The notes under the pieces are model-generated. The model did not search any database. It saw only the letters and a program-made list of their open reading frames with translations, and was not told where the DNA came from. From contig JAFVPB010000039.1 in assembly GCA_017505525.1 (NCBI GenBank), positions 1 to 64,000 on the forward strand: 64,000 bases of DNA. The letters run 5' to 3'. This DNA is from Clostridia bacterium (lineage in GTDB: Bacteria; Bacillota; Clostridia; UMGS1883). How positions within the stretch are numbered: position 1 is the stretch's first letter; each line of letters starts with the position of its first letter. Positions 1-64,000 of the stretch are shown piece after piece. The translations under genes were made by a program, and so were the position numbers.

Positions 1-2342
1 ACAACGGAGGAATTACCGTCGGTCAGTATGATGTTGTACTTAACTTAAAGGACAGCGCAAACTACAAGTGGTCTGACGGTACGGAAACTGCGGCAAAGAC
101 GATTAAGTTTGAAATTAAAAAAGCAACTGAAAATGCAATAATAGATCTTGCTATTGAGGGCTGGACGTTTGGTGAAAGTGCGAAAACGCCTTCTGCTTCT
201 GCGACCTTCGGTACACCTGCCTTTACCTATGTTGGAATAGGTGAAACCGTTTACACTGAGAGTGCAACCCCTCCTGCAAACGCAGGTACATATAAGGTGA
301 TTGCAAAAGTTGCAGATACAGCCAATTATACAGGTGCAAGTTATGAAATGAAATTTGCAATCGCAAAAGCAACACCGAGCATTTCTGCACCTACCGCAAA
401 GACAGGTCTTGTATATAACGGAGCCGATAAGGCTCTTGTAAGTGCCGGAACGACCAGTGGCGGCGAAATGCAGTACAGTCTTGACGGCAGCACTTGGGCA
501 ACTGAAATTCCGCAAGGTAATTCGGCAGGCTCTTATACAGTTTATTACAAGGTTGTCGGCGATGCGAACCATGACGACAATGCAGGCAGTTATGTTTCAG
601 TAACAATAGGAAAAGCAGATAAGACTGCTCCGGAAGTTGCTGGCGTGGATGAAACAATCAAGTCTAAGGCAGACGGCAGAATTACCGGTGTTGATGACAC
701 TATGGAATATAAAAAGCAAGGCGATGTAAACTATATCGCTATTACAGCCGATACAGTTGAGAACCTTGCGGCAGGAACCTATCTTGTGAGATATAAAGAA
801 ACTGAAAACTATTTTGCAAGTTATGACAAACAGATAGTTATTGCTGACGGTGTAATGCTTACAATAGCATTCAATTCCAATGAAGGAACATCCGTTGACA
901 GTGTAACCTGTGAATGGAATCAAACGATTACAGCACCGACAGAGCCTACAAAGGATGGATTTGAGTTTATATCTTGGTATCTTGATGATACCTTAACAAC
1001 CAAGTGGACAAATGAATATCAGTTTACAGCTGACACAACTCTTTATGCAAAATGGGTTCAGGGAACTGTATCAGATTACGAAGATCATGTTGATGAGATT
1101 GAGGCTGATGGCTTAAATGATGTAGCTAAAGCAGAAGAAACAGATATTAAGCTTGTTGTTCAGGTTGAAGAAGCTACTGAAGGGGATTCAGAACAAACTG
1201 CAATTAAAGGTATTGCAGATGCACCCAACAATTTTGGTTTCTATGATATTACTCTTGAAAAATCTTCTGGTGGTTATGTTACAAACGCATCGAGCGTAAT
1301 TGAAATCAAACTGCCTTACGATTTCACAAGAAAAACAAATATCAAGGTTTACAGATACCATAGTGGTGTATCAGAAGAACTTGCTCAACTTGATGCAAGA
1401 GCAACCGCACCTTATGTTGACGGAAAATGCTATGTTGATAAATCAAACAACTGCATTTATATCTATTCATCAAAGTTCTCAACCTATGCGGTGGCTTATG
1501 ACACAGTTCGTTCAAGCTTAGGCGGCGGAACAACACGCTACACTGTTAAATTCGATACAAACGGCGGCAGCAGTGTATCAAGTGCGACAGTTACAAAAAA
1601 TGCAAAAGTTGCCGAGCCGAAAACTCCTGAAAAGGACGGCTACACATTCGGCGGTTGGTACACAGATGAAGAACTTACCGAAAAGTATGACTTTGAAAGC
1701 AAGGTAACTAAAAACTTTACTCTCTTTGCTAAATGGGATAAGCACGATGATGAACAGTCCGGCACAGACACACACAACTGCCCGTCATTGGCGTTTGATG
1801 ATCTTGACATTACAAAGTGGTATCACTTCGACACCGACTATGTAATCGAAAATGGAATCTTTAAGGGAACAACGGAAACAACCTTTGAACCTGACTCTGC
1901 TCAGACGAGAGCAATGATGGTCACTGTTCTCTATCGTGTAGAGGGTGAGCCTGCTGTAAATCGCAGTATTCCTTTTGCAGACGTGGACATGGGAGCATAC
2001 TATGCAAATGCAGTTATCTGGGGACAGCAGAACGGAATCATCAAGGGCTATTCCGAAACCGAATTTGGTCCCGATGATAAGATTACCCGTGAACAGATTG
2101 CGGCAATTATGCACAGATACGCTCAGTATAAGGGTTATGATGTCAGCGTAGGAGAAAACACAAATATCCTCTCTTATGACGATTTTGACAGCATTTCCGA
2201 GTATGCAATACCTTCTATGCAGTGGGCAGTGGGCAGTGGCTTGATAAAGGGTAAATCAGAAAGCACCCTCAATCCGCTTGACAATGCTACAAGAGCAGAA
2301 ATCGCAGCAATCCTTCATAGATTTATTGAAGCTAATAAGTAA
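1..2342 (+). CDS. Secreted SLH-domain surface protein, 5' partial
   Basis: The frame is open from the window edge (codons begin at base 3), so the start and any signal peptide lie upstream. The visible ~780 residues contain Ig-like/MBG-type repeats, then an InlB-type B-repeat (about residues 295-350), an unassigned stretch, and a second clear B-repeat (DTNGG...GWYTDEELTEKYDF...LFAKW, near bases 1550-1735). Three SLH domains close the protein (bases ~1795-2330; motifs such as GIIKGYSETEFGPDDKITR). SLH domains bind secondary cell-wall polymer, so this is a wall-bound adhesin or matrix protein. A strong hairpin terminator follows. It resembles the SLH adhesin at 43.8 kb in general plan but is not a copy of it. 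The family call is secure; the ligand is unknown. Confidence 0.88.
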   Translation, partial: NGGITVGQYDVVLNLKDSANYKWSDGTETAAKTIKFEIKKATENAIIDLAIEGWTFGESAKTPSASATFGTPAFTYVGIGETVYTESATPPANAGTYKVIAKVADTANYTGASYEMKFAIAKATPSISAPTAKTGLVYNGADKALVSAGTTSGGEMQYSLDGSTWATEIPQGNSAGSYTVYYKVVGDANHDDNAGSYVSVTIGKADKTAPEVAGVDETIKSKADGRITGVDDTMEYKKQGDVNYIAITADTVENLAAGTYLVRYKETENYFASYDKQIVIADGVMLTIAFNSNEGTSVDSVTCEWNQTITAPTEPTKDGFEFISWYLDDTLTTKWTNEYQFTADTTLYAKWVQGTVSDYEDHVDEIEADGLNDVAKAEETDIKLVVQVEEATEGDSEQTAIKGIADAPNNFGFYDITLEKSSGGYVTNASSVIEIKLPYDFTRKTNIKVYRYHSGVSEELAQLDARATAPYVDGKCYVDKSNNCIYIYSSKFSTYAVAYDTVRSSLGGGTTRYTVKFDTNGGSSVSSATVTKNAKVAEPKTPEKDGYTFGGWYTDEELTEKYDFESKVTKNFTLFAKWDKHDDEQSGTDTHNCPSLAFDDLDITKWYHFDTDYVIENGIFKGTTETTFEPDSAQTRAMMVTVLYRVEGEPAVNRSIPFADVDMGAYYANAVIWGQQNGIIKGYSETEFGPDDKITREQIAAIMHRYAQYKGYDVSVGENTNILSYDDFDSISEYAIPSMQWAVGSGLIKGKSESTLNPLDNATRAEIAAILHRFIEANK

Positions 2343-2359
2343 ATAGCTCAAAACTTACA

Positions 2360-2398
2360 AGGGCATACCGCTGATAATAAGGGGTATGCCCTAATTTT
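2360..2398 (+). terminator. Rho-independent terminator after the SLH protein
   Basis: A perfect 10-bp stem (AGGGCATACC at 2360-2369, GGTATGCCCT at 2383-2392) is followed by AATTTTAT. It lies 18 bases after the stop codon. Confidence 0.85.
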
Positions 2399-2410
2399 AT
2401 AATGTGATGT

Positions 2411-2811
2411 TTAGTTCTTATTTTCCACGGATATGCTGTCTCTATTCTTAAAGAAAACCACACACTTTTTATCGCATGAAACCTCAACTCTTTCAGCCAA
2501 AGTTATCCAAAGCTCCTCATCAAATGCTGTTATGGATTCAGGCTTATTTCGTAATGTTTCAATGAAAATTTGTATCACACGCCCTTTGTTGATTCGTTCG
2601 GCTTTTTCCAAGGATGCCTCGTTTAACCTTTTTTCTGCCTTTTCGTATCTGCGTACAAGACCGTTATACTTTTTTGTGTATTCCTCTTGCGACTGCTTTT
2701 TCTTCGCATTCTCTCTTACGCACTAGCTGACAAGTTCAGAAATAACCGTCAGCTCCTCTGCAAAATTCTCAATCTCTGCATCAAGTTCTGTATGGAGGTA
2801 AAAACATCACT
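2411..2811 (-). pseudogene. C-terminal remnant of a large serine recombinase
   Basis: Read on the minus strand, the segment encodes the coiled-coil and C-terminal end typical of transposon/ICE large serine recombinases: LDAEIENFAEELTVISEL, then CVRENAKKKQSQEEY, then SITAFDEELWITLAERVEV. An in-frame TAG (complement of 2723-2725) interrupts it after ELVS, and no frame continues upstream past ~2811. The catalytic resolvase domain is absent. This is a dead fragment of a mobile-element integrase and marks the area between the SLH gene and the 3.2-kb repeat array as an old integration site. Confidence 0.8.
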
Positions 2812-3094
2812 TGCAAAACCTTTGTGGCTTACTCATATGTTAAGTGATTATGATATAAAACGAAAACGTTTTTCAAAATATGGGACAGAATTTAAAAGTA
2901 TGATAAATCACAGAAATGCAAGCGAATATATGGATGTGGTTTAAGAAACGAGAGGTAAAATAATGGATGAACTTTTTAACAGCATTTTAGTTGACAGCTC
3001 AACAGAGTTAACCGTCAGTAAAAGCAAAAGATGTTTTGCACATGGAAGCATCAACGATATTCGAACCCCCGTTGGAATTCCAAGTGCTTTGTGA
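2792..3094 (+). other. Two short ORFs of unknown status beside the recombinase remnant
   Basis: The first ORF (2792-2944, 50 aa, starting MEVKTSLAKPLW) overlaps the end of the recombinase remnant. The second (2963-3094, 43 aa, starting MDELFNSILVDS) has a fair ribosome site (GAGAGG) and starts 19 bases after the first stops. Neither resembles a family I know. They may be the truncated ends of genes from the same lost element rather than working genes. Confidence 0.25.
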
Positions 3095-3146
3095 TATGTT
3101 TTTTAATTATATCCTTATAGTTATAAGCAAAAATGACCTACAAAAA

Positions 3147-3173
3147 AGAAAAGTTTCACCGTGAAACTTTTCT
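3147..3173. terminator. Bidirectional hairpin, possible terminator
   Basis: A perfect 12-bp inverted repeat (AGAAAAGTTTCA / TGAAACTTTTCT) surrounds a 3-base loop. A/T runs on both sides would let it act on either strand. No intact gene directly feeds into it. Confidence 0.5.
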
Positions 3174-3230
3174 TCGAGAGCAAATGCACCGCTTATAATC
3201 ATTGTATCAAAATTGACCGTCTTTTTTTCA

Positions 3231-3400
3231 GCTAAATTCGCTAATGCGAGCTAAATGTACGGCGTACGCTAAATTACTTCGTAGCTAAATTGACCTTCGG
3301 TCAGCTAAAAGCGAATTTAATTTAGCTGTTTCGTTAGAAAAAATTTAGCTATTGCGAAGCAATAATTTCGCTTTGCAACAAGTTGCAAAATTTAGCTAAA
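3231..3400. repeat. GCTAAAT motif array with palindromic spacers
   Basis: Five direct GCTAAA(T/A) motifs start at 3231, 3250, 3268, 3284 and 3304. The gaps are filled exactly by four different small palindromes: TCGC-TAAT-GCGA, GTAC-GGC-GTAC, TAC-TTC-GTA and TGACC-TTC-GGTCA. Three inverted copies (TTTAGC) follow up to 3400, with more small hairpins (ATTGCGAAGCAAT, and TGCAAC/GTTGCA). No coding frame explains it. The rest of 3095-3586 holds two hairpins and a promoter but no gene. Confidence 0.85.
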
Positions 3401-3434
3401 ATCTGTTGCATCTATTATGAACATGAAAACCAGA

Positions 3435-3463
3435 AAAAAGCATCGACTTTGTCGGTGCTTTTT
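3435..3463. terminator. Bidirectional terminator
   Basis: The arms AAAAAGCATCGAC and GTCGGTGCTTTTT pair with one G-U and a 3-base loop. A- and T-runs flank both sides. Confidence 0.7.
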
Positions 3464-3514
3464 GCAATGAAATACACCTTTCAGTGTGTGAAATGCATAT
3501 ATAACACTTTACAG

Positions 3515-3542
3515 TTGAAAAAATTCTAAATTATGGTATAAT
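3515..3542 (+). promoter_or_regulatory. Sigma-A-type promoter for the permease operon
   Basis: TTGAAA at 3515-3520 and TATAAT at 3537-3542 are separated by 16 bases. The start codon of the permease is 45 bases downstream, behind AAAGGAG. Confidence 0.75.
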
Positions 3543-3586
3543 AACTATAATTGTATTACAATTAATTTGTTTAAAGGAGAAACTTT

Positions 3587-4858
3587 ATGATTCCCGCAAT
3601 TGTGCTTTTTGCACTGACTTATGTACTTATACTTGTTTTCGGAAAATACAGAACATATATTGCTCTTGCTTCGGGCCTTGTATTTATCCTTACAGGGATG
3701 CTTCCGATAAACGAGGTTCTTCCATCAATTGACTTCAATGTTATTTTGATGATTGTTGGGACTATGGGACTTGTATCGCTTTTTACCGAGAGTAAAATGC
3801 CAATGCTTCTTGCTGATATGGTAATGGAAAAAGTGCCAAATGTTAAATGGGCAGTAGTTTCACTTGCTTTGTTTGCGGGAATTATATCTGCTTTTGTTGA
3901 TAACGTTGCAACTGTACTTATGGTTGCACCAATCGCACTTGCAATATGTAAAAAACTTGATGTAAATCCCGTGCCTTTTGTAATCGCTATTGCCGTTTCA
4001 TCTAATCTTCAAGGTGCAGCAACACTTGTTGGTGATACTACGGCAATTATGCTAGGCTCGGCACTTGATATGAGCTTTCTCGACTTTTTCTGGTATAAGG
4101 GAAGACCAAGTATATTCTTTGCGGTGGAACTCGGTGCTCTTATTTCGGCGCTTATACTTCTTTTTATATTCAGAAAAGAAAACAGCCTGATTTCAAAAAA
4201 AGAAGAGCGTACTAAAGTAACTGATTATGTTCCTACGGCACTTCTTGTAATGGTTTTAGTGCTTCTTATAACGGCATCGTTTATTCCGAATAAACCTGAT
4301 ATAACAAATGGTGCAATATGCTGTGCTTTGCTTTTAATTGGGCTTTTATACTCTGTGATGAAAAACAAAACATTTAAAGCTGTTGTAGCTGCACTTAAGG
4401 AAATAGATTTTCAGACAATAGGAATTCTAGTAGGAATATTCCTTATGATAGGCGGAATATCTTCTATGGGTGTTATTGATGCCCTTGCAAACCTTCTTGC
4501 AAAAACAGGAGGCGGAAATGTGTTTTTGCTTTACACAGTTATTATTGTTGCATCAGTAATTATTTCTGCGTTTATTGATAATATTCCGTATGTTGCAACT
4601 ATGATACCCGTTATAGCAGGAATTTCAACTGCTTTAAATATAGATGCAACCCCTCTTTACTTCGGACTTCTTTCGGGTGCAACACTGGGTGGAAACTGCA
4701 CTCCTGTTGGAGCTTCTGCCAATATTACGGGAATCGGTATTCTGAAAAAGTCGGGCTACACGGTGAAAAACAGTGATTTCTTTAAAATAGGAATTCCTTT
4801 CACAATAGCTGCGGTTGTGCCTGCTTATATTTATATTTGGTTAATGTATGGAGTTTAA
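3587..4858 (+). CDS. SLC13/ArsB-type ion-transporter family permease
   Basis: This 423-residue, very hydrophobic protein has about ten or more membrane helices. Two matching half-repeats carry the signature SAFVDNVATVLMVAPI (about residue 105) and SAFIDNIPYVATMIPV (about residue 330), as in ion-transporter superfamily members such as ArsB, NhaD and CitM-type carriers. The conserved GATLGGNCTPVGASANI near the C-terminus agrees. It should exchange or export an anion or sodium; the substrate (arsenite, organic acid, Na+) cannot be read from sequence. No arsR or arsC is nearby. AAAGGAG precedes the ATG. Confidence 0.82.
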   Translation: MIPAIVLFALTYVLILVFGKYRTYIALASGLVFILTGMLPINEVLPSIDFNVILMIVGTMGLVSLFTESKMPMLLADMVMEKVPNVKWAVVSLALFAGIISAFVDNVATVLMVAPIALAICKKLDVNPVPFVIAIAVSSNLQGAATLVGDTTAIMLGSALDMSFLDFFWYKGRPSIFFAVELGALISALILLFIFRKENSLISKKEERTKVTDYVPTALLVMVLVLLITASFIPNKPDITNGAICCALLLIGLLYSVMKNKTFKAVVAALKEIDFQTIGILVGIFLMIGGISSMGVIDALANLLAKTGGGNVFLLYTVIIVASVIISAFIDNIPYVATMIPVIAGISTALNIDATPLYFGLLSGATLGGNCTPVGASANITGIGILKKSGYTVKNSDFFKIGIPFTIAAVVPAYIYIWLMYGV

Positions 4859-4899
4859 ATCTTTATAAAGTTATGTTATATAGGGATGGAGGTGGAAAA

Positions 4900-6195
4900 A
4901 TGTCAAAAAAAGAAAAGAAAGTTTTAAGCTGGGTAAGGCTTGATAATGCAGCAAAAATTTATCCTGCGGCAAGACGCAGAAACTGGACAAATTTGTTTCG
5001 CCAGTCGGCAAGCTTGAAAGAAGATATAGATAAAGAAGTTCTTTCCTCTGCTCTTGAAGTTGTTGTAAAAAGATTTCCAACAATTGCTGCAAGGCTTAGA
5101 AAAGGTGTATTCTGGTACTATCTTCAGGAGCTTGAGATGCCGCCTGAAATTGTTGATGAATATAGCTATCCGCTTACATATATGGATAAAAAGGAAATCC
5201 GTGAGTGTGCTTTTCGCGTGATTGTATATAAAAACCGTATTGCAGTTGAATTTTTCCATTCTCTTACTGATGGCACAGGAGCACTTGTATTTTTAAAGAA
5301 CTTAGTGTGTGAATATATAGAACAGAAATATGGAATAAATGTTCCTTGTGAATACGGAATTGTCGACAGAAAAGAAAAACCTCGCAGAGAGGAGATTGAG
5401 GATTGTTTCTTAAAAGTGGCAAACACTGTTCCTCTTAACAGGAAAGATACAAATGCCTGGCATATGGAGGGGACACCTGAGCCTAAAGGTTTTTTAAATC
5501 TTACGTGTTTTAAATTGCCTGTTAAAGATATTTTGGATAAAGCACATGAATATAATACCACTGTTACTATATTTTTAAGTGCCGTAATGATGAAAGCTCT
5601 TTTAAATATGCAGAAAGAGAAAACACCATCTTTAAAAAAACAGAAGCCTGTAAAGCTTTTAATACCTGTAAATTTACGAAGCCTGTTTCCTTGTAATACG
5701 CTTCGCAACTTTGCAATGTTCACAATTCCCGAGATTGACCCAAGACTTGGTGATTTTACCTTTGATGAAATAATTAAAGTGATTTATCATAAAATGGGAA
5801 CAGAAGTTACTGCAAAGCATATGGCACGAGTGATAGCGGCAAACGTTAAGGATGAAAAAAATTTATTTTTAAGAGTTGTGCCGTTGCCTATTAAAAACAT
5901 TGTAATGAAAGCAGTGTTCGACAGTGTGGGTGAAAGAAAAGCCTGCCTTAATCTTTCTAATTTAGGTCTTGTAAAGCTTCCTGATATTATGAAAAAATAC
6001 GTAACCCGTATGGATTTTATTCTTGGCGTTCAGGCGGCAGCACCTTACAACTGCGGTGTACTGACGTATGAAGATACGGTGTATGTTAATTTTATAAGAA
6101 ATATATCTTCTCCTGACCTTGAGCGGCATTTCCACTCTGTTTTAAGGGAGATGGGGATAGAAGCAACATTAGAAAGCAACAGAAAGGAGAATTAA
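4900..6195 (+). CDS. Condensation-fold acyltransferase (alcohol acetyltransferase-like)
   Basis: The start is the ATG at 4900, behind GGATGGAGGTGG; an upstream in-frame start would sit inside the permease gene. The 431-residue product carries FFHSLTDGTG around residue 120, the HxxxDG active site of the condensation/alcohol O-acetyltransferase fold. The second domain (VKLLIPVNLRSLFP, about residue 255) also fits. It probably transfers an acyl group to an unknown alcohol or amine. It is followed two bases later by a zinc-ribbon membrane protein, a pairing that recurs in gut Firmicutes. The substrate is unknown. Confidence 0.7.
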   Translation: MSKKEKKVLSWVRLDNAAKIYPAARRRNWTNLFRQSASLKEDIDKEVLSSALEVVVKRFPTIAARLRKGVFWYYLQELEMPPEIVDEYSYPLTYMDKKEIRECAFRVIVYKNRIAVEFFHSLTDGTGALVFLKNLVCEYIEQKYGINVPCEYGIVDRKEKPRREEIEDCFLKVANTVPLNRKDTNAWHMEGTPEPKGFLNLTCFKLPVKDILDKAHEYNTTVTIFLSAVMMKALLNMQKEKTPSLKKQKPVKLLIPVNLRSLFPCNTLRNFAMFTIPEIDPRLGDFTFDEIIKVIYHKMGTEVTAKHMARVIAANVKDEKNLFLRVVPLPIKNIVMKAVFDSVGERKACLNLSNLGLVKLPDIMKKYVTRMDFILGVQAAAPYNCGVLTYEDTVYVNFIRNISSPDLERHFHSVLREMGIEATLESNRKEN

Positions 6196-6196
6196 A

Positions 6197-6889
6197 ATGT
6201 ATTGTATAAAATGCGGAGCGAAGCTTGAAAGCAGTGAGAAGGTTTGTCCGCTTTGTGATACAAAAGTGTATCATCCCGATATAGTGATTGATGAAAAAGA
6301 GCGTTTGTATCCAGAGGGAATAATGCCTAAAATAAAACATCGCTCGAATACTTTTAACGGTGCAGTTATAATTATGTTTTTAATTCCGATTGTTGTATCG
6401 TTTCTTGCTGATTTCCATTTTGACGGAGAGATTAAATGGTTTGGATATGTTTTCGGAGCACTAGTTTTAGGATATATAGCGTTTGCACTTCCTATGTGGT
6501 TTGAAAAGCCCAACCCTGTTGTTTTCACACCGTGTGTGTTTGCAGGTGCAATAATATATCTCCTGTATATAAATTTTATTACAGGCGGAGAATGGTTTTT
6601 AACTTTTGCATTTCCTGTTGCAGGTGGTTTGGGATTTATTGCAACTGCGGTTGTAACCCTTCTTTTTTATCTTAAAAAAGGAAAGCTCTATATATGGGGC
6701 GGTGCATTTACTCTTACAGGCGTATTTATTCTATTGATAGAATTTCTTATGTCGCGTACATTTAATATAGCGTTTTTCGGATGGTCGTTTTATCCTCTTG
6801 CAGTTTTGGCTTTGCTTGGAGGATTGCTGTTTTATCTTGCTATTAATAAAACCGCACGCGAAACTATGGAAAGAAAACTTTTCTTTTAA
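6197..6889 (+). CDS. Zinc-ribbon membrane protein (DUF6320-like)
   Basis: The N-terminus has a two-CxxC zinc ribbon (CIKCGAKL...CPLCDTKV, residues 3-22). About six membrane helices follow (residues ~55-220). It starts one base after the acyltransferase stop and shares its mRNA (AAAGGAG ribosome site), so the two probably act together at the membrane. The DUF6320 name is from memory of the family's form. Confidence 0.65.
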   Translation: MYCIKCGAKLESSEKVCPLCDTKVYHPDIVIDEKERLYPEGIMPKIKHRSNTFNGAVIIMFLIPIVVSFLADFHFDGEIKWFGYVFGALVLGYIAFALPMWFEKPNPVVFTPCVFAGAIIYLLYINFITGGEWFLTFAFPVAGGLGFIATAVVTLLFYLKKGKLYIWGGAFTLTGVFILLIEFLMSRTFNIAFFGWSFYPLAVLALLGGLLFYLAINKTARETMERKLFF

Positions 6890-6930
6890 CAAGTGTATAA
6901 AATAAAGATTAAATTAAGAGGTGTTTGAAG

Positions 6931-7054
6931 ATGAAAAAAATTAGTTGGATTTTTTATTGTAGTATTAATGATGTTTTGTGCCAGCATCACGATTTTTGCA
7001 AATGATGCTATTTACATAACTATTGATAAGAATTATGGTGAATATAATGAAAAG
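6931..7054 (+). pseudogene. Frameshifted small secreted protein
   Basis: The ATG at 6931 (AGAGG upstream) opens MKKISWIF and then hits a stop after 24 codons. Removing one T from the T6 run near 6954-6959 gives a clean signal peptide (..FIVVLMMFCASITIFA-NDAIYITID..) ending at the TAA at 7052-7054. The piece is 41 residues and overlaps the start of the next gene. It may be a decayed relative of the stalk domain that follows, or a real frameshift in a short leader protein; a sequencing error in the T-run is also possible. Confidence 0.5.
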
Positions 7055-8318
7055 TAATAAAGTAATATTGAGAATGATTTTAGCTATTCTGCTTGTTTTC
7101 TGCATTGATAAAAATACATTAGCTGCCACGCAGGAAGATGTTGTGGTAAGCTTGCAGATTGATAATCCCATAATGCACGTTAACGGTATTTCGTTGGAAA
7201 TAGATGGAGCAAATAATACTGTACCAATTGTAAGCGGAGGAAGAACACTTGTGCCCATAAGGGCTATTATTGAGGCTTTTGGTGGCACTGTAGCCTGGGA
7301 TAATACCACGAAAACAGTAACGCTTACATTGGATGAAGACGTTATTAAGCTTACTATTGACAGCCCAATTGCTTATTTTAATAACAATGTAACGATTCTT
7401 GATGTTGCGCCAACGGTTATAAACGGACGTACAATGCTGCCGATTCGTTTTATAGCTGAAAGCTTTAATTTAGGAGTTGGTTGGCAAAACGATACGCGCA
7501 CAGTTTACATAATTACAAACGGATTTGATGAAGCAGAATACCTAATTGTTAAAAATCTGGTTCCTCAGTATAGTGGTAGTCCATATGCAGAGGTTAATGG
7601 CAACAAACCTTTCTTCAGGGAATATGAAATAATAGAGGCTTCTTTTGAGTTTTATGCCGATCTTGATGAACTTGGGCGTTGTGATGTTGCAATGGCCTCT
7701 GTAGGAACAGATATTATGCCAACAGAGGAAAGGGGAAGCATAAGTTCAGTAACCCCTACGGGATGGATTAATGCTAAGTATACAAATGTTGAGGGAGGAT
7801 ATCTGTATAACAGATGTCATCTTATCGGTTTTCAGCTTACCGGTGAAAATGCGAATGAACGCAATTTGATTACAGGAACAAGAAGCCTGAACATTCAGGG
7901 AATGCTTCCTTTTGAAAATATGATTGACGACTACGTTGAAAGAACGAATAACAATGTGGTATATCGCTCAACACCTGTGTTTTCAGAAAATAATCTTGTG
8001 GCAGACGGAGTGCTTTTAGAAGCATATTCAGTTGAAGATAATGGGCAGGGAATATCGTTTTGTGTGTATTGTTACAATGTTCAGCCGGGAATTACAATTG
8101 ATTATAAAACAGGGGCAAGTTGTACTTTGGGAGAAGAACTGAATTCTTCTTTTGTTAATGAGAGCGTAACAAACAATATAAAAACAGGCGTGTACCGCAC
8201 ACCAACGGGGAAAAGGTATCATTTCGATGCTGAATGCGGTGGAAAAAACAGCTATAGCATAAACCTGCAAGATGCAGTGAATGCGGGACTTACACCCTGC
8301 AAAAAATGCACACAGTAG
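7047..8318 (+). CDS. Secreted DNA/RNA non-specific endonuclease with stalk domain
   Basis: The chosen start (MKSNKVILR) gives a signal peptide ending near LAA (about residue 28); in-frame starts at 7023 and 7035 are possible but lack a better ribosome site. Next comes a copper-amine-oxidase-N-like stalk domain (TLVPIRAIIEAFGG and TMLPIRFIAESFNL, residues ~55-155), then the nuclease. NRCHLIGFQLTGENANERN and LITGTRSLN match the EndA/NUC1 group used by streptococcal-type DNases. The C-terminus has YHFDAECGGKN and TPCKKC, a Cys/His cluster often seen at the end of such secreted nucleases. It likely degrades extracellular DNA at the cell surface. Confidence 0.85.
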   Translation: MKSNKVILRMILAILLVFCIDKNTLAATQEDVVVSLQIDNPIMHVNGISLEIDGANNTVPIVSGGRTLVPIRAIIEAFGGTVAWDNTTKTVTLTLDEDVIKLTIDSPIAYFNNNVTILDVAPTVINGRTMLPIRFIAESFNLGVGWQNDTRTVYIITNGFDEAEYLIVKNLVPQYSGSPYAEVNGNKPFFREYEIIEASFEFYADLDELGRCDVAMASVGTDIMPTEERGSISSVTPTGWINAKYTNVEGGYLYNRCHLIGFQLTGENANERNLITGTRSLNIQGMLPFENMIDDYVERTNNNVVYRSTPVFSENNLVADGVLLEAYSVEDNGQGISFCVYCYNVQPGITIDYKTGASCTLGEELNSSFVNESVTNNIKTGVYRTPTGKRYHFDAECGGKNSYSINLQDAVNAGLTPCKKCTQ

Positions 8319-8350
8319 ATAAAATGAAGCCTTTTAAAGGAGATTAAAAT

Positions 8351-8665
8351 ATGAAAAAATGCCGTATAACAGTTATGAAAATATCACGCTACGATGATTT
8401 GATAGAAAAATATGAAAACCCAATAGAGCACGCCTGTGATTTAAAAGAGGGGCAGATTTTTATATCAAACGGATGGGAAAAACCTGAAGGTTTGTGCTCA
8501 AGTGCGTGGGAGAGTATGTCTTCTTTCGTGATGGCTTTATCTCACGGGGCAGAAAACTTATACGATGGCTGGATGAAAAATAAGACTTCGGCAATGATTT
8601 CGTGTAATGACGGATTCAGACCGGTAAGTTTTTATATAGAAGCACTTGAAGATGATGCTGATTAA
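8351..8665 (+). CDS. TIGR04076-family small protein
   Basis: The 104-residue product fits the TIGR04076 family: KKCRITVMKI at the start, ACDLKEGQIF, and CSSAWESM. The role is unknown. AAAGGAG stands before the ATG, and it sits in the same run as the tautomerase. Confidence 0.7.
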   Translation: MKKCRITVMKISRYDDLIEKYENPIEHACDLKEGQIFISNGWEKPEGLCSSAWESMSSFVMALSHGAENLYDGWMKNKTSAMISCNDGFRPVSFYIEALEDDAD

Positions 8666-8689
8666 ACTAATGATTAAAGGAGAGGTTAT

Positions 8690-8914
8690 ATGCCATATAT
8701 TAAAATTAAATGTTATCCTAAAGACGAAAAAATAAAAAAGACTGTTGTTGATAAAATCAACGAAATATTTTTAGAGTATTGGGGTTGCCCTCAGGAAGCA
8801 ATTTCTATTTCGCTTGAAGAGGTTAAGCCCGAAAACTGGGGAGAGGTTGTTGAAAAAGAAATAATCCCAAATAAAGATAAAATGATGATTTTATCAGGGG
8901 AAAAAGAATATTAA
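8690..8914 (+). CDS. Tautomerase-superfamily protein (4-oxalocrotonate tautomerase-like)
   Basis: The 74-residue product begins Met-Pro-Tyr. In this family Pro becomes the N-terminal catalytic base after Met removal, and the length suits the family. It lies 24 bases after the TIGR04076 gene and 14 bases before truA. The substrate is unknown. Confidence 0.72.
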   Translation: MPYIKIKCYPKDEKIKKTVVDKINEIFLEYWGCPQEAISISLEEVKPENWGEVVEKEIIPNKDKMMILSGEKEY

Positions 8915-8928
8915 TTGCGGAGGATGTA

Positions 8929-9663
8929 ATGATTAATTACGCTCTTTTAATTGAATACGATGGTACAAGGTATAACGGATGGCAAAAGCAGGGAAACACG
9001 CCCAATACCATTCAGGAACGTTTTGAAAATATTCTTTTTAAACTTTGCGGAAAAAAGGTGGAGATTTTTGCTTCGGGCAGAACGGATAAAGGCGTGCACG
9101 CAAAGGGCCAGGTTGCAAACTTTAAGTGCGAGATAGATATGCACCCCGAGGAAATTAAAGATTATTTCAACAAATACCTTCCTGAGGATATAAGAATTAT
9201 TAATGCCAAAATAGAAGATGAACGTTTTCACAGCCGACTTAATGCCAAATCGAAAACTTATGAATATAATATAGCAACGGTTAAGCCGAGTGTGTTTAAC
9301 AGAAAATATGTTTATCATACAGAAGACAGCGTAAATGTTGAAAAAATGAAGCGCGCAGCGGCTAAACTTTTGGGTACACACGATTTTATAGGCTTCAGTT
9401 CCGTCAAAAAAACAAAAAAATCTACAATAAGAACAATAAATAGTATAGACATTTTGGAAGAAAGTGGTATAATTACTATAAGAATTAACGGAAACGGATT
9501 TTTATACAATATGGTAAGAATTATCACAGGAACTCTTTTTGAAATCGGAACAGGGAAAAAAGAGGCTGGAGTGATAGATGAAGTATTTAAATTAAAAGAA
9601 AGGTCGCTTTCTGGCGAAACACTTCCAGCGTGTGGTCTTACACTTGAAAGTGTTTATTATTGA
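8929..9663 (+). CDS. truA: tRNA pseudouridine(38-40) synthase
   Basis: The 244-residue length is normal. The N-terminus YALLIEYDGTRYNGWQKQ is the family signature, and GRTDKGVHAKGQV carries the catalytic aspartate (Asp53). TYEYNI and FLYNMVRIITGTL complete the conserved motifs. It makes pseudouridine at positions 38-40 of the tRNA anticodon arm. GCGGAGG precedes the ATG, and the cysteine-synthase-like gene follows at 14 bases. Confidence 0.97.
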   Translation: MINYALLIEYDGTRYNGWQKQGNTPNTIQERFENILFKLCGKKVEIFASGRTDKGVHAKGQVANFKCEIDMHPEEIKDYFNKYLPEDIRIINAKIEDERFHSRLNAKSKTYEYNIATVKPSVFNRKYVYHTEDSVNVEKMKRAAAKLLGTHDFIGFSSVKKTKKSTIRTINSIDILEESGIITIRINGNGFLYNMVRIITGTLFEIGTGKKEAGVIDEVFKLKERSLSGETLPACGLTLESVYY

Positions 9664-9677
9664 TATAGGAGTTTAGT

Positions 9678-10610
9678 ATGATTTATAATAATATTCTGGA
9701 AACAATAGGGCATACCCCGATTATAAAACTTAATAAGATGACAGACGAGGATTCAGCCGATATACTCGTTAAATTCGAGGGGCTTAATGTTGGCGGTTCG
9801 ATTAAAACAAGAACGGCATACAATATGATTATGGATGCTATGAATGCAGGCAAAATAAAAGAGGACACTATAATTGTTGAGCCTACAAGCGGAAATCAGG
9901 GAATAGGCCTCAGCCTTTGCGGTGCCGTGCTTGGCTTAAAGACTATTATAATTATGCCTGATTCAGTAAGTGAGGAAAGAAGAAAGCTTGTGCGCCATTA
10001 CGGGGCAGAGGTTATCCTTGTTCACGACAGCGGAAACATTGGCGATTGTATAGACGAGTGCTTGCAGACTGCAATGAATATGGCAAAAGAAAACGATAAG
10101 GTTTTTGTTCCGCAGCAGTTTGAAAATCCCGCAAACCCGCTTGTTCATAAGCATCACACAGGTGTGGAGATTCTTGAACAGGTAGCAGGCCCTATTCACG
10201 GATTTTGCTCGGGGATAGGAACAGGCGGCACAATCAGCGGAATAGGTGAGGTTTTAAGGGCGCAGAACCCCGATATAGAAATATGGGCGGTTGAGCCTGA
10301 AAATGCGGCAATTCTTGCAGGAGGCTCTATCGGCACACACATACAGATGGGAATAGGCGACGGACTTATTCCTGATGTTCTTAATCAGAATATATATAAC
10401 GATATTTGTATAATAAGTGATGAAGAGGCGCTTAAAACCTCTCGCGAGCTTGCTAAAAAAGAAGGAATAATGTGCGGAATTTCAAGCGGAACAAATGTTG
10501 CAGCAGCTAAAAAGCTTGCAAAAAAATTAGGAAAAGGTAAAACTGTGGTAACAGTTCTTCCCGATACTGCCGAGCGATATTTCTCAACTCCGCTTTTTGA
10601 AAATGAATAA
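9678..10610 (+). CDS. PLP-dependent cysteine synthase-family protein
   Basis: This 310-residue fold-type II PLP enzyme starts NNILETIGHTPIIKLNK. The lysine that binds PLP is Lys43 in VGGSIKTRTA, and the phosphate and substrate loop is PTSGNQGIGLS. GIGTGGTISGIG and CGISSGTNVAAA complete the pattern. The NQG in place of the more usual NTG, and GGSIKTR in place of GGSVKDR, suggest a divergent member, so O-acetylserine sulfhydrylase activity is likely but not certain. A long hairpin terminator follows. Confidence 0.85.
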   Translation: MIYNNILETIGHTPIIKLNKMTDEDSADILVKFEGLNVGGSIKTRTAYNMIMDAMNAGKIKEDTIIVEPTSGNQGIGLSLCGAVLGLKTIIIMPDSVSEERRKLVRHYGAEVILVHDSGNIGDCIDECLQTAMNMAKENDKVFVPQQFENPANPLVHKHHTGVEILEQVAGPIHGFCSGIGTGGTISGIGEVLRAQNPDIEIWAVEPENAAILAGGSIGTHIQMGIGDGLIPDVLNQNIYNDICIISDEEALKTSRELAKKEGIMCGISSGTNVAAAKKLAKKLGKGKTVVTVLPDTAERYFSTPLFENE

Positions 10611-10618
10611 TCGATGAA

Positions 10619-10833
10619 TATAAAAAGGGATGTTTAAAAACAAAAAGTTTTTAAACATCCCTTTTTCAGGGGATAGGCGAAGTTTGTTCGTAGCAAAAAG
10701 GGTTAATAAAAAGGAAAAATTGAATAAAATGAGATTTTCAACCAAACTCATGAAAATTAATTATTTGCATCTTTTTAATCATAATAACTTTCGCCTTTTT
10801 GCGGTCTGGAGAATTTAAACATCCCTTTTTATA
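10619..10833. repeat. 20-bp perfect inverted repeats bounding 215 bp; inner terminator hairpin
   Basis: TATAAAAAGGGATGTTTAAA at 10619-10638 recurs in inverted form at 10814-10833, where it covers the stop codon of the LysR gene. A third, inverted copy of its core (10647-10666) pairs with 10622-10641 to form a 20-bp stem with a 5-base loop, ending in T5. That inner hairpin is an excellent two-way terminator between the convergent genes. The ~150 bases between hold no credible gene. Confidence 0.8.
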
Positions 10834-11696
10834 AGGTCTAAAAATGCTTGTGCAGGAAATGATAAAGGATTGTGGCGCAGATAAGCATAGCCAATGCTTC
10901 TTGAAGGAAGCGGGGGTGAGAGCTTCATTTCTTTTATTAATCCTTTTTCAAGCTCCTTTTTTGAAAACTCTTTAACAACGCACGATACACCAAGATGAAT
11001 TGATGCAAACTGAATTAAAAGCTCGTGCGCAGCAATTTCTATCTGCGGATTTAAGGTTATACGTTCCTTTGCAAAATTTTTATCTATATAATTTCGTGAT
11101 GACGAATTTTTTTCCAGAAGAATAAGAGGCTCGTTTGCAATTTCTTCCCAGGTATATTTTTTCTTTGCATTATAATCGGGACCGCAAACGAAAACATCGT
11201 GAATTTTGTGGCAAGGCTCAATGCAAAGCTCGTCGTCTTCTGCAGGGAGATTAACAAAGGCAAGCTCGGCTTTACCTTCTTTCACAAGCTCTAACATATG
11301 GTGCGAGTAGGAGTTTGCCATTTCAATTCTGATATTTGGATATGTTTTGTGAAACTGCTCAAGATAAGGAAGAAGATACTCGCGCGTGATGGTATCGCCC
11401 GCGGCAATAATCAAAGAACCGCTTTCAAGTTTGTGAAGCCTTGCAAGAAGCGTTTCTCCCTGTTCTATTGCCTGAATAGCACTCTCCACTTTCTGAAAAA
11501 GAAGCTTCCCTTCTTTAGTGAGTGCTACCCCGCGGCGTGAACGGATAAAAAGCTGAGTATCAAGATCTTCTTCAAGCTGAGATATACACTGCGAGATAGC
11601 GGATTGCGATATATACAAATGGCGTGCTGCAGTTGAAAATGATGCAAAACGAGCCGTTTCGTAAAAAATGCGATAATAGTCAAGTTTTGTTTTCAT
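10815..11696 (-). CDS. LysR-family transcriptional regulator
   Basis: The 293-residue product has an N-terminal winged helix (FYETARFASFSTAARHLYISQSAISQCISQLEEDL, residues ~8-45) and a LysR substrate-binding domain. The start is the ATG at 11696 with AAGGAG seven bases upstream, not the six-codon longer form. It is transcribed away from the CofE-like gene, the classic layout for a LysR protein controlling its divergent neighbour. The inducer is unknown. Confidence 0.92.
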   Translation of the reverse strand: MKTKLDYYRIFYETARFASFSTAARHLYISQSAISQCISQLEEDLDTQLFIRSRRGVALTKEGKLLFQKVESAIQAIEQGETLLARLHKLESGSLIIAAGDTITREYLLPYLEQFHKTYPNIRIEMANSYSHHMLELVKEGKAELAFVNLPAEDDELCIEPCHKIHDVFVCGPDYNAKKKYTWEEIANEPLILLEKNSSSRNYIDKNFAKERITLNPQIEIAAHELLIQFASIHLGVSCVVKEFSKKELEKGLIKEMKLSPPLPSRSIGYAYLRHNPLSFPAQAFLDLIKRDV

Positions 11697-11733
11697 ATAA
11701 GCTCTCCTTATCACTGTTGTAAGATATATCTAT

Positions 11734-11784
11734 TTTACTTATGCATTCAGTTGTATTATAATAATATTGACAGTTAAAGTCAAT
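11734..11784 (+). promoter_or_regulatory. cofE-like promoter with likely LysR operator
   Basis: A TATAAT stands at 11757-11762, with a weak -35 (TTTACT, 11734-11739). Just downstream is a perfect dyad ATTGAC-N7-GTCAAT at 11766-11784, which has the T-N11-A shape bound by LysR proteins. Overlap with the transcription start would allow repression or inducer-dependent control. Confidence 0.55.
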
Positions 11785-11801
11785 AGGTAGGAGGAAAAAT
11801 T

Positions 11802-12992
11802 ATGGAAAGAAGAACAGGTACAGTATCAAGAGGCGTTCGTTGCCCCATTATCCGTGAGGGAGACGATATTGCAAGTATTGTTGTAGATAGCGTTATAGAA
11901 GCATCAGAGGCAGAAGGTTTCGACCTTCGCGAGCGTGATGTTGTGGCTATAACAGAATCAGTTGTAGCACGTGCGCAGGGAAATTATGCATCGGTTGATG
12001 CAATCGCAAAAGATGTTAAGGCTAAGCTTGGCGGAGGAACAATAGGCGTTATTTTCCCAATTCTCAGCCGTAACCGTTTTGCTATTTGTTTGCGTGGTAT
12101 TTCTAAGGGCGCAAAGAAAATTGTTCTTATGTTAAACTACCCAAGCGACGAGGTTGGTAATGCTCTTGTATCTCTCGATCAGCTCGATGAAGCAGGCATC
12201 AACCCATATTCTGATGTTTTAACAGAAGAAAAATATCGTGAATTATTCGGTCAGAATCCCCATCCTTTCACAGGTGTTGACTATGTAAGCTACTATAAAG
12301 AATTAATTCAGTCTTGCGGAGCAGAAGCAGAAATTATTCTTGCAAACGATCCGCGTGTAATTTTAAAATATACCGATTGTGTTCTTAACTGCGATATTCA
12401 CTCACGCGTTCGCACAAAGAGAATTCTTCGTGGTGCAGGTGCTAAATGCGTTGTTGGATTGGATGAAATCTTAAACAGTTCTGTAGACGGAAGCGGATAT
12501 AACGAAAAATACGGTTTGCTTGGTTCAAACAAGTCTACAGAAGAAACTGTTAAGCTTTTCCCACAGGAATGCTTTGATATGGTTTACAGCATTCAGGAAC
12601 AGTTTAAAGCACGCACAGGAAAAAATATCGAGGTTATGGTGTATGGCGACGGTGCTTTTAAAGACCCTGTGGGTAAAATCTGGGAGCTTGCAGACCCTGT
12701 TGTTTCTCCTGCATATACCAAGGGGCTCGAGGGCACACCAAATGAATTAAAGCTTAAATACCTTGCAGATAACGATTTTGCAGACCTTAAGGGCGAAGAA
12801 CTTAAGAAAGCAATCGAAGGCGCAATCAAGAAAAAGGATAACGACCTTGTTGGAAATATGGCTTCTCAGGGTACAACCCCAAGAAGATTAACCGACTTAA
12901 TCGGTTCTCTCTGCGACCTTACAAGTGGCTCGGGAGATAAGGGAACTCCAATTGTTTTAGTTCAGGGATACTTTGATAATTTAACAGACTAA
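11802..12992 (+). CDS. CofE-like coenzyme F420-0:L-glutamate ligase family protein
   Basis: The 396-residue protein has the CofE/FbiB amide-ligase fold: an N-terminal REGDDIASIVVDSV and RERDVVAITESVVARAQGN, the loop VYGDGAFKDPVGKIWELADPVVSP, and the C-terminal GTTPRRLTDLIGSL. True CofE adds glutamate to F420-0. No other F420 gene is nearby and most Clostridia do not make F420, so the physiological substrate may differ. AGGAGG precedes the ATG. It is divergent from the LysR gene and ends in a terminator. Confidence 0.78.
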   Translation: MERRTGTVSRGVRCPIIREGDDIASIVVDSVIEASEAEGFDLRERDVVAITESVVARAQGNYASVDAIAKDVKAKLGGGTIGVIFPILSRNRFAICLRGISKGAKKIVLMLNYPSDEVGNALVSLDQLDEAGINPYSDVLTEEKYRELFGQNPHPFTGVDYVSYYKELIQSCGAEAEIILANDPRVILKYTDCVLNCDIHSRVRTKRILRGAGAKCVVGLDEILNSSVDGSGYNEKYGLLGSNKSTEETVKLFPQECFDMVYSIQEQFKARTGKNIEVMVYGDGAFKDPVGKIWELADPVVSPAYTKGLEGTPNELKLKYLADNDFADLKGEELKKAIEGAIKKKDNDLVGNMASQGTTPRRLTDLIGSLCDLTSGSGDKGTPIVLVQGYFDNLTD

Positions 12993-12996
12993 TAAA

Positions 12997-13020
12997 AAAG
13001 CCCATCGCCAGATGGGCTTT
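12997..13020. terminator. Terminator after cofE-like gene
   Basis: The 10-bp stem AAAGCCCATC / GATGGGCTTT has a GCCA loop. A degenerate second copy (AAGCCCATCGCCAGATGAGC then T6) occurs at ~13293-13320. Confidence 0.85.
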
Positions 13021-13436
13021 CAGACCGTCGAAAAAGTCGGTCAACCACAAGCAAAATTATAATTTTATAAATTTGTAGGGTTCGGCGTCCTCGACGAACC
13101 GTTAACAATATAATTTTTATCAAAAAATTAAAAGTTAAGAAAGTCCCTGAAAACGTGGTTTTCAGGGACTTTTGCTTGCTTCTGTCCAATACAATCTCTA
13201 CCGTACAATCGTACGCCGACGAGCTTGTATTGAACAGATTTACCTTCCTTTTTCCCAGTCTGCCAGCGTGCCGATAGGTTTATCGACACGCTGAAAGCCC
13301 ATCGCCAGATGAGCTTTTTTATTTAACTTGTTTCGTTGGGAAAAATATGATATAATGAATCAATAATTAAAGGTTTGTAGGGGAGGGACTTTGCGCTCTC
13401 CTGCTATAATAGTACGGATGAAAGGAAATTTCTGAA
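13021..13436. other. Gene-free region rich in hairpins; promoter at 13328-13356
   Basis: No credible ORF is present. The region holds a 15-bp stem AAAGTCCCTGAAAAC / GTTTTCAGGGACTTT (13140-13172), a GGTTCG...CGAACC dyad near 13080-13101, a GCGTGCCGATA/TATCGACACGC hairpin (~13265-13292), and the second copy of the terminator. A good promoter for the next gene follows (TTGTTT 13328-13333, 17-base spacer, TATAAT 13351-13356). The inverted repeats look like intergenic REP-type debris. Confidence 0.6.
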
Positions 13437-13832
13437 ATGAACAGACGAGAAAAAGCAGTGGAAAATCATAAAAAAGGATGCAACTGTGCACAGGCGGTGG
13501 CGTGCGTGTTTGCAGAAAAATTAGGATATAGCGAGGATACACTTTTCAGAATGGCCGAAGCCTTTGGCGGAGGAATGGGCGGTACACAGGGCGTTTGCGG
13601 TGCAGTAAGCGCAATGGTTTTTGTGGCAGGGGCAATTAAAAGCTATGGTATAGAAAAGCTTCCCGAAACAAATAAAAAAGAAAGCTATAATACTGCCCGT
13701 ATTCTTATGGAAAAATTTGAGAACGAAGTGGGAACCATTATTTGTGCAGAAATAAAAAATAAACAGCTTTGCTCCTGCGATGAATGCATAGAAAAAGCGG
13801 TGGAGTTATTAGAACAATCTATCGGAGAATAG
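13437..13832 (+). CDS. C_GCAxxG_C_C family redox-type protein
   Basis: The 131-residue product carries the family's spaced cysteines: GCNCAQAVACVF near residue 14, GGGMGGTQGVCGAVSA, and the C-terminal pair CSCDECIEKAVELL. The family is common in anaerobes and is thought to bind metal or act in redox, but its reaction is not established. GAAAGGAAA precedes the ATG, and it has its own promoter. Confidence 0.85.
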   Translation: MNRREKAVENHKKGCNCAQAVACVFAEKLGYSEDTLFRMAEAFGGGMGGTQGVCGAVSAMVFVAGAIKSYGIEKLPETNKKESYNTARILMEKFENEVGTIICAEIKNKQLCSCDECIEKAVELLEQSIGE

Positions 13833-13841
13833 TATTCTTTA

Positions 13842-13860
13842 ATCCTGACTTGACACGAGT
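13842..13860 (+). repeat. Short repeat CTGACTTGACACGAGT, copy 1
   Basis: The core CCTGACTTGACACGAGT lies 60-80 bases before the SGNH gene. Copies 2 and 3 (14839-14856 and 15341-15360, the latter with TTCACA for TTGACA) stand before the next two genes. Confidence 0.75.
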
Positions 13861-13920
13861 AATACAGATGTTCTGTCAATTAGAGATTAAATACGATGTA
13901 AAAATAAGGAGGACTTAAAA

Positions 13921-14538
13921 ATGAGCAATTTTACTTATGAAAAGGAAGACAGAAAAACGGCGTTAGAAAAATACGAGTGGGATAATGTGTGGATAGATAA
14001 CACTGATAACCACGAAAGTAGGAGAGTTTTTTATATTGGAGATTCAATATCCTGCGGAACAAGAACAACTGCAACCAGGTTGACAGAAGGGAAAATTCTG
14101 TTTGATGGATTTGGGTCGTCTAAAGCATTGGATAATCCTTTCCTCAAGAAAGCCGTTCGCTTGTTTGGATTACAGCTTCCCAAAATAGACTTGGTTTTAT
14201 TTAATAATGGTCTTCACGGCTTCCATTTGGAAGACACCAGTGAATATGCTGAATATTATGAGGAAATGGTCAGATTTTTATTAGATGAATACTCAGAATT
14301 GCCATTATTTCTTCTGCTTACAACATATATCCGTGATAAGAAAAGATTGGAACGAGTAAAACTTCGTAATCAGGCAACTTTAAAAATAGCAGAGAAATAT
14401 AATTTGCCGGTTATTGATTTATATACACTAACAGAGAAAAACAAAGAACTTTTGTCAGAAGATGGTGTGCATTTTACTACGGAAGGTTATGAAATGATTT
14501 CAGAAGAAATAATTTCTTTTATAGATAAAAATTGTTAA
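13921..14538 (+). CDS. SGNH/GDSL-family hydrolase
   Basis: The 205-residue protein has block I IGDSISCG (residues ~40-47, Ser nucleophile), an asparagine block NNGLHGF, and block V DGVHFTTEGYEMI (Asp/His pair near residue 180). No signal peptide is visible, so it acts in the cytoplasm or on a soluble ester. AAGGAGG precedes the ATG. It lies with a GtrA protein and a nitrilase-GDPD fusion, all preceded by the same short repeat. Substrate unknown. Confidence 0.85.
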   Translation: MSNFTYEKEDRKTALEKYEWDNVWIDNTDNHESRRVFYIGDSISCGTRTTATRLTEGKILFDGFGSSKALDNPFLKKAVRLFGLQLPKIDLVLFNNGLHGFHLEDTSEYAEYYEEMVRFLLDEYSELPLFLLLTTYIRDKKRLERVKLRNQATLKIAEKYNLPVIDLYTLTEKNKELLSEDGVHFTTEGYEMISEEIISFIDKNC

Positions 14539-14622
14539 AGAAAGACAAGGGTAAAAAGACAAGGGGACGGTTCTATTGTCTTGACATAGAATCGCTCGCG
14601 TCAAGTCTATACAATTTTAAAC

Positions 14623-14653
14623 ATTAGTTTGCCGATTTTGATATTTACATATA
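14623..14653 (+). repeat. 31-bp direct repeat, copy 1 (copy 2 at 17064-17094)
   Basis: Both copies begin ATTAGTTTGCCGATTTTG and are identical over 31 bases. They flank the GtrA and nitrilase-GDPD genes as a ~2.4-kb block. Copy 2 overlaps the -35 region of a promoter. Confidence 0.8.
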
Positions 14654-14838
14654 CTATCGGATGCGAGAAAATCCAATATTCTCGCGTGTTCTAAGGAAAA
14701 GTGATTAAGGAAAAACAGTTGAAAAAATAGGGAAAAGTTAGTAGGTCCTAATATGAGCTTGCGAGTATCAAGGTTCTCCGAAATATAGAAATCTTTGATT
14801 TCGTTATATTTCGTGATGGTTCTTATTATTCACTGTTC

Positions 14839-14856
14839 TCCTGACTTGACACGAGT
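14839..14856 (+). repeat. Short repeat CTGACTTGACACGAGT, copy 2
   Basis: It lies 50 bases before the GtrA start. See copy 1 at 13842. Confidence 0.75.
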
Positions 14857-14905
14857 CGAAACTTAGAATTAACAAATAAAGTCAGCATATAAAAAGGAGA
14901 TACAA

Positions 14906-15313
14906 ATGAAGAAGGAAACAGTTTTTCAAATGTTAAAATTTACACTATTTTCTGCATCAGCAGGGATAATACAAGTTGTATCATTTGCTATATTCAATGA
15001 ACTGTTTGGTTGGAGGTATTGGCCAGCCTACTGTACATCCCTTGTTTTATCAATAATCTGGAATTTCACATTTAACAGACGATACACATTTAAGTCTGCT
15101 GCAAATGTTTCAATTGCAATGATAAAGTTATTTGGATTTTATGCTGTCTTCACCCCTGTGTCAACGTGGCTTGGACATCTGGCAGAAACAGCGAAGATTA
15201 ATGATTACATAATTTTAGCGGTAACAATGCTTTCAAATTTTGTTCTTGAATTTTTGTTCTCTAAATTGATAATATACAAAAATCAAGAAAACACACGAAT
15301 TGAAAAATTATGA
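14906..15313 (+). CDS. GtrA-like membrane protein
   Basis: The 135-residue product has four membrane helices and the GtrA pattern: LKFTLFSASAGIIQVVSF, then WNFTFNRRYTFKS between helices 2 and 3. GtrA-family proteins help move or anchor lipid-linked sugars during cell-surface glycan synthesis. AAAAGGAG precedes the ATG. No glycosyltransferase partner is adjacent. Confidence 0.85.
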   Translation: MKKETVFQMLKFTLFSASAGIIQVVSFAIFNELFGWRYWPAYCTSLVLSIIWNFTFNRRYTFKSAANVSIAMIKLFGFYAVFTPVSTWLGHLAETAKINDYIILAVTMLSNFVLEFLFSKLIIYKNQENTRIEKL

Positions 15314-15340
15314 TTGGAACAGTTTTGTTGCGTGCTTTTT

Positions 15341-15360
15341 AATCCTGACTTCACACGAGT
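15341..15360 (+). repeat. Short repeat, copy 3 (TTCACA variant)
   Basis: It lies about 70 bases before the nitrilase-GDPD gene and differs from the other copies by one base (G to C). Confidence 0.7.
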
Positions 15361-15430
15361 AAGAACTATGTCTGATTATGTCAAATCTTGCGGAATTTTA
15401 TAGATTAATATGTATAAAGGAGAAAATAGA

Positions 15431-17029
15431 ATGAAAGCATGTATAATTCAACCACCATATTCGAGAGATGTTTCGCATTCTGATGAATACTTTGAGTATA
15501 AAATAAATTTACTCGACAAGTGTGATGATTCTATTGATATCATAGTATTGCCGGAATACAGCGATGTTCCATGTGCAACTGCTACTAAAGAAGAAACAAT
15601 TTTTTATCACAAAAAGTACATAAATATTCTTTTAGACAAGTGTATTGAAACAGCCAAAAGATGTAATGCGATTGTTTTTGTTAATGCTTTGTTTGAAATT
15701 AATGGTAACTATAGAAATACAACCTATATATATAATAAAGAAGGAAAACTTGTAGGGCAATATTTCAAAAAACATTTGCCGCCGCTTGAACTTAACACAT
15801 TGGAACTTGATTCTGATTATACATTTGAATATTCTGAACCTTACGTAATTGAAATAGATGGGCTAAGATACGGATTTTTGACCTGCTATGATTTTTATTT
15901 CTATGAGGCTTACGCAAATATCGCAAGACAAAACGTAGACATTATTATAGGTTGTTCTTTGCAGAGAAGCGATAGCCATGATGCTATTGAAACCATGTGC
16001 AGATTTTTGTCGTACAATACAAATGCCTATGTAATCCGCTCATCGGTAAGCTTTGATGAAAACTCTGATATTTGTGGTGCAAGTATGGTTGTCTCTCCAT
16101 ATGGAAAAGTGCTAATAAATATGAAGGGTAGATTTGGCATGGAAACAGTTGAATTTGACCCTGGAGACAAATATTATAAACCTGCAGGCTTTGGAAATCC
16201 AGATGCTCCTCATTATGAATATATAGAATTCGGCAGAAAACCGTGGCAGTACAGATTTGCCGGAAGTGCTATTGTAAATGATGATAAAACAATGAAGTAT
16301 CCAAGAGTATGTGCACACAGAGGATTCAGTACGATAGCTCCTGAAAATAGTATGCCTGCTTATGGTGCGGCGGTTGCTATGGGTGCTGATGAAATTGAGC
16401 TTGACTTATGGCCGACAAAGGATGGGGAAATTGTTTCAAGCCATGACAGAAATCTTGAAAGAGTAAGTAACGGAGAAGGGGTTATAGCAGACCATACTTT
16501 GGATGAACTGAGACAGCTTGATTTTGGAATCAAATTCGGTGAGAGATTCAAAGGTATGAAGATTTTGACGTTTGAAGATATTCTTCGCAAGTTTTCGGGA
16601 CATGTTATTATGAATGTGCATGTGAAACCTTTGTCCCATACTGATGAATATCCCACTGATATAATGAAAAAAATTGTTGACAAAGTCAGAAAATATAATT
16701 GCGAAAAATATGTGTATTTTATGTTGGAAACCGATAGCCAGATTAAGCAATTTAAAGAATATGCTCCTGAAATTGCAGTATGTGTCGGTCATTTGCATGA
16801 CAGACCCTGGGACATAGTTGACAGAGCTATTCAGTTTGGTTGTGAAAAGGTACAACTTTTCAAACCATATTTTAATCAGGAAATGATAGACAAAGCTCAT
16901 CAACACGGGATCATTTGCAATGTGTTCTGGTCAGATGACGAAGATGAAACAAAGAAGTTTTTAGAAATGGGTATTGATACAATACTTACCAATGATTATA
17001 ATATAATTTCTCAGGTTGTAAAAAGATAA
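15431..17029 (+). CDS. Nitrilase-GDPD fusion protein
   Basis: Two enzymes share one 532-residue chain. Residues 1-270 form a carbon-nitrogen hydrolase with the Glu-Lys-Cys triad at Glu42 (VLPEYSD), Lys113/114 (FKKHLPP) and Cys152 (TCYDFYF). Residues ~290-532 form a glycerophosphodiester phosphodiesterase: CAHRGFSTIAPENS, EIELDLWPTKDG and SSHDRNLERVSNG carry the His/Glu/Asp/His site. The pair could release an amide and a glycerophosphodiester from the same lipid or cell-wall compound. The start is the ATG at 15431 with AAAGGAG upstream. No signal peptide is seen. Confidence 0.88.
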   Translation: MKACIIQPPYSRDVSHSDEYFEYKINLLDKCDDSIDIIVLPEYSDVPCATATKEETIFYHKKYINILLDKCIETAKRCNAIVFVNALFEINGNYRNTTYIYNKEGKLVGQYFKKHLPPLELNTLELDSDYTFEYSEPYVIEIDGLRYGFLTCYDFYFYEAYANIARQNVDIIIGCSLQRSDSHDAIETMCRFLSYNTNAYVIRSSVSFDENSDICGASMVVSPYGKVLINMKGRFGMETVEFDPGDKYYKPAGFGNPDAPHYEYIEFGRKPWQYRFAGSAIVNDDKTMKYPRVCAHRGFSTIAPENSMPAYGAAVAMGADEIELDLWPTKDGEIVSSHDRNLERVSNGEGVIADHTLDELRQLDFGIKFGERFKGMKILTFEDILRKFSGHVIMNVHVKPLSHTDEYPTDIMKKIVDKVRKYNCEKYVYFMLETDSQIKQFKEYAPEIAVCVGHLHDRPWDIVDRAIQFGCEKVQLFKPYFNQEMIDKAHQHGIICNVFWSDDEDETKKFLEMGIDTILTNDYNIISQVVKR

Positions 17030-17063
17030 GTTGAAGTATTTAAACCTTAAAACAAAATAAAAG

Positions 17064-17094
17064 ATTAGTTTGCCGATTTTGATATTTACATATA
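17064..17094 (+). repeat. 31-bp direct repeat, copy 2
   Basis: Identical over 31 bases to 14623-14653; it lies in the junction between chromosomal genes and the ICE. Confidence 0.8.
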
Positions 17095-17103
17095 TGAACA
17101 TGC

Positions 17104-17166
17104 TATAATAGGGACAAGGGAAGAAAACCCCGTAATATCGGGGGTTTCGGAACTTGTCCCTTTTTC
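17104..17166 (+). ncRNA. Possible small hairpin RNA with its own promoter
   Basis: A TATAAT at 17104-17109 (weak TTGATA at 17079-17084, 19-base spacer) is followed at once by a nested hairpin. The outer arms are GGGACAAG (17111-17118) and CTTGTCCC (17153-17160); the inner arms are AAACCCCG and CGGGGGTTT; T5 follows. A transcript would be about 50-55 nt and end in a terminator. It could equally be a promoter-proximal attenuator for parA or a REP-type repeat. Confidence 0.35.
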
Positions 17167-17237
17167 ATTTTGAAAATTGGGCAAGCACTATTTAATTTAT
17201 AAGTCTAAAAATAAGTAATGAGAGGGCGTGTTAAAGT

Positions 17238-18035
17238 ATGTCAAAAACAATAGCAATTTGCAATAAGAAAGGTGGTGTCGGCAAGACAGCTACGGCAGTC
17301 AACTTGGCATCCGCTTTGACAAGAGCAAACAAGAAAGTGCTTGTGCTTGACCTTGATTCACAACATAATGCAACACAGATTTTAACGCCAACAGGCGTGA
17401 AGCTAACACAAACAATAAGTAACCTGATGGAAAATGCTGACGAGGCAAATGTTTCGGAATGTATATACACATCAGAAGAAGGAATTGATTTCATTGGCAG
17501 TAGCAGTCGGCTTACTAATACGGAGATAGCCATTGCAGGGGCATCTTTTAGAGAAACAATCTTGAAAAGACTTCTTATGGATATTGAGGACAATTATGAC
17601 TTCATAATAATTGATTGCCCACCGAGCGTAGGACTTATGACACTTAATGCACTATCAATGGCAGACGGTGTTATTGTACCAATAAAATCGAATGACTTTT
17701 CATCACTTGACGGATTTGCGGATTTGATTAAATACATAAAGATTGCACAGATGCAGATAAATCCAAAGTTGAGTGTAACAGGAATTTTATTGACCTATTA
17801 TTCACCCACAACAAACATTGCAAAACTTGTATGCGAAAAAACTGAAAGCATAACAAGTGTACCTATACTAAAAACAAAAATCCGATTATCAACCACCGTT
17901 GCTGAAACTCCGGCAGTAAGAAAAACCTTGTTTCAGTATAAGCCGAATAATAAAGCATCGGTTGATTATCAGGAACTTGCAAAGGAGGTAATGGAACTAT
18001 ATGGCATTAAAGAAACTGCAAATGGATGCGGATAA
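17238..18035 (+). CDS. parA: ParA/Soj-type partition ATPase
   Basis: The 265-residue protein has the deviant Walker A KKGGVGKT at residues 10-17, with the signature first lysine. Walker A' DLDSQHNAT and Walker B IIIDCPPSVG follow. With the overlapping parB gene it should segregate or maintain the excised circular ICE. It is the first gene of the element, 209 bases after the last chromosomal gene. Its ribosome site (GAGAGGGCG) is moderate. Confidence 0.93.
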   Translation: MSKTIAICNKKGGVGKTATAVNLASALTRANKKVLVLDLDSQHNATQILTPTGVKLTQTISNLMENADEANVSECIYTSEEGIDFIGSSSRLTNTEIAIAGASFRETILKRLLMDIEDNYDFIIIDCPPSVGLMTLNALSMADGVIVPIKSNDFSSLDGFADLIKYIKIAQMQINPKLSVTGILLTYYSPTTNIAKLVCEKTESITSVPILKTKIRLSTTVAETPAVRKTLFQYKPNNKASVDYQELAKEVMELYGIKETANGCG

Positions 18036-19011
18036 TCCTGTATTCGATGAAGAAATAAGTGCTGATGAACAGGCTGATATATCGGCTATGTTCGGTGCAA
18101 AGCAAGAATCAGAAGCAGTTAATCAGGAAAAGACAACTGAAATCCCGATTGAAAATATCATACCATCAAAGCATAATAAATTTGAGCCATACACAGGCGA
18201 AAAGAAACAGGCTATGATTGACAGTATCATAGAAAATGGTATCATCACACCGCTTACTTTGAGAGTGACGGAAACACCTAATATTTATGAAATCATATCA
18301 GGTGAAAACCGTTGGCGATGTGCAAGAGAGGCAGGGCTTACAACCGTTCCTGCCGAAGTGAGGGAATGTAGCGAAGAAGATGCTATAATGCTCTTGACCG
18401 AGGCGAACCTTATAAACCGTGATATATCATTCAAAGAAAGGGTTATAGCCTACAGACAACAGTATGATGTGATGAAAAAGAAATCAGGTGAAAGAAGTGA
18501 TTTGCAAGCTGACGGAGAAAAGGTTGACAGTCTTGATGTCCTTGCAAAGAAATACGGTGAATCCCGAACACAGATGTATCGGTATTTGAGAACCGCAGAG
18601 CTTTCTGATGATTTGATTACATTCACAGGGGTAAAAAGAATTGCCCTTGATGCAGCCGTGAAATTAACGGCACTAAACGAGGATGCACAGGCGGTTGTCG
18701 CAAACTTCCTGAAAGAAACAAATTATAAAATCAACGGTAAACACGCTGATGAAATTGTAAAAAGCTATAATGTAAACAGTCTGAATTTTACTTCCCTTGA
18801 AGATATATTTGAAAGTGAAGTCAAACATCATAAGCCCATAACATCAATTAAGACTGCAAGATTTTCAAAGTTCTTTGAGGGGGTAAGAGATACAGAAGTA
18901 ATTGAAGAAACTATTGAAAAAGCATTGGAAATGTATTTTGAACATCTACAGGAAAAAACTGCTGATGAAGAAGATGAAGATGAATACACACAATGCGGAG
19001 AAATTGAATAA
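18001..19011 (+). CDS. parB: ParB-family partition protein
   Basis: This 336-residue protein overlaps parA by 35 bases. It has the ParB N-terminal nuclease-like fold (TEIPIENIIPSKHNKF, ENGIITPLTLR, ISGENRWRCAREAG with the GENRWR box, TEANLINRDISFKER). A helix-turn-helix follows (LAKKYGESRTQMYRYLR, about residue 180). It should bind centromere-like sites; the 25-bp palindromes found from 35 kb onward are candidates. The C-terminus is acidic (EEDEDEY) but ends CGEIE, so it only partly fits the acidic tag on other ICE proteins. Confidence 0.92.
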   Translation: MALKKLQMDADNPVFDEEISADEQADISAMFGAKQESEAVNQEKTTEIPIENIIPSKHNKFEPYTGEKKQAMIDSIIENGIITPLTLRVTETPNIYEIISGENRWRCAREAGLTTVPAEVRECSEEDAIMLLTEANLINRDISFKERVIAYRQQYDVMKKKSGERSDLQADGEKVDSLDVLAKKYGESRTQMYRYLRTAELSDDLITFTGVKRIALDAAVKLTALNEDAQAVVANFLKETNYKINGKHADEIVKSYNVNSLNFTSLEDIFESEVKHHKPITSIKTARFSKFFEGVRDTEVIEETIEKALEMYFEHLQEKTADEEDEDEYTQCGEIE

Positions 19012-19023
19012 GGAGGTTGTCTT

Positions 19024-19386
19024 ATGAAAGCATTAGATATTGCGTATAAGAATGTAAAAGGTGCAAAATACCCTGATTTGCAAATATCAAAGAAACCCGA
19101 AGCTGATACAACACCGCTTGGAAAATACGGACAGATGTGCTTGAATTTCCTTAAAGACGAACACCCTGAAAGATATGCTGAACTCAGAATGAGTGGCGAT
19201 TTAATGCCTCTCATGCATGAAGTAAATGAAGAAGCATACAGGCAAGTAAAAGACCTTACCGAAAAGCTGATGAAAAAAGAAGATTATGATAAATCAGACA
19301 CTATGGCGAGGACAAAGAAATATAACACTTGTCAGGCTGAAGCAGAGAGTATCGTTTTAAGTGAGTTTGTGTATCAACCGAGATAG
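19024..19386 (+). CDS. TnpV-like transposon-encoded protein
   Basis: The 120-residue product resembles TnpV proteins of Firmicutes mobile elements: PLGKYGQMCLNFLKDEHPERYAELRMSGDLMPLMHEVNEEAY, then a C-terminal AEAESIVLSEFVY. The role is unknown. It starts 12 bases after parB behind AGGAGG and belongs to the same transcript. Confidence 0.65.
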   Translation: MKALDIAYKNVKGAKYPDLQISKKPEADTTPLGKYGQMCLNFLKDEHPERYAELRMSGDLMPLMHEVNEEAYRQVKDLTEKLMKKEDYDKSDTMARTKKYNTCQAEAESIVLSEFVYQPR

Positions 19387-19432
19387 TAAAAATCAAAATG
19401 ATGATGAAACAAAGATTAGGAGGACTTTTAAT

Positions 19433-19993
19433 ATGAGGAAAAACATTATATTTACAATTATTTTTGCAATGTTAATGACTATGACTACGGCATACGCTGC
19501 CGAAGTACCTAAAGAAGCAGTACCATTTTATGCGGATAACGAAAGTGTGATTATAGCTGAAAATCTCATAAGCGACATATTGACCGAGGTTCAAAACGGA
19601 CTTGGTTATGGTGATGCTGCAGGGAAAGCATATAACAGGATTTTCAAAGCCGTAATAAATAACGAAACAAACGGCTACGGCTACGGAGTATTAGCGGATA
19701 TTTCAAGAAACGCAATCTTTCAGTACAGAGATATGTATATGCACCCTGAATTTTTCATAAAAGCCGAGGAAAAGTTAAAGGTATTGTTAGCAGACATTAT
19801 TACCGATGTAGCTAATGGTACGAAGGATAGCAGAAAGGCAATCGAAGAAGCCTATGAAAGAATATATCAGACTGTAGATTCATCCTTTAACTATGAGGAA
19901 CAGATGCAGATTGATAACTGCTACAGAGATATGCCATCGGTGAGTGCAAGCTATTTCACGGTTGCAAGGAAACTCATTCTAAATGCAAAATAA
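19433..19993 (+). CDS. Small secreted helical protein, unknown
   Basis: The ATG at 19433 (AGGAGG upstream) gives a 186-residue protein with a clear signal peptide ending AYA-AE (about residue 23). The mature part is helical, with two similar stretches (DILTEVQNGLGYGDAAGKAYNRIF and DIITDVANGTKDSRKAIEEAYERIY), so it may be an internal duplication. No family recognised. It closes the parAB operon before a UUCG-loop terminator. Confidence 0.7.
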   Translation: MRKNIIFTIIFAMLMTMTTAYAAEVPKEAVPFYADNESVIIAENLISDILTEVQNGLGYGDAAGKAYNRIFKAVINNETNGYGYGVLADISRNAIFQYRDMYMHPEFFIKAEEKLKVLLADIITDVANGTKDSRKAIEEAYERIYQTVDSSFNYEEQMQIDNCYRDMPSVSASYFTVARKLILNAK

Positions 19994-20013
19994 AAGTTAA
20001 TAACAATCTTCAT

Positions 20014-20036
20014 TACCGCCCTTCGGGGCGGTTTTG
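20014..20036 (+). terminator. Terminator with UUCG loop
   Basis: ACCGCCC / GGGCGGT closed by TTCG, followed by TTTGTTTT. It ends the parAB operon. Confidence 0.88.
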
Positions 20037-20068
20037 TTTTATCATCAAATAACAAGGACGAGGCGATT

Positions 20069-20263
20069 ATGGAAAATAAAATTGTAGAACAAAGAAACTG
20101 CTTTGCTTATCACCCTAAACAATGCAGGGTATTGACGGAAATGCTTTGTAAGAAAAAGAAATGCCCGTTTTTTAAAACACATCAGCAGTATGTTGATGAT
20201 TTAATCAAATACACATCTGATATTGGTTTAAGAGATTATTTAATTGATAAGTATAGGAAGTGA
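20069..20263 (+). CDS. Small cysteine-rich ICE protein, unknown
   Basis: The 64-residue product has four cysteines (NCFAYHPKQC, then MLCKKKKCPFF) that could bind zinc. It overlaps the next gene by its stop codon (GTGA). Found with XF1762-type genes on mobile elements; function unknown. Confidence 0.6.
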   Translation: MENKIVEQRNCFAYHPKQCRVLTEMLCKKKKCPFFKTHQQYVDDLIKYTSDIGLRDYLIDKYRK

Positions 20264-20715
20264 GAAATAATGTGTTACAAATAAAGCACATAGAGTTAAG
20301 AGAAGCAAACGAGTTTGTGAGTCGGTATCATAGGCATCATAAGCCCGTTACAGGACATAGATTTTCAATCGGATGCTTTTCTTATGAAAAATTAGTCGGT
20401 GTTGCTATAGTCGGCAGACCGATAGCAAGACGGATAGACCAATACAACACCGTTGAGGTATTGCGTTGTTGTACGGATGAAACTAAAAACGCTTGCAGTA
20501 TGCTTTATTCTGCTTGCAGAAGGGCGGCAAGAGAATTGGGGTATAAACGGATTATTACATACATACTTGAAACAGAACCCGGAACAAGCCTTGTAGCAAG
20601 TGGGTGGAATTATGTATATACCAACAGGGGCGGTAGCTGGAATGTTACGAGCAGGCCCCGAAAGGTATCAGCCCCAACAATACCTAAAAAACTTTACGAA
20701 AGTATATTATATTGA
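20260..20715 (+). CDS. XF1762-family, acetyltransferase-like protein
   Basis: The family signature is clear: REANEFVSRYHRHHKPVTGHRFSIGC, LVGVAIVGRPIARR, VEVLRCCTDETKNACSMLY and ETEPGTSLVASGW. The fold looks like a GNAT acetyltransferase. It is common on phages, plasmids and ICEs, with no proven reaction. A GTG at 20272 (GGAAGTGAG seven bases upstream) is as good a start as the GTG at 20260. Confidence 0.82.
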   Translation: MRNNVLQIKHIELREANEFVSRYHRHHKPVTGHRFSIGCFSYEKLVGVAIVGRPIARRIDQYNTVEVLRCCTDETKNACSMLYSACRRAARELGYKRIITYILETEPGTSLVASGWNYVYTNRGGSWNVTSRPRKVSAPTIPKKLYESILY

Positions 20716-20760
20716 GCCGGAGAATGTCAGATTAAATGCTGATGTTTTCCGGCTCTTTTT
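20714..20760 (+). terminator. Hairpin terminator or attenuator before the giant gene
   Basis: GAGCCGGA (20714-20721) pairs with TCCGGCTC (20748-20755), followed by T5. It starts at the last base of the XF1762 stop codon region and lies 28 bases before the giant protein's ATG, so it may set read-through. Confidence 0.7.
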
Positions 20761-20787
20761 GCATTTTATGCGAAAGGAGGAACAGAA

Positions 20788-23700
20788 ATGGGCAAGATAA
20801 AAGCCATTTGGGAGCTTTTTGATGAAATAAGCCATGAGGTAACACAAAGTAGTGAGGCGTGGCAAGATTATCTGAAATTTGCATCACGGATATATAAATA
20901 TAATTTTGACAATGCCCTGCAAATTTACGGTCAGAACAGAGAGGCAACAATGCTTGCTGAACAGGAAATATGGGAAAACCGAATCGGCAGAACTGTAAAT
21001 GCAGAACACACAAAGATAGCAGTCTTTGATGTAATGTCGGCAAAACCGCAGCTTCGTCATTTGATTGATGTTTCTGATACAAAAGGTGATGAAAAAACAT
21101 ATCCCCGTTTATGGAGGCTTACACCTGAAAATAGCGAACCGCTTTTAGCAAGACTCAAGGAAAGCAGACACCCGGATGCGGATTCACTTGAAGCATATAT
21201 AAGTCTTGAAGCAATGCGGAGAGTAAGCGAAATTCGCCCCGGATTTTATGAGGGTATCAAAAGAAATATGCAGGGTTCACCGTTGTATGAAATTGAAACT
21301 GATGAAGAATTAAAATCAAAAGTTGATGTTATGATATGGCAAAGTTCCTTGTATATGATGTATTCACGATGCGGATTTGATACAAGCGGTCTTGACGGAC
21401 GATTTGAGGATATATCAGACTATAACAATAAAGCTCTTTTATATCGAATGGGAAACTGTGCAACCATTATTGCACAGGACTTTTTGAGCGAATGTGCAAC
21501 AACCTTAAATCAGCTTGCCAAAGAACGCAGAGAGAAAGCTATACAGGAAAAGAATAATATTGAGCCTAAACCTGAACCCCCTGCATCTGTTAAAAGAAGT
21601 ATATCGGCTAATATAAGAAAAAGTGCAAGGAAAAATGTTGAAGCCGATTCTGCACAGTTGTCTTTATTCGGTGCAGAACAAGAGATAAAACCTGAAACTG
21701 AAAATGAAGAAAAAGAACCTGAAAACAATGTTGACATTGACGAAATTATCATTGCAAAAATCGTTGAGCAGGGCAGTTTATCTGATGAAAGCCACAAACG
21801 GATATATGAGTTCTTTGAAAACAATGTTAAGTGGAAAGACAGAGCAGAATTTTTGAAAAATGTATATGGAGTGCGTGGTTCGGGTGTTGATGTAAACGGT
21901 ATATATTTCTCTTGGATGTCTGATTCAAAGGGTATTGAATATCACGAATTAAAGGGTGACAGAAAAGATGAAAAGCGTATTACTTGGAACAATTTTGCTA
22001 AATATGTTCAGGATGCAATCAACGAGGGCAGATACTATACACCTGAAACGCAAGCTGTAGAAGAAACAGAGGAACAGCCTGAAACAATAAAGCCTAAATT
22101 CAAATACGGAGATTTCATATCATACAAAGGCAAAGTATATGAAGTTCTGGATAGTAATGAAGAAGCACAGGAAACCGATATAGGTAATACGGAGTTTTAT
22201 GTATCACCGCATACATATATTCTGGTTGAGGGTGTATCGTGGGAAGAACTTAATACTGCTGAACTTGCACAACCGCCTGAAAATGTTATTCCTGAAATTC
22301 ATGTAGATGACCGTGTTGAATATCAGAACCGTAAATATAAGATAACAAGAATTGACGAGGATCATGTGCATTTGCTGGATATAACTTATGACGGTAATAT
22401 CCATCCGCAGCTTTGGTCAAGTAAATCAACCTTTATAGAAGCACCTATACCTGATATTCAGGAGGCTTTAAGAAATACAAACTTTGAAAGAACCTATACC
22501 AAAGAGGAATTTTTAAACTGTGAGATTGAAATGCTGTCAAAGGAATATGACGGAAGAACATTCTATTTTCCTTATGCAATGGTTCATTCAGGCAGATTTT
22601 TATTAAATTTTGCCCCTAAAGAAGAATGGACTGAACAAGACCTTGCAGATGGGCGTAAAAACGCATATAAAGACTATTTAATGGACTTTTTAGGCTACAC
22701 CCATAAAGAGGCATTGGCAGAGGCAGAAATAATGTCTGAGGACGAATATGACGAGCATTATTCCGGCAACAAAAAAATATATGTTGATGATGAATTTAGC
22801 ATAGCTGATAGACGCTATGCTGTATTAAATTTTGACGAAAACAAACAAGAGGTATTGGTTCGTGATATAACAAATGATTACGAAGAAAATTTACCTCTGT
22901 ATGAGATATTTGACATTCCTTTTGTTTACAGCAGAACAAGGGCAATAAACAATTTAAGAAATGTGGAACTGCACGATTTTCTTAACGCTCCTGTTGAGTT
23001 TGTAAATGTTACCTTTGGTGAGGGGGATGAGGAATCGGTATATACATACGGATATATGTATTTGAAAGATGCAGTAATCTATATGGACTATACCGTTGAC
23101 AACGAGGAATGGACTGAAAAAGAGGTTGAGCTTGCACAGAGAAAAGCATACCGAAATTATCTTAATGATGTAATGGGATATTCGGAGCGTGAGGCAAACA
23201 TTATATCAGGTGTGATGACAGGAGAAGAATATGACAAGGTATCTGAGGCTTTTACCCCTGTACCGACAATTCCATACGCTGATGAAGTAATAAATGCCCC
23301 TGCTGAACTGCTTGAAGCAACTGATGAATCGGGCGAGCTTAAATTCAACGGTGAAATTAAACCTAAAAGCCTTGAAGAAATAAAGACCGAGGCTATCCTG
23401 ATAGGTCCCCTTGAAGCCGGAGATGAGGGAGAAAATGAGAGGAAAAGACAAATAGCTTCTCATTATCTGGTTGACAAACCGCAACAGGCAGATTTTATTG
23501 AATATCTGAAAAATATATACAATCCGCACATGATAGCTTTTTCAAGCTTTGGCGGTAGATATTATGATGAACACAAAGCATTTCATTTATACGATTTTGC
23601 ATATAACAAAGCCGGATTGCAGTTTAAATGGCGTGATGAAAAGAAAATAATACATAATGAATGTATGAAATGGGCAGAGGTTGCAAGAAGGACTGCACAG

Positions 23701-26700
23701 CTTATTGAAAGCAGAGAATATCTTGATGAAGATATTGCTAAAAACGAGGTTGATAATTTTGAAAAATTAAGAATACCCCGTATTGACTATTCTTACTCTG
23801 CAAGTGACGATATAGGAGCAGGAGGCCCCAAAGTAAAATTTCAATCCAATTTAGAGGCAATAAAGCTGTTAAAACAGATTGAGGATGAAAACAGACTTGC
23901 AACGGCAGATGAGCAGAAAATACTCTGTAAATATGTAGGCTGGGGTGGTCTTGCAGAAGCCTTTGATCCCAATAATTCTTCTTGGTCTAATGAGTATATG
24001 CAGTTAAAGCAGCTTTTGAACGAGAACGAATATGAATGTGCAAGAGCTTCAACGCTGTGTGCGCACTACACACCCCCGGAGGTAATACAAGAAATATATA
24101 CCGCACTTGAAAACTTTGGATTTAAGGGCGGTAATGTGCTTGATCCTGCAATGGGTACGGCTTTGTTCTTTGCGGCAATGCCCGAAGAAATGAAGAATAA
24201 CAGTAGATTGTACGGATATGAAATTGACGAGCTTTCGGGAAGAATAGCAAAACAGCTTCAGCAAAATGCGGATATACGCATACAGGGCTTTGAAACAACA
24301 GAAACCCCGGATAACTTCTTTGATGTTGCTATCGGTAATGTTCCTTTTGGTGATTACAGACTTCACGATCCGAAGTTTAATAAGCATAAGTTTTTAATCC
24401 ATGACTATTTCTTTGCGAAGGCTCTTGATAAGGTACGCCCCGGCGGTGTTATTGCCTTTATCACATCAAAAGGTACTTTGGATAAAGAAAACCCTGATTT
24501 GAGAAAATATCTCGGTGGTAGGGCAGACTTAATCGGTGCTGTAAGACTTCCAAATAACACATTCAGGCAAATGGCAAATACGAGTGTTACAACGGATATT
24601 ATCTTTTTACAAAAGAGAGAAAGAATTGTATCGGAAGAACCGTATTGGGTAAATATCGGTGCTGATGATAACGGTATTCCCGTAAACGCATACTATGAAG
24701 AAAATCCGTATATGATGCTTGGTAAAATGGAGTATGGAACAAGGTATGGCGAAAACAGTACAACAGATTTGATTGCAACAAAAGACCTTGAATTGAGGCA
24801 AGATTTACATACTGCACTTTCATCACTTCACGCCGTAATCCCTGAGTATGAAAGAGAAGAAGAAAACAACGAAGAAGTAACAATCCCTGCTGATCCTGAT
24901 GTGCGAAACTTTACATATACCTTTGTTGAGGGTGACTTATTCTACAGAGAAAATTCTGTTATGCGCCGTATGAACTATGAGGGTAAGCCTCTTGAAAGAA
25001 TTACGGGTATGCACGCTATAAGAGAGGTTACACGAAAACTGATTGATGCACAGACGGAGGATAAAGACGAACAGATTATAAAACAGCTTCAATATGAGCT
25101 TAACGAGTATTACGATACTTTCAAAAAGAAGTACGGTAATATCAACGATTCCGCAAATGAGAGAGTATTCCGTGATGACAGCGATTACCCCCTTATTTGT
25201 TCTCTGGAAGTATATGATGACGAAAGCAAAACCTACAGTAAAGCAGATATGTTCACAAAAAGAACTATCAGACCGCATATCCCGATTACCTCTGTAGATA
25301 CGGCAACAGATGCTTTGCGTGTTTCTCTTGCTGAAAAAGGTGTAGTTGACTTTAAGTATATGAGTAATCTGTATAAAAACACAGCGTATGCAGATATGTA
25401 TAAGGAACTTCACGGAATGGTATTTATCAATCCGACATCATTACCGCATACATTGAAACCTAATATGAGTATTCGGGAGTTTTTCGAGGAATACGGTGAG
25501 GTTGATTGCCTTGAAACAGCAGACGAGTATTTATCGGGTGATGTTCGCTTAAAGCTGAAAATAGCAGCAGACTACGAGGAATCAAATCCTGAAATTTTCG
25601 GATATAACAGAGAAAAACTTGACGAGGTTCAGCCGGAATGGTTAGAAGCCGGAGATATTGATGTAAGTATCGGTGTTACATGGATAGAAAATCAGGACTA
25701 CACTCAGTTTATGTATGATGTATTCCAAACCCCATATTCGGAGCAATACGGCAGTAAGGCTATTGCAGTTGAATATAACCGATTTGCAAACACCTTCTCT
25801 GTAAGAAACAAAAGCCGTGACAGTTCATCTGTCACAGTTACAGAAACCTTTGGTACAGGAAGAAAAACAGCTTATGAAATCTTTGAAGATACGCTGAATA
25901 TGAAAAGTACCTGTGTATATGATAAGGAAATTCAGGAGGATGGAAACCCGAAATACATTCTGAACAGTAAAGAAACCTTGCTTGCAAGAGAAAAGCAGAC
26001 ACAGATAAAGGATGCGTTCAGAAATTGGATATTTGAAGAACCGCAAAGGCGAAAAAAGTATGTTGATTACTACAACGAAACCTTTAATAACCTACGCCTG
26101 AGAAAATATGACGGTAGCTTTCTGACATTTCAGGGTATGACAGAGGATTTGGAGTTAAGATGGTATCAGAGAAATGCTGTAGCAAGAGGTCTTTTGAGCA
26201 ATACTTGTGAACTGTTAGACCACAAGGTAGGTGCTGGTAAAACCTTTGTTATGGCATCTTTATGTATGGAAATGAAAAGGCTTGGTAATATCCAAAAGGC
26301 AATATTTGTTGTACCAAACCATCTTACAGGACAAATGGGCAGCGAGTTTTTAAGACTTTATCCGTCAGCAAAAATTCTTGTTACAAGCAACCGTGATTTT
26401 GAAAAGAAAAACCGCTTAAAGTTTGTCAGCAAAATTGCAACGGGTGAATGGGATGCTGTTATTATCGGTCATTCGCAGTTTGAAAGAATTGCTATGTCAA
26501 AGGAAAGACAGATAATGACCTTGCAACAGCAAGTGGCAGAAATCGCCGGAGCATTGGAGTCAATGAGTGAGGACGAAGGACAGGGCTTTACCATAAGACA
26601 AATGGAAAAGCTGAAAGAAAACCTGACAACGCAGATTAAGGAACTTGCAAACAACGATAAAAAAGATACTCTGATAACCTTTGAAAGTTTGGGTATTGAC

Positions 26701-29067
26701 TATATGTTTGTTGACGAAGCACATTATTATAAAAACTGTGCGACCTTCTCTAAAATGCGTAATGTAGCCGGAATAAACCAAAGCAGAGCAAAAAGAGCAA
26801 CGGATATGCTCACAAAATGCCGATATATGCAGGAGATAAACGAGGGTAAAGGCGTTGTGTTTGCAACGGGAACACCCATATCCAATTCAATGTCGGAAAT
26901 GTTTGTAATGCAAAGATTCTTAGATCCGAGAGAACTTGAAAACAGGGAAATGGTTCACTTTGATGCGTGGGCTGCTCACTTCGGAGAGGTTGTAACATCA
27001 TTGGAGCTTGCCCCGGAAGGTACAGGCTACAGATACAGAACCCGATTTGCAAAATTCAAGAACTTGCCTGAACTTATGGCAATGTATCATAACTTTGCTG
27101 ATGTAATAACTGATGAAGATTTGGATATTCCTCGACCTAAAATCAGGGGCGGCGAGATTGAGATTGTAACTTGCCCACCGAGCGATTTTACATTGCTGAC
27201 TATGATGAGCTATGTTGACAGAGCAAAGGAAATCCATGAGGGTAGAGTTAAAAGCTGGGAAGATAATATGCTCAAACTTACCAATGAAGCCCGACATCTG
27301 GCAACGGATATAAGGCTTATTGATCCCGAACAGGAAAACACGCCTACTTCAAAGGTTAGTATGTGTGCAGATTATGCGTATAAAGATTATGTTGCAAGTA
27401 GCGCTTTTAAGGGTACTCAGATTATATTTTCTGATATTGGAACACCGAAACCTAACGGAGAATTTAATGTGTATGATGCCTTAAAGGAAGAGCTTATAAA
27501 CAGAGGTGTTAAGGAAGAAGATATTTGCTTTGTTCACGATGCAAAAACCGATGCACAGAGAGAAGAACTTTTTGCAAAAATGAGAAGTGGTGAAAAGCGA
27601 ATTATTATCGGTTCTACTAATAAGCTGGGTGTTGGTACAAACATTCAGACAAGAGTTTATTCGGAGCATGACCTTGATTGCCCGTACCGACCTTCAGATG
27701 TTGAACAGCGTATGGGGCGTTCACTTCGTAACGGTAATATCAATGAAGATGTTGCGATAAGACGATATGTTTCTCCTAATACCTTTGATGCGTATATGTG
27801 GCAGCTTGTAGAAACAAAACAGAGATTTATAGCTCAGATTAAATCAGGTAAAACGGTGCAGAGAACTTGCGAGGATATTGACGAGGCAGTTATAACCTAT
27901 GCAGAGCTTAAAGCTGTAGCTTCAGGTGATGAACGCATAAAGGAAAAAATGGATATTGACCTTGCTATATCAAGACTTCAAATGTTAAAAGCTAACTATG
28001 ATAATCAGAGATATGCCCTGCAAGATAAGTTTACAATCCAATACCCGACTGCTATTGCCGGAAACGAAAAGAGAATTGAAAGTCTTACCAAAGATAAGCT
28101 CCTTTGGAAAAGTAACTATTCAGAGGAATTTAGCATAGTTGTTGACGGAAAAACCTTTACGGAGCGTGAAGAAGCCGGAAAACGCATAATGCTTTTAGCA
28201 AAATCTCTTGGTATGGGCGAAAAAGAAAAGGAAATCGGTGAGTATTCAGGCTTTAAGTTGAGCTTGAAGCAAGAAAAGGTATGGGATAGATTTGAAACAA
28301 GGCTTGTGTTAAAAGGAGCATTGGAATATACAACCGACCTTTCATCAAGTCCACACGGCAATACAGTAAAACTTGATAATTTGCTAAAATCCCTTGATAA
28401 ACAGCTTGAAGATACACAGGCGAAATTAACCGAAAACAAAAAGAATATGGAACTTGCAAAACAGGAATATGAAAAGCCGTTTCCGCATGATGAAGAATTA
28501 AAGGAAAAACTGAAAAGGCAAGCCCAACTAAATGAAGAACTTGACCTTAATAAGCAAGACGAGGTTGTTGAAGAAGAAACAGATGACGAGGAAGAAAGTG
28601 ATGAAGAAGGCACAACAAGCAAAGCGGCGATTGATGCACTTCCATATACCGCACTTGAAAAATCTAACTACCAAAAGCTAATGTCATTGTTTCCCGAAGT
28701 TTTAAATCTTGAAAAATCGTATATGATGTATGTAAAAAAATATCACGATAACTTGCTTGTTGAAAATGTTGGCGGCGGTGAATTTTCTGTTAGTTTGTAT
28801 TATTATCATGACAGCGGAGATAGAATGTATGAGCCTGAATATAGGTTTGTGCTAAACAGGGAGGCAGAAGCAGCAAGAATAACTGAATGGCAAATGAGCA
28901 GTCTGGGGCAACATCAGTATGTTTATGATTATGATGATGAAACAAAGTATAACCCTAAACTGAAGGATGACCTTGACATTGCGTTTAGTTCGACTTTACG
29001 AGATTTAGGACTTCTGTGTTATACTCCGTATAATGATGAAGAAGAAAGCGATGAGGATGAAATGTGA
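20788..29067 (+). CDS. Giant polyvalent protein: ArdC-like, adenine methylase, SNF2-type helicase
   Basis: This 2759-residue chain joins several activities. Residues 1-110 resemble the ArdC antirestriction start (NALQIYGQNREATMLAEQEIWEN). Residues ~370-950 carry repeated small modules: two matching stretches near 613 and 773 (EEWTEQDLADGRKNAYKDYL and EEWTEKEVELAQRKAYRNYL), and two FxW-type modules near 374 and 947. Residues ~1085-1285 form an N6-adenine methyltransferase (YTPPEV, DPAMGTALF near 1120, NVPFG near 1184). Residues ~1795-2330 form an SNF2-like helicase: HKVGAGKT near 1812, VDEAHYYKN near 1975, FATGTPISNS, and QRMGRSLRNGN near 2307. A coiled coil follows. The C-terminus ends EEESDEDEM, the acidic tag shared across the ICE. 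It probably protects the DNA on entry to a new host. Confidence 0.92.
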   Translation: MGKIKAIWELFDEISHEVTQSSEAWQDYLKFASRIYKYNFDNALQIYGQNREATMLAEQEIWENRIGRTVNAEHTKIAVFDVMSAKPQLRHLIDVSDTKGDEKTYPRLWRLTPENSEPLLARLKESRHPDADSLEAYISLEAMRRVSEIRPGFYEGIKRNMQGSPLYEIETDEELKSKVDVMIWQSSLYMMYSRCGFDTSGLDGRFEDISDYNNKALLYRMGNCATIIAQDFLSECATTLNQLAKERREKAIQEKNNIEPKPEPPASVKRSISANIRKSARKNVEADSAQLSLFGAEQEIKPETENEEKEPENNVDIDEIIIAKIVEQGSLSDESHKRIYEFFENNVKWKDRAEFLKNVYGVRGSGVDVNGIYFSWMSDSKGIEYHELKGDRKDEKRITWNNFAKYVQDAINEGRYYTPETQAVEETEEQPETIKPKFKYGDFISYKGKVYEVLDSNEEAQETDIGNTEFYVSPHTYILVEGVSWEELNTAELAQPPENVIPEIHVDDRVEYQNRKYKITRIDEDHVHLLDITYDGNIHPQLWSSKSTFIEAPIPDIQEALRNTNFERTYTKEEFLNCEIEMLSKEYDGRTFYFPYAMVHSGRFLLNFAPKEEWTEQDLADGRKNAYKDYLMDFLGYTHKEALAEAEIMSEDEYDEHYSGNKKIYVDDEFSIADRRYAVLNFDENKQEVLVRDITNDYEENLPLYEIFDIPFVYSRTRAINNLRNVELHDFLNAPVEFVNVTFGEGDEESVYTYGYMYLKDAVIYMDYTVDNEEWTEKEVELAQRKAYRNYLNDVMGYSEREANIISGVMTGEEYDKVSEAFTPVPTIPYADEVINAPAELLEATDESGELKFNGEIKPKSLEEIKTEAILIGPLEAGDEGENERKRQIASHYLVDKPQQADFIEYLKNIYNPHMIAFSSFGGRYYDEHKAFHLYDFAYNKAGLQFKWRDEKKIIHNECMKWAEVARRTAQLIESREYLDEDIAKNEVDNFEKLRIPRIDYSYSASDDIGAGGPKVKFQSNLEAIKLLKQIEDENRLATADEQKILCKYVGWGGLAEAFDPNNSSWSNEYMQLKQLLNENEYECARASTLCAHYTPPEVIQEIYTALENFGFKGGNVLDPAMGTALFFAAMPEEMKNNSRLYGYEIDELSGRIAKQLQQNADIRIQGFETTETPDNFFDVAIGNVPFGDYRLHDPKFNKHKFLIHDYFFAKALDKVRPGGVIAFITSKGTLDKENPDLRKYLGGRADLIGAVRLPNNTFRQMANTSVTTDIIFLQKRERIVSEEPYWVNIGADDNGIPVNAYYEENPYMMLGKMEYGTRYGENSTTDLIATKDLELRQDLHTALSSLHAVIPEYEREEENNEEVTIPADPDVRNFTYTFVEGDLFYRENSVMRRMNYEGKPLERITGMHAIREVTRKLIDAQTEDKDEQIIKQLQYELNEYYDTFKKKYGNINDSANERVFRDDSDYPLICSLEVYDDESKTYSKADMFTKRTIRPHIPITSVDTATDALRVSLAEKGVVDFKYMSNLYKNTAYADMYKELHGMVFINPTSLPHTLKPNMSIREFFEEYGEVDCLETADEYLSGDVRLKLKIAADYEESNPEIFGYNREKLDEVQPEWLEAGDIDVSIGVTWIENQDYTQFMYDVFQTPYSEQYGSKAIAVEYNRFANTFSVRNKSRDSSSVTVTETFGTGRKTAYEIFEDTLNMKSTCVYDKEIQEDGNPKYILNSKETLLAREKQTQIKDAFRNWIFEEPQRRKKYVDYYNETFNNLRLRKYDGSFLTFQGMTEDLELRWYQRNAVARGLLSNTCELLDHKVGAGKTFVMASLCMEMKRLGNIQKAIFVVPNHLTGQMGSEFLRLYPSAKILVTSNRDFEKKNRLKFVSKIATGEWDAVIIGHSQFERIAMSKERQIMTLQQQVAEIAGALESMSEDEGQGFTIRQMEKLKENLTTQIKELANNDKKDTLITFESLGIDYMFVDEAHYYKNCATFSKMRNVAGINQSRAKRATDMLTKCRYMQEINEGKGVVFATGTPISNSMSEMFVMQRFLDPRELENREMVHFDAWAAHFGEVVTSLELAPEGTGYRYRTRFAKFKNLPELMAMYHNFADVITDEDLDIPRPKIRGGEIEIVTCPPSDFTLLTMMSYVDRAKEIHEGRVKSWEDNMLKLTNEARHLATDIRLIDPEQENTPTSKVSMCADYAYKDYVASSAFKGTQIIFSDIGTPKPNGEFNVYDALKEELINRGVKEEDICFVHDAKTDAQREELFAKMRSGEKRIIIGSTNKLGVGTNIQTRVYSEHDLDCPYRPSDVEQRMGRSLRNGNINEDVAIRRYVSPNTFDAYMWQLVETKQRFIAQIKSGKTVQRTCEDIDEAVITYAELKAVASGDERIKEKMDIDLAISRLQMLKANYDNQRYALQDKFTIQYPTAIAGNEKRIESLTKDKLLWKSNYSEEFSIVVDGKTFTEREEAGKRIMLLAKSLGMGEKEKEIGEYSGFKLSLKQEKVWDRFETRLVLKGALEYTTDLSSSPHGNTVKLDNLLKSLDKQLEDTQAKLTENKKNMELAKQEYEKPFPHDEELKEKLKRQAQLNEELDLNKQDEVVEEETDDEEESDEEGTTSKAAIDALPYTALEKSNYQKLMSLFPEVLNLEKSYMMYVKKYHDNLLVENVGGGEFSVSLYYYHDSGDRMYEPEYRFVLNREAEAARITEWQMSSLGQHQYVYDYDDETKYNPKLKDDLDIAFSSTLRDLGLLCYTPYNDEEESDEDEM

Positions 29068-29111
29068 GTTTTACACAGTAATACTGCAAGATAATATCAA
29101 ACAAAAAAACG

Positions 29112-29146
29112 AAACAGGCAACTCTTTTTTGGGGAGCTGCCTGTTT
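29112..29146. terminator. Bidirectional terminator between convergent genes
   Basis: AAACAGGCAACTC / GAGCTGCCTGTTT pair over 13 positions with one mismatch or wobble. It serves both the giant gene and the opposing gene. Confidence 0.8.
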
Positions 29147-29156
29147 GCTGCTTATA

Positions 29157-29624
29157 TTATTTGGTTATAAAATCTACTATTTCGTCAACACTTTTTCCTG
29201 TTTCATGTGCTAATTCAACAACTAATTCCAAAGCCTTGCGGCTCATAAGGGGATCGGGGTTGAAATCTAATGTAAAATCGCCGTTTATAGCATCTTTTAC
29301 ACCCAACATATATAGTGCAAGAGAAGCTTCGTAATGCTCGTCTTTCATACATCTAATGTAATCTATCAGCATTTCAGCATCTTCGACAGATAATGCTGAT
29401 GCTTTATGATTTTCAACAACATTCCAAAGTTTTTCATTATCGCTCATAATCTTGGCTTTGGCATCCGATGCTTGCTTGTAGCTGGGAGCATTAACAGCCA
29501 TGTCACGAATAAGTATGTCGAGATACTCATAGAGAAAATCTTCAGTATCATCCTTTTTTATATCCTCATACATATTTTCCGACTTGCAGATTTCTAAAAT
29601 TTGTTTGAATTTAAATTCGTTCAT
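29157..29624 (-). CDS. Solitary opposite-strand helical protein, unknown
   Basis: The start at 29624 (MNEFKFKQIL) has GTGAGGTG upstream, giving 155 residues; a longer frame exists but has no ribosome site. The product is soluble, helical and acidic, ending KSVDEIVDFITK. A TATGATAAAAT box stands about 35 bases before the start codon. This is the only credible minus-strand gene in the ICE section. It recalls an independently expressed small regulator or immunity protein, but nothing in the sequence proves this. Confidence 0.7.
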   Translation of the reverse strand: MNEFKFKQILEICKSENMYEDIKKDDTEDFLYEYLDILIRDMAVNAPSYKQASDAKAKIMSDNEKLWNVVENHKASALSVEDAEMLIDYIRCMKDEHYEASLALYMLGVKDAINGDFTLDFNPDPLMSRKALELVVELAHETGKSVDEIVDFITK

Positions 29625-29763
29625 TGAAAACACCTCACATAATTTTTTACTTATTTTATCATAAAAAATAGTTTTTGGCAATTTGTTAAGAAACATTATG
29701 TAACTATTTCTATCAAAGAGCTTCAAAACCACATAATAAGAGCGTATCTTTTTCCTGAAAGGA

Positions 29764-30798
29764 GTGAGAAAAATATATACATATAAGGATTTGCAGACAA
29801 TGCAAGCGTGGTCTTTGGAAAGAAAAATAAGGGTAACGCAAACAAGAATAATTGAGTGGTATCTGCACTATAACGGCAAGGTTGCAGTATCTTTCTCCGG
29901 CGGTGTAGATTCTACGGTTTTACTTGACTTGGCAAGACGAATTTATCCCCATTTGGGGGCAGTATTTGTAAATACAACAATGGAGTTCCCCGAAATCATA
30001 AGTTTTGTTAAATCCTTTGAAAATGTAACCATGCTAAGACCGAAAACAACCTATACAAAGGTTATTCAGGATTATGGTTATCCTGTTATATCAAAGGAAA
30101 TCTCAAATTATATTTATCGTATGAAAACCTACGAAGGATGTATGGAGGCATACGATAATCAAATACATCTTAAATCCCCGGAATGGCTGAGAGAAAATTT
30201 CTCGGACATTCCTTTTTCTTTTCTTAAATGTATGTTTGGTTTTTCAAAGAAAACGGCAGACCGATTTTTGCAGACGGGTATAATGCCGAAATCAAAATTT
30301 TGTATTCCTAAACAATGGCATTATCTTATAAAAGCCCCGTTCAAAATCAATGACCGTTGCTGTTATCATCTGAAAAAGGCCCCTGTTAATAAATATAGCA
30401 GAGAAACAGGCAACAAGCTGATTATCGGTACAATGGCAGAGGAAAGTTTGTTGAGAAGGCAGATATGGCTAAAGCAAGGCTGCAATGCCTTTGATGCTAC
30501 AGAGCCAAAATCTACGCCTCTGTCATTCTGGACTACACAGGACATCTTACAATACCTAAAGCTGACAAAAATTCCATATTGCAGTCTTTACGGCGATATT
30601 ATCACTATGCCTGACGGCAAACTAAAGTTTTCAGGCTATCAGAGGACAGGGTGTGCCGGATGTTTGTACGGGTGTCACTTTGATGAAGAACCGAACAGAA
30701 TACAAATGCTTAACATCACTCACCCTGCAATTTATAAGTTTCTTTTTGAAAAACTTGATTACGGTACGGTGTGCGATTTTATAGGAATACCATATTAA
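29764..30798 (+). CDS. PAPS reductase-type PP-loop protein with Cys cluster
   Basis: The N-terminal PP-loop SFSGGVDSTVLLDLARR (about residue 47) is that of PAPS/APS reductases and DndC-like sulfurtransferases. FVNTTMEFPEI and the C-terminal GYQRTGCAGCLYGCHF add the expected motif and a four-cysteine cluster that may hold iron-sulfur or zinc. No other dnd gene is in view. The start is uncertain: AAGGAG directly abuts the GTG at 29764, while an ATA at 29773 has normal spacing and the first ATG is at 29800. It lacks the acidic tail of its neighbours. Confidence 0.82.
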   Translation: MRKIYTYKDLQTMQAWSLERKIRVTQTRIIEWYLHYNGKVAVSFSGGVDSTVLLDLARRIYPHLGAVFVNTTMEFPEIISFVKSFENVTMLRPKTTYTKVIQDYGYPVISKEISNYIYRMKTYEGCMEAYDNQIHLKSPEWLRENFSDIPFSFLKCMFGFSKKTADRFLQTGIMPKSKFCIPKQWHYLIKAPFKINDRCCYHLKKAPVNKYSRETGNKLIIGTMAEESLLRRQIWLKQGCNAFDATEPKSTPLSFWTTQDILQYLKLTKIPYCSLYGDIITMPDGKLKFSGYQRTGCAGCLYGCHFDEEPNRIQMLNITHPAIYKFLFEKLDYGTVCDFIGIPY

Positions 30799-30813
30799 CG
30801 GGAGGTGTCGAAC

Positions 30814-31806
30814 ATGGATAAACGAGCAATGCTTGTTCAGAAAATTGAAAATGAGTTTGATAATTATATTGAAAACCTGAAACAAAGTAGTTTTGATGTG
30901 ATTTTGGAAAATACAGAGTTGACTGCAAATATGAGATTTGCGAAAGAGTATATTTCAAAGGGATATGTTTTAAAAGATGAAAATGTTGATTACTTTTTGA
31001 ATATGGAAAAACCGCTTGAAGTAATTTGTAATGAATACAGCCCTAATGATATGGAGGCACTTGACGATTTACAAACTGTTATTAACAGGATTCAAAGCGA
31101 AAAATTATTTGCAGCCGAACCCCCTGAATACATGAAAAAGCTAACGAAAAAAATATTAAGCGGAATGGCAAATGTAGCTGATTTTATAAGTCCACAAGGA
31201 GAAATAAAGGATGCAGAGCTTATGTCATTTATTTCTGAAATATCAAGAGTTCTTACAGAGGAAGATGCAAGATTTTTAATGCAGTTTAAAAAGCCTTTGG
31301 ATGTTATGAGTGATTTAGTTCCGTACAACGATTCAGACGAAAACAATATTTATACAGCCCTTGAAAAAATGCGTAATTCGGATATATACACAATGCCGTA
31401 TTCTCTGGATAGTGATAATGTCTTACCCGAAGCAAAATTCAGGCACAATGCGATAAATAATATCAATAACATTGTACCAATGCCTGATTTTAACACTACG
31501 GCAAATTGGCTTAAATTATGCAGAGATATTTATTTGGAAGATGCAGAAAGTTCGGAAATAAATCCGTATGCAAGTCTTGTGGATGCAATGTACTATGCTT
31601 CAGAACAGCACGGTTCAGAGGTTTTGCAAAAACTGTATGATATGGGTGAAAAAAGTTGCATTACCCCAACTGAAATAAAAGGTGCTGCGGCGTATCTTGC
31701 AAATGGAGGCAACATTAAAAGAGTTCCGACACTTGCACAGGAGGGATATTTTGAAGAAATAAAGCCAAACAGTACAGAGTCGGAAGATGAAGAATTTGAA
31801 ATGTGA
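30814..31806 (+). CDS. DUF3848-like repeated-domain protein with acidic tail
   Basis: The start is the ATG at 30814 (GGGAGGTG upstream). Two copies of one helical module appear: VDYFLNMEKPLEVICNEYSPND (about residue 60) and ARFLMQFKKPLDVMSDLVPYND (about residue 160). The same module recurs in the proteins at 38736 and, more weakly, 52860. A different domain follows (LVDAMYYASEQHGSEVL, then AAAYLANGG). The C-terminus is SEDEEFEM. The DUF3848 label is from memory. Function unknown; probably an element accessory protein. Confidence 0.75.
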   Translation: MDKRAMLVQKIENEFDNYIENLKQSSFDVILENTELTANMRFAKEYISKGYVLKDENVDYFLNMEKPLEVICNEYSPNDMEALDDLQTVINRIQSEKLFAAEPPEYMKKLTKKILSGMANVADFISPQGEIKDAELMSFISEISRVLTEEDARFLMQFKKPLDVMSDLVPYNDSDENNIYTALEKMRNSDIYTMPYSLDSDNVLPEAKFRHNAINNINNIVPMPDFNTTANWLKLCRDIYLEDAESSEINPYASLVDAMYYASEQHGSEVLQKLYDMGEKSCITPTEIKGAAAYLANGGNIKRVPTLAQEGYFEEIKPNSTESEDEEFEM

Positions 31807-31816
31807 GGTGTAAACT

Positions 31817-32452
31817 GTGAAAAATGATTTTTTAAACACCCTTGAAGCAAATGACCTTCGTATAAGAGAAGATTTAGAGATTTATTGCGAAAAGGATAAA
31901 CAAGGGATACTTGCATTTTTTGAATGTTGGTTTGATGTAAATAAAAAATTCGGGCTTAATATTCCTGAAGGCAGTAATGCCTTTATAGATATGTACGGTA
32001 TGTATAAGCCCCTTGATGAAAGAATAGAGCTTACATATTTAGTCAACACCGAAGATGGATGTGTAGAAAGACCATATATTCCTACAGACGAGGAAAATCG
32101 TATGTTTTCTGAGCTTATGGAACAGGCGATAAAAGCGGAATACAACAATCCCAAAGCAAACTGCAAGGAGTATTATGTTAATGCCTATTTTGAATTTTAT
32201 GTTGCTGATCAGGATATGAAGCTCATTTTTGAAAAGAATGGCGATGAATTTCAAATCAGGAATGAAAATGACGATTTCATTCTTTTTAAAAGCAAGGATG
32301 CAGCTATGGAAAAGTATGTTGGATATAGACCTGAATATAATTACTTTTCCGAAAGAGATTGTGACGGTTTTGAATTTAAGGAGCTTGGAGAAAAAATATA
32401 TTTTACTGACGAAGTACAAGCGGAAACAGAAGATGAAGAAATTGAAATGTAA
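31817..32452 (+). CDS. Acidic-tailed ICE protein, paralogue of the next gene
   Basis: The GTG start is supported by GTGAGGTG, which overlaps the upstream stop. The 211 residues share with the following gene the start (V/M)KNDxFNT, the central ER-YIPTDEE/EREYLPTDEE motif, and an FQIRN...IxFxSK segment, so the two are tandem duplicates. The C-terminus is TEDEEIEM. No known family; no membrane segment. Confidence 0.75.
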   Translation: MKNDFLNTLEANDLRIREDLEIYCEKDKQGILAFFECWFDVNKKFGLNIPEGSNAFIDMYGMYKPLDERIELTYLVNTEDGCVERPYIPTDEENRMFSELMEQAIKAEYNNPKANCKEYYVNAYFEFYVADQDMKLIFEKNGDEFQIRNENDDFILFKSKDAAMEKYVGYRPEYNYFSERDCDGFEFKELGEKIYFTDEVQAETEDEEIEM

Positions 32453-32466
32453 AGAGGTGACAATGC

Positions 32467-33069
32467 GTGAAAAATGACATATTTAATACTATTGAAAAAA
32501 GCGACTTAGACTTATTTGAAGTAATCGGTTTTGATAAAGAGCATAATGCTCTTGGGTTTATCTATGATGTGGCTTTCAATGCGGATAGAAAATTTGGTAT
32601 AAATGCAGAAGATAAGGGCTATATGGTTCAAATGGCATTACACTATAATCCTTTTGTTGAGGATGTGAGAGCAAGCTATGCAGTATGTGATAATGAACCT
32701 GTCTATGAAAGAGAATATTTACCAACGGATGAAGAAAAAGAAGTTTTCAAAGAAAAAATTCACGAATGGCAAGAAGATTTTGAACTGAAACGAGAGTTTA
32801 TCAGGGATTATGTGTTACATTTCGCAAAGGAAATGAACCTGAGCTGTGAAATGAATAATGAGGTATTTCAAATACGAAATATGGCAGATAATTGTATTGT
32901 TTTTTCAAGTAAAGAGCCTGAAATGGAGCAATGGGTAGGAAAAGCGGTAGTGTTGGAATTTGATGAAAAAAATGACAAAGCAACCGTGTCTTGTCCGGAA
33001 CTCGGAATGAGAGTGGAATTTATTCCTGTTGAAAACACCGAAAGCGAAGATGAGGAAATCGAAATGTAG
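32467..33069 (+). CDS. Acidic-tailed ICE protein, tandem paralogue
   Basis: The GTG start follows AGAGGTGACAATGC. The 200 residues mirror the previous gene (see shared motifs there) and end SEDEEIEM. The two tails are more alike than the bodies, which suggests that the tail is kept by selection. Confidence 0.75.
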   Translation: MKNDIFNTIEKSDLDLFEVIGFDKEHNALGFIYDVAFNADRKFGINAEDKGYMVQMALHYNPFVEDVRASYAVCDNEPVYEREYLPTDEEKEVFKEKIHEWQEDFELKREFIRDYVLHFAKEMNLSCEMNNEVFQIRNMADNCIVFSSKEPEMEQWVGKAVVLEFDEKNDKATVSCPELGMRVEFIPVENTESEDEEIEM

Positions 33070-33080
33070 GAGGCGAGAAT

Positions 33081-33407
33081 ATGAAATATATCAGCTATGA
33101 AACTCTTGGAGATGCAAACCTTACGGATGTTGCGGAGCGTGGCGATGAAGTATCACAGGAAATATACGATAATATGCTTAATATTATGCCGCCTATAAGT
33201 CTTAAAGGCGGTCAGGGTTATTATGCCGGATTTCAGGTTGGTGAAGCCTATTGCCACAAGGAAGATAAAGAAGGCAATTTCAGACCGCAGTTTATGACCT
33301 TTGTTAAATCAGAAGATAAGTGTTACTATATGGGAATAAACTTTGCCGGATATGTTGACAGCAGAGATATGGAAGCTGAAAACGATGAAGATTTGGAAAT
33401 GGAGTAG
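33081..33407 (+). CDS. Small acidic-tailed ICE protein, unknown
   Basis: The 108-residue soluble protein starts behind TAGGAGGCG. It has ISLKGGQGYYAGFQVGEAY and ends ENDEDLEME. It lies four bases before the Toprim gene, so the two are likely co-translated. Confidence 0.7.
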   Translation: MKYISYETLGDANLTDVAERGDEVSQEIYDNMLNIMPPISLKGGQGYYAGFQVGEAYCHKEDKEGNFRPQFMTFVKSEDKCYYMGINFAGYVDSRDMEAENDEDLEME

Positions 33408-33410
33408 CCT

Positions 33411-34631
33411 ATGAGAAAAGCATATACACCGAAACCGAGATACACGCAGGAGCAGTATCAAAAGGCTGCAAGTGTTGATCTCTTGAAATTCCTTGAGGAA
33501 AGAGGATATGAGTTTAAGCAAACGGGTAGCTCATTTAAGGCAAAAGGTGTGAAGGGCGGTTTTATTGTAAACAAAAACCTTTGGAATTGGTTTGCAAGAG
33601 GCATAGGCGGTACGGCTATTGATTATCTGGCAAAGGTTGAAAATATGGACTATGTTGAGGCTGTATTCTATCTTTGCGGAGAACAGTATAATGCTGACAG
33701 AAAGCCTATAGAGAAAAGAAACGAAGAACCGCCAAAGCCTAAAGAAATAGTTAAACCAATGGAAAATCCACACGCAAGACATACTTTCGCTTATCTTTCA
33801 AAGACAAGGCGTATTGACAATGAAATCATATCGGATTTGATGCACCAAAAGAAGATATATGAAAGTCTTGAATACTTTGCAAAGGTAAGTGTAAACGGTG
33901 TATCTACAACCGCAAAACTTATGACATTTGATGACTTTGCAAAATTGCAGGAGTATAAGCTGATTGATTCCTACAAGGAAAAAGAAGGCTTGAAATTAGG
34001 TTTTAACAGTAAAAATGAACTTAAATACATAGGTATAGAAGCCATCAATTATAACAGCTTTGCACCGCATAAACAAAGCGGATTCTTTGAGAGTGTATCG
34101 TATGTCAATAACTGTGTCTTTTGTGGATATGACGAAGAAGGCGAAATGAAATATGCGGCTATGCGAAGTGTTAAGCAAGATTCATCATTCAGGCAGGATG
34201 CAGTCGGCTCTGACAAGCAATATGGCTTTACTATGGAAGGTACAAGTGATGAATTGTATGTATTTGAGGCCCCTATTGATGCAATGAGTCATGCAACGCT
34301 GTTCAAACTTGAAGGACTCGATTGGAAACAGGACAGCAGAATATCAATGGGTGGTTTGTCTGACCTCGCATTAGAACAATATCTAAAGACACATCCTGAT
34401 ATTAAAAAAATCCACTTTTGTCTTGATAATGACGAAGCCGGAAAAAACAAAATATACGGTGTGTATGACGAAGAAAAGGGCGAACAGACCATAAAAAGTC
34501 TGAAAGACAAATACGAAAAAAAGGGTTACGAGGTATATGTAGATTTGCCTGTTAGCAAGGATTACAATAATGATTTGAAATTATACCTTGACGAGCGGTC
34601 CGAAGAAGATGAGGAAGAATTGTCGGAATAG
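33411..34631 (+). CDS. Toprim-domain primase-like protein (DUF3991-like)
   Basis: The 406-residue protein has an N-terminal CHC2-like fold (LLKFLEERGYEF, NLWNWFARGIGGTAIDYLAKVENMD, then YLCGEQ). A C-terminal Toprim domain follows: VFEAPIDAMSHA gives the Glu, and FCLDNDEAGKNK gives the DxD. Such proteins occur on conjugative elements and are thought to prime or process the incoming strand. The acidic end is EEDEEELSE. Confidence 0.82.
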   Translation: MRKAYTPKPRYTQEQYQKAASVDLLKFLEERGYEFKQTGSSFKAKGVKGGFIVNKNLWNWFARGIGGTAIDYLAKVENMDYVEAVFYLCGEQYNADRKPIEKRNEEPPKPKEIVKPMENPHARHTFAYLSKTRRIDNEIISDLMHQKKIYESLEYFAKVSVNGVSTTAKLMTFDDFAKLQEYKLIDSYKEKEGLKLGFNSKNELKYIGIEAINYNSFAPHKQSGFFESVSYVNNCVFCGYDEEGEMKYAAMRSVKQDSSFRQDAVGSDKQYGFTMEGTSDELYVFEAPIDAMSHATLFKLEGLDWKQDSRISMGGLSDLALEQYLKTHPDIKKIHFCLDNDEAGKNKIYGVYDEEKGEQTIKSLKDKYEKKGYEVYVDLPVSKDYNNDLKLYLDERSEEDEEELSE

Positions 34632-34658
34632 CTGCGGATAACCCGGAAAGGAGGAAAA

Positions 34659-35423
34659 ATGCCTAATCATATTAAAAACTTTCTTACAATCAAAGCCGAG
34701 GGTGAACGGCTTGCAGAAATACTTGAAAGCATAAAGGATGATGAAAAAGGTGTTGGTACTATTGACTTTAGAAAGTTGATACCATTACCGCAAATACAGG
34801 AAGTTCCCGAAAGCCCTTTTACGCAACAGGGATATGCTTTGTATAAGCAGTATATGAATGAAAAAACTGTGCAACAGTTAATTGCCGATAATGACACCAT
34901 TCCCGATAAATTAAGAGAAAACGCAAGACTTGAACTTCGTAAAATCGAAGCAAGGTATTCTATGCTTGAAGCTGAAGAACAGAATATGTTTCTTGCCGGA
35001 AAAATCTGTTATGAAAACAAACAGAAAACAGGCAGTACAACACCGTACAGGTGGAATATTGATAATTGGGGTACAAAATGGAACGCATATCAGGGAAAAG
35101 GCAAAGAAAATGTAATGGTATTCTTAACTGCAAATACACCGCCTGCACCCATTATGGAGGTATTATCAAAAAATTACCCTGAAATTGAGTTTGAGCATCA
35201 ATGGGCATCCGATGATTTTGGTAAAGATATGGGAATAAAGCAATATTTAAGCGGTGAAGTTATTTCAGCATATTTACCTGAAAATTTTTCAAAAGAAGCC
35301 TATGATATGTCATTTGAAATGTGGGATGCAGTCCCGGAGGAACACGGATATACATTTGATGAAAAAACGCAAAATTATATATCAATTCCTTATGAAGAAG
35401 ATGATGAGGAATTAGAAGAATGA
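34659..35423 (+). CDS. YubB/DUF1281-like protein with acidic tail
   Basis: MPNHIKNFLTIKAEG at the start and WNIDNWGTKWNAY near residue 128 fit the YubB ferredoxin-like family on plasmids and phages. Function unproven. It ends EEDDEELEE. The stop codon's last base opens the first 25-bp palindrome. Confidence 0.75.
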   Translation: MPNHIKNFLTIKAEGERLAEILESIKDDEKGVGTIDFRKLIPLPQIQEVPESPFTQQGYALYKQYMNEKTVQQLIADNDTIPDKLRENARLELRKIEARYSMLEAEEQNMFLAGKICYENKQKTGSTTPYRWNIDNWGTKWNAYQGKGKENVMVFLTANTPPAPIMEVLSKNYPEIEFEHQWASDDFGKDMGIKQYLSGEVISAYLPENFSKEAYDMSFEMWDAVPEEHGYTFDEKTQNYISIPYEEDDEELEE

Positions 35424-35447
35424 CCTTGTTCCAATTTGGAATAAGGT
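35423..35447 (+). repeat. 25-bp stop-codon palindrome, copy 1
   Basis: Arms ACCTTGTTCC and GGAATAAGGT flank AATTT. The first base is the last base of the TGA of the upstream gene. RNA from this orientation folds fully with one G-U pair. Confidence 0.93.
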
Positions 35448-35474
35448 TAATTTTATACACAGGGAGGTGTTTAT

Positions 35475-36311
35475 ATGCCTACAATGTTACAACAAAAGCC
35501 ATTCTATAAGCTAAAAATCGAAGTTGATGATATGCCCTTAAATCCCCGTAAAGACTACGATAATTTTGGTCACATGATTTGTTGGCACAGCAGATATAGT
35601 CTTGGTGATGAGCATAATTATGATGAACCGAAAGAACTGTTGAGGCAAATGATAAGAGAAACATTAACTGCCGATGAAGTGATTGACTATATGAAAAAGG
35701 CAAAACTTGATGATTTAAGACTTATTTACAGTCGGTCAGACAGAGAATGGCAACTGCAAGATGAGTATAACGGAAAGTGGTTTAATGAATACACCTTTTT
35801 TCCCGGTACATTAAAAGGTTCGGATATGGTAAAAGAGTGTGTACTTGAATTATTACCCATAAATGCACTAAAAGAGCTTGCAGACCGAAAAAATGTCATT
35901 CTGCCTCTTTACCTTTATGACCACAGCGGAATTACAATGAATAATGATGGATTTTCCTGCCCTTGGGATAGTGGTCAGGTGGGCTGGATATATGCAAGCC
36001 ATCAGGAAGTAAAAGATGAATACGGAAATTTAAGCCGTGAAAGTCTTGACAAAGCCGAAAGTTTGCTAAGAGGCGAAACAAAAACCTATGACCACTATAT
36101 TTGTGGCGAATGTTACGGCTTCATAATTGAAGAAAACGGTCAGGAAGTTGATAGTGTATGGGGATTCTTGGGAGATTTAAGAGAAATTAAAGAAGATATG
36201 CTATCCCATGTTTCAGACGAGCATAAACATCTTTTTGAACATATTGACTACGGCTGTATGGAATATTCCGAGGGCGAAGATGAAGATATGGAAGATGAAT
36301 ATGATATGTAA
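35475..36311 (+). CDS. Acidic-tailed protein, WHxRYxLGDEH family
   Basis: The 278-residue protein carries MICWHSRYSLGDEHNYDEP (residue ~35) and LPLYLYDHSGITM...CPWDSGQVGWIY (~145-180), motifs that also occur in phage and plasmid proteins of unknown role. The gene at 40747 is a shorter paralogue. It ends GEDEDMEDEYDM. It is the first single-gene unit bounded by palindromes. Confidence 0.75.
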   Translation: MPTMLQQKPFYKLKIEVDDMPLNPRKDYDNFGHMICWHSRYSLGDEHNYDEPKELLRQMIRETLTADEVIDYMKKAKLDDLRLIYSRSDREWQLQDEYNGKWFNEYTFFPGTLKGSDMVKECVLELLPINALKELADRKNVILPLYLYDHSGITMNNDGFSCPWDSGQVGWIYASHQEVKDEYGNLSRESLDKAESLLRGETKTYDHYICGECYGFIIEENGQEVDSVWGFLGDLREIKEDMLSHVSDEHKHLFEHIDYGCMEYSEGEDEDMEDEYDM

Positions 36312-36335
36312 CCTTGTTCCAATTTGAAATAAGGT
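36311..36335 (+). repeat. 25-bp stop-codon palindrome, copy 2
   Basis: Starts at the last A of TAA. The right arm has one change (GAAAT for GGAAT), so it is the most degraded copy. Confidence 0.88.
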
Positions 36336-36355
36336 TATTTTTTCGGAGGTGAATT

Positions 36356-37486
36356 GTGAGAGTAGCAATTATTGATGCCGATTTAATCGGCAGAAAAAAT
36401 CATAAATTTCCCAATCTTGCAAGTATGAAGTTATCAGGATATTACAAGGAATTTGCTGATACAGTAGATTTAAAACTTGATTATGAGGGATTGGGCAGCT
36501 ACGATAGGGTATTTGTATCAAAGGCATTTACTGATACGCCTGTTCCTGATTATGTATTGAATATGAAAAATGTTGAATATGGGGGAACAGGCTTTAACTA
36601 TGATAATGCAGTACCTTTATTGCCTGAAATTGAGCATCACAAGCCCGATTATAACCTTTATGATGACTTTGTTGCAGAAAGGGTTAAACAGGGTGTTAAG
36701 CCTGTTTTATTCAGGTATTATACCGATTATTCCATAGGCTTTACAACAAGGGGTTGCTTCAGGAAATGCCCGTTTTGCGTGAACCGTAATTATTCATCTG
36801 TTCAAAAACACAGCCCTTTATATGAATTTGCTGATGATAGCAGAAAGAAAATATGTCTGCTTGATGATAATTTTTTGGGATGCAGAGATTGGGAGCAGAT
36901 TTTAAAAGAATTGCAAGCTACGGGAAAAAGATTTCAGTTTAAGCAAGGACTTGACATCAGACTTCTTGACGAAAAGAAGTGCGAGCTTTTATTTCAAAGC
37001 AAGTATGACGGAGAATTTATATTTGCATTTGATGATATATCCGAATATTCGCTTATAGAGAAAAAACTGAAACTGTTGCGAAAATATACGAACAAAACGG
37101 TGAAATTATATGTGTTCTGTGCGTATGACCGAAACGGAATATGGGATAACAATTTTTGGAGGCAGGACATTTTTGATACCTTTGCAAGAATTGAGCTGCT
37201 GATACATTACAACTGTATTCCGTACATAATGCGATATGAAAAATATGCAGCTTCACCGCATAAAGGTATGTATATCAATATCGCAAGTTGGTGTAATATG
37301 GTTCGTGTTTTAAAAACCTTTACATTCAGAGAATTTTGCATAAAAAACGGGATTGGCTTGTCACGGTACAGATATATGGTTGATTTTGAGAAACAGTTCC
37401 CGGAAGTAAGCAAATATTTTGATATGAGATTTGAACCTTATTCCAAATTGGAACAAGGTTCGGAAAGGAGCAGAATAAATGGATAA
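36356..37486 (+). CDS. Radical SAM-type Fe-S protein
   Basis: The GTG start follows TCGGAGGTG. The 376-residue protein starts VAIIDADLIGRK and carries RGCFRKCPFCVNRN near residue 133; the CxxxCxxC triad should bind the [4Fe-4S] cluster used with S-adenosylmethionine. Following segments (LDDNFLG, FKQGLDIRLLD) fit the barrel. The substrate is unknown. The reading frame runs through a palindrome copy, which encodes PYSKLEQGS near the C-terminus, so the last ~17 residues look added and there is no acidic tail. It overlaps the next gene by 8 bases. Confidence 0.8.
   Translation: MRVAIIDADLIGRKNHKFPNLASMKLSGYYKEFADTVDLKLDYEGLGSYDRVFVSKAFTDTPVPDYVLNMKNVEYGGTGFNYDNAVPLLPEIEHHKPDYNLYDDFVAERVKQGVKPVLFRYYTDYSIGFTTRGCFRKCPFCVNRNYSSVQKHSPLYEFADDSRKKICLLDDNFLGCRDWEQILKELQATGKRFQFKQGLDIRLLDEKKCELLFQSKYDGEFIFAFDDISEYSLIEKKLKLLRKYTNKTVKLYVFCAYDRNGIWDNNFWRQDIFDTFARIELLIHYNCIPYIMRYEKYAASPHKGMYINIASWCNMVRVLKTFTFREFCIKNGIGLSRYRYMVDFEKQFPEVSKYFDMRFEPYSKLEQGSERSRING
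37435..37459 (+). repeat. 25-bp palindrome, copy 3, inside a reading frame
   Basis: Reverse orientation (ACCTTATTCC / GGAACAAGGT). It is the exact reverse complement of copy 1 and is translated as part of the radical SAM gene. Confidence 0.93.
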
Positions 37487-38693
37487 ACATTTAGAATTGT
37501 TTGATAAAGAACTGATTATACGCAGTACAGCAAACAATAATCGTATTTTGGATTTAGGCGGTTCTACCTATAAAGATTTTGTATATAACACAAATTCACC
37601 GTATAAATTTCAATCAACCGAACAACAAATGATTTTAGGTTGTATTTATACTCGAAGCAGGGATGATGTGGTTTTTGAGCAAGGCGATATTTCCAAAATG
37701 CTTGAACATAGCTTAGAAAAGTGGAAAGAGAAAAATATTAGCAGTAATTCCGAACTTGGAAAAGATGCAAATGATAAAAATAAGTGGCTAATGGAGCTAA
37801 ATGGAAACGGAAGATATATAATGCTTGATCCTATACGGATTAGAGAGCATAGTTTGAAATTTCCGTATTATGTATCAACGGAAAGAGGCGGTATGGCTAT
37901 AACACAGGAAAGACGAGATGCAATGGAAGTTTATTCGTTTTCCGATACCGATATAGAACGCCTGAAAGTAAGATTAGAAGGTCTTGTAGAAAACAAATAT
38001 AGGCAATATCCGAATTGGAAGTCATCTGAACTTGAACGAGCGAAGGGGCTTATAAATGATTTCTGTAACACGGAGTATCAGCACGGAGCAGATTTTTCCG
38101 ATATGACTTGTGTTGGAATCGCACATACAACGATTACAGATGATGAGATTCCTATACAGGTTAATGTTAATCTTATTGATTATTCTCTGGAAAGATACAT
38201 AGACAATACATTGGTCGATAAACGGGAATTTGATGATATTGCAGATTTAGCTATGAATCAGCTTGAATATCTGAACTTTGATGATTTAATATCATTTACC
38301 GATGAAGAGCTTGAAAAAGCCGGAATTACACCTGAAAATAAAACGGCAGAGGCTACAAGCGTAATGGATAAAACAATGTTTATGATAGGCAGAGGCAAAT
38401 ACGATTATCATACAACCATAATTCCCTCTGTTGAAGAACAGATTGCGGAGTATATTGTTACAAATCCTGATAAGGACTTGACTATATGTGACAGCAATGG
38501 AAATGTTCTTATAACTGCTCAAAAAGGTGTGATAACCTCTTGTGCTGATGAAAATTATCTGAATAATACTTTGCAACCGGCAGTTGATTATTTTCGGGAG
38601 CATAAAGATGAGATTTTACAGAGGCGTGAGAATATTTTTCAGAATGTTTTCGGAAATAACGAAGCAGAAGATGATGAAGAATTGGATATGTAA
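37479..38693 (+). CDS. Acidic-tailed multi-domain ICE protein (polyvalent-type domains)
   Basis: The ATG at 37479 follows GGAAAGGAG. The 404 residues include a short module near 225-285 (VNLIDYSLERYIDNTLVD...YLNFDDLISFTDEEL) resembling small domains attached to large polyvalent proteins. A last module (EEQIAEYIVTNPDKDLTICD...ITSCADENYLNNTLQPAV) matches the gene at 40372. It ends EDDEELDM. Function unknown. Confidence 0.72.
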   Translation: MDKHLELFDKELIIRSTANNNRILDLGGSTYKDFVYNTNSPYKFQSTEQQMILGCIYTRSRDDVVFEQGDISKMLEHSLEKWKEKNISSNSELGKDANDKNKWLMELNGNGRYIMLDPIRIREHSLKFPYYVSTERGGMAITQERRDAMEVYSFSDTDIERLKVRLEGLVENKYRQYPNWKSSELERAKGLINDFCNTEYQHGADFSDMTCVGIAHTTITDDEIPIQVNVNLIDYSLERYIDNTLVDKREFDDIADLAMNQLEYLNFDDLISFTDEELEKAGITPENKTAEATSVMDKTMFMIGRGKYDYHTTIIPSVEEQIAEYIVTNPDKDLTICDSNGNVLITAQKGVITSCADENYLNNTLQPAVDYFREHKDEILQRRENIFQNVFGNNEAEDDEELDM

Positions 38694-38717
38694 CCTTATT
38701 CCAAATTGGAACAAGGT
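38693..38717 (+). repeat. 25-bp stop-codon palindrome, copy 4
   Basis: Reverse orientation, identical to copy 3; starts at the last A of TAA. Confidence 0.93.
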
Positions 38718-38735
38718 CAAGAAAGGAGGCTCTTT

Positions 38736-39326
38736 GTGAAATATAAAGGACTTTATATATCTCAAAGTGAGGACAAAGGTGTTTTGCGTGAAGTTGACGG
38801 TGTGGAAAAAGAGTGCGAAGGACTATATTTCATGGTTTACGCAGATAAAGATTACGGTTACGAAATCGGCGGATTTGTTGGAGCTTTTGGAATTGATATG
38901 GAAAATTCGGAAGAAGGCATACAAGAATTTGTGAAAAGTGAAATTGACACTTATTTGGAAGAATATAAAAAACAACAGTTATATGCGCTGATTAACAGAG
39001 AGTACCACAGTTTTATATCTGATGTTCGGCACTTTTATAGGGATTTTGATATTATCAGGGATGCTGAAAAAATCGCAAATATGAAATTCGTACACGATTA
39101 CTTAACAATCGAAAAACCTCTTGATAGCGAAACAGTAGATTATTTGCTTAATATCGTGCGACCTCTGGAAACAATATGTGATTATTTTCAACCTGACAGA
39201 ACAGCATTTTATGAGGCTGTAGAGTGTACTGCAAGAAAGCTCTTTGATGAGCAGATTGAAAAGTATGATCAGGACTATTCCCCGGATTTTGGCAGCGAAG
39301 ATGATGAGGAAGAATTAGAGGAATAA
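38736..39326 (+). CDS. Acidic-tailed ICE protein with two shared modules
   Basis: The real start is the GTG at 38736 (AAAGGAGG upstream); a longer frame begins inside the palindrome. The 196 residues join an N-terminal module (YKGLYISQSE...FVGAFGIDMENSEEGIQEFV) shared with the next gene to a C-terminal helical module (VDYLLNIVRPLETICDYFQPD) shared with the 30814 protein. It ends SEDDEEELEE. Function unknown; the mixing of modules is informative. Confidence 0.75.
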   Translation: MKYKGLYISQSEDKGVLREVDGVEKECEGLYFMVYADKDYGYEIGGFVGAFGIDMENSEEGIQEFVKSEIDTYLEEYKKQQLYALINREYHSFISDVRHFYRDFDIIRDAEKIANMKFVHDYLTIEKPLDSETVDYLLNIVRPLETICDYFQPDRTAFYEAVECTARKLFDEQIEKYDQDYSPDFGSEDDEEELEE

Positions 39327-39350
39327 CCTTGTTCCAAATTGGAATAAGGT
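39326..39350 (+). repeat. 25-bp stop-codon palindrome, copy 5
   Basis: Forward orientation with AAATT centre, starting at the last A of TAA. Confidence 0.93.
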
Positions 39351-39369
39351 TCGGAAAGGAGAATTTTAA

Positions 39370-40329
39370 ATGTATAATTATAAAGGATTAACGGTTAATT
39401 GGGAAACCCAAGCATTTAACCGAAGGTTTGAAGGAAAGGATTTACCGTTTAACGGATTGAATTTCAGGGTTATTGATAATTACGGCTCTGTACTTGACGA
39501 ATTTAGCGGAGCATACGGAATTGATATTAAGCCGGATGATGAATCAATAAATAGTTTTATCAGAAGGCATATAGACCAAAACGAAGAAAAGTACATTAAA
39601 ATCTTGCAGGAGAACGGATTTGACAGCGAAGGCATAATGAAAACAATAGATGAGCTTGAAGAAAGCGAAAAATACAGATTCGGTTATCATTTTCTTGCAC
39701 CTTTGGATAAAGACGGGTATCTTCTCTATGATACCGCAAAGGAATTTACACAGATTGTCCCGGAAGAATTTTATCAAACGGCAGATAATGAAAAGCTGTT
39801 TAAATGGCTGTCAAATTTTGACCGCATTAAATATGCAGAAGCGGTGGAGTTTGGTAATGTTAAATACGAAAATGATGTAGCGACAGAGCTTTCGGTAGAT
39901 TACGGATCGGAGGCATATAAACTTTATGAATCGGATTTGTATAGTGATACCATTGATAAAATGCTTATGAGTGAGATGTCATTGGAGGATTTACTGCAAA
40001 TTCAGCAAAATATCATAAATTACAGATGTGGTATGTTTGCTTGCACACCGTTACACCCGAAAGAAGAAACAACATATATTGTTCAGGATGACATCGAAAA
40101 AGCAGAAGCATATCGACAGAGTAAGATATACAAGGAATTGCCTGAATCAAGAACAAGACAGATATTATCAGGAGCATTAGATTATCTGTCTGAGCTTTTG
40201 AAAGGACAGGAATTATATAATGTTTTAAGCGGTTCTGTTGGTATGACACACGAAGAATTGGAAAGTGAAGGATTTACACTTCAAAACTATTACGAAGAAG
40301 AAACCGAAGATGAAGAAATTGAAATGTAA
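39370..40329 (+). CDS. Acidic-tailed ICE protein, paralogous N-terminal module
   Basis: The 319-residue protein opens YKGLTVNWETQAFNRRF...GAYGIDIKPDDESINSFI, matching the 38736 protein. A larger unknown region follows. It ends TEDEEIEM. GGAAAGGAG precedes the ATG. No membrane helices. Confidence 0.75.
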   Translation: MYNYKGLTVNWETQAFNRRFEGKDLPFNGLNFRVIDNYGSVLDEFSGAYGIDIKPDDESINSFIRRHIDQNEEKYIKILQENGFDSEGIMKTIDELEESEKYRFGYHFLAPLDKDGYLLYDTAKEFTQIVPEEFYQTADNEKLFKWLSNFDRIKYAEAVEFGNVKYENDVATELSVDYGSEAYKLYESDLYSDTIDKMLMSEMSLEDLLQIQQNIINYRCGMFACTPLHPKEETTYIVQDDIEKAEAYRQSKIYKELPESRTRQILSGALDYLSELLKGQELYNVLSGSVGMTHEELESEGFTLQNYYEEETEDEEIEM

Positions 40330-40353
40330 CCTTGTTCCAAATTGGAATAAGGT
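40329..40353 (+). repeat. 25-bp stop-codon palindrome, copy 6
   Basis: Identical to copy 5; starts at the last A of TAA. Confidence 0.93.
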
Positions 40354-40371
40354 CAAAGAAAGGAGCTTAAT

Positions 40372-40704
40372 ATGAGTAGTATCAGTTCGCACATTTATTT
40401 AGTAGGTCACGCAAGAAATTGTGAAAACCCTGAAACCGTATATATGAAACCAACCGCAGATAACATTGCGAATTTCATTATGAAACATCAGGATGCAGAG
40501 GTGTATATAACAGACGAGCTTGATTTACCTTTTGTTTCAGCTTTTAACGGATTCATAAACACTTGCAAAGACCAAAACTTTTTACTTGCAGAATTACATC
40601 CTGCAATCATACCAATTCAGCGTGGTGAAAAGGAAGTCGGGGAAATTGACGAATATCCTATGAACCAAAATGAAGATGAGGATGAAGATGAGATGTTTGA
40701 CTGA
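40372..40704 (+). CDS. Small acidic-tailed ICE protein
   Basis: The 110-residue protein begins MSSISSHIYLVGHARNCENP. Its NIANFIMKHQDAEVYITDELDLPFVSAFNGFINTCKD segment matches the end of the 37479 protein. It ends EDEDEDEMFD. AAAGGAG precedes the ATG. Function unknown. Confidence 0.72.
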   Translation: MSSISSHIYLVGHARNCENPETVYMKPTADNIANFIMKHQDAEVYITDELDLPFVSAFNGFINTCKDQNFLLAELHPAIIPIQRGEKEVGEIDEYPMNQNEDEDEDEMFD

Positions 40705-40728
40705 CCTTGTTCCAAATTGGAATAAGGT
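40704..40728 (+). repeat. 25-bp stop-codon palindrome, copy 7
   Basis: Identical to copies 5 and 6; starts at the last A of TGA. Confidence 0.93.
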
Positions 40729-40746
40729 TGAAGGGAGGCGATTAAA

Positions 40747-41469
40747 ATAGCAAGACCTAAATTTACGGCAAAAATATCGTATGATTCCAAACCTAAAAAT
40801 CCGAGATTAAGTCAGGAATACAGCAATATGGTATGCTGGCATGAAAAATATAATTTAGGTGATAAGCACGAATTTAAGTCCGAAAAAGAACTGTTTGAGC
40901 ATCTGATGAAAAAATTAAATATAAAGCCGGAGGAAATCGGTGTTGATATGGATGATTTTGAAAACTCAAAAAACAGAATCCTTGATGAGCTAAAGAAGCA
41001 TATACCGATTATACCTCTTTACCTCTATGACGGGAAATTCCCTGAAATGACAAATGGTGAGGAACACTTAGGAGCAAAAGGCGAATTTGTCGGATATTTG
41101 TTCATGGATGAAGAACAGATGGAAAAGATGTTCAGAAGCTCCGGCGAAGAACGAATGAGTGATGCTGTATGGTATCTTATTGAAGATACAGATTTATACA
41201 GTCATTACATAAGCGGAAACAACTTCCTTTATGAGCTTTTCAAAGACGGTGAACATTTTTGCGAGGTATCAGGTTTTATCGGACAGATGAACGAAGAAAT
41301 GCTGCACGATATGGAAATGTCAGCAGAGGACTTCCTGATGGGTGAAAAAGTAACCGCAGAGGAAGTAACGGATATGTTCGGAGTTGATGCACCGCAGATT
41401 ATTGAGGACAAAAACCAAGAGAGCGTACCTAACCTTGAAAGCGTAGAGTATGAAGAATTAGAAATGTAA
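40747..41469 (+). CDS. Acidic-tailed protein, WHxKYxLGDKH family, ATA start likely
   Basis: GGGAGGCG stands eight bases before an ATA at 40747, which opens MARPKFTAKI if read as a start. The first ATG (40828) would cut off residues that match the paralogue at 35475 (KPKNPRLSQEYSNMVCWHEKYNLGDKH against PLNPRKDYDNFGHMICWHSRYSLGDEH), so the upstream non-standard start is favoured. The protein keeps IPLYLYDGKFPEM and ends EYEELEM. Function unknown. Confidence 0.72.
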   Translation: MARPKFTAKISYDSKPKNPRLSQEYSNMVCWHEKYNLGDKHEFKSEKELFEHLMKKLNIKPEEIGVDMDDFENSKNRILDELKKHIPIIPLYLYDGKFPEMTNGEEHLGAKGEFVGYLFMDEEQMEKMFRSSGEERMSDAVWYLIEDTDLYSHYISGNNFLYELFKDGEHFCEVSGFIGQMNEEMLHDMEMSAEDFLMGEKVTAEEVTDMFGVDAPQIIEDKNQESVPNLESVEYEELEM

Positions 41470-41493
41470 CCTTGTTCCGAATTGGAATAAGGT
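41469..41493 (+). repeat. 25-bp stop-codon palindrome, copy 8
   Basis: Forward orientation with a GAATT centre. Copy 11 at 62137 is its exact reverse complement. Confidence 0.92.
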
Positions 41494-41660
41494 TAATTTT
41501 TTTCTTTAGCTTAACCGCAGCCGATAGCTAAAGCAGGGGCGGTTGCCCCTGAAAGCTAAAGGCAAATTCGTCACTTTGTGACGGCAAGCTTCCCCTTTGT
41601 ATATACAAAGAGTGCTTTTAAATACTTGGGCGTAGCCCAAACCCACTATAGATTGGAGCG
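41494..41660. other. Candidate origin of transfer (oriT)
   Basis: This non-coding stretch stands just before the relaxosome genes and is packed with inverted repeats: GGGGCGGTTGCCCC, GTCACTTTGTGAC, TTTGTATATACAAA and TTGGGCGTAGCCCAA. TAGCTAAAG and AGCTAAAGG recur around them. Its position directly upstream of mobC-relaxase and its structure are typical of oriT. The nick site cannot be assigned by eye. Confidence 0.55.
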
Positions 41661-41669
41661 TGATTATAT

Positions 41670-41831
41670 ATGAAAACAGAAAATTATCAGCTTTGTCCTA
41701 ACTGTCAAACAGGGCTTGACAGCTTGAAATTAGACAGTCGCACACCCGTATGTCCGTATCTTGATTTCCACAATGGCACGCATTGCGGAAAGTTTGCAGA
41801 GTTAAAAGAAAAGCATACGGAAATTGGATAA
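41670..41831 (+). CDS. Small zinc-ribbon-like protein
   Basis: The 53-residue product (MKTENYQLCPNCQTGL...VCPYLDFHNGTHCGKF) has four cysteines and a His suited to zinc. It lies between the probable oriT and mobC. GGAGCG is upstream. It ends 19 bases before the mobC start, so it may belong to the relaxosome operon. Confidence 0.6.
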   Translation: MKTENYQLCPNCQTGLDSLKLDSRTPVCPYLDFHNGTHCGKFAELKEKHTEIG

Positions 41832-41850
41832 TATATCGGAGGTGAGCGTT

Positions 41851-42171
41851 TTGAAAGATTACGGATTTAGCATACGGATAGAAAAATCTGATTTAGATAA
41901 AATCCGAGAGAACGCACAGAAAGCCAATATGACAACAACTGCTTATCTCATAAACCGAGCTTTGCGTGATGATCAGATTGTTATTCTTGAAGATTTAAAA
42001 CCCGTATGCCACGAATTAAGAAAAATCGGTACAAATCTCAATCAGCTAACATTGCTTGCCAACAGGGGACGGATAAATTGTGTTAATCTTTCAAAGCTGT
42101 CCGAGGAAGTGGTGAAGCTATGGCAACCATTGAATTTATTAACCGAAAGAACAAAACCTACGAAGCGATGA
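41851..42171 (+). CDS. mobC: MobC-type relaxosome protein
   Basis: The start is a TTG at 41851, seven bases behind GGAGGTG; an earlier in-frame TTG lies in the previous gene. The 106-residue protein has a ribbon-helix-helix-like start (FSIRIEKSDLDKIRENAQKANMTTTAYLINRAL) and the MobC signature LRKIGTNLNQLTLLANRG. It should help the relaxase open oriT. It overlaps the relaxase gene by 52 bases. Confidence 0.85.
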   Translation: MKDYGFSIRIEKSDLDKIRENAQKANMTTTAYLINRALRDDQIVILEDLKPVCHELRKIGTNLNQLTLLANRGRINCVNLSKLSEEVVKLWQPLNLLTERTKPTKR

Positions 42172-43097
42172 AAAGGGTTATAAATTACATAACACGGTCA
42201 GATAAAACCGAGGAAGATTTGGTTTACGGCAATTTATGTAATAAAGATAACGCTTATGATGATTTTGTTCAGTTAAAACAGATGTACGGCAAAGAAAAAG
42301 GAAGGCAGTACATTCACTTTGTTCAATCCTTTTCACCTGATGAAGATATTACCCCGGAGCTTGCTAATGAAATAGCAAGGCGGTTAATATCGCATCCTGT
42401 CTTTGATGGTTTTCAAGTCCTTATTGCAACTCACACAGATACCCCACATATTCATACACATTTTGTAATAAATACTGTAAATTCCGAAACAGGCGAAAAG
42501 TGGCATAAATCAAAGTACGATTTGCAAGCCATAAAAGATTATTCAGATGAATTATGCCGTGAATACGGGCTGAATGTTATTGACAACGAAAATAAGGAAA
42601 AAGGGCATCAGTCAAGCGGAGAATATCGGAGTAAACAAAAAGGCACAAGCTGGAAATATGAATTGTTTTTAGCTGTAACCGCTTGTATGAAAACGGCAAC
42701 AAGCCGTGAGGAATTTATAAATAAAATGAATGAGCTTGGGTATCAGGTAATATGGAAGGACGATAAAACCTATGTAACCTTTATAACCCCTGACGGAAAG
42801 AAATGCAGAAATAAAAAACTGTATCCACCCGAAAGATTTACAAAGGAAAATATGGAAAAAGTCTTTGAAGAAAACCGAAAAAGGCTTGATAGGATTCAGA
42901 GTGAAAAGCGTTGGAATATGCTTGTTGAAGCAATATATCTTTTCGGGAGTAACGCCCGGAAAAATAACAGGAGTAGCAAATATCCTTTGTCTAAACTTGA
43001 AGGCGAAGCACTAAAGGAATATATGTTGCTTCACGATAACGAAGGTGAGATAGATTGGAGTGAGGAAAATGAGAATGAAGCAGACTTTGAACTGTAA
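42120..43097 (+). CDS. MOBP-type relaxase
   Basis: The 325-residue nuclease carries the metal-binding motif HTDTPHIHTHFVINTVN near residue 105 and INYITRSDKT near residue 20. It should nick at oriT and lead the strand through the channel. It is short for the family and lacks a long C-terminal domain. The end is EENENEADFEL, an acidic tail like those on the other soluble ICE proteins; in T4SS systems the relaxase is the classic translocated protein. Confidence 0.88.
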   Translation: MATIEFINRKNKTYEAMKRVINYITRSDKTEEDLVYGNLCNKDNAYDDFVQLKQMYGKEKGRQYIHFVQSFSPDEDITPELANEIARRLISHPVFDGFQVLIATHTDTPHIHTHFVINTVNSETGEKWHKSKYDLQAIKDYSDELCREYGLNVIDNENKEKGHQSSGEYRSKQKGTSWKYELFLAVTACMKTATSREEFINKMNELGYQVIWKDDKTYVTFITPDGKKCRNKKLYPPERFTKENMEKVFEENRKRLDRIQSEKRWNMLVEAIYLFGSNARKNNRSSKYPLSKLEGEALKEYMLLHDNEGEIDWSEENENEADFEL

Positions 43098-43112
43098 AGG
43101 ACGGAGATAAAA

Positions 43113-43565
43113 TTGAAAAAGAAACTGATTGTGGCGGCTGTGTGTTTCATAGCTGCCTTATTTCTTAATGTGTATCTGTCAACAATCGTGTTTCAGGTTG
43201 TCGGAAGAACCTTTAATGGTTTTTCCGGCATTTCGTTTTTCGGAGGCTTAAAAAGCATAATGGAAAACGGAACACATCAGACAATATTCTGGTGTATTCA
43301 GATTTTTGTGGTTCTTGGATTGGTTCTCTTAATTGTAAGCCGTATTGCAAGTATGGAAAGCAAAATGAACAGGATTACAGCAGATATAAAAACACCTGCT
43401 GTTGCCGGACAGAAGCAGCACGGTTCTGCAAGATGGCAGACTAAAAGAGAGATTTTCAAAAACTTTGATGTAGCACGATTGAAAAAAGATAGCCCTGTCA
43501 TCAAAGACCTTATGAAGCACGGCTATGATGACTTGGAATTTTACAAGAAAGAACGGAAGGGGTGA
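43113..43565 (+). CDS. VirD4/TraG coupling protein, N-terminal membrane part
   Basis: The TTG start is behind GGACGGAG. The 150 residues have two membrane helices (5-28, 56-78) and then the segment TPAVAGQKQHGSARWQTKREI, which in full-length TraG-type coupling proteins stands between the membrane part and the ATPase. The ATPase is missing here and appears alone at 50861. The protein ends with a genuine stop (KKERKG), so the coupling protein is split, with other genes between. Confidence 0.72.
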   Translation: MKKKLIVAAVCFIAALFLNVYLSTIVFQVVGRTFNGFSGISFFGGLKSIMENGTHQTIFWCIQIFVVLGLVLLIVSRIASMESKMNRITADIKTPAVAGQKQHGSARWQTKREIFKNFDVARLKKDSPVIKDLMKHGYDDLEFYKKERKG

Positions 43566-43621
43566 GAAAATGTAAAATTGAGTTTTAACCCGACAGCACT
43601 TAGTAAAGGAATGGTAACTGC

Positions 43622-43771
43622 ATGAAGAAAAAGCAAAGACCTGAGTTTGCACGACCTGTATATGCAGATAAAGCAAAAGGAACGCAACGAATGAAAATTA
43701 AATCGAGAGATTCCTGTCTGCCTAAAAAGCACATACGGCGTGGGAACTACCCCAAAAAACAACCTAAATAA
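43622..43771 (+). CDS. Small basic protein, unknown
   Basis: The 49-residue frame (MKKKQRPEFARPVY...RRGNYPKKQPK) is highly basic, with a weak ribosome site (AAAGGAATGG). It lies in the gap between the split coupling protein and the adhesin. Could be real or chance. Confidence 0.35.
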   Translation: MKKKQRPEFARPVYADKAKGTQRMKIKSRDSCLPKKHIRRGNYPKKQPK

Positions 43772-43790
43772 TGATATGGAGGATTTTAAA

Positions 43791-46700
43791 ATGAGTAAAA
43801 AATCAAATATGAAATTTAAGTCGATTATTTCTATGCTTCTCACATTGGTAATGCTTGTTGGTATGATGCCGACAATGAGCGTATTTGCGGCACAGAGCAA
43901 CGAATATGTTGATCCGGCTGATAATTGGTTGTCATCAAATAACCGTACTAATGAATTTGATGTCAATGCAACAATCACAAATGAAACACAGTATTGTTGT
44001 GTGTGTGAAAAACATACAGCGGTACTTACATATCGTGTGCCCGAATACACAAAAACAGGCGAAACAGCACTTAACAGAGGTGTCAAGTTTTCTGATGGAA
44101 CTTGCCTTGATGGAGAATCAATGGGCAATCTTGATGACGGAACTCCCGGCGTTGATGCCTATTACACCTCTTATCACTGGTGTAAATCAGTTTGTCAAAA
44201 TTGCGGAACTATAAACGGTGGCGAAGGATATGGAAGTTACGCCTTTAATACGAATGTATATATTTTGTATTCCTGTGACCATAACTTTTTCCTTGACTTT
44301 GACAGCAGTACCTATGTGCCGTACAGCGAAGATTATCACCTTACAACCTTAAAAAGAGGTCAGTATTGTAAATTTTGTAAAGGAACAATGGCCCGTGCTG
44401 CACAGGGACTTGAAGATCATGACTTCTCGGAGAGTGTGGATGCACAGCTTGGAAACAACCGCTTTTATATCGCTGAAACTTGCGATGATTGTGGATATGA
44501 AACATCACAGTATGTCACAGCAAAATCTGTTGTTACATCATACTATGGTGTTGAGGACGGAGAAGCTCATACACTTACCGTATCAGACTTATCGGATAGT
44601 GGAGTTAAAACATCAATCCGCTACGGTACTTCTGCCGATAAATGCACCAAAACATCGGCCCCCAATTATACGCAAGCCGGATATTACACAGTTTATTATG
44701 AGATAGACTACACATATTCCGGTGAAACAATGACCGAAAACGGTGTTTCTTATATCTGGCTTGTAGCTGATGAAGAAGAAAGCTCAAACGGCGGTACAAT
44801 TATTGTTATGCCAACGGCGCACGAACATGAATTTCACTATATCGAAACTGTGAAACCGAGTTGTGAAGAACTTGGCTATGAAAGATACCAATGTAACGGA
44901 TGCGGTGAGCTTGACAAGAGAAATTACACCCCTGCACTCGGTCACGATTACGAAGATGTAACTATCCGTGAAGCTACTTGCAAACAGGGTGGATTGGTTC
45001 TTACTCTTTGTAAAAAATGTGGTGACTTTCATCAGACTACAACTGCAACGGGCGAACATAAATATAAATCAGTAAATCATAACCCGACTTGTCGTAATGT
45101 AGGATATACAGAATATACTTGTGAAGTTTGCGGAGATAACTATATCAATAATATTCAGCCCCTTATTTCTCACTCTTATGAGAGAGTAACAAAAGAGCCT
45201 ACTTGTCTTGATAAAGGCTACACAACATCAACTTGTACTATGTGCGGTCTTAACACCGTATCAGATTATACAGAGCCTTTAGGACACGATTGGGACGAAG
45301 GACACACAGTAACAAGTTCTACTTGTGATGCTGAAGGTGTTATTGAATATCTTTGCTTAAATGAATGTGGCGAAAAGCTGATTATGGCTACATCTGCTAA
45401 CGGTCATACACCCGGAGCAGATGCAACTTGCACAGAACCTCAGATTTGCGAGGTTTGTGAAACAGTTCTTGAACTTCCTCACGGACACGATTATGATTCT
45501 GTAGTAACTGATGCTACTTGCACAGCTATGGGTTATACAACTTATACTTGTGTAAATTGTGACGATAGCTATGTATCTGATTACACCGACAAAATCGACC
45601 ACGATTATGACGAGGTTGTAACAGAACCCACTTGCACAGAGCATGGCTTTACAACTTATACTTGCGTTGATTGTGATGATAGCTATGTAAGCGATTATGT
45701 AGATGCTATTCCGCATAATCATAAGGGAGTTGTAACTGCACCGACTTGTACGGCAATGGGCTTTACCACATATACCTGTGAAGATTGTGGTGACAGCTAT
45801 GTTGGTGATTATGTTAATATGACAGAACACAACTACAACAAGGAAACGGTTGAACCCACTTGCACAGAACATGGCTATGCGGTTTATACTTGCCCGGACT
45901 GTGGAAAGTCATATATTGGAGATTACACAGAAAATAAGGAGCATACTTACACCGAAACTGTAATTGCTCCAACTTGTACTGAAATGGGTTATACCATTTT
46001 CAAGTGTAATGATTGTGATGACGAATACAAGGGCAATTACACCGATAAGATTCCTCACGATTATGATAAGGCAGTAACAGAGCCTACTTGCACAGAGTTT
46101 GGTTTTACAACTTATTCTTGTAAGAATTGTGATGATGAATATGTTGCCGACTACACAGATAAAATTGCTCACAAATACGAAACAGTAGTAACCGATGCAA
46201 CTTGTCTTACTATGGGATATACCACATACACCTGTGAATGTGGAGATACCTACAAGGCAGATTATAAAGAACCTCTTGGACATACACCTTCTGAATGGAT
46301 TGTGGATGTTCCGGCAACTATCGAAGGAGCAGGCTCAAAGCATATCGAATGTACTGTCTGCGGTGAAACATTGCAGAGTGCCGAACTTCCTCAGTTAATC
46401 GACAAGGACAATTCTGACGAAGATGGTAAAGCAGAAGTTGGCGATTACTCAATCATCCTTACAGATGAAAACGGTAAGCCTATTTTCAATTCAGAGCTTA
46501 CTATTGATGTAAATGACAATGTTTCTATTAAGCTCACAAACGGCAGACTTCTTGACTTTGCGAAGCCTACAACGATTACTGCTTTCTATACCGAAAGTCA
46601 GCAGCCAAAGGAAAATCTTAAAATCTTCATTGAAGATGTAAACGGCAATAAAGCTATCGGTTATACAAATGCAGACGGACAGCTTATCGTTCCTAACAAC

Positions 46701-49607
46701 AAAACGAACACAAATGATGATAACGGCACAATCGGAAAAGAAGATGGCGAAACAAAAGAAACTTTTGTTATCACAGTAACCGATAAGGCGAATGTTATTA
46801 TTCCTAACTGTGAAATCCACATTGGCGAAAGCAACAATGTAGTTGTAGATCTTCCTGAAGGTATTAAACCTACAAGAGAAAACCCTGTTATCGTAACTAT
46901 TACAGACCAAAATGGTGAAGCTCAAGCTGATGTAACCGTTATTGCTTTAGGGGATGCAGATTTTATAGAAAAGGGCAAGACTGACATTTACGGCAAAATT
47001 ACACTTCCTACATCTGCTGACGGATATACTGATGAAACAGGTCATGTCAATGTAAATGAGCTTAATGTTCTTGTAAATGATGAGCTTGGAGCAATCGCAG
47101 ATGCTTATGTTAAATACAATGACGATAACACAATCGCAGTAACCCTTCCTGATGAAAAGACAATCACATACGCAAACCGCATTACTGTAACAGTAACCGA
47201 TTCTATCGGCGGTGCAGTAAAAGACAAGAGTGTAACTGTTAATGACATCAACGAAAAGACATATACTGCTCTTACAGATGAAAACGGAAAGGTCGTAGTT
47301 CCCCCGGTTAATGAAGATATGACCGATTCAGAGGGTAAAGGCGTAATCAATGGCTATAATGTAATTATCACAGACGAAACAAAGCCTATCGAAAACGCAT
47401 ATATCGAAATCGTTGACGGAAAAATCAATGTTGTACTTCCTGAAACCTCTGTATTTGATTACCATAACAGAATTACGGCAGTTATTACAGATGCAGACGG
47501 AGCAGTAGTTCCCGGAATCAGCGTTACATTTACAGATGGTAATAAAAATGTTGAAACCGTTATTTCTGACGAAAACGGAAAAGCGATTGTACCGCCTGTA
47601 AATAAGGATATGACTGACAGCGAAGGTAAAGCTGTAGTAAATAACCTTAATATCGTTATTGCTGATGAAACAAAGCCTATTGCAAACGCATATATTGAAA
47701 TCGTTGACGGAAAAATCAATGTTATTCTTCCTGAAACTTCTGTAATTGACATTAACAACAGAATTACTGCAACAGTAACAGATGCAGAAAGTGTTGGTGT
47801 TAAGGATATGTCTGTTACATTTACGGATAAAACCGAAAGAACAGAAACAAATCTGACAGACGAAAACGGAAAGGCAACAGTACCGCCTACAAACATTGAT
47901 GAAACCGATAAAAATGGATATGGTGAGCTTAACGGATTTGCAGTAACAGTTAAAAATGAAACAGCAAATATCGAAAAGGCATTTATCAGTATTGATGAAA
48001 ACAATGCTATCACCGTAAAACTTCCCGAAGGTATTATGATTGACTATTCTGACCGTATATCTGTTATCGTACAGAACAAGGCAGATAATTCTCCTGCAAA
48101 GGGTATCAATGTAACTGTGACAGAAACAATCGCACAGCCTGAAACAGAAGAAACACCTACAGAGGGAGAAAACACAGAAGCTACAGACAAAACAGAAAAT
48201 CCCGGACAGACAGAAACCACAACACCCGAAGCTGTTACACCTAAAACATTAAGCGGAGTAACAGATAACAACGGTCTTGTGGTTTTCCCACCTTTATCAG
48301 AAGATGTTACTGATAATGAGGGCGGTTCAAGTGTGACCGATAAAGATGAACAGGACGGAAAAGATACAGACGGTGACGGAAATATTGATGTCCCCGGCGA
48401 AACTGTAGAAACAAAATATGTTGTTTCTGTAAAAGACACAAAGGGTAATATTCCTGATGCACTTGTAACTGTAGCAGACGGAAAAATCAATATTAAGCTC
48501 CCTGAAAGCCATGTGCTTTCAACAAGCAATCAGGTAACAGCAACCGTTAAAAACGAAAAGGGCGAAGCTGTTAAGGGTGTAAGTGTAACAATCGCAGATA
48601 AGACTACATCAAAAACAGGCACAACTAACGCAAACGGAGAAGTAACATTACCTGTTAAATCATCCGGCGGTGGCGGCGGTAGCTCTTATTCCGGCGGTGG
48701 CGGTGGTGGAGGTTCATATTCTTCAACCACAATCAAAGTTGTTGATTCACAAGGTAAGAGTGTAAGTGTAACAAGGTCAACAACTACAACAAAAGCTACA
48801 TTAACACTTCCGACAGGAAAACTTCTGACTGATGATAACTATACAATTACTGTAACATCAGGTAGTAAGGCAAAAGCCGATTACACAGTTGTCCTTAAAG
48901 ATAAAAAAGGCAATGAAGCTACAGGCACTACAGATGATAAGGGCGTTGTAATTCTCCCCGGTAAGGAGCATAAGGCATATATCTTCGGATATTCTGACGG
49001 AACATTCAGACCTGATAATGATATGAGCCGTGCTGAAGCTGCTGCAATTTTTGCAAGACTTATCGCAGAGGAAAAGGGCGAAACCGTAAACGGCAAGGCA
49101 ACATTCTCTGATGTGGCTTCTAACTCTTGGTGCAACAAGTATATTGGGTATCTTGAAAACTATGACATTATTAAGGGATATTCTGATGGTACATTCAGAC
49201 CTGACGAGCCTGTAACCCGTGCTGAATTTGTAACAATGGCAGTAAGATATTATGATCTCTTTAATGATGTTACAAAGAGCAGCTATACAGTAAACTATAC
49301 TGACCTTAATAAGTCATATTGGGCTTATGCTGACATTGCATTTGCAAAGCATATCGGCTGGCTTAACGGTTATGCAGACGGTACATTTAAGGGTGACAAC
49401 AATATCACAAGAGCAGAAGTTGTAACCGTAACAAATCATGCAACAGGAAGAACACCTGACGAGAATTATATCAATAAAAATATCTCCACACTCAATAAGT
49501 TTACCGACCTTAAAAACAATTCTCACTGGGGGTATTACGACATTCTTGAAAGTGCAAACACTCATATCGGAATTACAAATGGTGATTCTGAAACTTGGGT
49601 AAAATAA
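43791..49607 (+). CDS. Giant SLH adhesin with Cys-rich and Ig-like repeats
   Basis: The start at 43791 (ATGGAGG upstream) gives 1938 residues with a signal peptide ending VFA-AQ. After an N-terminal domain come about 13 repeats of ~37 residues of the form PTCTEHGFTTYTCVDCDDSYV..YTDKIxHDYD (bases ~44810-46350), each with CxxC. Six or so Ig-like/Cna-B-like repeats of ~80 residues (NRITxxVTDxxG...TDENGKAxVPP, bases ~46440-48650), a Gly/Ser linker and three SLH domains (bases ~48960-49500; GYSDGTFRPD) follow. The protein anchors to the wall polymer and probably gives adhesion or mating contact. It sits inside the split coupling-protein locus. Confidence 0.92.
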   Translation: MSKKSNMKFKSIISMLLTLVMLVGMMPTMSVFAAQSNEYVDPADNWLSSNNRTNEFDVNATITNETQYCCVCEKHTAVLTYRVPEYTKTGETALNRGVKFSDGTCLDGESMGNLDDGTPGVDAYYTSYHWCKSVCQNCGTINGGEGYGSYAFNTNVYILYSCDHNFFLDFDSSTYVPYSEDYHLTTLKRGQYCKFCKGTMARAAQGLEDHDFSESVDAQLGNNRFYIAETCDDCGYETSQYVTAKSVVTSYYGVEDGEAHTLTVSDLSDSGVKTSIRYGTSADKCTKTSAPNYTQAGYYTVYYEIDYTYSGETMTENGVSYIWLVADEEESSNGGTIIVMPTAHEHEFHYIETVKPSCEELGYERYQCNGCGELDKRNYTPALGHDYEDVTIREATCKQGGLVLTLCKKCGDFHQTTTATGEHKYKSVNHNPTCRNVGYTEYTCEVCGDNYINNIQPLISHSYERVTKEPTCLDKGYTTSTCTMCGLNTVSDYTEPLGHDWDEGHTVTSSTCDAEGVIEYLCLNECGEKLIMATSANGHTPGADATCTEPQICEVCETVLELPHGHDYDSVVTDATCTAMGYTTYTCVNCDDSYVSDYTDKIDHDYDEVVTEPTCTEHGFTTYTCVDCDDSYVSDYVDAIPHNHKGVVTAPTCTAMGFTTYTCEDCGDSYVGDYVNMTEHNYNKETVEPTCTEHGYAVYTCPDCGKSYIGDYTENKEHTYTETVIAPTCTEMGYTIFKCNDCDDEYKGNYTDKIPHDYDKAVTEPTCTEFGFTTYSCKNCDDEYVADYTDKIAHKYETVVTDATCLTMGYTTYTCECGDTYKADYKEPLGHTPSEWIVDVPATIEGAGSKHIECTVCGETLQSAELPQLIDKDNSDEDGKAEVGDYSIILTDENGKPIFNSELTIDVNDNVSIKLTNGRLLDFAKPTTITAFYTESQQPKENLKIFIEDVNGNKAIGYTNADGQLIVPNNKTNTNDDNGTIGKEDGETKETFVITVTDKANVIIPNCEIHIGESNNVVVDLPEGIKPTRENPVIVTITDQNGEAQADVTVIALGDADFIEKGKTDIYGKITLPTSADGYTDETGHVNVNELNVLVNDELGAIADAYVKYNDDNTIAVTLPDEKTITYANRITVTVTDSIGGAVKDKSVTVNDINEKTYTALTDENGKVVVPPVNEDMTDSEGKGVINGYNVIITDETKPIENAYIEIVDGKINVVLPETSVFDYHNRITAVITDADGAVVPGISVTFTDGNKNVETVISDENGKAIVPPVNKDMTDSEGKAVVNNLNIVIADETKPIANAYIEIVDGKINVILPETSVIDINNRITATVTDAESVGVKDMSVTFTDKTERTETNLTDENGKATVPPTNIDETDKNGYGELNGFAVTVKNETANIEKAFISIDENNAITVKLPEGIMIDYSDRISVIVQNKADNSPAKGINVTVTETIAQPETEETPTEGENTEATDKTENPGQTETTTPEAVTPKTLSGVTDNNGLVVFPPLSEDVTDNEGGSSVTDKDEQDGKDTDGDGNIDVPGETVETKYVVSVKDTKGNIPDALVTVADGKINIKLPESHVLSTSNQVTATVKNEKGEAVKGVSVTIADKTTSKTGTTNANGEVTLPVKSSGGGGGSSYSGGGGGGGSYSSTTIKVVDSQGKSVSVTRSTTTTKATLTLPTGKLLTDDNYTITVTSGSKAKADYTVVLKDKKGNEATGTTDDKGVVILPGKEHKAYIFGYSDGTFRPDNDMSRAEAAAIFARLIAEEKGETVNGKATFSDVASNSWCNKYIGYLENYDIIKGYSDGTFRPDEPVTRAEFVTMAVRYYDLFNDVTKSSYTVNYTDLNKSYWAYADIAFAKHIGWLNGYADGTFKGDNNITRAEVVTVTNHATGRTPDENYINKNISTLNKFTDLKNNSHWGYYDILESANTHIGITNGDSETWVK

Positions 49608-49626
49608 TTTCTGTTGTGCATAAGGT

Positions 49627-49655
49627 AGAAAACAGCCCGAAAGGGTTGTTTTCTT
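49627..49655 (+). terminator. Terminator after the adhesin
   Basis: AGAAAACAGCCC / GGGTTGTTTTCT with a GAAA loop and one G-U pair. Confidence 0.75.
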
Positions 49656-49719
49656 ACCTGATTTGTGGTAAAATTTTAAGTAATACGAAAGTAAATATTA
49701 CCTATAGGGGTGTTTTGAT

Positions 49720-50205
49720 ATGAATAAAGTATTAGTAGCATATTTTTCGGCAAGTGGTGTGACCAAAAATGCGGCTTCAATACTTGCAGAGGTAGCAGGA
49801 GCAGACTTATTTGAAATAAAGCCTGTTGAACCTTATACAGAGGCAGATTTGGATTGGCGAAATCCTAATTCACGAAGCTCGGTTGAAATGAAAGACTTGT
49901 CTTTCAGACCGCCTGTTGCAGAGAAAGTTCCCAATATGGCAGAGTACAATATGCTCTTTGTATGTTTCCCTATATGGTGGTACATTGCACCGACAATCAT
50001 AAACACATTCTTGGAAAGCTATGATTTACATGGTAAAACAGTAATGTTGTTTGCGACTTCTGGTAGTAGCGATTTCGGAAGAACTTTAGAAAAGTTAGAG
50101 GATAGTTGTCATAGCGCAATCTTGACAGAGGGTAAAATGCTTAATGGAAAGATTGACAAAGCGGAGTTATCCGAATGGCTTAAAAATTTACCCATAAACA
50201 AATAA
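49720..50205 (+). CDS. Flavodoxin-family protein
   Basis: The 161-residue protein has the flavodoxin FMN loop (VAYFSASGVTKNAA, residues 5-18) and CFPIWWYIAPTIINTFLESYD. It should carry electrons or act as a flavin reductase. Nothing links it to conjugation, so it looks like cargo. TATAGGGGTG precedes the ATG. Confidence 0.88.
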   Translation: MNKVLVAYFSASGVTKNAASILAEVAGADLFEIKPVEPYTEADLDWRNPNSRSSVEMKDLSFRPPVAEKVPNMAEYNMLFVCFPIWWYIAPTIINTFLESYDLHGKTVMLFATSGSSDFGRTLEKLEDSCHSAILTEGKMLNGKIDKAELSEWLKNLPINK

Positions 50206-50214
50206 TAAACTCAC

Positions 50215-50250
50215 ACGGGCGTACCAAATGCGGTGCGCCCGTTATTTTTA
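50215..50250 (+). terminator. Terminator after flavodoxin
   Basis: ACGGGCGTACC / GGTGCGCCCGT (one G-U) with a 6-base loop, then TATTTTTA. Confidence 0.85.
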
Positions 50251-50266
50251 GTTGGAGGTGATTCCA

Positions 50267-50332
50267 ATGCAGAATAATGAAAAAATCTTTATAAAGATTG
50301 AAAGCGAGGAATCGGATGAAGTCGAAATGTAA
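50267..50332 (+). CDS. 21-residue ORF that is mostly an acidic tail
   Basis: A strong GGAGGTG stands eight bases before the ATG. The peptide begins MQNNEKIFIKI and ends ESEESDEVEM, the same acidic tail as on many ICE proteins. It overlaps the prepilin peptidase start by 17 bases and may act in translational coupling, or it may be the remains of a tagged gene. Confidence 0.5.
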   Translation: MQNNEKIFIKIESEESDEVEM

Positions 50333-50864
50333 CTCTATAATCTACATTCTTTTGCTTGTTCTTGGTATATTCACGGTGTTTCAGTATTTGCAAACTGACA
50401 CCGTGAATTTATTTATCTATGCAATATCTGTTTGCTTTCTATGGTGTTTTTCTGTAAGCGACATTAAAACACGGACAATATCAGCAAGAATGGTAAATAC
50501 AGCTATTGCATTGATTTATCTGATGCGGTTTTGTTCGCTGTGTATTTTATCAGCAGGGAAAGTTCCTCAATTTATAGTCGAAAGTTTAATTGTATTATTC
50601 ATATTTAAAGTTTTGTCAAAGTATTTAAGAGGCAAAATTGGAAACGGTGATTTCGATATTGCCTATATAATCTATTTGTGTATCGGCTTGACAGGCTTGT
50701 TTTGCAGTTTTGTAATTGCCTGTCTGCTTTCTTTAATTTTCAGCCTAAAAATAATTTTGAAAGAACATAAAAATCTTAAATCTCAAAGCGTACCTTTTAT
50801 TCCATATCTGTATATGGGATGTTTAGCGGTATTGTTGCTTGCAAAGGAGTTGATTTTTATTTGA
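50316..50864 (+). CDS. Prepilin peptidase (A24 family)
   Basis: The ATG at 50316 lies inside the 21-residue ORF. The 182-residue, six-helix membrane protein has the two aspartates of A24 peptidases: FSVSDIKTRTI (about residue 49) and GNGDFDIAYII (about residue 108, the GxGD motif). It should cut the leader of Flp/type IV-like pilins and fits the Tad-type genes at 58-64 kb. Confidence 0.82.
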   Translation: MKSKCNSIIYILLLVLGIFTVFQYLQTDTVNLFIYAISVCFLWCFSVSDIKTRTISARMVNTAIALIYLMRFCSLCILSAGKVPQFIVESLIVLFIFKVLSKYLRGKIGNGDFDIAYIIYLCIGLTGLFCSFVIACLLSLIFSLKIILKEHKNLKSQSVPFIPYLYMGCLAVLLLAKELIFI

Positions 50865-52537
50865 ATATAGCTAAAATCCCTTTTAGTGCTTTATCCGATA
50901 GGATAAGAAAACATTTTGTACCATACAGCGATGAATTTGTAAAAGGCGGTACAGTTATCGGAATGTATAAACACAAAAATTGGGAATATGTAATTTTTGT
51001 CGGCGGTGATATGCACACGCTTTGTATAGGAGCAACCCGTTCAGGTAAATCACGAACTGTAGTTCTTGAAAGTATTGGACTTCAAGCACTTGCAGGGGAA
51101 AATCTGGTGTGTAGCGATCCTAAAGGCGAACTATATCAATACACATATCCGTTTCTTGAAAGATTAGGATATAAGGTATTGACACTTGATTTTAAAAATC
51201 CTCTTAAAAGCTCACGATATAATTTTTTGCAGACTGTCATTGAGTATGTAAATCAGGGTGATATTCCTAAAGCTATTGAGGCAACTTGGGATATTACAGC
51301 AGCTCTTGTTCCCGAAGATTCGCACGGAGAAAGAATATGGTCAGATGGTGAGGCTTCTATCATTGCGGCGGCGATTATGGCAGTTGTGTATGATAATAAG
51401 GATAAGCCTGAATATCAGAACTTAACCAATGTATATTACTTTATTTCGGAAATGTGTAAATCGGGCGATGGTGAGTTACCGCTTAACAAGTATGTAAAGG
51501 GCTTGAAGGAAGATCACCCTGCAAGAGCCTTGCTCGGTATTTCACAGGTTGCACCATCAAAGACAAGAGGTAGCTTCTTTACTGCTGCTCTTACCACATT
51601 AAGACTTTTTACAAATCCTTATGTATGTGATATGACTGCTATAAGTGATTTTACAGCAGAAGAAATATGTAGTGGAAAAACTGCTTTATTTATAATTTTG
51701 CCGGATGAAAAGGTGACATATTACAGCCTTGCTTCTTTGTTTATAAATCAGCTATATGAAAGACTTGTAAAGATAGCTGATGACAGAGGTGGCAGACTCA
51801 AGAACAGAATAAATTTTAACCTTGATGAGTTCGGTAACTTTATGAAAATCCCTGCATTTTCTAATAAGCTGACTGTAGGCGGTGGCAGAGGCATACGCTT
51901 CAATCTGTATTTACAGGATTTTGCACAGCTTGAAGAAAAATACGGCAGGGAATCCTATCCGACTATAATTAGTAACTGTCATGTGTGGGTGTATTTACAA
52001 TCAGACGGTCCCGAAACTCAAAAGCTGATAAGTGAAAAATTAGGTAATTACACCGTTGCTTCAAGTTCACAGAGTACACAGTATTCAGGCAGCGGAATAA
52101 GCCCCGGAAATATGACATCAAGCAGTAATCTAACTGCAAGACCGCTTTTAACCCCTGATGAAGTCGGAAAAATTAAAAGACCATACAGCCTTGTTACATC
52201 AAGAGAATACCCTGCAATGCTTAATGCCCCGGATTTGTCAAAATGGTATTTCAATCAGATGTTCGGACTTGGCGATCCCGAACATAACAGACAAGTCAGA
52301 GAGGAAAGAGAAAAACGCAGACCTGTACGCACTTGTGACGGAAAAATGAAACTGTGGGGCGTATGGGATAAATTTTCGGGTTCGGGTATGGCATCAGGAA
52401 TGGGTATGCCATCACCACGAACAAGTATCAGGAATAATATTCACGGAACGCAGACGATTCCGCCGGATATAATTAAACCAACAGGAAAGGTAGGTATAAC
52501 TGATGAAATTAACCAATTCGTTAAAAAACAAGATTAA
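50861..52537 (+). CDS. VirD4/TraG coupling protein, ATPase part
   Basis: The TTG at 50861 overlaps the upstream stop (AAAGGAG upstream). The 558 residues hold Walker A GATRSGKS near 56, SDPKGELY, and Walker B INFNLDEFGNF near 320, with the T4CP core to ~485. There is no membrane segment; that part is encoded 7.3 kb earlier at 43113. It should hand the relaxase-DNA complex to the channel. The C-terminus is not acidic. Confidence 0.9.
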   Translation: MNIAKIPFSALSDRIRKHFVPYSDEFVKGGTVIGMYKHKNWEYVIFVGGDMHTLCIGATRSGKSRTVVLESIGLQALAGENLVCSDPKGELYQYTYPFLERLGYKVLTLDFKNPLKSSRYNFLQTVIEYVNQGDIPKAIEATWDITAALVPEDSHGERIWSDGEASIIAAAIMAVVYDNKDKPEYQNLTNVYYFISEMCKSGDGELPLNKYVKGLKEDHPARALLGISQVAPSKTRGSFFTAALTTLRLFTNPYVCDMTAISDFTAEEICSGKTALFIILPDEKVTYYSLASLFINQLYERLVKIADDRGGRLKNRINFNLDEFGNFMKIPAFSNKLTVGGGRGIRFNLYLQDFAQLEEKYGRESYPTIISNCHVWVYLQSDGPETQKLISEKLGNYTVASSSQSTQYSGSGISPGNMTSSSNLTARPLLTPDEVGKIKRPYSLVTSREYPAMLNAPDLSKWYFNQMFGLGDPEHNRQVREEREKRRPVRTCDGKMKLWGVWDKFSGSGMASGMGMPSPRTSIRNNIHGTQTIPPDIIKPTGKVGITDEINQFVKKQD

Positions 52538-52841
52538 GAGTATTATTGCAACTGTAGCTGTTATAACAGCTACCTTGACAACAACTGCTTATGCTGACAT
52601 TGCCGGAAGTAAGATAGCAACGGGTACAGTAAAGCTCGTTGCGGATGCTACATCTTGGCTTCTGGTAATCGCCCCCTCTGTATCGGTACTGCTCATTATT
52701 TATTACCTTATCCGTAAGGGTATGAGTGATGAAATGGAGCATAAGAAATGGAACAGCCGTATTGTTGTAACCATTGTTTCCTGTATCGGTGCGGTTGTTG
52801 CCTCTGTTTTAATCAATGTACTTGTAAGCTACTACAAATAA
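52503..52841 (+). CDS. VirB2/TrbC-like pilin-type membrane protein
   Basis: The 112-residue protein overlaps the coupling protein. It has a signal-like helix ending TAYA, then two membrane helices with a short loop (LLVIAPSVSVLLIIYYLI and IVVTIVSCIGAVVASVLI), the layout of VirB2-like pilins. It may form part of the mating channel. Confidence 0.65.
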   Translation: MKLTNSLKNKIKSIIATVAVITATLTTTAYADIAGSKIATGTVKLVADATSWLLVIAPSVSVLLIIYYLIRKGMSDEMEHKKWNSRIVVTIVSCIGAVVASVLINVLVSYYK

Positions 52842-52859
52842 TTCAGGAGGTAACAAAGA

Positions 52860-53213
52860 GTGGGAAGAACAGAAAAAATCCTTGACAGAATAGATGAACT
52901 GTATAAAGGCTTCGTTCAGAAACAACTTGAATGTTCAAAACAGGAGCTTATAAGCAAGGCAGAGGATATTGCTTTTGTAAATAAAATTGCTGATTTACTT
53001 CACGATGATGCAGAAGAATTACCTGAATATCTTGTAGCACATCTGCATAAAGAAGATACATTGTTTTCTGAACTTCTTGGAATGTGGAAGAACGCAGAAC
53101 CTAACCGCAGAGAAGATGAAAATGAAACATTAAGAGGACTTTTTATGCGAAGAAACAGCGAACTTACAGAACTTTATTCGGTTGAGGAAGTGGATGATGA
53201 ATTAGAAATGTGA
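52860..53213 (+). CDS. Acidic-tailed protein in the T4SS operon (DUF3848-like)
   Basis: The GTG start follows AGGAGG. The 117 residues are soluble and helical (LYKGFVQKQLECSKQELISKAEDIAFV...LFSELLGMWKN), recalling DUF3848-type proteins. It ends EEVDDELEM. It is inserted between pilin and VirB6 genes without a palindrome. Confidence 0.65.
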   Translation: MGRTEKILDRIDELYKGFVQKQLECSKQELISKAEDIAFVNKIADLLHDDAEELPEYLVAHLHKEDTLFSELLGMWKNAEPNRREDENETLRGLFMRRNSELTELYSVEEVDDELEM

Positions 53214-53226
53214 GGTGGCATACTGA

Positions 53227-54060
53227 ATGGAAGTCATATTGATTGCCTTAATTTCTGCTCTTTTAAGTGCCGCCTTAAACTATGTCAATAACATATTAAA
53301 CTCTATTGTTCCAATCGCCCTGCACGCCGAGCAGTATATGACAACTCTGCTCGGCGGTTCGGGCTTTCAACAAACCTTTGATGTCATATTCAATTTCGGT
53401 ATTTCTCTGATTGTATTAAAATTCCTAAAGCGTGTATTTGATTCATATATACTCTGGCAAGACGGTGATCCCGATGCCGATCCTATAAACCTTGTAACAA
53501 AGTTTTTAAGGGCGATAGTTATAGCGGTTTCATTCCCAACGCTTTATGACTGGATGGCAACGGCAACCGAGGATATGACTAATCAGATACTTAATTCACT
53601 TTCCGGCAGTTTGTCGGATAGCTTTGCCAATAGCGTAATGGCAATGGCTTCTTTAAATTTGTTCAATGCAGTAATTTCTTTAATATTTTTTATCTGTTTT
53701 TTCTTTCTGTATATTCAATTCCTTATGCGTGGTATGGAGATTCTTATATTAAGAATGGGTATGCCTATTGCCTGTACGGGACTTATGGAAAATGACAGGG
53801 GCGTTTTTGGCCCGTATATGAAAAAGTTTTTCCAAAGCGCCCTGACAGTAGTTGTTCAGATTGCTCTTGCAAAAATGTCCGTTGGTCTTATGATTAACGG
53901 TCATGTGTTTTGGGGTATAGCTGCAATGATGCTTGCACTTAAAACACCGAGATTCCTGCAAGAATTTATGATTACAACAGGAGCAGGGGGCAATCCTATG
54001 AACACTGTTTACCACACAACCCGACTTGTTCAGATGGCAAAATCGGTAATTAAGAAGTAG
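53227..54060 (+). CDS. VirB6/TrbL-like channel protein
   Basis: The 277-residue integral membrane protein has about six helices. The core RGMEILILRMGMPIACTGLMEND and MAMASLNLFNAVISLIF fit TrbL/VirB6 proteins of Gram-positive ICEs. It builds the inner-membrane mating channel. GTGAGGTGG precedes the ATG. Confidence 0.82.
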   Translation: MEVILIALISALLSAALNYVNNILNSIVPIALHAEQYMTTLLGGSGFQQTFDVIFNFGISLIVLKFLKRVFDSYILWQDGDPDADPINLVTKFLRAIVIAVSFPTLYDWMATATEDMTNQILNSLSGSLSDSFANSVMAMASLNLFNAVISLIFFICFFFLYIQFLMRGMEILILRMGMPIACTGLMENDRGVFGPYMKKFFQSALTVVVQIALAKMSVGLMINGHVFWGIAAMMLALKTPRFLQEFMITTGAGGNPMNTVYHTTRLVQMAKSVIKK

Positions 54061-54068
54061 GTGATGCT

Positions 54069-54275
54069 ATGCAGACCATAAACGATATTTCCGCATTACT
54101 TATAAATGTAATCCGAGCCGGACTCGGCTTTAGGGTTATATACTGCTGTATTCAGCTAATGATGGCAGATGAAGAACAGGGTATGTATAAACGGAGAATA
54201 AAAAACTCTATTATTGCTGTTGTTGTCAATGAACTTGTATGGGTTATTAAGGATTTGGTTATTTCGTATTTTTAA
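54069..54275 (+). CDS. Small two-helix membrane protein of the T4SS operon
   Basis: The 68-residue protein (MQTINDISALLINVIRAGLG...) has two hydrophobic stretches separated by a charged loop (MADEEQGMYKRRIKN). It lies 8 bases after virB6 behind TAGGTGATG. No family name; conjugation role inferred from position. Confidence 0.6.
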   Translation: MQTINDISALLINVIRAGLGFRVIYCCIQLMMADEEQGMYKRRIKNSIIAVVVNELVWVIKDLVISYF

Positions 54276-54299
54276 CCTTATTCCAAATTGGAACAAGGT
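54275..54299 (+). repeat. 25-bp stop-codon palindrome, copy 9
   Basis: Reverse orientation, identical to copies 3 and 4; starts at the last A of TAA. Confidence 0.93.
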
Positions 54300-54314
54300 C
54301 AAATAGGAGCTTGT

Positions 54315-54659
54315 ATGAAAGAAATTTATTTACTAAAATCCTGTAACGAGTGGAAAGAAAAGCAGAGTTCAGGAATAGTAGCTGCTACAGATGACAGGCA
54401 TACTTTGCTTGTAATGATAGGCGGTGAAATTCTGATTGGTAATATGAATTACAGCGGTTTGCAAAAAGACGAAGCATATATGAAGCTATGCGAAGATATT
54501 GCAAAGGGCATTGAGGTTGAAAAGAATATTGAATATGGTTATGTTGAAACAGTAGAGGTTATATCTGAAAATGACAGAGAAGCATTAAAAGAGCGATATA
54601 ATAATTTAATAGGTTTTCTTCCTAACCCTGAAACGGACGAGGAAGATTTGGAGTTGTGA
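54315..54659 (+). CDS. Acidic-tailed gene unit inserted in the T4SS operon
   Basis: The ATG at 54315 follows ATAGGAG; the longer frame starts inside a palindrome. The 114-residue soluble protein (MKEIYLLKSCNEWKEK...) ends TDEEDLEL. It is flanked by palindromes in opposite orientations (54275 and 54660). Its neighbours are T4SS membrane genes, so the whole 0.4-kb unit looks like an inserted cassette. Function unknown. Confidence 0.72.
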   Translation: MKEIYLLKSCNEWKEKQSSGIVAATDDRHTLLVMIGGEILIGNMNYSGLQKDEAYMKLCEDIAKGIEVEKNIEYGYVETVEVISENDREALKERYNNLIGFLPNPETDEEDLEL

Positions 54660-54684
54660 CCTTGTTCCAATTTGGAATAAGGTC
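54660..54684 (+). repeat. 25-bp stop-codon palindrome, copy 10
   Basis: Forward orientation, identical to copy 1 and the exact reverse complement of copy 9. It starts at the last A of TGA. Confidence 0.93.
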
Positions 54685-54712
54685 ACTTTGCGAAGGAGAG
54701 TGATTATCATAT

Positions 54713-55021
54713 ATGAAATTGTATATTCCTGAAGGTGTCAAAACAAAGTCGGAAATATTTAACGGCTTTGGTGCAGCACAGTTTATTCAGACCGCCCTTG
54801 TTACAGCAGTAGCAGGGGTTATTTCTTTTATTGCCTATACGGTACATCAAAATCTCCCGTTTTTAATTACATCAATCCTTATTGTATGTGCGGCAACAGT
54901 AACCGTGCTTACAAAGGATTCAACCAATCAAAGCGTAGTTGATTACGCAAAAAATATGATTGCATTTTCAAGAACGCAGAAGAAATACAGCTATCAGAGC
55001 AGAGAGGAGCTTTTTAAATGA
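54713..55021 (+). CDS. PrgI/VirB3-like membrane protein
   Basis: The 102-residue protein has two adjacent membrane helices (residues ~25-65) and a C-terminal YAKNMIAFSRTQKKYSY, the PrgI-family pattern. It sits directly before virB4, as VirB3 homologues do, and overlaps it by four bases. Confidence 0.8.
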   Translation: MKLYIPEGVKTKSEIFNGFGAAQFIQTALVTAVAGVISFIAYTVHQNLPFLITSILIVCAATVTVLTKDSTNQSVVDYAKNMIAFSRTQKKYSYQSREELFK

Positions 55022-55635
55022 GCTTGTTTAAGAAAAAGCAGAAATCAGAAATAAATCCAAAGGAACAGGCAGCAAATGATTTTGTTAATGTTCTTGATAT
55101 AAAAAACAGCTTGCTTTATTCAAAAGACCATTATGTTTTCGCATATATCCGTGTACCGCCTCTTGCTTTAGAGCTTATGAGTGTTGCGGAACAGGAAGTA
55201 ATAGTGCGTAATCTTGCGGTTGAAATGTCGGCAGAGAATAAGCCGTTTAAGCATTTGTCTATTTCAAGACCTGTTAATATTTCAGGATTGATTGATGACC
55301 TTACGGATGCGTATTTGGTAGCAGAAACGCCGCAACAGAAAGAACTTTTGAAACAAAACATTGATACCATAAACAATTTTGCGTTAAGCGGAGATGTGGT
55401 AGAAAGACAGTTCTATTTTATCATTTGGGAAAAGTATTATGACGGAGTGCAGGATTATCTTGTGAAACGGGCAGAAGAACTTTGTATGAGATTAAATTCC
55501 GTACAAAAGGATATTACACTTTTAGCAGATAACGAAGTGGTACAGCTTTGTAACTTGTTTGCTAACCCTGCTTCTTCACATTTCGAGGATGGTAATATCA
55601 TTCCGTCAATTCCGATTTTGGGAGGTAATGGCTGA
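55018..55635 (+). CDS. VirB4 N-terminal domain as a separate protein
   Basis: The 205-residue protein matches the N-terminal, non-ATPase domain of VirB4/TraE-type proteins (DFVNVLDIKNSLLYSKDHYVFAYIRV...). The next ORF carries the ATPase and starts within a TGATG overlap. Together 205 + 617 residues give the usual VirB4 length. Confidence 0.78.
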   Translation: MSLFKKKQKSEINPKEQAANDFVNVLDIKNSLLYSKDHYVFAYIRVPPLALELMSVAEQEVIVRNLAVEMSAENKPFKHLSISRPVNISGLIDDLTDAYLVAETPQQKELLKQNIDTINNFALSGDVVERQFYFIIWEKYYDGVQDYLVKRAEELCMRLNSVQKDITLLADNEVVQLCNLFANPASSHFEDGNIIPSIPILGGNG

Positions 55636-57488
55636 TGAGAAAGAAATATGATACCTTGCCTGTAGAACCTAATGAGGCAATATTAAATATCATAACACCT
55701 ATGGGCTTGGAGTTTAAAAGAAACAGTATGTATGCCGGAGAAAATATCGGTAAGCTGTACGGTATTATTAAATACCCACCTGAAGTTAATATCGGGTGGC
55801 TTGCAAAGATTAACAATATGCCGAGTACGATTGTTTGTCAGACCTTTACGCCTACGGATAACAGCGAGCTTATACAAAACATTTCGTCAACTATCAGACA
55901 GAAAACAGGAGAGGCTGAAAGTGCGAGAGATCCCCTTGTAAGACAAAGGGCATTAAAGGCAGTAGAGCAGGGCGAAAACATAATGAAGCAGATAGACCAA
56001 AACGGAGAAACAGTTGGGTATGTATCTAATATCATTATGGTAACAAGCAGCGATGAGGAACAGTTTCAGCAAAGGTGCAGACAGGCAGAAACAACCATTG
56101 CAAGTGTCAAATGTAAGGCGAGAGGTTTGGCTAATCTGCAAAAAAACGCATATAAGGCAATTTCACCTTATCATGTACCCGATGAAAAGATTGAAAATGT
56201 ATGTAAAAAGCTAATGCCCATTTCAACCTATGCTGGGGGCTTTCCGTTTGCTTCTTCGTCTTATTCGGACGGTAGAGGCTATTATTTTGCAAAAGATGTA
56301 TCAGGCGGTATGGTTGCTATTGATCCGTGGCTTCGTCACGGTGACAGAACAAACTCTAATTGGGTTATTATGGGTGTTGCCGGACAAGGTAAGTCTGCAA
56401 CCACAAAACACATTATCACAGAGGAATACGCAAAGGGTACAAAAATCATACTCATTGATCCTGAAAGAGAATATAAAAAACTCACAAAGGATATGGGCGG
56501 TGATTGGCTTGATGTTGGTGGCGGTGCTGGCGGTATGGTAAATCCGTTGCAGATTAGACCTATGCCCGAAGATGATGACGATGAAACAGGCGAATATGAA
56601 GAAAACGATAATTTAAGACTTCACAGCAAGGATAACAAGGGTATGGGCGATTTAGCTCTGCATCTTAAAACTCTTGAAATCTTTTTTAGTCTGTATTTGC
56701 CTGAAATCAGCGACTATGAAAAGGCGTATTTGAATAAGGCGTTAAGAGAGCTTTATGCAAAGTATGGAATTACACTCACAATGAAGATAAAGGACAAGAA
56801 GATTGACCGTTATCCGATAATTAAGGATTTGTACGATTATCTTCAGGAGAAATCCGGCGACAAGGAATTACCCGAAGATGAAACGGAAAACTACCGTCAT
56901 CTTGCTTGTCTTTTGGAAAATGCAGCTATCGGACAGGACAGTTTTTTATGGAACAGTCAGACAAGTATTAAACCGCACTCTAAATGGATTTGTCTTGATA
57001 CTCATTCCTTGCAGAACAGCAGCGATAAGGTTATCAAAACACAGTATTTTAATATCCTTACTTGGGCTTGGGAGCAGATGAGTGTTGACAGAACGGAGCG
57101 AGTATTGCTTGTGTGTGACGAGGCATATCTTATGATTGATAACAAAGTGCCTCAAAGTCTGGTTTTCTTGCGTAACTGTGCAAAAAGAGCAAGAAAATAT
57201 GAAGCCGGACTGATGATTATATCACACAGCGTTGTTGACTTTCTTGATCCCTCAATCAAGATGTACGGTCAGGCTCTTTTGGATATTCCGTGTTATAAAA
57301 TCCTTTTCGGTGCAGACGGTCAAAACTTAAAAGAGCTTGCAGAACTGTATAATCTAACAGAGGCAGAAAAAGAATTACTGCTTGCTAAAAAGAGGGCGGT
57401 TGCTTTGTTCTGCTGCGGTGCAAAACGGTTGAGCGTTAAATTTGACCTACAGCACAAACTCAAATACATTAGCGGAGGCGGTAGATAA
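55635..57488 (+). CDS. VirB4-type conjugation ATPase
   Basis: The 617-residue protein has Walker A GVAGQGKSATTK near residue 246, IILIDPEREYKKL, and Walker B VLLVCDEAYLMI near 490, followed by FLRNCAKRARKYEAGLMIISH. It powers assembly of the mating channel. The start overlaps the N-terminal-domain gene by one base, and GGAGG lies just upstream, so the two halves are probably made together. Confidence 0.9.
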   Translation: MRKKYDTLPVEPNEAILNIITPMGLEFKRNSMYAGENIGKLYGIIKYPPEVNIGWLAKINNMPSTIVCQTFTPTDNSELIQNISSTIRQKTGEAESARDPLVRQRALKAVEQGENIMKQIDQNGETVGYVSNIIMVTSSDEEQFQQRCRQAETTIASVKCKARGLANLQKNAYKAISPYHVPDEKIENVCKKLMPISTYAGGFPFASSSYSDGRGYYFAKDVSGGMVAIDPWLRHGDRTNSNWVIMGVAGQGKSATTKHIITEEYAKGTKIILIDPEREYKKLTKDMGGDWLDVGGGAGGMVNPLQIRPMPEDDDDETGEYEENDNLRLHSKDNKGMGDLALHLKTLEIFFSLYLPEISDYEKAYLNKALRELYAKYGITLTMKIKDKKIDRYPIIKDLYDYLQEKSGDKELPEDETENYRHLACLLENAAIGQDSFLWNSQTSIKPHSKWICLDTHSLQNSSDKVIKTQYFNILTWAWEQMSVDRTERVLLVCDEAYLMIDNKVPQSLVFLRNCAKRARKYEAGLMIISHSVVDFLDPSIKMYGQALLDIPCYKILFGADGQNLKELAELYNLTEAEKELLLAKKRAVALFCCGAKRLSVKFDLQHKLKYISGGGR

Positions 57489-57513
57489 GGCTAAGTGTTA
57501 GGAGGTGTTTACC

Positions 57514-58284
57514 ATTAGTGCAACAGCAGCAAAGGTCTTGATACAACTTGCTATTCAGGTTGTAACAGACGAGGAAACACGAAAAAAGGTTATTGCAGTA
57601 GCTTTAATTCCTGTAATATCCGTAGTAATGATACTTTCAATGGCTTACTATATTTTGACGAATCCCCTTGACTTTTTGAGCAGTTTATTCGGCGGCGATG
57701 CAACAAACACCGCCTATGCTCAAGCTCTGCAAGATGATTACGGCTACATAGGAACTGATGCGGTAATTGACATTACGGGAGATTATGTAGAAAGTCAAAC
57801 CCCCTTGTTTATTCAATGGGATAAACGCTGGGGTAATTATGCTTACGGCAGAAGCGGTACAATCGGTTCAAGCGGATGCGGCCCCACATCACTTTCTATG
57901 GTTGTTGTCGGACTTACTGGCGATACAACGGTAAATCCGAAAGTGGTTGCCGATTGGAGTGCATCAAACGGTCACAGAGTAGAAGGTGTCGGAACTGCTT
58001 GGAGCTTATTCCCGGCAGGGGCGACAAAATGGGGTATCAACTGTGAAGAATTTTCGGTGTCATCATCACAGATTTCTCAAAAATTGCGAGAAGGTAAAAT
58101 TATAATTGCAAGTATGGGAAAAGGGCATTTTACAAGCAACGGACATTTTATAGTGCTTCGTGGTATAACCGAAAGCGGAAAAATCCTTGTAAACGATCCC
58201 AATAGCCGTGATAAAAGTAATAAGGAATGGAGCGTGTCAATTATAGTAAATGAGGCAAAAGGCGTATGGGCGTTTTGGAAGTGA
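57514..58284 (+). CDS. C39-like peptidase of the mating apparatus
   Basis: GGAGGTG stands six bases before an ATT at 57514 (reads MSATAAKVLIQ); the only standard start nearby, GTG at 57505, lies inside the ribosome site. An N-terminal membrane helix (residues ~28-50) is followed by a C39-like cysteine peptidase: GSSGCGPTSLSMV (Cys), GHFIVLRG (His) and VNDPNSRD (Asp). Wall-active enzymes are a normal part of Gram-positive conjugation. The exact bond cut is unknown. Confidence 0.78.
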   Translation: MSATAAKVLIQLAIQVVTDEETRKKVIAVALIPVISVVMILSMAYYILTNPLDFLSSLFGGDATNTAYAQALQDDYGYIGTDAVIDITGDYVESQTPLFIQWDKRWGNYAYGRSGTIGSSGCGPTSLSMVVVGLTGDTTVNPKVVADWSASNGHRVEGVGTAWSLFPAGATKWGINCEEFSVSSSQISQKLREGKIIIASMGKGHFTSNGHFIVLRGITESGKILVNDPNSRDKSNKEWSVSIIVNEAKGVWAFWK

Positions 58285-58296
58285 GGTAGGTATGAA

Positions 58297-58452
58297 ATGA
58301 ACAAGAAAATGAATGTAGTCGAAATCTGTATATATGTTTTAATTATTGTACTTCTCATATTCGGTGTAGGTAAGGTAAAAAAAGAAGAACAACCGCAAAC
58401 AACACCCCCGGCGGTTGAATTACCGCAACAAAATATGGAGAGAGTGCAATGA
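58297..58452 (+). CDS. Small membrane-anchored protein
   Basis: The 51-residue product has one membrane helix (ICIYVLIIVLLIFGVG) and a Pro/Gln-rich tail (QPQTTPPAVELPQQ). GAGGTAGG is upstream. Unknown role within the T4SS operon. Confidence 0.5.
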   Translation: MNKKMNVVEICIYVLIIVLLIFGVGKVKKEEQPQTTPPAVELPQQNMERVQ

Positions 58453-58504
58453 AAGAAAACGAGGCGAAAAATAAAAAACGAAATTAGTGGAAAGGAGGAA
58501 TTGT

Positions 58505-59638
58505 ATGGTCTATTATATCACTACACCCGAACATTTAAGCCTTATTAAAGAGCTTTGCGAGGAACGGAAAATCAACTTTGACTGCGTAACAAACATCAAA
58601 GATATTAAGCTGTTTGTAAACACAGAGATTAAGAAGCTGGAGCATATAAAATTCTTTGTTATCGACCTTGACTGCCTTGAAAATACCGATAAAGAAATCT
58701 ATGACAGTATTTGCGGTATGCGGTATATGACAACAGCAAAAATAATTGTTGTTGCTTTGGGAAGGAGTACGAGCGATAGCCTTATAAATGCTCTGCGTGA
58801 AAGAAATGTGTGCAAGATTGTATTGTCAAAGGACAGAATCATTGCACAAAGAGAGATTGAAAGTTGTCTGACAGAAACGGAAACAAAGGAAGAACCCGAA
58901 ACAAAAGTATTTGCAGAAACGCCTGTAAATCCCATTGCACCGTCTGTAAAGCCGAGAACCGTAGAAAGTGTTAAAAGAGCGATTCCGGCAGTATCGAAGT
59001 CTATGATAACTATAGGTGTCTGCGGAATTGAACCACATGTAGGTACAACACATCACGCTATGGCGATTACGGCATTTTTGACAAAGCAGAGAAAAAAAGC
59101 TTGCTACCTCGAAAGCAATATTCACGGCGATATTCAGAAAATGCTTGATATTTATGCCGGAAGTAAAAGCTCTGTTCGTGAGGACGGAAGTATTTTGTGG
59201 AAGGGCATTACCATTTACCACAACTATTCATTTTTAGATGTTTTGGGAGAGGGCTATCAGTTTTATATTTATGACTACGGCGCTTGCCGAGATATAACAT
59301 CTCAGGAGTTTGTCGCAAATGATATAAAGATTCTGGTGTCGGGCGGTAAGCCGTGGGAGTTTTATAACTACAACAAGGTAATAAACAGCCTCGGAGTTAT
59401 ACCTGAACTTTATACCATAATGAATTTCTCCGTTCCAAAGCAGCAGTCAATGCTCTTTCTTGACGAATACAAGGAACATACATATTATGCGGAGTATGCC
59501 CCTGATATACTTGAAGATAATGCAAACTACGGCATATATGAAAGCATATTGTCACGCTATGTAGAAGGCAGCGAGAAAGAGGCACAGTCAAATCTTTCAA
59601 AGATGAAAAAACGATTTTTGGGAGGCTTTAAGAAATGA
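58505..59638 (+). CDS. TadZ/CpaE-like protein with altered P-loop
   Basis: The ATG at 58505 follows AAAGGAGG. The 377-residue protein has a receiver-like N-terminal domain (residues 1-125), a Pro/Glu linker and a ParA/MinD-like domain opening ITIGVCGIEPHVGTTHHAMAI (~172-192), where the usual lysine of the Walker A is missing. This is the TadZ/CpaE plan, which places Tad pilus machines in the cell. It overlaps the CpaB-like gene by four bases. Confidence 0.7.
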   Translation: MVYYITTPEHLSLIKELCEERKINFDCVTNIKDIKLFVNTEIKKLEHIKFFVIDLDCLENTDKEIYDSICGMRYMTTAKIIVVALGRSTSDSLINALRERNVCKIVLSKDRIIAQREIESCLTETETKEEPETKVFAETPVNPIAPSVKPRTVESVKRAIPAVSKSMITIGVCGIEPHVGTTHHAMAITAFLTKQRKKACYLESNIHGDIQKMLDIYAGSKSSVREDGSILWKGITIYHNYSFLDVLGEGYQFYIYDYGACRDITSQEFVANDIKILVSGGKPWEFYNYNKVINSLGVIPELYTIMNFSVPKQQSMLFLDEYKEHTYYAEYAPDILEDNANYGIYESILSRYVEGSEKEAQSNLSKMKKRFLGGFKK

Positions 59639-60342
59639 TAAAGTATATTAAAAACCGATATGTCATATTTGCATTGTGTCTGATACTTGCAGGGGTGATA
59701 GCTTTTGTTATCGTTCCAAAAAGTAATAAAAATATGGCAGAATTGGTCGATGTGGTAAAGGTAACAAGACAGATTGAAAAGAACACACAGATTACCGAGG
59801 ATATGCTTGAAATCAAGCAGCTACCAAAGCAAGCTGTAACAGAAAATACAATAACCGATAAAAAGAAAATCATTGGTAAGGTTGCATCTGTTCAGTTGTT
59901 GCCGGAGGATAATCTTGTGATGCAGAAGTTCACGGATATTAGTTCAGTATCAGATAAAGCATTGTACGAAATGGACGGCTCTGAAAAACTTGCTATATCC
60001 GTTACGGTAGATAGTCTTGCTTCAAGTGTGTCGGGTAAGATAATGCCCGGTGATGTTGTTTCTGTTTATGGATTCCTGAACGAAACTAAGACGCTTTCCG
60101 AATATACTGATTTACAGTATGTAGAGGTTATAGGGGTATCTAATAGTAGTGCAGAGGAATTGTCAACAAGAAACGCTGACAGCGAAACAGACTCAAGCGA
60201 TAAGGTTATACCGTCAACCGTTACCTTATCTGTCAACAGAAATCAGGCACAGGAGCTTGTGGTTTTAGAGAACACAAGTAATATTCACATAGTATTTGTT
60301 GGTAGAGGTGAAATCAGTCGAAAGCTATTACAGAATAACTAA
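59635..60342 (+). CDS. CpaB/RcpC-like SAF-domain pilus assembly protein
   Basis: The 235-residue protein has an N-terminal membrane helix (residues 10-27), then a SAF domain (VKVTRQIEKNTQITEDMLEIKQLP) and the CpaB/RcpC-like part (ISVTVDSLASSVSGKIMPGDVVSVYGF). In Tad systems it works near the outer face of the membrane to guide the pilus. Confidence 0.78.
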   Translation: MIKYIKNRYVIFALCLILAGVIAFVIVPKSNKNMAELVDVVKVTRQIEKNTQITEDMLEIKQLPKQAVTENTITDKKKIIGKVASVQLLPEDNLVMQKFTDISSVSDKALYEMDGSEKLAISVTVDSLASSVSGKIMPGDVVSVYGFLNETKTLSEYTDLQYVEVIGVSNSSAEELSTRNADSETDSSDKVIPSTVTLSVNRNQAQELVVLENTSNIHIVFVGRGEISRKLLQNN

Positions 60343-60384
60343 CTGTAGATTGCTCCTTGCAATCTGCAAAAGGAGTGAAAGCTT

Positions 60385-61575
60385 TTGAAATTTATTGATT
60401 TTTTTGCAGGGATAGGCTGCTTTTCGTTAGGACTTGAAAAAGTTGGTTTTGAAAAGGTAGGCTACTGTGAAATAGATACATTTGCGGTTAAGAGTTTTAA
60501 CGCCATACATGATATGAAGGAGGGCGATTGTTGGTATGAAAAGGATATTAGAACAGTTACACCCGAAAGCGTTCCAAACGCTGACATCTGGACAGCGGGA
60601 TTCCCTTGTCAGGATGTTTCAGTCTGCGGTCAGCAAAGAGGGATTAACGGAGAGAGAAGCGGTTTGTTTTTTGAACTTGTTAGGTTGCTCAAAGGCAAAG
60701 CTCCCGAAAATCGCCCCGAATGGCTTATCATTGAAAATGTTAAAAATCTCTTATCCGTTAATCACGGATGGGATTTTACCGAGGTTTTGTATTCGTTGGC
60801 CTCACTCGGCTATGATATTGAGTACGGACTTCTTAATTCAAGATTCTTTGGCGTTCCTCAAAACAGAGAGCGAATATATATTGTCGCTCGAAGATATACT
60901 GGAAAACGAAGTGGACGAAAAGTATTTCCTATCACAGCAACAGACGGAAAAAGTCTTATCCAACTTATAGGAGGACAGCAGGGCAACCGTGTATATGATG
61001 TCAGAGGTTGCTCAACCACTATGACAGCCAACGGTGGAGGTCAGGGTGCAAAAACAGGACTATATTTAACAAATTTCAGTTTTATGGATTTAAACAAAAA
61101 CAGCGTTATAACAAACATTTCAAGATGTGTTAAAGCAAGAATAAATGCCGGAATTACGAACCGTTCAGGGGATAATTCCGGCGTTCTTTGTGTCTGTGTG
61201 AGAGCTTTTATAACACCTGACAGAGAAACTAAAAGACAAAACGGACGGAGAATGAAGGAAAGCGGAGAGCCTATGTTTTGTCTTACTACTCAGGATAAAC
61301 ACGGCATTGCAATATGCAGTTGTGAAAAGTGTATCTACAATATGGATATGGAAACCTTTGGCTGCTGTATCAGAATACGCAGATTAACGCCCCGTGAGGC
61401 TTGGAGATTACAGGCTATTGAAGATAAATACTTTGATAAAGCTGCGGCGGTAAACTCGGATGCACAGCTATACAAGCAAGCCGGAAACAGCGTTACGGTA
61501 TCGGTAGTTTATGCAATCGGTATGAAAATAAAAGAAATAGCTGAAGCAGAACGAGGTGCAGAGCATGAAGTTTAA
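60385..61575 (+). CDS. DNA (cytosine-5) methyltransferase
   Basis: A TTG start follows AAAGGAG. The 396-residue protein has motif I DFFAGIGCFSLGLEKVGF, motif IV AGFPCQDVS (catalytic Cys near 76), motif VI IIENVKNL, motif VIII QNRERIYIV, and the end motifs LTPREAWRLQ and QAGNSVTVSVV. No restriction enzyme is nearby, so it is an orphan, probably protecting ICE DNA from host restriction. It overlaps the MT-A70 gene. Confidence 0.93.
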   Translation: MKFIDFFAGIGCFSLGLEKVGFEKVGYCEIDTFAVKSFNAIHDMKEGDCWYEKDIRTVTPESVPNADIWTAGFPCQDVSVCGQQRGINGERSGLFFELVRLLKGKAPENRPEWLIIENVKNLLSVNHGWDFTEVLYSLASLGYDIEYGLLNSRFFGVPQNRERIYIVARRYTGKRSGRKVFPITATDGKSLIQLIGGQQGNRVYDVRGCSTTMTANGGGQGAKTGLYLTNFSFMDLNKNSVITNISRCVKARINAGITNRSGDNSGVLCVCVRAFITPDRETKRQNGRRMKESGEPMFCLTTQDKHGIAICSCEKCIYNMDMETFGCCIRIRRLTPREAWRLQAIEDKYFDKAAAVNSDAQLYKQAGNSVTVSVVYAIGMKIKEIAEAERGAEHEV

Positions 61576-62134
61576 ATGTATCTATGCCGATCCGCCGTGG
61601 CAGTATAAGGTTTATTCAAAAAAAGGTCAGGGGCGAAGTGCAGAAAATCATTACAGAACAATGAGCAAAGAGGATATATTTTCACTTCCCGTATCAGAGA
61701 TTGCGGATGATGATTGTATCCTCTTTCTTTGGGTAACATTTCCGTGCTTGCTTGAAGGTCTTGAAACAATAAAACGGTGGGGATTCCAATATAAAACATT
61801 GGGCTTCTGCTGGGTAAAACGCTGTAAGAAACAAACTGAAAAATGGTTTTGGGGTTTAGGCTTCTGGACGAGGGCTAACCCTGAAATCTGCATAATAGCA
61901 ACGAAAGGAAATCCAAAACGAATTTCAAAGGGAGTACATTCCGTTATAGATACACCGATTGAAGCACATAGCAAAAAGCCTGATGAAGTCAGGAAAAGGA
62001 TTGTGGAGCTTGTCGGTGATATTTCACGGATAGAACTCTTTGCAAGAGAAGAACAGACCGGATGGTTTTCGCTTGGAAATGAAATAGACGGTATGGATAT
62101 TCGGGATAGTCTTATTGAAATTGCAAAAATGTAA
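61565..62134 (+). CDS. MT-A70-family adenine methyltransferase
   Basis: The ATG at 61565 (GAGGTG upstream) overlaps the previous gene by 11 bases. The 189-residue protein carries the DPPW motif (IYADPPWQYKVY, residues 6-17) and ILFLWVTFPCL, as in phage and ICE adenine methylases. With the cytosine methylase it forms a two-gene modification unit between the Tad genes. Confidence 0.9.
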   Translation: MKFKCIYADPPWQYKVYSKKGQGRSAENHYRTMSKEDIFSLPVSEIADDDCILFLWVTFPCLLEGLETIKRWGFQYKTLGFCWVKRCKKQTEKWFWGLGFWTRANPEICIIATKGNPKRISKGVHSVIDTPIEAHSKKPDEVRKRIVELVGDISRIELFAREEQTGWFSLGNEIDGMDIRDSLIEIAKM

Positions 62135-62136
62135 TA

Positions 62137-62161
62137 ACCTTATTCCAATTCGGAACAAGGT
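62137..62161 (+). repeat. 25-bp palindrome, copy 11
   Basis: Reverse orientation; exact reverse complement of copy 8. The gene stop is followed by a second TAA whose last A starts the palindrome. Confidence 0.92.
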
Positions 62162-62179
62162 CAGGAAAGGAGCTTGATA

Positions 62180-62914
62180 ATGGGAAAAATAATAACAGTA
62201 TGCGGAGGTCACGGCAGCGGTAAAACTACCGTTGCTGCCAATCTCGGCTATATCTTATCTCAAAATAACCTTGTCGGGATATTGTCAACCAATATGGTTT
62301 ATGGCAGTATTCAGCACTTGTTCGGAACGGTAATTGATGATTGTCACGGTCTGTATGAAATGTCTTTATCAAAGTACGATACAGCGAAAACATTTGTACC
62401 TTGTCTTAATAACAAAAACCTGTTTCTGATGTCACTTGCAAACAGTCACGATTGTCTTATGCTTGCTGATGAAGAAAACGGAATCAATGGAGAAAGGGCA
62501 AAAGAAATATTGTCAGAGCTTAAAGAAATGTTTCAGTATCTTATTGTTGACTGTGAACCTGAAATCAATAATCCACTTTCCGTTTACAGTATTATTTATG
62601 CTGATAAAATAATAAATCTCATAAAGCCTACAATAACAGGCACGGCATTTTTTAACAGCTATAGGTCCCTGTACTCGGCTCTTGAAATCCCGGACAATAA
62701 AATTATTCATGTCGCAAACAATGATAAAAATTATGTTGGGATAAAGAATGTTGAAAAAACTGTCGGACTTAAAATGTTTCTTACGATTCCGCACTATAAA
62801 AATGTGGAACAGACAGAAAACAAAGGTCAACTTGCTTGCTTTACTAAAAACGGCTATTTTTACGATATACGCAAGATTGCAGACCGAATAAAGGAGAGTG
62901 CTTCTGATGAGTAA
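62180..62914 (+). CDS. ParA/TadZ-like P-loop ATPase
   Basis: The ATG at 62180 follows GGAAAGGAG. The 244-residue protein starts KIITVCGGHGSGKTTVAANLGYIL, a full Walker A, and has YLIVDCEPEINNPLSV as Walker B. It directly precedes and overlaps cpaF, so a pilus placement role is more likely than DNA partition. It lacks an acidic tail. Confidence 0.75.
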   Translation: MGKIITVCGGHGSGKTTVAANLGYILSQNNLVGILSTNMVYGSIQHLFGTVIDDCHGLYEMSLSKYDTAKTFVPCLNNKNLFLMSLANSHDCLMLADEENGINGERAKEILSELKEMFQYLIVDCEPEINNPLSVYSIIYADKIINLIKPTITGTAFFNSYRSLYSALEIPDNKIIHVANNDKNYVGIKNVEKTVGLKMFLTIPHYKNVEQTENKGQLACFTKNGYFYDIRKIADRIKESASDE

Positions 62915-64000
62915 ATTTAGCGTTTTTCAGGCGATTTATGAGGTTTCACAGCATGAAAAAGCGGTAAAGAAAGAGATTAAATCTGATGCAAAGCCGTATG
63001 AGGAAGTCTTGGAGATTGTGAGGGCAGAAATCAGTAAAAATCATTCAGGAGAACTTGCTAATGTCATATCAGAACCGCAGGGAGCAACACTACTTAAAAA
63101 TCTGCTTTCAAAATACATTTATCAAAAACATATTGCTTGCCGTGAATATGACAGTCTGAATGAATTAGTTGATAAATGCTATGAGGATATGGCTGGGTTT
63201 GGATTCTTGACAAAATATCTGTATGATGACGAGGTTGAAGAAATTAACTGTAACGGCTGGAACGATATTGAGATTGTAACTGTTGATGGGTGGAAAAAGA
63301 TTGACGAGCATTTTTTAACACCCCTGCAATGTATTGATATGACTAAAAAGATGTGTCAGCTTGGTGGCGTTATCATTGACGGTTCACAACCGACACAGGA
63401 TAGTTTTATTACGCAGGGTGTCAGAATATCGGCAATCATACCGCCGTGCATTGACGAGGCTGTAGGAGCAGTATTTTCAATCAGAAAGCAGAAAAATAAT
63501 GTAATTACAAAACAGCAGCTTATTAAATGGGATACTGCAACAGAGGAAGAACTTGACTTATTAACTCTTTGTATTTCTCACGGTGTAAGTGTAGGCATTG
63601 CCGGCTCTACGGGAAGTGGTAAAACTACGGATATTGGTTTTATTCTTCGCAGTATTCCTTATGATAAGCGAATATACAGTATTGAGGATTCAAGAGAGTT
63701 AAATCTGCAAGTTAAAGACCGTGACGGGAAAATATTAAATCGTGTTATCCATACGAAAACAAGACCGTCAACAAACCCGACTCAAGATGTGTCTGCTGAT
63801 GTTCTTTTGAAAAAATCTTTGCGTTTCGATCCGCAGATTATAGTCCCTGCCGAAATGAGAGGCGAAGAAGCAATGACAGCACAGGAAGCCGGACGAACAG
63901 GGCATACAATTATCACATCACTTCACGCATCAACCGCAATGGCGGCATACACCCGAATACTTACAATGTGTATGATGTCGGGTACAAAACTGTCAGAAGA
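62907..64000 (+). CDS. CpaF/TadA-type secretion ATPase, 3' partial
   Basis: 364 residues are visible before the window ends. VEEINCNGWNDIEIV, IDGSQPTQDSFITQGVRISAII, Walker A GIAGSTGSGKTTDIGF near residue 233, and PAEMRGEEAMTAQEAGRTGHTIITSLHAST are hallmarks of CpaF/VirB11-like ATPases. It should power Tad-type pilus or secretion. TadB/TadC and Flp pilin genes would be expected past the edge. Confidence 0.92.
   Translation, partial: MSKFSVFQAIYEVSQHEKAVKKEIKSDAKPYEEVLEIVRAEISKNHSGELANVISEPQGATLLKNLLSKYIYQKHIACREYDSLNELVDKCYEDMAGFGFLTKYLYDDEVEEINCNGWNDIEIVTVDGWKKIDEHFLTPLQCIDMTKKMCQLGGVIIDGSQPTQDSFITQGVRISAIIPPCIDEAVGAVFSIRKQKNNVITKQQLIKWDTATEEELDLLTLCISHGVSVGIAGSTGSGKTTDIGFILRSIPYDKRIYSIEDSRELNLQVKDRDGKILNRVIHTKTRPSTNPTQDVSADVLLKKSLRFDPQIIVPAEMRGEEAMTAQEAGRTGHTIITSLHASTAMAAYTRILTMCMMSGTKLSE

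What the first reader, a model, noticed from the sequence alone, without database searches (positions are those of the whole stretch)
54275..54684. A complete tag-plus-palindrome cassette inserted into the T4SS operon
Between a small channel gene (54069) and PrgI (54713) lies one acidic-tailed gene bounded by palindromes in opposite orientations. The other members of this operon are membrane or ATPase parts of the channel. This looks like a cassette copied from the 35-41 kb array, and it is the clearest local case for mobility of the unit.
Basis: partly seen in the sequence, partly recalled or inferred. Interest (0 to 1): 0.65.

Follow-up and report, generated by a model that had tools for sequence, protein, structure and literature searches.

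The report
Palindrome-bounded gene in conjugation operon slot
In a mobile element of gut bacteria, one extra gene sits between two DNA-transfer-machine genes, fenced by copies of a palindrome found mainly in such elements; relatives have nothing there or a toxin-antitoxin pair, so this is an exchangeable accessory slot.

Summary
A 114-aa acidic-tailed gene (54315-54659) lies between the T4SS pilin gene (54069-54275) and prgI (54713). It is bounded by palindromes at 54273-54301 and 54656-54686 whose cores are exact reverse complements. None is expected by chance; the genome has 20, in two contigs. The slot is variable. Ten relatives have pilin directly before prgI, with no gene and no palindrome. 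The closest relative (TrbL 90% identical) has the same first palindrome in the same place and orientation, then a Phd/YefM-PIN toxin-antitoxin pair, then a second palindrome. In the main array, palindromes also mark exchange points: three related elements carry different genes or orders between them. Two claims need correction. The gene is not a copy of any gene in this element's array; its only diverged homologue found sits in another element's array. And tail and palindrome are separable. The palindrome is not a conserved transcript hairpin, an intrinsic terminator at this slot, a pdif site or an attC site, and the nearby invertase uses other sites. The best mechanism is recombination through repeated palindromic linkers. 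The product is probably a T4SS-delivered cargo protein (inferred).

The parts
54069..54275 (+). T4SS pilin gene (PF18895), 68 aa, upstream border of the slot; its stop codon is the first triplet of palindrome 1
   Evidence: Pfam E 4.9e-7
54273..54301 (+). palindrome 1, 'A-first' core orientation CCTTATTCCAAATTGGAACAAGG; same place and orientation in relative G251
54305..54309 (+). Shine-Dalgarno AGGAG of the module gene
   Evidence: sequence
54315..54659 (+). module gene, 114 aa, soluble, no Pfam or NCBIfam family; probable T4SS cargo protein
54627..54656 (+). codons of the acidic C-terminal tail PETDEEDLEL
   Evidence: tail comparison
54656..54686 (+). palindrome 2, 31 bp, 'G-first' core orientation (reverse complement of palindrome 1 core)
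   Evidence: (I2)
54713..55021 (+). prgI (PF12666), downstream border of the slot
   Evidence: Pfam E 4.9e-6
53227..54060 (+). TrbL/VirB6-like channel gene (PF19597), used to find relatives of the slot
   Evidence: Pfam 5e-112
52860..53213 (+). second acidic-tailed gene in the T4SS operon, no palindrome; allele swapped in relative L007
34659..41492 (+). main array: acidic-tailed genes separated by palindromes at 35424, 36312, 37436, 38694, 39327, 40330, 40705, 41470
42120..43097 (+). relaxase (PF03432) with a related acidic tail (NENEADFEL)
   Evidence: (Pfam 1.1e-39)
62138..62160 (+). further palindrome, just after two DNA methyltransferase-like genes (60385-62134)

Best explanation
The interval 54273-54686 is a one-gene accessory module in a variable slot between the pilin and prgI genes of the T4SS operon of an ICE. 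Its borders are two copies of an element-specific palindromic linker (TRACCTTRTTCCAAWTTGGAAYAAGGTY). The linker supplies the stop codon of the gene before it and is followed directly by the ribosome-binding site of the gene after it. Because the same linker is repeated through the element and its relatives, everything between two linkers (RBS, gene, tail) can be exchanged as a unit. The most likely mechanism is homologous recombination or gene conversion through the linker; a dedicated recombinase is possible but none was found. The product carries the acidic C-terminal tail shared by this element's cargo genes and, in related form, by its relaxase and a co-resident MobA/MobL relaxase. It is therefore most likely a protein passed through the T4SS to help the element establish in a recipient. 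SHOWN: borders, variable occupancy, gene permutation between linkers, sharing of the tail. INFERRED: the exchange mechanism and delivery through the T4SS.
For: Empty slot (no gene, no palindrome) in 10 relatives: L034-L038, L041-L044, L046. Closest relative G251: the same first palindrome, then a Phd/YefM antitoxin and PIN toxin, then a second palindrome. Other occupants in relatives without palindromes: YefM/ParE pair (L047), 282-aa gene (L033), metallophosphatase-like gene (L032). Array permutation: window order 34659|35475|...|40372|40828; G147 order 34659h|35475h|40828h|40372h at 38-62% identity; in G251 a 162-aa gene lies between 35475h and 40828h. Each boundary is a palindrome. Sequences 3' of the palindrome travel with the gene that follows. 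Linkers look homogenised within an element: all 5 in G147 are perfect palindromes, while 17 of 19 in the window's contig are one-arm variants. Tail: strict motif in 16/78 ICE genes against 0/19 in the host flank and 0/62 at other loci. The MobA/MobL relaxase on contig C15 ends DDEELEL. A homologue of the gene lies in an array in MT836959.
Against: Only one other palindrome-bounded occupant of this slot was found, and no nearly identical pair of elements with and without the module. The two palindromes here are inverted, which does not follow from integration of a one-site circle. A tailed gene (52860) was swapped in L007 with no palindrome, and insertions in relatives lack palindromes, so palindromes may be passengers. 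In G341, G165 and G060 the relaxases lack the tail although cargo proteins have acidic tails. No experiment supports translocation.
Confidence: 0.65

Rival explanations
1. The palindromes are sites for a dedicated site-specific recombinase, so the element carries an integron-like or pdif-like module system in which single genes are moved by an enzyme.
For: 29-bp near-symmetric site with two half-site types occurring in both orientations; module content includes a toxin-antitoxin pair with its own consensus promoter, as in pdif modules (PMC13141974); gene permutation between sites.
Against: The strongest local candidate, tyrosine recombinase 81159 (its gene lies 0.7 kb from a palindrome), belongs to a family flanked by different inverted sites, ACATAATnnnnATTATGT, and is present in G123, where no palindromes were found. 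Crossover between oppositely oriented sites should give A/A sites; none of 35 is A/A. The sites do not alternate in orientation as pdif sites must.
Confidence: 0.15
2. The palindromes are RNA elements (terminators, or hairpins that insulate or stabilise cistrons) that accompany each gene; module exchange is ordinary recombination unrelated to them.
For: They lie exactly between stop codon and SD; the RNA hairpin at 54640-54715 is stable (z -3.8); several copies are followed by T runs and look like terminators, for example 41470 at the array end.
Against: The one variable inner pair is broken (A-C) in 10 of 30 distinct sequences, and pairing is no better than in shuffles (494/500 shuffles as high). 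Neither copy at this slot is followed by a U tract, and the terminator scan misses both. Both core orientations occur, with weaker hairpins for one of them (-9.6 against -14 to -20 kcal/mol).
Confidence: 0.2
3. The palindrome is a small repeat element that spreads by itself and prefers gene ends; the gene at 54315 was an operon member before the palindromes arrived.
For: Palindromes occur singly at intergenic places without cargo genes (G049, G082, G097); 33 of 35 carry TAA/TGA at the 5' edge even where no long reading frame ends there.
Against: 10 relatives lack the gene at this place, and three others have unrelated genes there; G251 has the palindrome but not the gene.
Confidence: 0.1

Closest known systems
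pdif (dif) modules of Acinetobacter plasmids (PMC13141974)
   Same: one- or two-gene modules, often toxin-antitoxin pairs, bounded by about 28-bp near-palindromic sites in inverse orientation and shuffled between replicons
   Different: site sequence unrelated to XerC/XerD binding sites; orientations do not alternate; located in a Clostridia ICE; no recombinase identified; most genes share a C-terminal tail
Integron gene cassettes (attC)
   Same: single-gene units bounded by palindromic sequence, order varying between elements
   Different: no GTTRRRY-type core in the palindrome, no integron integrase identified, stop codon is part of the site, fixed genes interspersed
Polyvalent and accessory proteins of T4SS conjugative elements (Iyer et al. 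2017, PMC5512222)
   Same: arrays of accessory genes beside the T4SS of Firmicutes ICEs, including a gene whose product is related to Toprim-type proteins; proposed delivery with the DNA
   Different: that paper was searched for acidic tails and secretion signals and none is described; here one C-terminal motif is shared by unrelated small proteins, and modules are palindrome-bounded
REP/BIME or MITE-type short palindromic repeats
   Same: short palindromes repeated at gene ends in both orientations
   Different: confined almost entirely to one ICE and its relatives; mark exchange boundaries; no RAYT-type transposase looked for or identified

Membership tests
pdif/Xer modules | site made of XerC (for example ATTTCGTATAA) and XerD (TTATGTTAAAT) binding halves with a 6-bp spacer | tested here: not met
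   site is TRACCTTRTTCCAAWTTGGAAYAAGGTY with a 5-nt centre; compared with the pdif table in PMC13141974
pdif/Xer modules | sites alternate in orientation (C and D modules) | tested here: not met
   order on the contig: GU GU AC AC GU GU GU GU AC GU AC GU AC AC GU GU AC perfect perfect
pdif/Xer modules | recombination needs XerC/XerD | not testable with these tools
   needs an experiment
integron cassettes | attC core GTTRRRY / RYYYAAC | tested here: not met
   the palindrome holds GTTCCAA, not GTTRRRY (sequence)
intrinsic terminators | hairpin followed directly by a U tract | tested here: not met
   not met for the two copies of this finding; some other copies do have T runs
conserved RNA structure | base pairs kept by compensatory change | tested here: not met
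   pair 8-22 broken in 10 of 30; paired cells 91.9% against 93.0% in shuffles
T4SS cargo protein of an ICE | encoded within or beside the T4SS and relaxase genes | tested here: met
T4SS cargo protein of an ICE | C-terminal signal shared with the relaxase | tested here: inconclusive
   related tails on relaxases of the window ICE, G251, G161 and the C15 element; absent from relaxases of G341, G165 and G060
T4SS cargo protein of an ICE | translocation into recipients | not testable with these tools
   needs a translocation assay

The most novel reading that the evidence does not exclude
Clostridia ICEs carry a previously undescribed module-exchange system: a 29-bp palindrome that contains the stop codon is the exchange site (possibly for a dedicated enzyme), and the modules encode proteins with a shared acidic C-terminal signal that sends them through the T4SS, so the element keeps a swappable set of delivered proteins, some lodged in the T4SS operon itself.
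Probability: 0.2. Interest if true: 0.85.

Novelty: new variant of a known kind. Interest (0 to 1): 0.55.

Why it matters
If right, ICEs in gut Clostridia have a modular layout in which delivered proteins, toxin-antitoxin pairs and methyltransferases can be exchanged at marked junctions, even inside the operon for the transfer machine. The shared C-terminal tail would be a testable T4SS translocation signal in Gram-positive bacteria, and would let one predict cargo proteins by eye from sequence. The palindrome gives an exact marker for finding module borders in metagenomes.

Tried and rejected
Copy of a local array gene: no homologue among the element's proteins. Recombinase 81159 as the enzyme of the palindrome: its family has its own flanking inverted sites. 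Terminator, Rfam family, conserved RNA hairpin. Structure prediction of the 114-aa protein: mean pLDDT 48, unusable, so no fold search was run. Palindrome in plasmids, phages or IMG/VR: only chance-level or no hits. Homologues of the gene in plasmids and IMG/VR: none. TrbL relatives in IMG/VR and this DNA region in plasmids: none. Tail and palindrome as one mobile tagging unit: rejected, since each occurs without the other. Protein membrane or exclusion function: no hydrophobic segment (maximum 19-residue hydropathy 1.18).

Full report
OBSERVATION. The two palindromes are real and exact: 54273-54301 and 54656-54686. The window holds 11 copies with up to 3 mismatches, against 0.00 expected from shuffles. 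The whole genome holds 20: 19 on this contig between 35 and 106 kb and 1 on contig C15. Between the two lies one gene, ATG 54315 to TGA 54659, 114 aa, ending PETDEEDLEL. The upstream neighbour is a T4SS pilin (PF18895) and the downstream neighbour is PrgI (PF12666). The operon also holds TrbL (53227), a VirD4-like protein (50819), a VirB4-like protein (55635) and a second acidic-tailed gene at 52860, so the statement that all other members are channel parts is not quite right.

ANATOMY OF THE PALINDROME. Over 35 copies from this and related genomes the consensus is TRACCTTRTTCCAAWTTGGAAYAAGGTY. In 33 of 35 the 5' edge is TAA or TGA. For the array genes, the pilin gene and this gene that triplet is the actual stop codon, and the SD of the next gene follows within about 5-17 nt. 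Cores come in two mirror forms (GU-type and AC-type on the coding strand) plus perfect ones; an A/T-perfect form never occurs. On the transcript the only variable inner pair is broken in 10 of 30 distinct sequences, so pairing of the RNA is not what is conserved. The symmetry therefore looks like a DNA-level property. Neither copy at this slot has a U tract.

THE SLOT. A TrbL search of 391 genomes of the class gave 18 genomes with relatives. In ten loci (L034, L035, L036, L037, L038, L041, L042, L043, L044, L046) the pilin gene is followed directly by prgI with -4 to 23 bp between them and no palindrome. Three other relatives have a foreign gene or pair there without palindromes: a YefM/ParE pair (L047), a 282-aa gene without a Pfam family (L033) and a metallophosphatase-like gene (L032). 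The closest relative, G251 (TrbL 90% identical, DNA 77%), has the same palindrome in the same place and orientation after the pilin gene. It is followed by a Phd/YefM antitoxin gene (PF02604, E 2.6e-6, just under the curated cut-off), a PIN toxin gene (PF13470) and a second palindrome in direct orientation. That pair has its own consensus promoter (TTGACA-17-TATAAT) and a terminator-like hairpin (read). The contig ends before prgI, so the right border of the slot in G251 is inferred. Two near-identical MAG loci (L006, L007) carry the same module as the window. The simplest history is: empty slot, first palindrome gained in the ancestor of G251 and the window, then different modules behind it.

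MODULES ELSEWHERE. In the 34.6-41.5 kb array, genes are separated by palindromes. G147 has homologues (38-62% identity) of four of these genes, each ending in an acidic tail and a palindrome, but with 40828h before 40372h and directly after 35475h. G251 has a 162-aa gene between 35475h and 40828h. The DNA just 3' of a palindrome resembles the homologous junction of the gene that follows, wherever that gene has moved, so the exchanged unit is RBS + gene + tail. All five G147 palindromes are perfect, while 17 of 19 in the window's contig are one-arm variants, as if linkers are homogenised within an element. Exchange without palindromes also happens: in L007 the tailed gene at 52860 differs (60-80% DNA identity) from the window while both flanks are 93-100% identical, and in G047 a gene pair led by an antitoxin-like gene sits between virB4 and the 57505 homologue with no palindrome. 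General recombination can therefore do the job, and the palindrome is best read as a convenient homology block rather than a required site.

THE PROTEIN. There is no Pfam or NCBIfam family, only weak PHROG matches, and no homologue in this element. One homologue (35% over residues 4-81) lies in MT836959, filed as a phage but evidently an ICE fragment. There it directly follows a 35475 homologue and ends in an acidic tail of its own (EADYGEEL). So the family belongs to the cargo-array gene pool. The strict tail motif is found in 16 of 78 ICE genes, 0 of 19 host-flank genes and 0 of 62 genes at other loci. A related tail ends the relaxase (NENEADFEL), the relaxase of G251, and a MobA/MobL relaxase of another relaxase family on contig C15 (DDEELEL). 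The other relaxases of the genome (L088, L095, L097) do not end in the motif. Homologues of array genes in more distant elements have different C-terminal ends that are shared within each element. This fits a translocation signal read by each element's own coupling protein, but relaxases of G341, G165 and G060 do not share the acidic tail of their neighbours. Delivery through the T4SS is proposed for such accessory proteins in general (PMC5512222); no acidic tail was found described there.

MECHANISM AND RIVALS. Best: exchange by homologous recombination or gene conversion through repeated linkers (0.65 for the composite module-and-cargo statement). A dedicated recombinase (0.15) lacks a candidate: 81159 belongs to a family whose genes are flanked by ACATAATnnnnATTATGT inverted sites and it looks like a DNA invertase. 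An RNA role (0.2) is weakened but not excluded for copies with T runs. Self-spreading of the palindrome with an older resident gene (0.1) conflicts with the empty and differently filled slots.

KNOWN AND NEW. It works like pdif modules in layout (PMC13141974) but fails the sequence and alternation tests, and fails the attC core test. It is filed as a new variant of a known kind: modular accessory regions of ICEs with an unusual palindromic linker. The pattern is rare: 5 other genomes of 391 in the class, a further one found in a family sample, and none but this one in a 329-genome phylum sample.

Noticed in passing
window 52860-53213; L007 200-553: An acidic-tailed gene in the T4SS operon is allele-swapped between two nearly identical elements, with breakpoints close to the gene ends and no palindromes.
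   Followed up: partly
L004 (contig C15): A mobilisable element in the same genome has a MobA/MobL relaxase ending in DDEELEL, the ICE-type tail, and a variant palindrome; the same palindrome variant with the same flanks occurs in G191. It may use the ICE's transfer machine.
   Followed up: partly
window 60385-62160: Two DNA methyltransferase-like genes sit inside a Tad-like gene run and are followed by a palindrome at 62138; possibly another inserted module.
   Followed up: no
L002 about 2022-2334 (C14 82022-82334): Inverted ACATAATnnnnATTATGT sites next to tyrosine recombinase 81159 and upstream of a large surface-type protein gene: a likely phase-variation invertible switch. Similar site pairs lie by homologous recombinases in G123, G147, G251 and on contig C61.
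   Followed up: partly
window 36356-37486: The gene has a CFRKCPFC motif and reads through a palindrome (37436) instead of stopping in it, so its last residues are encoded by the palindrome.
   Followed up: no
L071, L072, L075 (G097, G123, G055): Homologues of array genes in other elements have other C-terminal ends shared by unrelated neighbours (for example KSVKRSVPELG and KSVKRTGPELG; KQKSIDKGAR), suggesting element-specific C-terminal signals.
   Followed up: partly
L048 (MT836959): A record filed as a bacteriophage from human faeces looks like an ICE cargo-array fragment.
   Followed up: no
window 41470; L024 1645: The palindrome at the array end is followed by a T run in both the window and G251 and may have become a terminator.
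   Followed up: partly
L003 10854-15696 (C14 110854-115696): Three large serine recombinase genes in a row near the right part of the element.
   Followed up: no
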